A DNA stretch of 6,589 nucleotides from an uncultured Actinomycetes bacterium (lineage in GTDB: Bacteria > Actinomycetota > Actinomycetes > Nanopelagicales > Nanopelagicaceae), in NCBI GenBank assembly GCA_903907665.1, contig CAIVOW010000192.1:1-6589 (forward strand). The letters are read 5' to 3'. How positions within the stretch are numbered: position 1 is the first letter of the stretch; every line of letters starts with the position of its first letter. Shown here piece after piece: positions 1 to 6,589 of the stretch. Under the pieces are notes generated by a model that worked only from the letters and a program-made list of their open reading frames with translations, was not told where the DNA came from and searched no databases. Both the position numbers and the translations under genes were made by a program.

Positions 1-47
1 CCAAGAATATTTGCGAGAACCCACAGTGAGTGAGTATTGGAATCCAT
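1..47 (-). CDS. Start of a fourth small membrane-protein-like gene (partial, runs off left edge)
   Basis: Seen: reading leftwards from an ATG at 47-45 there are 15 open codons, giving MDSNTHSLWVLANIL, before the window ends. An AGGAGG lies at 56-61, eight bases before the ATG, inside the last codons of the preceding gene, whose stop is only 4 bases upstream. That spacing matches the rest of the operon. The segment SLWVLANIL resembles the start of the small membrane protein at 559-813 (SLWGVGNLI: S, L, W, N and an aliphatic residue in the same order). Inference: it is a further paralogue of the small membrane proteins and the operon continues leftwards. The remainder cannot be seen, so length and fold are unknown. 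It could equally be a larger membrane protein. Confidence 0.6.
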   Translation of the reverse strand, partial: MDSNTHSLWVLANIL

Positions 48-51
48 CTTC

Positions 52-306
52 TCAACCTCCTAGTTTCTTGCGGCCACGATTAAGTCCGGCAACAATCGCT
101 GTGGCATATGCGATCGTTGTATTAAGACCTTTAAGGCCGGCTGTGTTAACAACTGCGCCTTCAAGTCCGGCATTAATTCTTTGAGCCTGGCCACCAATTT
201 TGTGAGCCAGCAAAAGGATTGGGACCACGAGAGCTACGACAACAAGTACAACAACTGTTGCAATGATGTAGCCCACGAGCCAACCTGGGTGATTAGTAAA
301 GTCCAT
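52..306 (-). CDS. Small single-pass membrane protein C (84 aa), downstream of coxG
   Basis: I do not recognise a named family. Seen: 84 residues; an N-terminal hydrophobic segment at about residues 9-34, rich in Val, Leu and Ile and ending in a Pro and a Leu run; then an amphipathic region with AGLEGAV at about 46-52; and a basic tail with NRGRKKLGG at the end. The SD GGGGGAG precedes the ATG, and the gene starts 13 bases after the stop of its neighbour. It is the third of three consecutive genes with the same plan (short N-terminus, one membrane helix, about 45 residues after it with a Leu-(Glu/Ser)-Gly-(Gly/Ala)-Val motif). Inference: the three are diverged duplicates that act with the membrane side of the CODH system, such as an anchor, a scaffold or a quinone-access module. 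Topology cannot be fixed by eye, but the basic C-terminus would fit a cytoplasmic tail. Confidence 0.8.
   Translation of the reverse strand: MDFTNHPGWLVGYIIATVVVLVVVALVVPILLLAHKIGGQAQRINAGLEGAVVNTAGLKGLNTTIAYATAIVAGLNRGRKKLGG
56..61 (-). promoter_or_regulatory. Strong ribosome binding site for the left-edge gene
   Basis: AGGAGG on the minus strand, eight bases before the ATG at 47. It is embedded in the final Leu-Gly-Gly codons of the upstream small membrane protein gene. It is the main evidence that the partial frame at the left edge is a real, translationally coupled gene. Confidence 0.6.
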
Positions 307-319
307 CTGTTATCTCCCC

Positions 320-547
320 CTAGATCGTTTCTGCAAAATCGCGTACTGGCTTGAGGCTAGCGTTTACTGATTTAACAACGCTAGGAACCGTCGCTGTCTT
401 TGCGACAATTACTTGCACTCCACCTTCAAGTGCATCAAGAGATTTAGTTACTGCACGCAGGTGCAAGATAACGCGTGATAGGCCTAGCGCTGCGGCAGCG
501 ATAATTAACGTTGCCAGAATTAGCGTGTATACGGCTTGTTGTGCCAT
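320..547 (-). CDS. Small single-pass membrane protein B (75 aa), downstream of coxG
   Basis: No named family recognised. Seen: 75 residues, one hydrophobic segment at about 5-23 (Leu/Ile/Ala rich), then a basic stretch (HLRAVTK) and an amphipathic region. The region DALEGGV at 38-44, followed by T53, P55, K59 and N62, lines up almost without gaps with DALSGGV, T53/T54, P55, K60 and N63 of the neighbouring protein at 559-813, so the two are very probably paralogues. The SD AGGGG sits about nine bases before the ATG. The gene starts 11 bases after the previous stop and is followed 13 bases later by the next. Its role is unknown; the position points to a membrane component cooperating with CoxG and CODH. 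The overlapping plus-strand frames here have no SD or recognisable domain and are treated as shadows. Confidence 0.82.
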   Translation of the reverse strand: MAQQAVYTLILATLIIAAAALGLSRVILHLRAVTKSLDALEGGVQVIVAKTATVPSVVKSVNASLKPVRDFAETI

Positions 548-558
548 TTCGATTCCCC

Positions 559-813
559 TTATCCGAGTAACTTGGAAACTGGTCCGGCGTAACGAACTGC
601 CCCGTGGGCAACTTCTTTAATTACGTTATCTGTCTTTGCAAGCAAAGCTGGTGTTGTATCGAGTTCACCGATCAAGGCAACTCCTCCAGAAAGTGCATCA
701 TCTGCCGCACCGCGAATGCGCTCAAGTGGTCCAAGAACCATATTTAGCAGCGCAACGAGAACTGGGACGATTACAACTAACAGGATCAGATTTCCGACTC
801 CCCATAGACTCAT
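559..813 (-). CDS. Small single-pass membrane protein A (84 aa), directly downstream of coxG
   Basis: No named family recognised. Seen: 84 residues beginning MSLWGVGNL; a strong hydrophobic segment at about 6-28; a charged linker (LERIRGAADD); the motif DALSGGV at 39-45; and a helix-prone tail through K60, N63 and K66 ending in KLLG. The SD AAAGGA lies about seven bases before the ATG, and the start is 20 bases after the coxG stop. The part after the membrane helix aligns with the next gene's product and less well with the third. The general look (one N-terminal membrane helix, then an amphipathic helix) recalls DUF948-like small membrane proteins, but I cannot assign that. Inference: it is a subunit of a membrane platform for CODH or CoxG, because CoxG is the protein known to bridge CODH to membrane quinone in studied actinobacteria. 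Confidence 0.82.
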   Translation of the reverse strand: MSLWGVGNLILLVVIVPVLVALLNMVLGPLERIRGAADDALSGGVALIGELDTTPALLAKTDNVIKEVAHGAVRYAGPVSKLLG

Positions 814-833
814 TAGTTTTCCTTTCTCTCTCG

Positions 834-1421
834 TTAGCGACGTGGTGCTGGTTGATATGGAAGGAAGAAGCGAGCAAAAATTCTTGCTGCTGCTTTCTTT
901 ACGACTGTCATTGCGATTGCGATCCCGCTTGCAGCCTTTGGGCCACCAACAGTGTTTGGATCAATTCCCATGGAGATTGCCTTCATGCGCGCTTGCATGC
1001 TGCCGGCAGTTTGATTAACTAAAACTGCGGTGACATCTGCGATTAATCCGCGGCCGAACTGTGCCGCAGCTCCTGAAACGACTAGATCGAGGGAGATTTT
1101 TACTGAAGTGCCACCGGCTACTGGATTAAGCGCTGCTATAAGGACTGCCTGCGCCTCGCCGCGGCCTTTCTTATCAGAACCCGATGCGTTGATAGTGATG
1201 ATCTTCTTGGCGGTATCGCGATTTTCGACCTTTGCCTGACCGGAAAATTCTAGCTTTACTGGTCCCGCAGAGATGATTACATCTCCACTGTAATGATCTT
1301 CAGCCATTTTATCCGTTAGGTCAGCACCAGGAATACATGCTGCCACTTGTGGAATGTCATAAAAGAATTGCCACACATCGTCGATCTGTTGATCAACAAC
1401 TATCGTCTGCGAGATTAGCAT
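834..1421 (-). CDS. coxG: CoxG, SRPBCC-fold CODH membrane/quinone partner (195 aa)
   Basis: Known for the family: CoxG proteins have a START/SRPBCC-type lipid-binding fold. In studied bacteria CoxG recruits CODH to the membrane, and in mycobacteria it is reported to shuttle menaquinone between the membrane and CODH. Seen: residues 1-145 fit the domain, with VWQFFYDIPQVAACIPGA at about 16-33 (the Pro-Gly-Ala turn typical of CoxG) and the segments YSGDV, VKLEFSG and KGRGEAQA. Residues 163-188 form an apolar, weakly basic helix (AIAMTVVKKAAARIFARFF) ending PYQPAPRR, which fits a membrane-binding C-terminal tail. The length of 195 residues is in the usual range. The ATG overlaps the stop of the upstream XdhC-type gene by 7 bases and has an AGGAGG four bases before it, so start and coupling are well supported. 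Three small membrane proteins follow. Confidence 0.92.
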   Translation of the reverse strand: MLISQTIVVDQQIDDVWQFFYDIPQVAACIPGADLTDKMAEDHYSGDVIISAGPVKLEFSGQAKVENRDTAKKIITINASGSDKKGRGEAQAVLIAALNPVAGGTSVKISLDLVVSGAAAQFGRGLIADVTAVLVNQTAGSMQARMKAISMGIDPNTVGGPKAASGIAIAMTVVKKAAARIFARFFLPYQPAPRR

Positions 1422-2377
1422 TTTGCCTCCTGGTTGATGAATGACGATGGATCTTTTTCAAACGCTGTGCGACATCCAGGCGCACAGAAGTAATAGGTCG
1501 TTCCTTCATATTCGAAGGGACGATTAGATTTTTCAGCAGCGACGGTCATGCCGCAGACCAAATCAATTACCTCAGTTGGTTGCACCATCTGAAGCAGATT
1601 TGGTGTCGCCTTTGGAGTTAGCGCACCGGCAGCACGTAGTTGAACTAATTGCGCCAGAATAGAAACGGCCATTTCACGGTGAGTTGTATGTCCAAGATCT
1701 AGACCTGCTGGCAATTGAACTGTGTCGATCTTACTTTTCGAGAAACCGCGGTCTTCTAAGTAAGAAAGAACTGCAGCTCCACGTTTACGCGATGCAACGA
1801 CGCCGAGATAGACCGGTTCTGCTGGAAGTGCTGTTTCAGTTGCTTCTTCATCGCCATGACCTTGCGTAGCGATAATCACAACTGAGGAAGAGTCGACCAT
1901 AGATGTTGTGAAATCGGCAAAATCCATAATCTGTACTCGCCAATTCATAACTTCAATTAACTGCTTCAGAGTAACTGCCATAGGCGAGCGCCCGACGATA
2001 GTTACTTGAGGAGATGCATTTACTGGTTCAACGTAAATCTGAAGTGCGCCTTCGCTTTGGCATGCCATCGGAACTGTTAGAACTCCATCCGGAACATGCA
2101 TTCCTAGAAAGTCCGCTTCTTGTCCGAGCCAAACCAATTGAGCTTTTCCGGATTCCATTACCTTCTTTGCTTCACGGATTAGGACTGGCTCGGCACACGC
2201 TCCGCCAATCCATCCATGTAACTTTCCATCAGAGGTAATTAGAGCGCGAGAACCGCTCTGTCCAGAAGAAGGGCCTTGGCGCCAAACGACAGTCGCCATC
2301 ACAAAAGATTCACCACTATTTGTGAGTTCGACTGCGCGTTCCATGACGCCCATGCCTTCTAATGGATTGAAAGACAT
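1415..2377 (-). CDS. XdhC/CoxI-family molybdoenzyme maturation factor fused to a C-terminal YHS domain (320 aa)
   Basis: Known: XdhC-family proteins (CoxF and CoxI in cox clusters) bind molybdenum cofactor and help its sulfuration and insertion into xanthine-dehydrogenase-family enzymes. YHS domains are short Cys-rich metal-binding modules found in copper and heavy-metal proteins. Seen: an N-terminal XdhC/CoxI domain at about 10-75, with QGPSSGQSGSRALI and the typical GWIGGACAEP (C61); a Rossmann-type XdhC C domain at about 123-240, with VTIVGRSPMA, VVIIATQGHGD, YLGVVASRKRG and PAGLDLGH; then a YHS domain at 271-313 with VCGM (C275) and YYFCAPGC (C298, C302). The coxL stop is 2 bases upstream, with only a distant GGAG, so translation probably couples to coxL. 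The fusion suggests one protein handling both the Mo cofactor and a thiophilic metal, possibly the copper of the Mo-Cu site. The metal role is inference; the family call is firm. Confidence 0.9.
   Translation of the reverse strand: MSFNPLEGMGVMERAVELTNSGESFVMATVVWRQGPSSGQSGSRALITSDGKLHGWIGGACAEPVLIREAKKVMESGKAQLVWLGQEADFLGMHVPDGVLTVPMACQSEGALQIYVEPVNASPQVTIVGRSPMAVTLKQLIEVMNWRVQIMDFADFTTSMVDSSSVVIIATQGHGDEEATETALPAEPVYLGVVASRKRGAAVLSYLEDRGFSKSKIDTVQLPAGLDLGHTTHREMAVSILAQLVQLRAAGALTPKATPNLLQMVQPTEVIDLVCGMTVAAEKSNRPFEYEGTTYYFCAPGCRTAFEKDPSSFINQEAKC
1426..1431 (-). promoter_or_regulatory. Ribosome binding site of coxG inside the upstream gene
   Basis: AGGAGG on the minus strand lies in the last codons of the XdhC-YHS gene, four bases before the coxG ATG. 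That ATG overlaps the TAA of the upstream gene (ATGCTAA). The arrangement fixes the coxG start and implies translational coupling. Confidence 0.7.
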
Positions 2378-2379
2378 TC

Positions 2380-4761
2380 TTAGTTGCCGCTCCGTACCGG
2401 TGGCATACCGTAAACATCTTTTCCTGTTGTTAGAGCTTCGTATACACGGTTAGGCATCAAAGGCATATCGATATTGCGAACGCCCTTGTCCTTAAGTGCA
2501 TCCATAACCGCATTAACGAATGCAGCTGGTCCGCCCACAGTTGCGCATTCACCAACGCCTTTAGCACCGATTGGGTGGTGAGGGCATGGTGTAACAACTT
2601 CATAGAGCTCAAAGCCTGGAGTTTCCCAAGCAGTTGGCAACAAGAAGTCCATGTAATTTCCGCCGATGATATTTCCTTCTTCATCGTAAGTTTGATACTG
2701 CATATTTGCCATGGCATATGCCTCGGTTAGTCCGCCCATGATCTGTCCTTCAACGATCATTGGGTTGATACGGACACCGCAGTCATCGACAGCAACAAAT
2801 TGCAATACATCCCAAACACCTGTCTCGGGATCAATTTCAACCTTTGCAATGTAGCAAGCAAATGGCCATGTGAGGTTTGGAGGATCGTAGTAAGCGACAT
2901 TCTCCAGTCCAGGTTCCATTCCATCTGGCATATTGCTATATGCAGCCATTGCGCAATCTTGAATTGTTACGCCACGTTCCTGATTTCCACGAACGTAGAA
3001 ACGGCCCAACTCCCACTCGATATCTTCTTCAGATACTTCAAGTAAGTGAGCGGCAAGCTTGCGCGCTTTTGCACGAACCTTGCGGGCAACCATTGCAATT
3101 GCTGCTCCGGCTACTGGCGTTGAACGAGATGCGTAAGTACCCATACCGAATGGAGCGGTATCTGTATCGCCTTCTTCAACGAGAATGTCATCTGCAGGTA
3201 TACCGAGTTCGTGAGCAACGATCTGAGCCCAAGTAGTCTCGTGGCCAGTTCCCTGTCCACGTGAACCGGTACGCAAGATCGCTTTACCTGACATATGGAT
3301 ACGAAGTTCAGCAGAGTCAAACATCTTGATACCCAAGATGTCGTACTCGCGGCTATTGCCGGCGCCCAATGGTTCAGTCATTGTTGAAATTCCGATACCA
3401 AGCAGGCGTCCACGCTTTGCAGCCTCAGCCTTTTCAGCTGCAAAGTTCTTGTATCCGATTGCTTCCAATCCGATATCAAGGCACTTCTCGTACTGACCTG
3501 AGTCAGTTAGGAAACCAAATGCTGTGCGGTGTGGGTGCTGTTCGTCTTTAACGAAGTTAACGCGACGGAACTCGGCTTGATCCATACCAAGATCATCTGC
3601 GGCTGCTTGAACCATACGTTCTTGGAAGAACATCGCTTCAGTAACGCGGAATGAACAACGGTAGGCAACTCCACCTGGCGCCTTATTTGTGTAGTAACCA
3701 GTAGCAAACATATGCGCAGTTGGAATGTCGTAAGCAGCAAATGCTGAGTGCATCAGACCAATCTTGAACTTAGATGGCTGTGCATCCGCAAAGAATGCAC
3801 CGTGATCTGAAATTGTGTTCATACGAACACCAAGGATCTTTCCATCTTTACGAAGGGCCATCTCACCCTTTAGGTAGACATCGCGACCAAAGCCGGTTGA
3901 AGTTAGGTTACCGGTCTTATCTTCAATCCACTTGACAGGCTTTTCAGTCAAAATCGAAGCGAGAATCGCAACAACATAACCTGGATAGATAGGAACCTTA
4001 TTTCCGAAGCCGCCTCCAATATCAGGAGAAACGATGCGGATATTTTGTTCAGGAAGTTCTGCAACCATCGCAACTGCGGCACGCACAATATGTGGGGCCT
4101 GAGTTGTTAGGTAAACAGTCAGCTTGCCTGTTGCGCGATCGTAATCTGCAAGAGATCCACAAGTCTCCATTGGAGATGGATGTGTACGTGGATAGTGAAG
4201 TTCAATCTTTGACACAACATCTGCATCTTGGAAAGCCTTATCGGTGCGCGCCTTATCGCCGATTTCCCAGTCGAAAATCTTGTTTCCTACTTGGCCAGCT
4301 TTGTCATCGCGGATCTGAACTGCATCCGGTGCTGCTGCCTGAACTGGGTTAACGATTGGAGGAAGGATTTCGTAATCTACGACAATCTTTCCGCAAGCAT
4401 CTTTGGCGATATACGGGTCATCTGCAATTACTGCACAGACTTCTTGGCCTTGGAAGCGGACCTTATCCGTAGCAAGAACAGCTGCTGTGTCGTATGAAAG
4501 CGTTGGCATCCATGCCAAGTTACGTGCTGCCATCATCTCGCCTGTCAGAACCAGACGAACGCCAGGCATATCCCATGCTGCGCTTGTATCGATTGATTTG
4601 ATACGTGCGTGAGCTACTGGGCTACGTAAAATCTCCATGTGTAGCATTCCTGGAAGAACAATGTCATCTACATAATTGCCTTTACCGCGAATGAAACGGT
4701 TATCTTCAACTCGGCGACGGCTCGCGCCCATTCCACCAATTTTGACTTCGTCTAAGCTCAT
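2380..4761 (-). CDS. coxL: CoxL, large molybdenum-copper subunit of form I aerobic CO dehydrogenase (793 aa)
   Basis: Reaction: CO + H2O to CO2 + 2 H+ + 2 electrons at a Mo-S-Cu centre bearing molybdopterin cytosine dinucleotide (MCD), with electrons passed to CoxS. Seen: an aldehyde oxidase/xanthine dehydrogenase a/b hammerhead domain (about 20-135), then the molybdopterin-binding domain. The active-site loop AYRCSFR is at 366-372 with C369, the Cu-binding cysteine. This is the form I signature, as opposed to AYRGAGR in form II enzymes of other function. Other family landmarks are DIGGGFGNK (247-255), GQGTGHETTW (502-511), GMGTYASRSTPVAGAA (539-554), VDDCGVRINPM (658-668) and HHPIGAKGVGE (728-738), whose E738 is the catalytic-type glutamate. 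The length is near the usual 800. The SD GGGAG lies about nine bases before the ATG, and coxS ends 18 bases upstream. Variants: GQIMGG at 672-677, where many relatives have His in place of Met675, and GQGTGH, where QGQGH is common. Confidence 0.97.
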   Translation of the reverse strand: MSLDEVKIGGMGASRRRVEDNRFIRGKGNYVDDIVLPGMLHMEILRSPVAHARIKSIDTSAAWDMPGVRLVLTGEMMAARNLAWMPTLSYDTAAVLATDKVRFQGQEVCAVIADDPYIAKDACGKIVVDYEILPPIVNPVQAAAPDAVQIRDDKAGQVGNKIFDWEIGDKARTDKAFQDADVVSKIELHYPRTHPSPMETCGSLADYDRATGKLTVYLTTQAPHIVRAAVAMVAELPEQNIRIVSPDIGGGFGNKVPIYPGYVVAILASILTEKPVKWIEDKTGNLTSTGFGRDVYLKGEMALRKDGKILGVRMNTISDHGAFFADAQPSKFKIGLMHSAFAAYDIPTAHMFATGYYTNKAPGGVAYRCSFRVTEAMFFQERMVQAAADDLGMDQAEFRRVNFVKDEQHPHRTAFGFLTDSGQYEKCLDIGLEAIGYKNFAAEKAEAAKRGRLLGIGISTMTEPLGAGNSREYDILGIKMFDSAELRIHMSGKAILRTGSRGQGTGHETTWAQIVAHELGIPADDILVEEGDTDTAPFGMGTYASRSTPVAGAAIAMVARKVRAKARKLAAHLLEVSEEDIEWELGRFYVRGNQERGVTIQDCAMAAYSNMPDGMEPGLENVAYYDPPNLTWPFACYIAKVEIDPETGVWDVLQFVAVDDCGVRINPMIVEGQIMGGLTEAYAMANMQYQTYDEEGNIIGGNYMDFLLPTAWETPGFELYEVVTPCPHHPIGAKGVGECATVGGPAAFVNAVMDALKDKGVRNIDMPLMPNRVYEALTTGKDVYGMPPVRSGN

Positions 4762-4779
4762 TATTTTCCGCTCCCTGAC

Positions 4780-5307
4780 CTAGTTGAGTTCCGCGCGCAT
4801 TTTTTCAGCAGCCCAGAGAACCGCCTTGACGATATTTTGGTAACCAGTGCATCGACACAAGTTGCCAGAAAGAGCCCAGCGAATTTCATCTTCGGTTGGG
4901 TTGAGATTCTCTTCGAGAAGCGCCTTAGCTGCCATCATCATTCCTGGAGTACAGAAACCGCACTGCAGCGCATGCTCTTGCTTGAAGCCTTCTTGCAATG
5001 GGTGGAGTTCGCTTGCAGATGCCAGTCCCTCAACTGTTTGCACATCATGGCCATCAGCCTGCACTGCGAACATTGTGCAACTCTTGATTGGGCGACCATC
5101 AAAAAGTACTGTGCAAGCGCCACAGTTAGTTGTGTCGCAACCTGTGTGAGTTCCAGTTAATTTAAATCCTTGGCGAAGCAAATGTGCGAGCAAGAGTCTT
5201 GGTTCAACATTTGCTGTGCGCGCTTCTCCATTTACATTTACCGTTACACGGCGAACCGGAATATCACTTGCCGGAGGCGTGTTTATTTCTTCATAAAGGC
5301 TCGACAT
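4780..5307 (-). CDS. coxS: CoxS, small 2x[2Fe-2S] subunit of CO dehydrogenase (175 aa)
   Basis: CoxS carries electrons from the Mo-Cu site of CoxL to the FAD of CoxM. Seen: an N-terminal plant-type ferredoxin domain (about 18-95) with C57, C62, C65 and C77 in the C-x4-C-x2-C-x11-C spacing, then an all-helical second cluster domain with [11 protein letters not shown] (C116, C119) and [11 protein letters not shown] (C151, C153). All eight ligands are present. The protein is about ten residues longer than many CoxS because of a short leader, [17 protein letters not shown], before the ferredoxin strand. No internal start codon would remove it. The gene begins 4 bases after the coxM stop with no clear SD, so translation probably depends on coupling to coxM. 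It ends 18 bases before coxL. Confidence 0.96.
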
Positions 5308-5311
5308 ATTT

Positions 5312-6181
5312 TTAGGCTACTTTCTGTGCGGAGTTGGCAACGAGGATTCTCTTAACAAACGTTTCAATGATGTGGCGCTTGTATTCGGCTGAGCCACGGT
5401 GATCTGTACGAGGCTCTGCCTTAGCAGCCACAAGTGCTGCCGCCTTTGCAATTGTTGCTTCGGTCAACTTCTGACCAATAAGCGCTGATGCTGCTTCGTT
5501 GGCGTCGATGGTCTTTCCACCAACACCAGCAAGTGCAAAACCTGCATTTAGAACTGTGTCACCGTTCATGTCCAGAGCCACCGCTACTGATGCAGTTGCG
5601 AAGTCACCGACGCGACGTTCTAGCTTTAGGTAGCCACCACGAGCAACACCTTTAGGGGCAGGAATTACCGCTTCGATAGCAATCTCGTTGTAGTTGAGAG
5701 AATTTGCATAAGGACCAAGTACGAAATCTTTCATCGCGATGGTGCGCTTGCCTTTAGGACCTTGAACAACGATCGAACCGTGTAGTGCGATCATGGTTGC
5801 GGCCCAGTCACCTTGTGGGTCAGCGTGACAAACAGATCCAACAAAGGTTCCACGTACGCGAACAATTGGATCTGCAACTAGTGGCGCTGCTGCGGCAATT
5901 GTTGGTTGGCGCTTTGCAATCTCTGCTGACTTTTCCAAATGTTCATGACGAACAAGGGCGCCAATGTGGAGTGACCCATCGGCATCAAAGCGGATGTAAT
6001 CAAGGTCAGGAATATTGTTGATATCGACAATTTGATCTGGGAATGCAAAACGAAGTTTTAGCATTGGAACAAGGCTCTGTCCGCCTGCCAATACCTTCGC
6101 CTCACCCTTGCCAGCATCGAGCAATTTAATTGCTTCCGCAATTGTCTTCGGAGATTCATATTTAAATCTTGATGGATACAT
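5312..6181 (-). CDS. coxM: CoxM, FAD-binding medium subunit of CO dehydrogenase (289 aa)
   Basis: CoxM holds FAD and delivers CO-derived electrons to the quinone pool. Seen: the FAD-binding domain of the molybdopterin dehydrogenase family covers about 1-175, with the first FAD loop AGGQSLVPM at 32-40 (AGGHS/AGGQS type), [13 protein letters not shown] at 52-64 and [10 protein letters not shown] at 74-83. The second loop reads [17 protein letters not shown] at 110-126, where the classic CoxM form is RGTIGGNLAHADP. The C-terminal CO dehydrogenase flavoprotein domain (about 180-285) contains [21 protein letters not shown] and ends in the usual helix after SAEYKRHI. The length is normal for the family. 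The ATG has an AGGGG SD about nine bases before it and starts 29 bases after the preceding small gene. The stop is 4 bases before coxS. Confidence 0.95.
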
Positions 6182-6210
6182 ATTTAATTTCCCCTAATTG
6201 AGTTTTACGG

Positions 6211-6444
6211 TTACTTGCTCTTCTTGTCTTTTACTGCAACTGGCATTGAATCTGCATCTGGGTTAGGACGTGGTTCTTGGTGTGCCGGCCATGGACCTTG
6301 CACCGGTTGACTTGCTACTTTTAAAAATTCTGTAATTTGTGGCCATGCCCAAATCGTTGGGCTGTCGCCAGTCTTTGGTGAGTTTTCAATGAGTTCAAAT
6401 AAACGAGGATTGCCGCGTTCATTTCCTGTAGATTCAACGACCAT
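6211..6444 (-). CDS. Pro/Trp-rich small protein of unknown function, first gene of the cox operon (77 aa)
   Basis: I recognise no family. Seen: 77 residues, no membrane segment or signal peptide. It starts MVVESTGNERGNPRLFELIE, followed by IWAWPQITEFLK at about 31-42, a proline-rich stretch with QGPWPAHQEPRPNPD (49-63), and a short basic tail (VKDKKSK). There are no cysteines or histidine clusters that would suggest metal binding. The ATG at 6444 has AGAGGG six bases before it, and coxM follows 29 bases later in the same direction, so it is likely co-transcribed with the CODH subunits. The overlapping frame at 6321-6503 starts at TTG and lacks such a site. Inference: an accessory or assembly protein, or an extra small subunit, of CODH. 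A regulatory role or a spurious frame is possible but less likely given the SD, the position and the protein-like composition. Confidence 0.68.
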   Translation of the reverse strand: MVVESTGNERGNPRLFELIENSPKTGDSPTIWAWPQITEFLKVASQPVQGPWPAHQEPRPNPDADSMPVAVKDKKSK

Positions 6445-6474
6445 GGATTTCCCTCTTCCCTTATTGTGTGGAGA

Positions 6475-6503
6475 AACCTAACATCCAGAACTAGCACCCG
6501 CAA
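6475..6503 (-). promoter_or_regulatory. Candidate promoter of the cox operon
   Basis: On the minus strand TTGCGG (6498-6503) and TAGGTT (6475-6480) are separated by exactly 17 bases. The -10 candidate fits only the TAnnnT core. Initiation would fall near 6468, giving a leader of about 25 bases before the ATG at 6444 with its SD at 6451-6456. It is the best-spaced pair in the 76 bases between the two divergent starts, but both boxes are weak. Confidence 0.35.
6479..6484 (+). promoter_or_regulatory. Candidate -10 element for the divergent plus-strand gene
   Basis: TAACAT on the plus strand lies 36 bases before the ATG at 6521 and overlaps, by two bases, the candidate -10 of the cox promoter on the other strand. 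I see no good -35 at the proper distance. If used, the two promoters would compete for polymerase. Confidence 0.2.
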
Positions 6504-6517
6504 GAAGTTCGCACTTC
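6504..6517. repeat. Small perfect inverted repeat in the divergent intergenic region
   Basis: GAAGT-TCGC-ACTTC, five-base arms around a four-base centre. It lies immediately upstream of the candidate -35 of the cox promoter and just before the plus-strand ATG. It could be an operator half-site pair or a small hairpin. It is short enough to occur by chance. Confidence 0.25.
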
Positions 6518-6535
6518 AAAATGAGCCAATTTGAA
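6515..6535. repeat. Inverted repeat spanning the divergent gene start (candidate operator)
   Basis: TTCAAA and TTTGAA arms six bases long with a nine-base centre (one further matching pair inside). It overlaps the ATG at 6521 and lies upstream of the candidate cox promoter. A second dyad with the same nine-base centre (ATTGT/ACAAT) lies at 6546-6564. The geometry fits dimeric regulator binding, but the sequence does not match an operator I know. Confidence 0.25.
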
Positions 6536-6589
6536 CCGTTATCTCATTGTTATACGTTCACAATTCCAACTACAGGGCGAACTACAAGC
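6521..6589 (+). CDS. Start of a divergent gene, possibly F420-dependent nitroreductase/quinone reductase-like (partial)
   Basis: Seen: an ATG at 6521 opens a plus-strand frame of 23 codons to the window end without a stop, reading MSQFEPLSHCYTFTIPTTGR and then TTS. The aliphatic/aromatic run followed by TTGR recalls the start of the deazaflavin (F420)-dependent nitroreductase/quinone reductase family, whose members commonly begin with a YLTTTGRxSGxP segment. The SD is weak (AAGAAG about 15 bases upstream). A short competing minus-strand frame also crosses this edge. Inference: a divergent oxidoreductase gene next to the cox operon. The identification rests on very few residues. Confidence 0.35.
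   Translation, partial: MSQFEPLSHCYTFTIPTTGRTTS

Follow-up and report, generated by a model that had tools for sequence, protein, structure and literature searches.

The DNA analysed here (the window) is a stretch of 6,589 nucleotides from an uncultured bacterium of the Nanopelagicaceae. It carries an operon for carbon monoxide dehydrogenase (CODH) and, directly behind coxG, a row of small genes. What do these genes contribute to the operon, and do they belong to CODH alone? The original prediction saw in them an array of three tandemly duplicated genes, the products of which could form a membrane platform for CODH.

The cox operon and its small genes

All genes of the window considered here are on the minus strand, in the order 77-aa ORF, coxM, coxS, coxL, coxI-like gene, coxG, A, B, C and the start of D. 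They comprise coxM for the FAD subunit (5312..6181; PF00941, PF03450), coxS for the 2Fe-2S subunit (4780..5307; PF01799, PF00111), coxL for the Mo-Cu CODH large subunit (2380..4761), a coxI-like gene for an XdhC protein (1415..2377; PF02625, PF13478, PF04945) and coxG (834..1421; PF06240, 59.5 bits). The operon was expected to be of form I, which we defined by a CoxL with the motif AYXCSFR and a TIGR02416 score above the cut-off, and by the order coxMSL. This assignment was confirmed: CoxL of the window carries AYRCSFR and scores 1100.8 bits with TIGR02416 (cut-off 991.15), and the genes follow in the order M-S-L, with I and G behind them. The top relative of this CoxL in the PDB is the CoxL of 8uem (958 bits), and CoxG matches the CoxG of 8uds (73.5 bits). 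In the CoxL tree the closest locus comes from Candidatus Nanopelagicales (L001), whose CoxL is 99% identical to that of the window. The coxI-like protein bears a YHS domain at its C-terminus. The 77-aa ORF that opens the operon and precedes coxM (6211..6444) has no Pfam or NCBIfam match; with 46 ORF matches at E<=1e-3 across the 80 loci described below, it represents a further unnamed conserved small protein linked to cox.

Behind coxG follow the three consecutive genes noticed originally, A (559..813, 84 codons), B (320..547, 75 codons) and C (52..306, 84 codons). The spacers in front of them measure 20, 11 and 13 nt, and each start is preceded by a purine-rich, Shine-Dalgarno-like stretch. 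The protein encoded by A ends in GAVRYAGPVSKLLG. The array, however, comprises five genes and not three: D starts at position 47, and its first 15 codons (1..47; MDSNTHSLWVLANIL) reach the edge of the window, while E lies outside it and is found after D in relatives. A scan of genome contigs with an alignment of A yielded 80 loci, in which gene calls outside the window were made with a simple custom caller. A-B-C-D-E is complete, in fixed order and on one strand behind coxG in 73 of these loci, and the remaining seven are cut by contig ends (L024, L030, L031, L038, L059, L079, L080). The tight linkage proposed to coxG and form I coxL is thus found as well: of the 78 loci that bear A, 77 have coxG directly upstream of this gene, the exception (L043) beginning at a contig edge, and CoxL is matched with more than 150 bits in 67 of 80 loci. 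Five assemblies (L003, L025, L043, L063, L075) have titles such as Rubrivirga, Streptomyces griseus, Bifidobacterium breve and Nocardiopsis that clash with an actinobacterial cox locus, and look misbinned or mislabelled.

The lengths of the proteins are almost constant, 84 aa for A in 77 of 78 loci and 75 aa for B in 78 of 79. D has about 91 aa and a C-terminal GLEHHLFLGRVLxKVRS; E has about 120 aa with the stretches TGGVVAGALPLLYGMAE and RPAMGTRRSR, and the two genes overlap by a median of 4 nt. Homologues at E <= 0.01 number 2401 proteins for A, 749 for B and 1223 for C (the best 120 listed in each case), and the dN/dS ratios of A, B and C against seven relatives are 0.00-0.14. A, B and C are therefore maintained genes under selection and not chance frames, as had been argued from their layout.

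Partners of the module across Actinomycetota

The wider distribution was determined in 296 genomes of Actinomycetota. A profile of A (A4) found 35 places in 31 genomes, six of them at 136-150 bits and the others at 26-76 bits. Eleven places are form I cox contexts and 13 adjoin [NiFe]-hydrogenase structural genes; another five are beside hydrogenase maturation or protease genes, and six have neither in the stretch read. Across this phylum sample the homologues are hence mostly away from cox genes, an outcome that was to speak against the original prediction. Yet they lead to another trace-gas enzyme, and this strengthens the idea of a platform. Divergent B, C, D and E are present around many of the 35 places, and after two rounds of model refinement they could be separated, giving five families. 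Members of the five are recognisable alongside the CODH clade of the window, a second clade of form I CODH, and [NiFe]-hydrogenases related to HofG/Hhy.

In the second cox clade (L111, L113, L163) C-D-E-A-B is followed on the same strand by coxM-S-L, with about 5 kb of other genes in between in L163. An association with molybdenum hydroxylases in general was rejected, as AYRCSFR is present in the large subunits of L111 and L113, and that of L163, labelled form I, has the same motif. Strict specificity for CODH was rejected because of the hydrogenase loci. Four of these (L114-L117) have the order small subunit-C-D-E-A-B-large subunit, and in several others CDE is head to head with the small-subunit gene; L119 has C-A-D-E and no B. 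Very divergent sets, which are hard to assign, adjoin another hydrogenase of the module class in L155-L157, L160 and L162. The two large subunits that were tested are nearest to HofG of R. eutropha in the PDB (5aa5; 466 and 518 bits, the next matches having 174 and 172 bits).

Profile matches at E<=1e-3 were obtained in 31 genomes for A, 33 for D and 35 for E. When marginal matches are set aside (D in G034 and G196, E in G117 and G159), A and D occur together in 29 genomes, and the genomes with E are exactly the 33 of their union, so that 33 of the 296 genomes carry the module. A form I CoxL above the cut-off or a HofG-like large subunit is present in 31 of these 33 genomes as against 35 of the 263 others (Fisher test, 2.6e-21, with genomes treated as independent and kinship ignored). 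In G216 CDE adjoins a small-subunit gene; G258 has neither enzyme.

The module is not a constant companion of either enzyme. CoxL exceeds the TIGR02416 cut-off at 44 places in 42 genomes, of which 12 have cox-linked module genes, including G172 with A only and G194 with the module on a contig that bears coxG and not coxL. In 16 others the form I cox neighbourhoods, some of them cut by contig ends, contain none of A-E, and among the last 14 genomes, judged by searches with A, D and E only, one (G022) has the module. No A-E genes were found at L125 and L126, the genomes of which have the module at another cox locus.

For the hydrogenases the distribution follows the class of the enzyme. Of the 296 genomes, 38 have a HofG-like large subunit. 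The best match reaches at least 51% identity to the enzyme of L115 (class I) in 15 of them, and A is present in all 15; in 23 the matches reach only about 39-44%, and A is present in three, two of which (G108, G129) have the module at housekeeping sites. Ten canonical HofG/Hhy neighbourhoods (L145-L154, some cut by contig ends) contain no A-E. The canonical locus L142 of G105 likewise has none in reach, a cox-linked module (L163) lying about 24 kb away on the same contig. In the large-subunit tree the 18 non-canonical rows are set apart by a branch with full support; among them the large subunits of L100 and L106, on a long branch of their own, may represent a third lineage. Small subunits have the motif SCDGC in 23 of 23 rows of the module class (L100-L119, L155-L175) versus SCDGD in 10 of 10 canonical rows (L142, L145-L152, L154), which points to a different cluster ligand. 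None of 18 small subunits of the module class has a Tat motif by a simple pattern test.

The module-bearing loci form two groups in the CoxL tree, the clade of the window and the separate clade of L111, L113 and L163, and the presence of the module requires three changes in this tree, a number that falls to two without L127, the contig of which stops short of the site. The concatenated tree of A-E sets the second cox clade apart with full support; the support on the hydrogenase side is 91/74.

Parts of the module without either enzyme in the stretch were seen in G108, G129, G172, G258 and for one copy in G269. At these sites AB or A is beside gltX, lhr or an M41 protease gene, and CDE or E is beside a gene for a DsbH-domain protein or a penicillin amidase. 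Pfam was run on the enzyme-free stretches L092, L095, L097, L166 and L169, the others being judged from gene sizes; the neighbours in L092 and L095 are housekeeping genes. A split module recurs at housekeeping sites: AB in L094, L097 and L102 lies by gltX/serA genes (Pfam on L097, the others from gene sizes), and CDE or E is found in L165, L166, L168, L169 and L173, with CDE flanked by a penicillin-amidase gene on one side and, on the other, a gene for a DsbH-domain protein of about 1600 aa (as shown by Pfam for L169 and judged from gene sizes for the rest). A was not found in plasmid records.

Shape and relationships of the five proteins

Each of A-E has one transmembrane (TM) helix near the N-terminus, as had been proposed for A, B and C; the architecture of B and C is like that of A. 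With a loose threshold, a second hydrophobic stretch is called in 7 of 29 E sequences and 1 of 31 B sequences. On average 0.0-0.2 lysines and arginines precede the TM helix and 1.9-3.1 follow it, and more of them are behind than before it in 35 of 35 sequences of A, 30 of 31 of B, 29 of 30 of C, 31 of 31 of D and 27 of 29 of E. This enrichment suggests an N-out/C-in topology. Behind the TM helix, the column-averaged hydrophobicity of A, B, C and E has a periodicity of 102-106 degrees, near the heptad angle, while that of D peaks at 148 degrees, away from it. AF2 monomer models give a single helix for A (residues 3-83, mean pLDDT 83) and for E (residues 3-85, mean pLDDT 74), both with low values at the C-terminus, and thus the prediction for each of A and E is an unbroken helix of about 80 residues.

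The broad alignments A9-A13, which cover both the cox and the hydrogenase systems, contain no invariant or nearly invariant histidine or cysteine. Within the cox clade of the window, B keeps one histidine behind the TM helix and D two near the C-terminus. Cytochrome b-type hydrogenase anchors have conserved pairs of haem-ligating histidines in their TM helices, and A-E were rejected as such anchors, since no histidine or cysteine is conserved across both systems.

Paralogy was assessed with hhalign on the broad profiles A9-A13, with 40 column shuffles per pair and half-reversed profiles as controls. The probabilities are 99% for B-E, 98% for C-D, 97% for A-D and 96% for A-C; between these groups they are 86-87% for B-C, 70% for B-D and 29-43% for C-E, and they drop to 3-7% for A-B and A-E and 4% for D-E. 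No shuffle reached the real score for eight pairs, and one of 40 did so for B-C and for D-E. Reversed profiles gave 68% for C-D and 33% for B-E, where the real scores are far higher, but outscored the real profiles for A-B, A-E and D-E. After removal of the TM part B-E retains 98%, A-D 90%, C-D 85% and A-C 64%, while B-C drops to 25% and B-D to 1%. The similarity that beats the controls and persists without the TM part supports two groups of paralogs, A-C-D and B-E; a link between the groups, resting mainly on the TM part, is possible. C-D is also clear with narrow profiles built from cox loci only (97.5%), and cross-matches of the divergent families are mainly B/E, C/D and A with D or C. The paralogy originally suggested for A, B and C therefore holds for A and C, which fall into one group, and not for the pair A-B, the almost gapless relation of which was not recovered: this pair beats all shuffles and scores below its own reversed control, so a tandem duplication of A and B was rejected.

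A known, unrelated family could have accounted for the small proteins, and none fits: neither Pfam nor NCBIfam gave a match above the cut-off for A, B or C. DUF948 (PF06103) is matched weakly by some members of E, D and C, in all cases below the level of membership. In the E set (A13) 7 of 19 members have sub-threshold matches with a best E of 0.0015, and in the D set (A10) the best E is 0.0069; for the A set (A9) the Pfam scan lists no DUF948. The family was rejected for C of the window (13.8 bits, cut-off 37.2). SecG, a label that one source gives to some homologues of C, was rejected as well (11.1 bits with a cut-off of 29.2 and 14.8 bits with a cut-off of 30.85). Against PDB chains, the A profile has weak unrelated matches only, and searches with A, D and E gave no fitting chain, only weak matches or matches to coiled coils. 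Among those of the E profile are designed coiled-coil barrels, a similarity that may be an effect of composition. A description of the cassette was not found in the titles, abstracts and passages of the literature searched, most subscription papers being out of reach. What is new here is the unnamed protein families; the membrane coupling of soluble respiratory enzymes is of a kind already known.

Larger proteins of about 180-270 aa occur in threes after or near the module (L093:2956-4868, L103:5355-7259, L163:13983-16365, L104:11828-13901, also L097, L100 and L106). They have a TM helix and long heptad-like repeats rich in I and N/D, and all 14 that passed the filter bear a cysteine near the C-terminus. 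Because of weak similarity to the C/A, E/B and D/C profiles, they are perhaps longer relatives of the module proteins.

Proposed role and alternatives

CODH and the hydrogenases both oxidise a gas present in air and deliver the electrons to respiration. Their folds differ, and so do their cofactors, Mo-Cu with FAD and 2Fe-2S in CODH versus Ni-Fe with Fe-S clusters in the hydrogenase. Both partners look cytosolic: no signal is visible at the start of CoxM, CoxS or CoxL, and the Tat result for the small subunits is given above. As the two enzymes differ in metal site and have maturation genes of their own, a shared module would point to the delivery of electrons to respiration; the lack of a shared cofactor type in enzymes that both feed respiration likewise favours docking to the membrane, or coupling to quinone, over maturation.

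The module is probably a shared device that ties trace-gas enzymes to the respiratory membrane. In the reading we prefer, with a probability of about 0.58, A-E would constitute a helical membrane platform or stalk that docks cytosolic CODH or hydrogenase and brings menaquinone to the enzyme. The helices of A-E would assemble into a hetero-oligomeric bundle in the membrane, and a stalk or barrel would arise from their amphipathic parts in the cytosol. Cytosolic CoxMSL, or hydrogenase subunits that lack a Tat signal, would dock on this bundle, which would bring menaquinone from the bilayer to the electron exit site of the enzyme, and in cox systems A-E would act together with CoxG in this delivery. 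With no cysteine or histidine conserved across both systems, A-E would serve to guide quinone or to position the enzyme rather than carry electrons; five long helices that face the cytosol and lack such residues most likely dock the enzyme and offer a path for quinone. Of these two functions docking is likely, and the chances that the module guides quinone are about even. The membrane platform suggested for CODH has thus become the likeliest role, but not as an array for CODH only, since the hydrogenase contexts imply that a scaffold dedicated to CODH would explain only part of the picture. A more specific version is tentative: an unnamed coupling device in which five TM proteins build a hetero-oligomeric alpha-helical barrel, and which is swapped between CODH and [NiFe]-hydrogenase and delivers menaquinone to enzymes that would otherwise be soluble, with three longer coiled-coil relatives in some lineages.

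The preferred platform has an analogue in HucM of the group 2a [NiFe]-hydrogenase Huc of M. smegmatis. According to passages of PMC10017518, HucM forms a membrane stalk; it is one protein of 188 aa, a tetramer, with the stalk peripherally associated with the membrane, and four helices make up a hydrophobic tube able to hold menaquinone. In both cases long amphipathic helices would link a trace-gas oxidase with the membrane, the menaquinone path of A-E being a candidate, whereas one peripheral tetrameric protein, as portrayed in these passages, stands against five small proteins that each have a TM helix. The module appears to be analogous to HucM and unrelated to it in the profile searches run with A, D and E: against all PDB chains at E<=1, no Huc chain (7utd, 7uur, 8dqv, 7uus) was among all eight matches of A, all seven of D and the best 60 of 88 of E.

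The strongest competitor of the platform with a quinone path is a docking scaffold only, the helices of which would anchor or cluster the enzyme, and CoxG where present, while quinone comes to the enzyme by another way, for example through CoxG alone. The anatomy and the linkage fit it equally, and A-E offer no redox ligand conserved across both systems. In addition, CoxG is present in cox loci, and passages of PMC13240472 describe it as delivering electrons to the quinone pool, as a menaquinone-binding partner. CoxG resembles A-E as a CODH-linked factor from the same operon, directly before A; it belongs to PF06240, of which the Pfam scan found no match in A-C of the window or in the A, D and E sets. 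We regard the scaffold as unlikely, because five distinct co-inherited proteins exceed the needs of a simple anchor and because the 13 hydrogenase stretches keep the module with no CoxG match at E 1e-5 within these stretches.

Less probable still is a membrane-bound factor for assembly or maturation of these enzymes. Five matches of the A family adjoin hypD/E, hypF or HycI-type protease genes and the cox loci contain a coxI-like gene, yet the separate metal sites and maturation genes of the partners argue against it, as do the position of the module between structural genes in L114-L117 and the existence of related enzymes without it. That A-E are general envelope or stress proteins of a DUF948-like kind, with the linkage to cox and hydrogenase a by-product of clustering, would agree with the weak DUF948 matches and the few loci beside housekeeping genes, but is very improbable given coxG directly upstream of A in nearly all loci, the association with two unrelated respiratory enzymes and the second cox clade set apart in the module tree.

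Other accessory genes are known from high-affinity hydrogenases. HhyE and HucE, and hhaABC in Hhy operons, resemble A-E in this position (passages of PMC6883350 and PMC6776052). In the same passages HucE and HhyE are putative Fe-S proteins with a proposed role in electron transfer; A-E, in contrast, have no cysteine conserved across the families. HhaABC were compared with A-E by description only, and so were two hypothetical membrane-protein genes in a related hydrogenase operon, that of Hyd-1h of Methylacidiphilum, which are said, in the portion of the source consulted, to be absent in Actinobacteria.

How electrons leave Huc and Hhy was called unresolved in passages of PMC6883350 (2019). For the cytosolic high-affinity oxidases of CO and H2, the route into the respiratory chain is outlined for Huc, through HucM, and for CODH it is attributed to CoxG. 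With a module common to CODH and hydrogenase, this route gains concrete candidate genes and the question becomes testable; aquatic and soil Actinomycetota would be expected to couple such enzymes by the same principle. If the module is indeed a coupling device, it would enable small-genomed aquatic actinobacteria and their soil relatives to live on trace gases.

A divergent set in the order A-E-C-D-E (L176:8060-9302) precedes two Proton_antipo_M genes of an Mrp/Mbh-type antiporter, one of which also carries MnhB, MbhD and MbhE domains, and the same contig bears a hydrogenase of the module class about 42 kb away from the set. An antiporter of this type is a possible further partner of the module.
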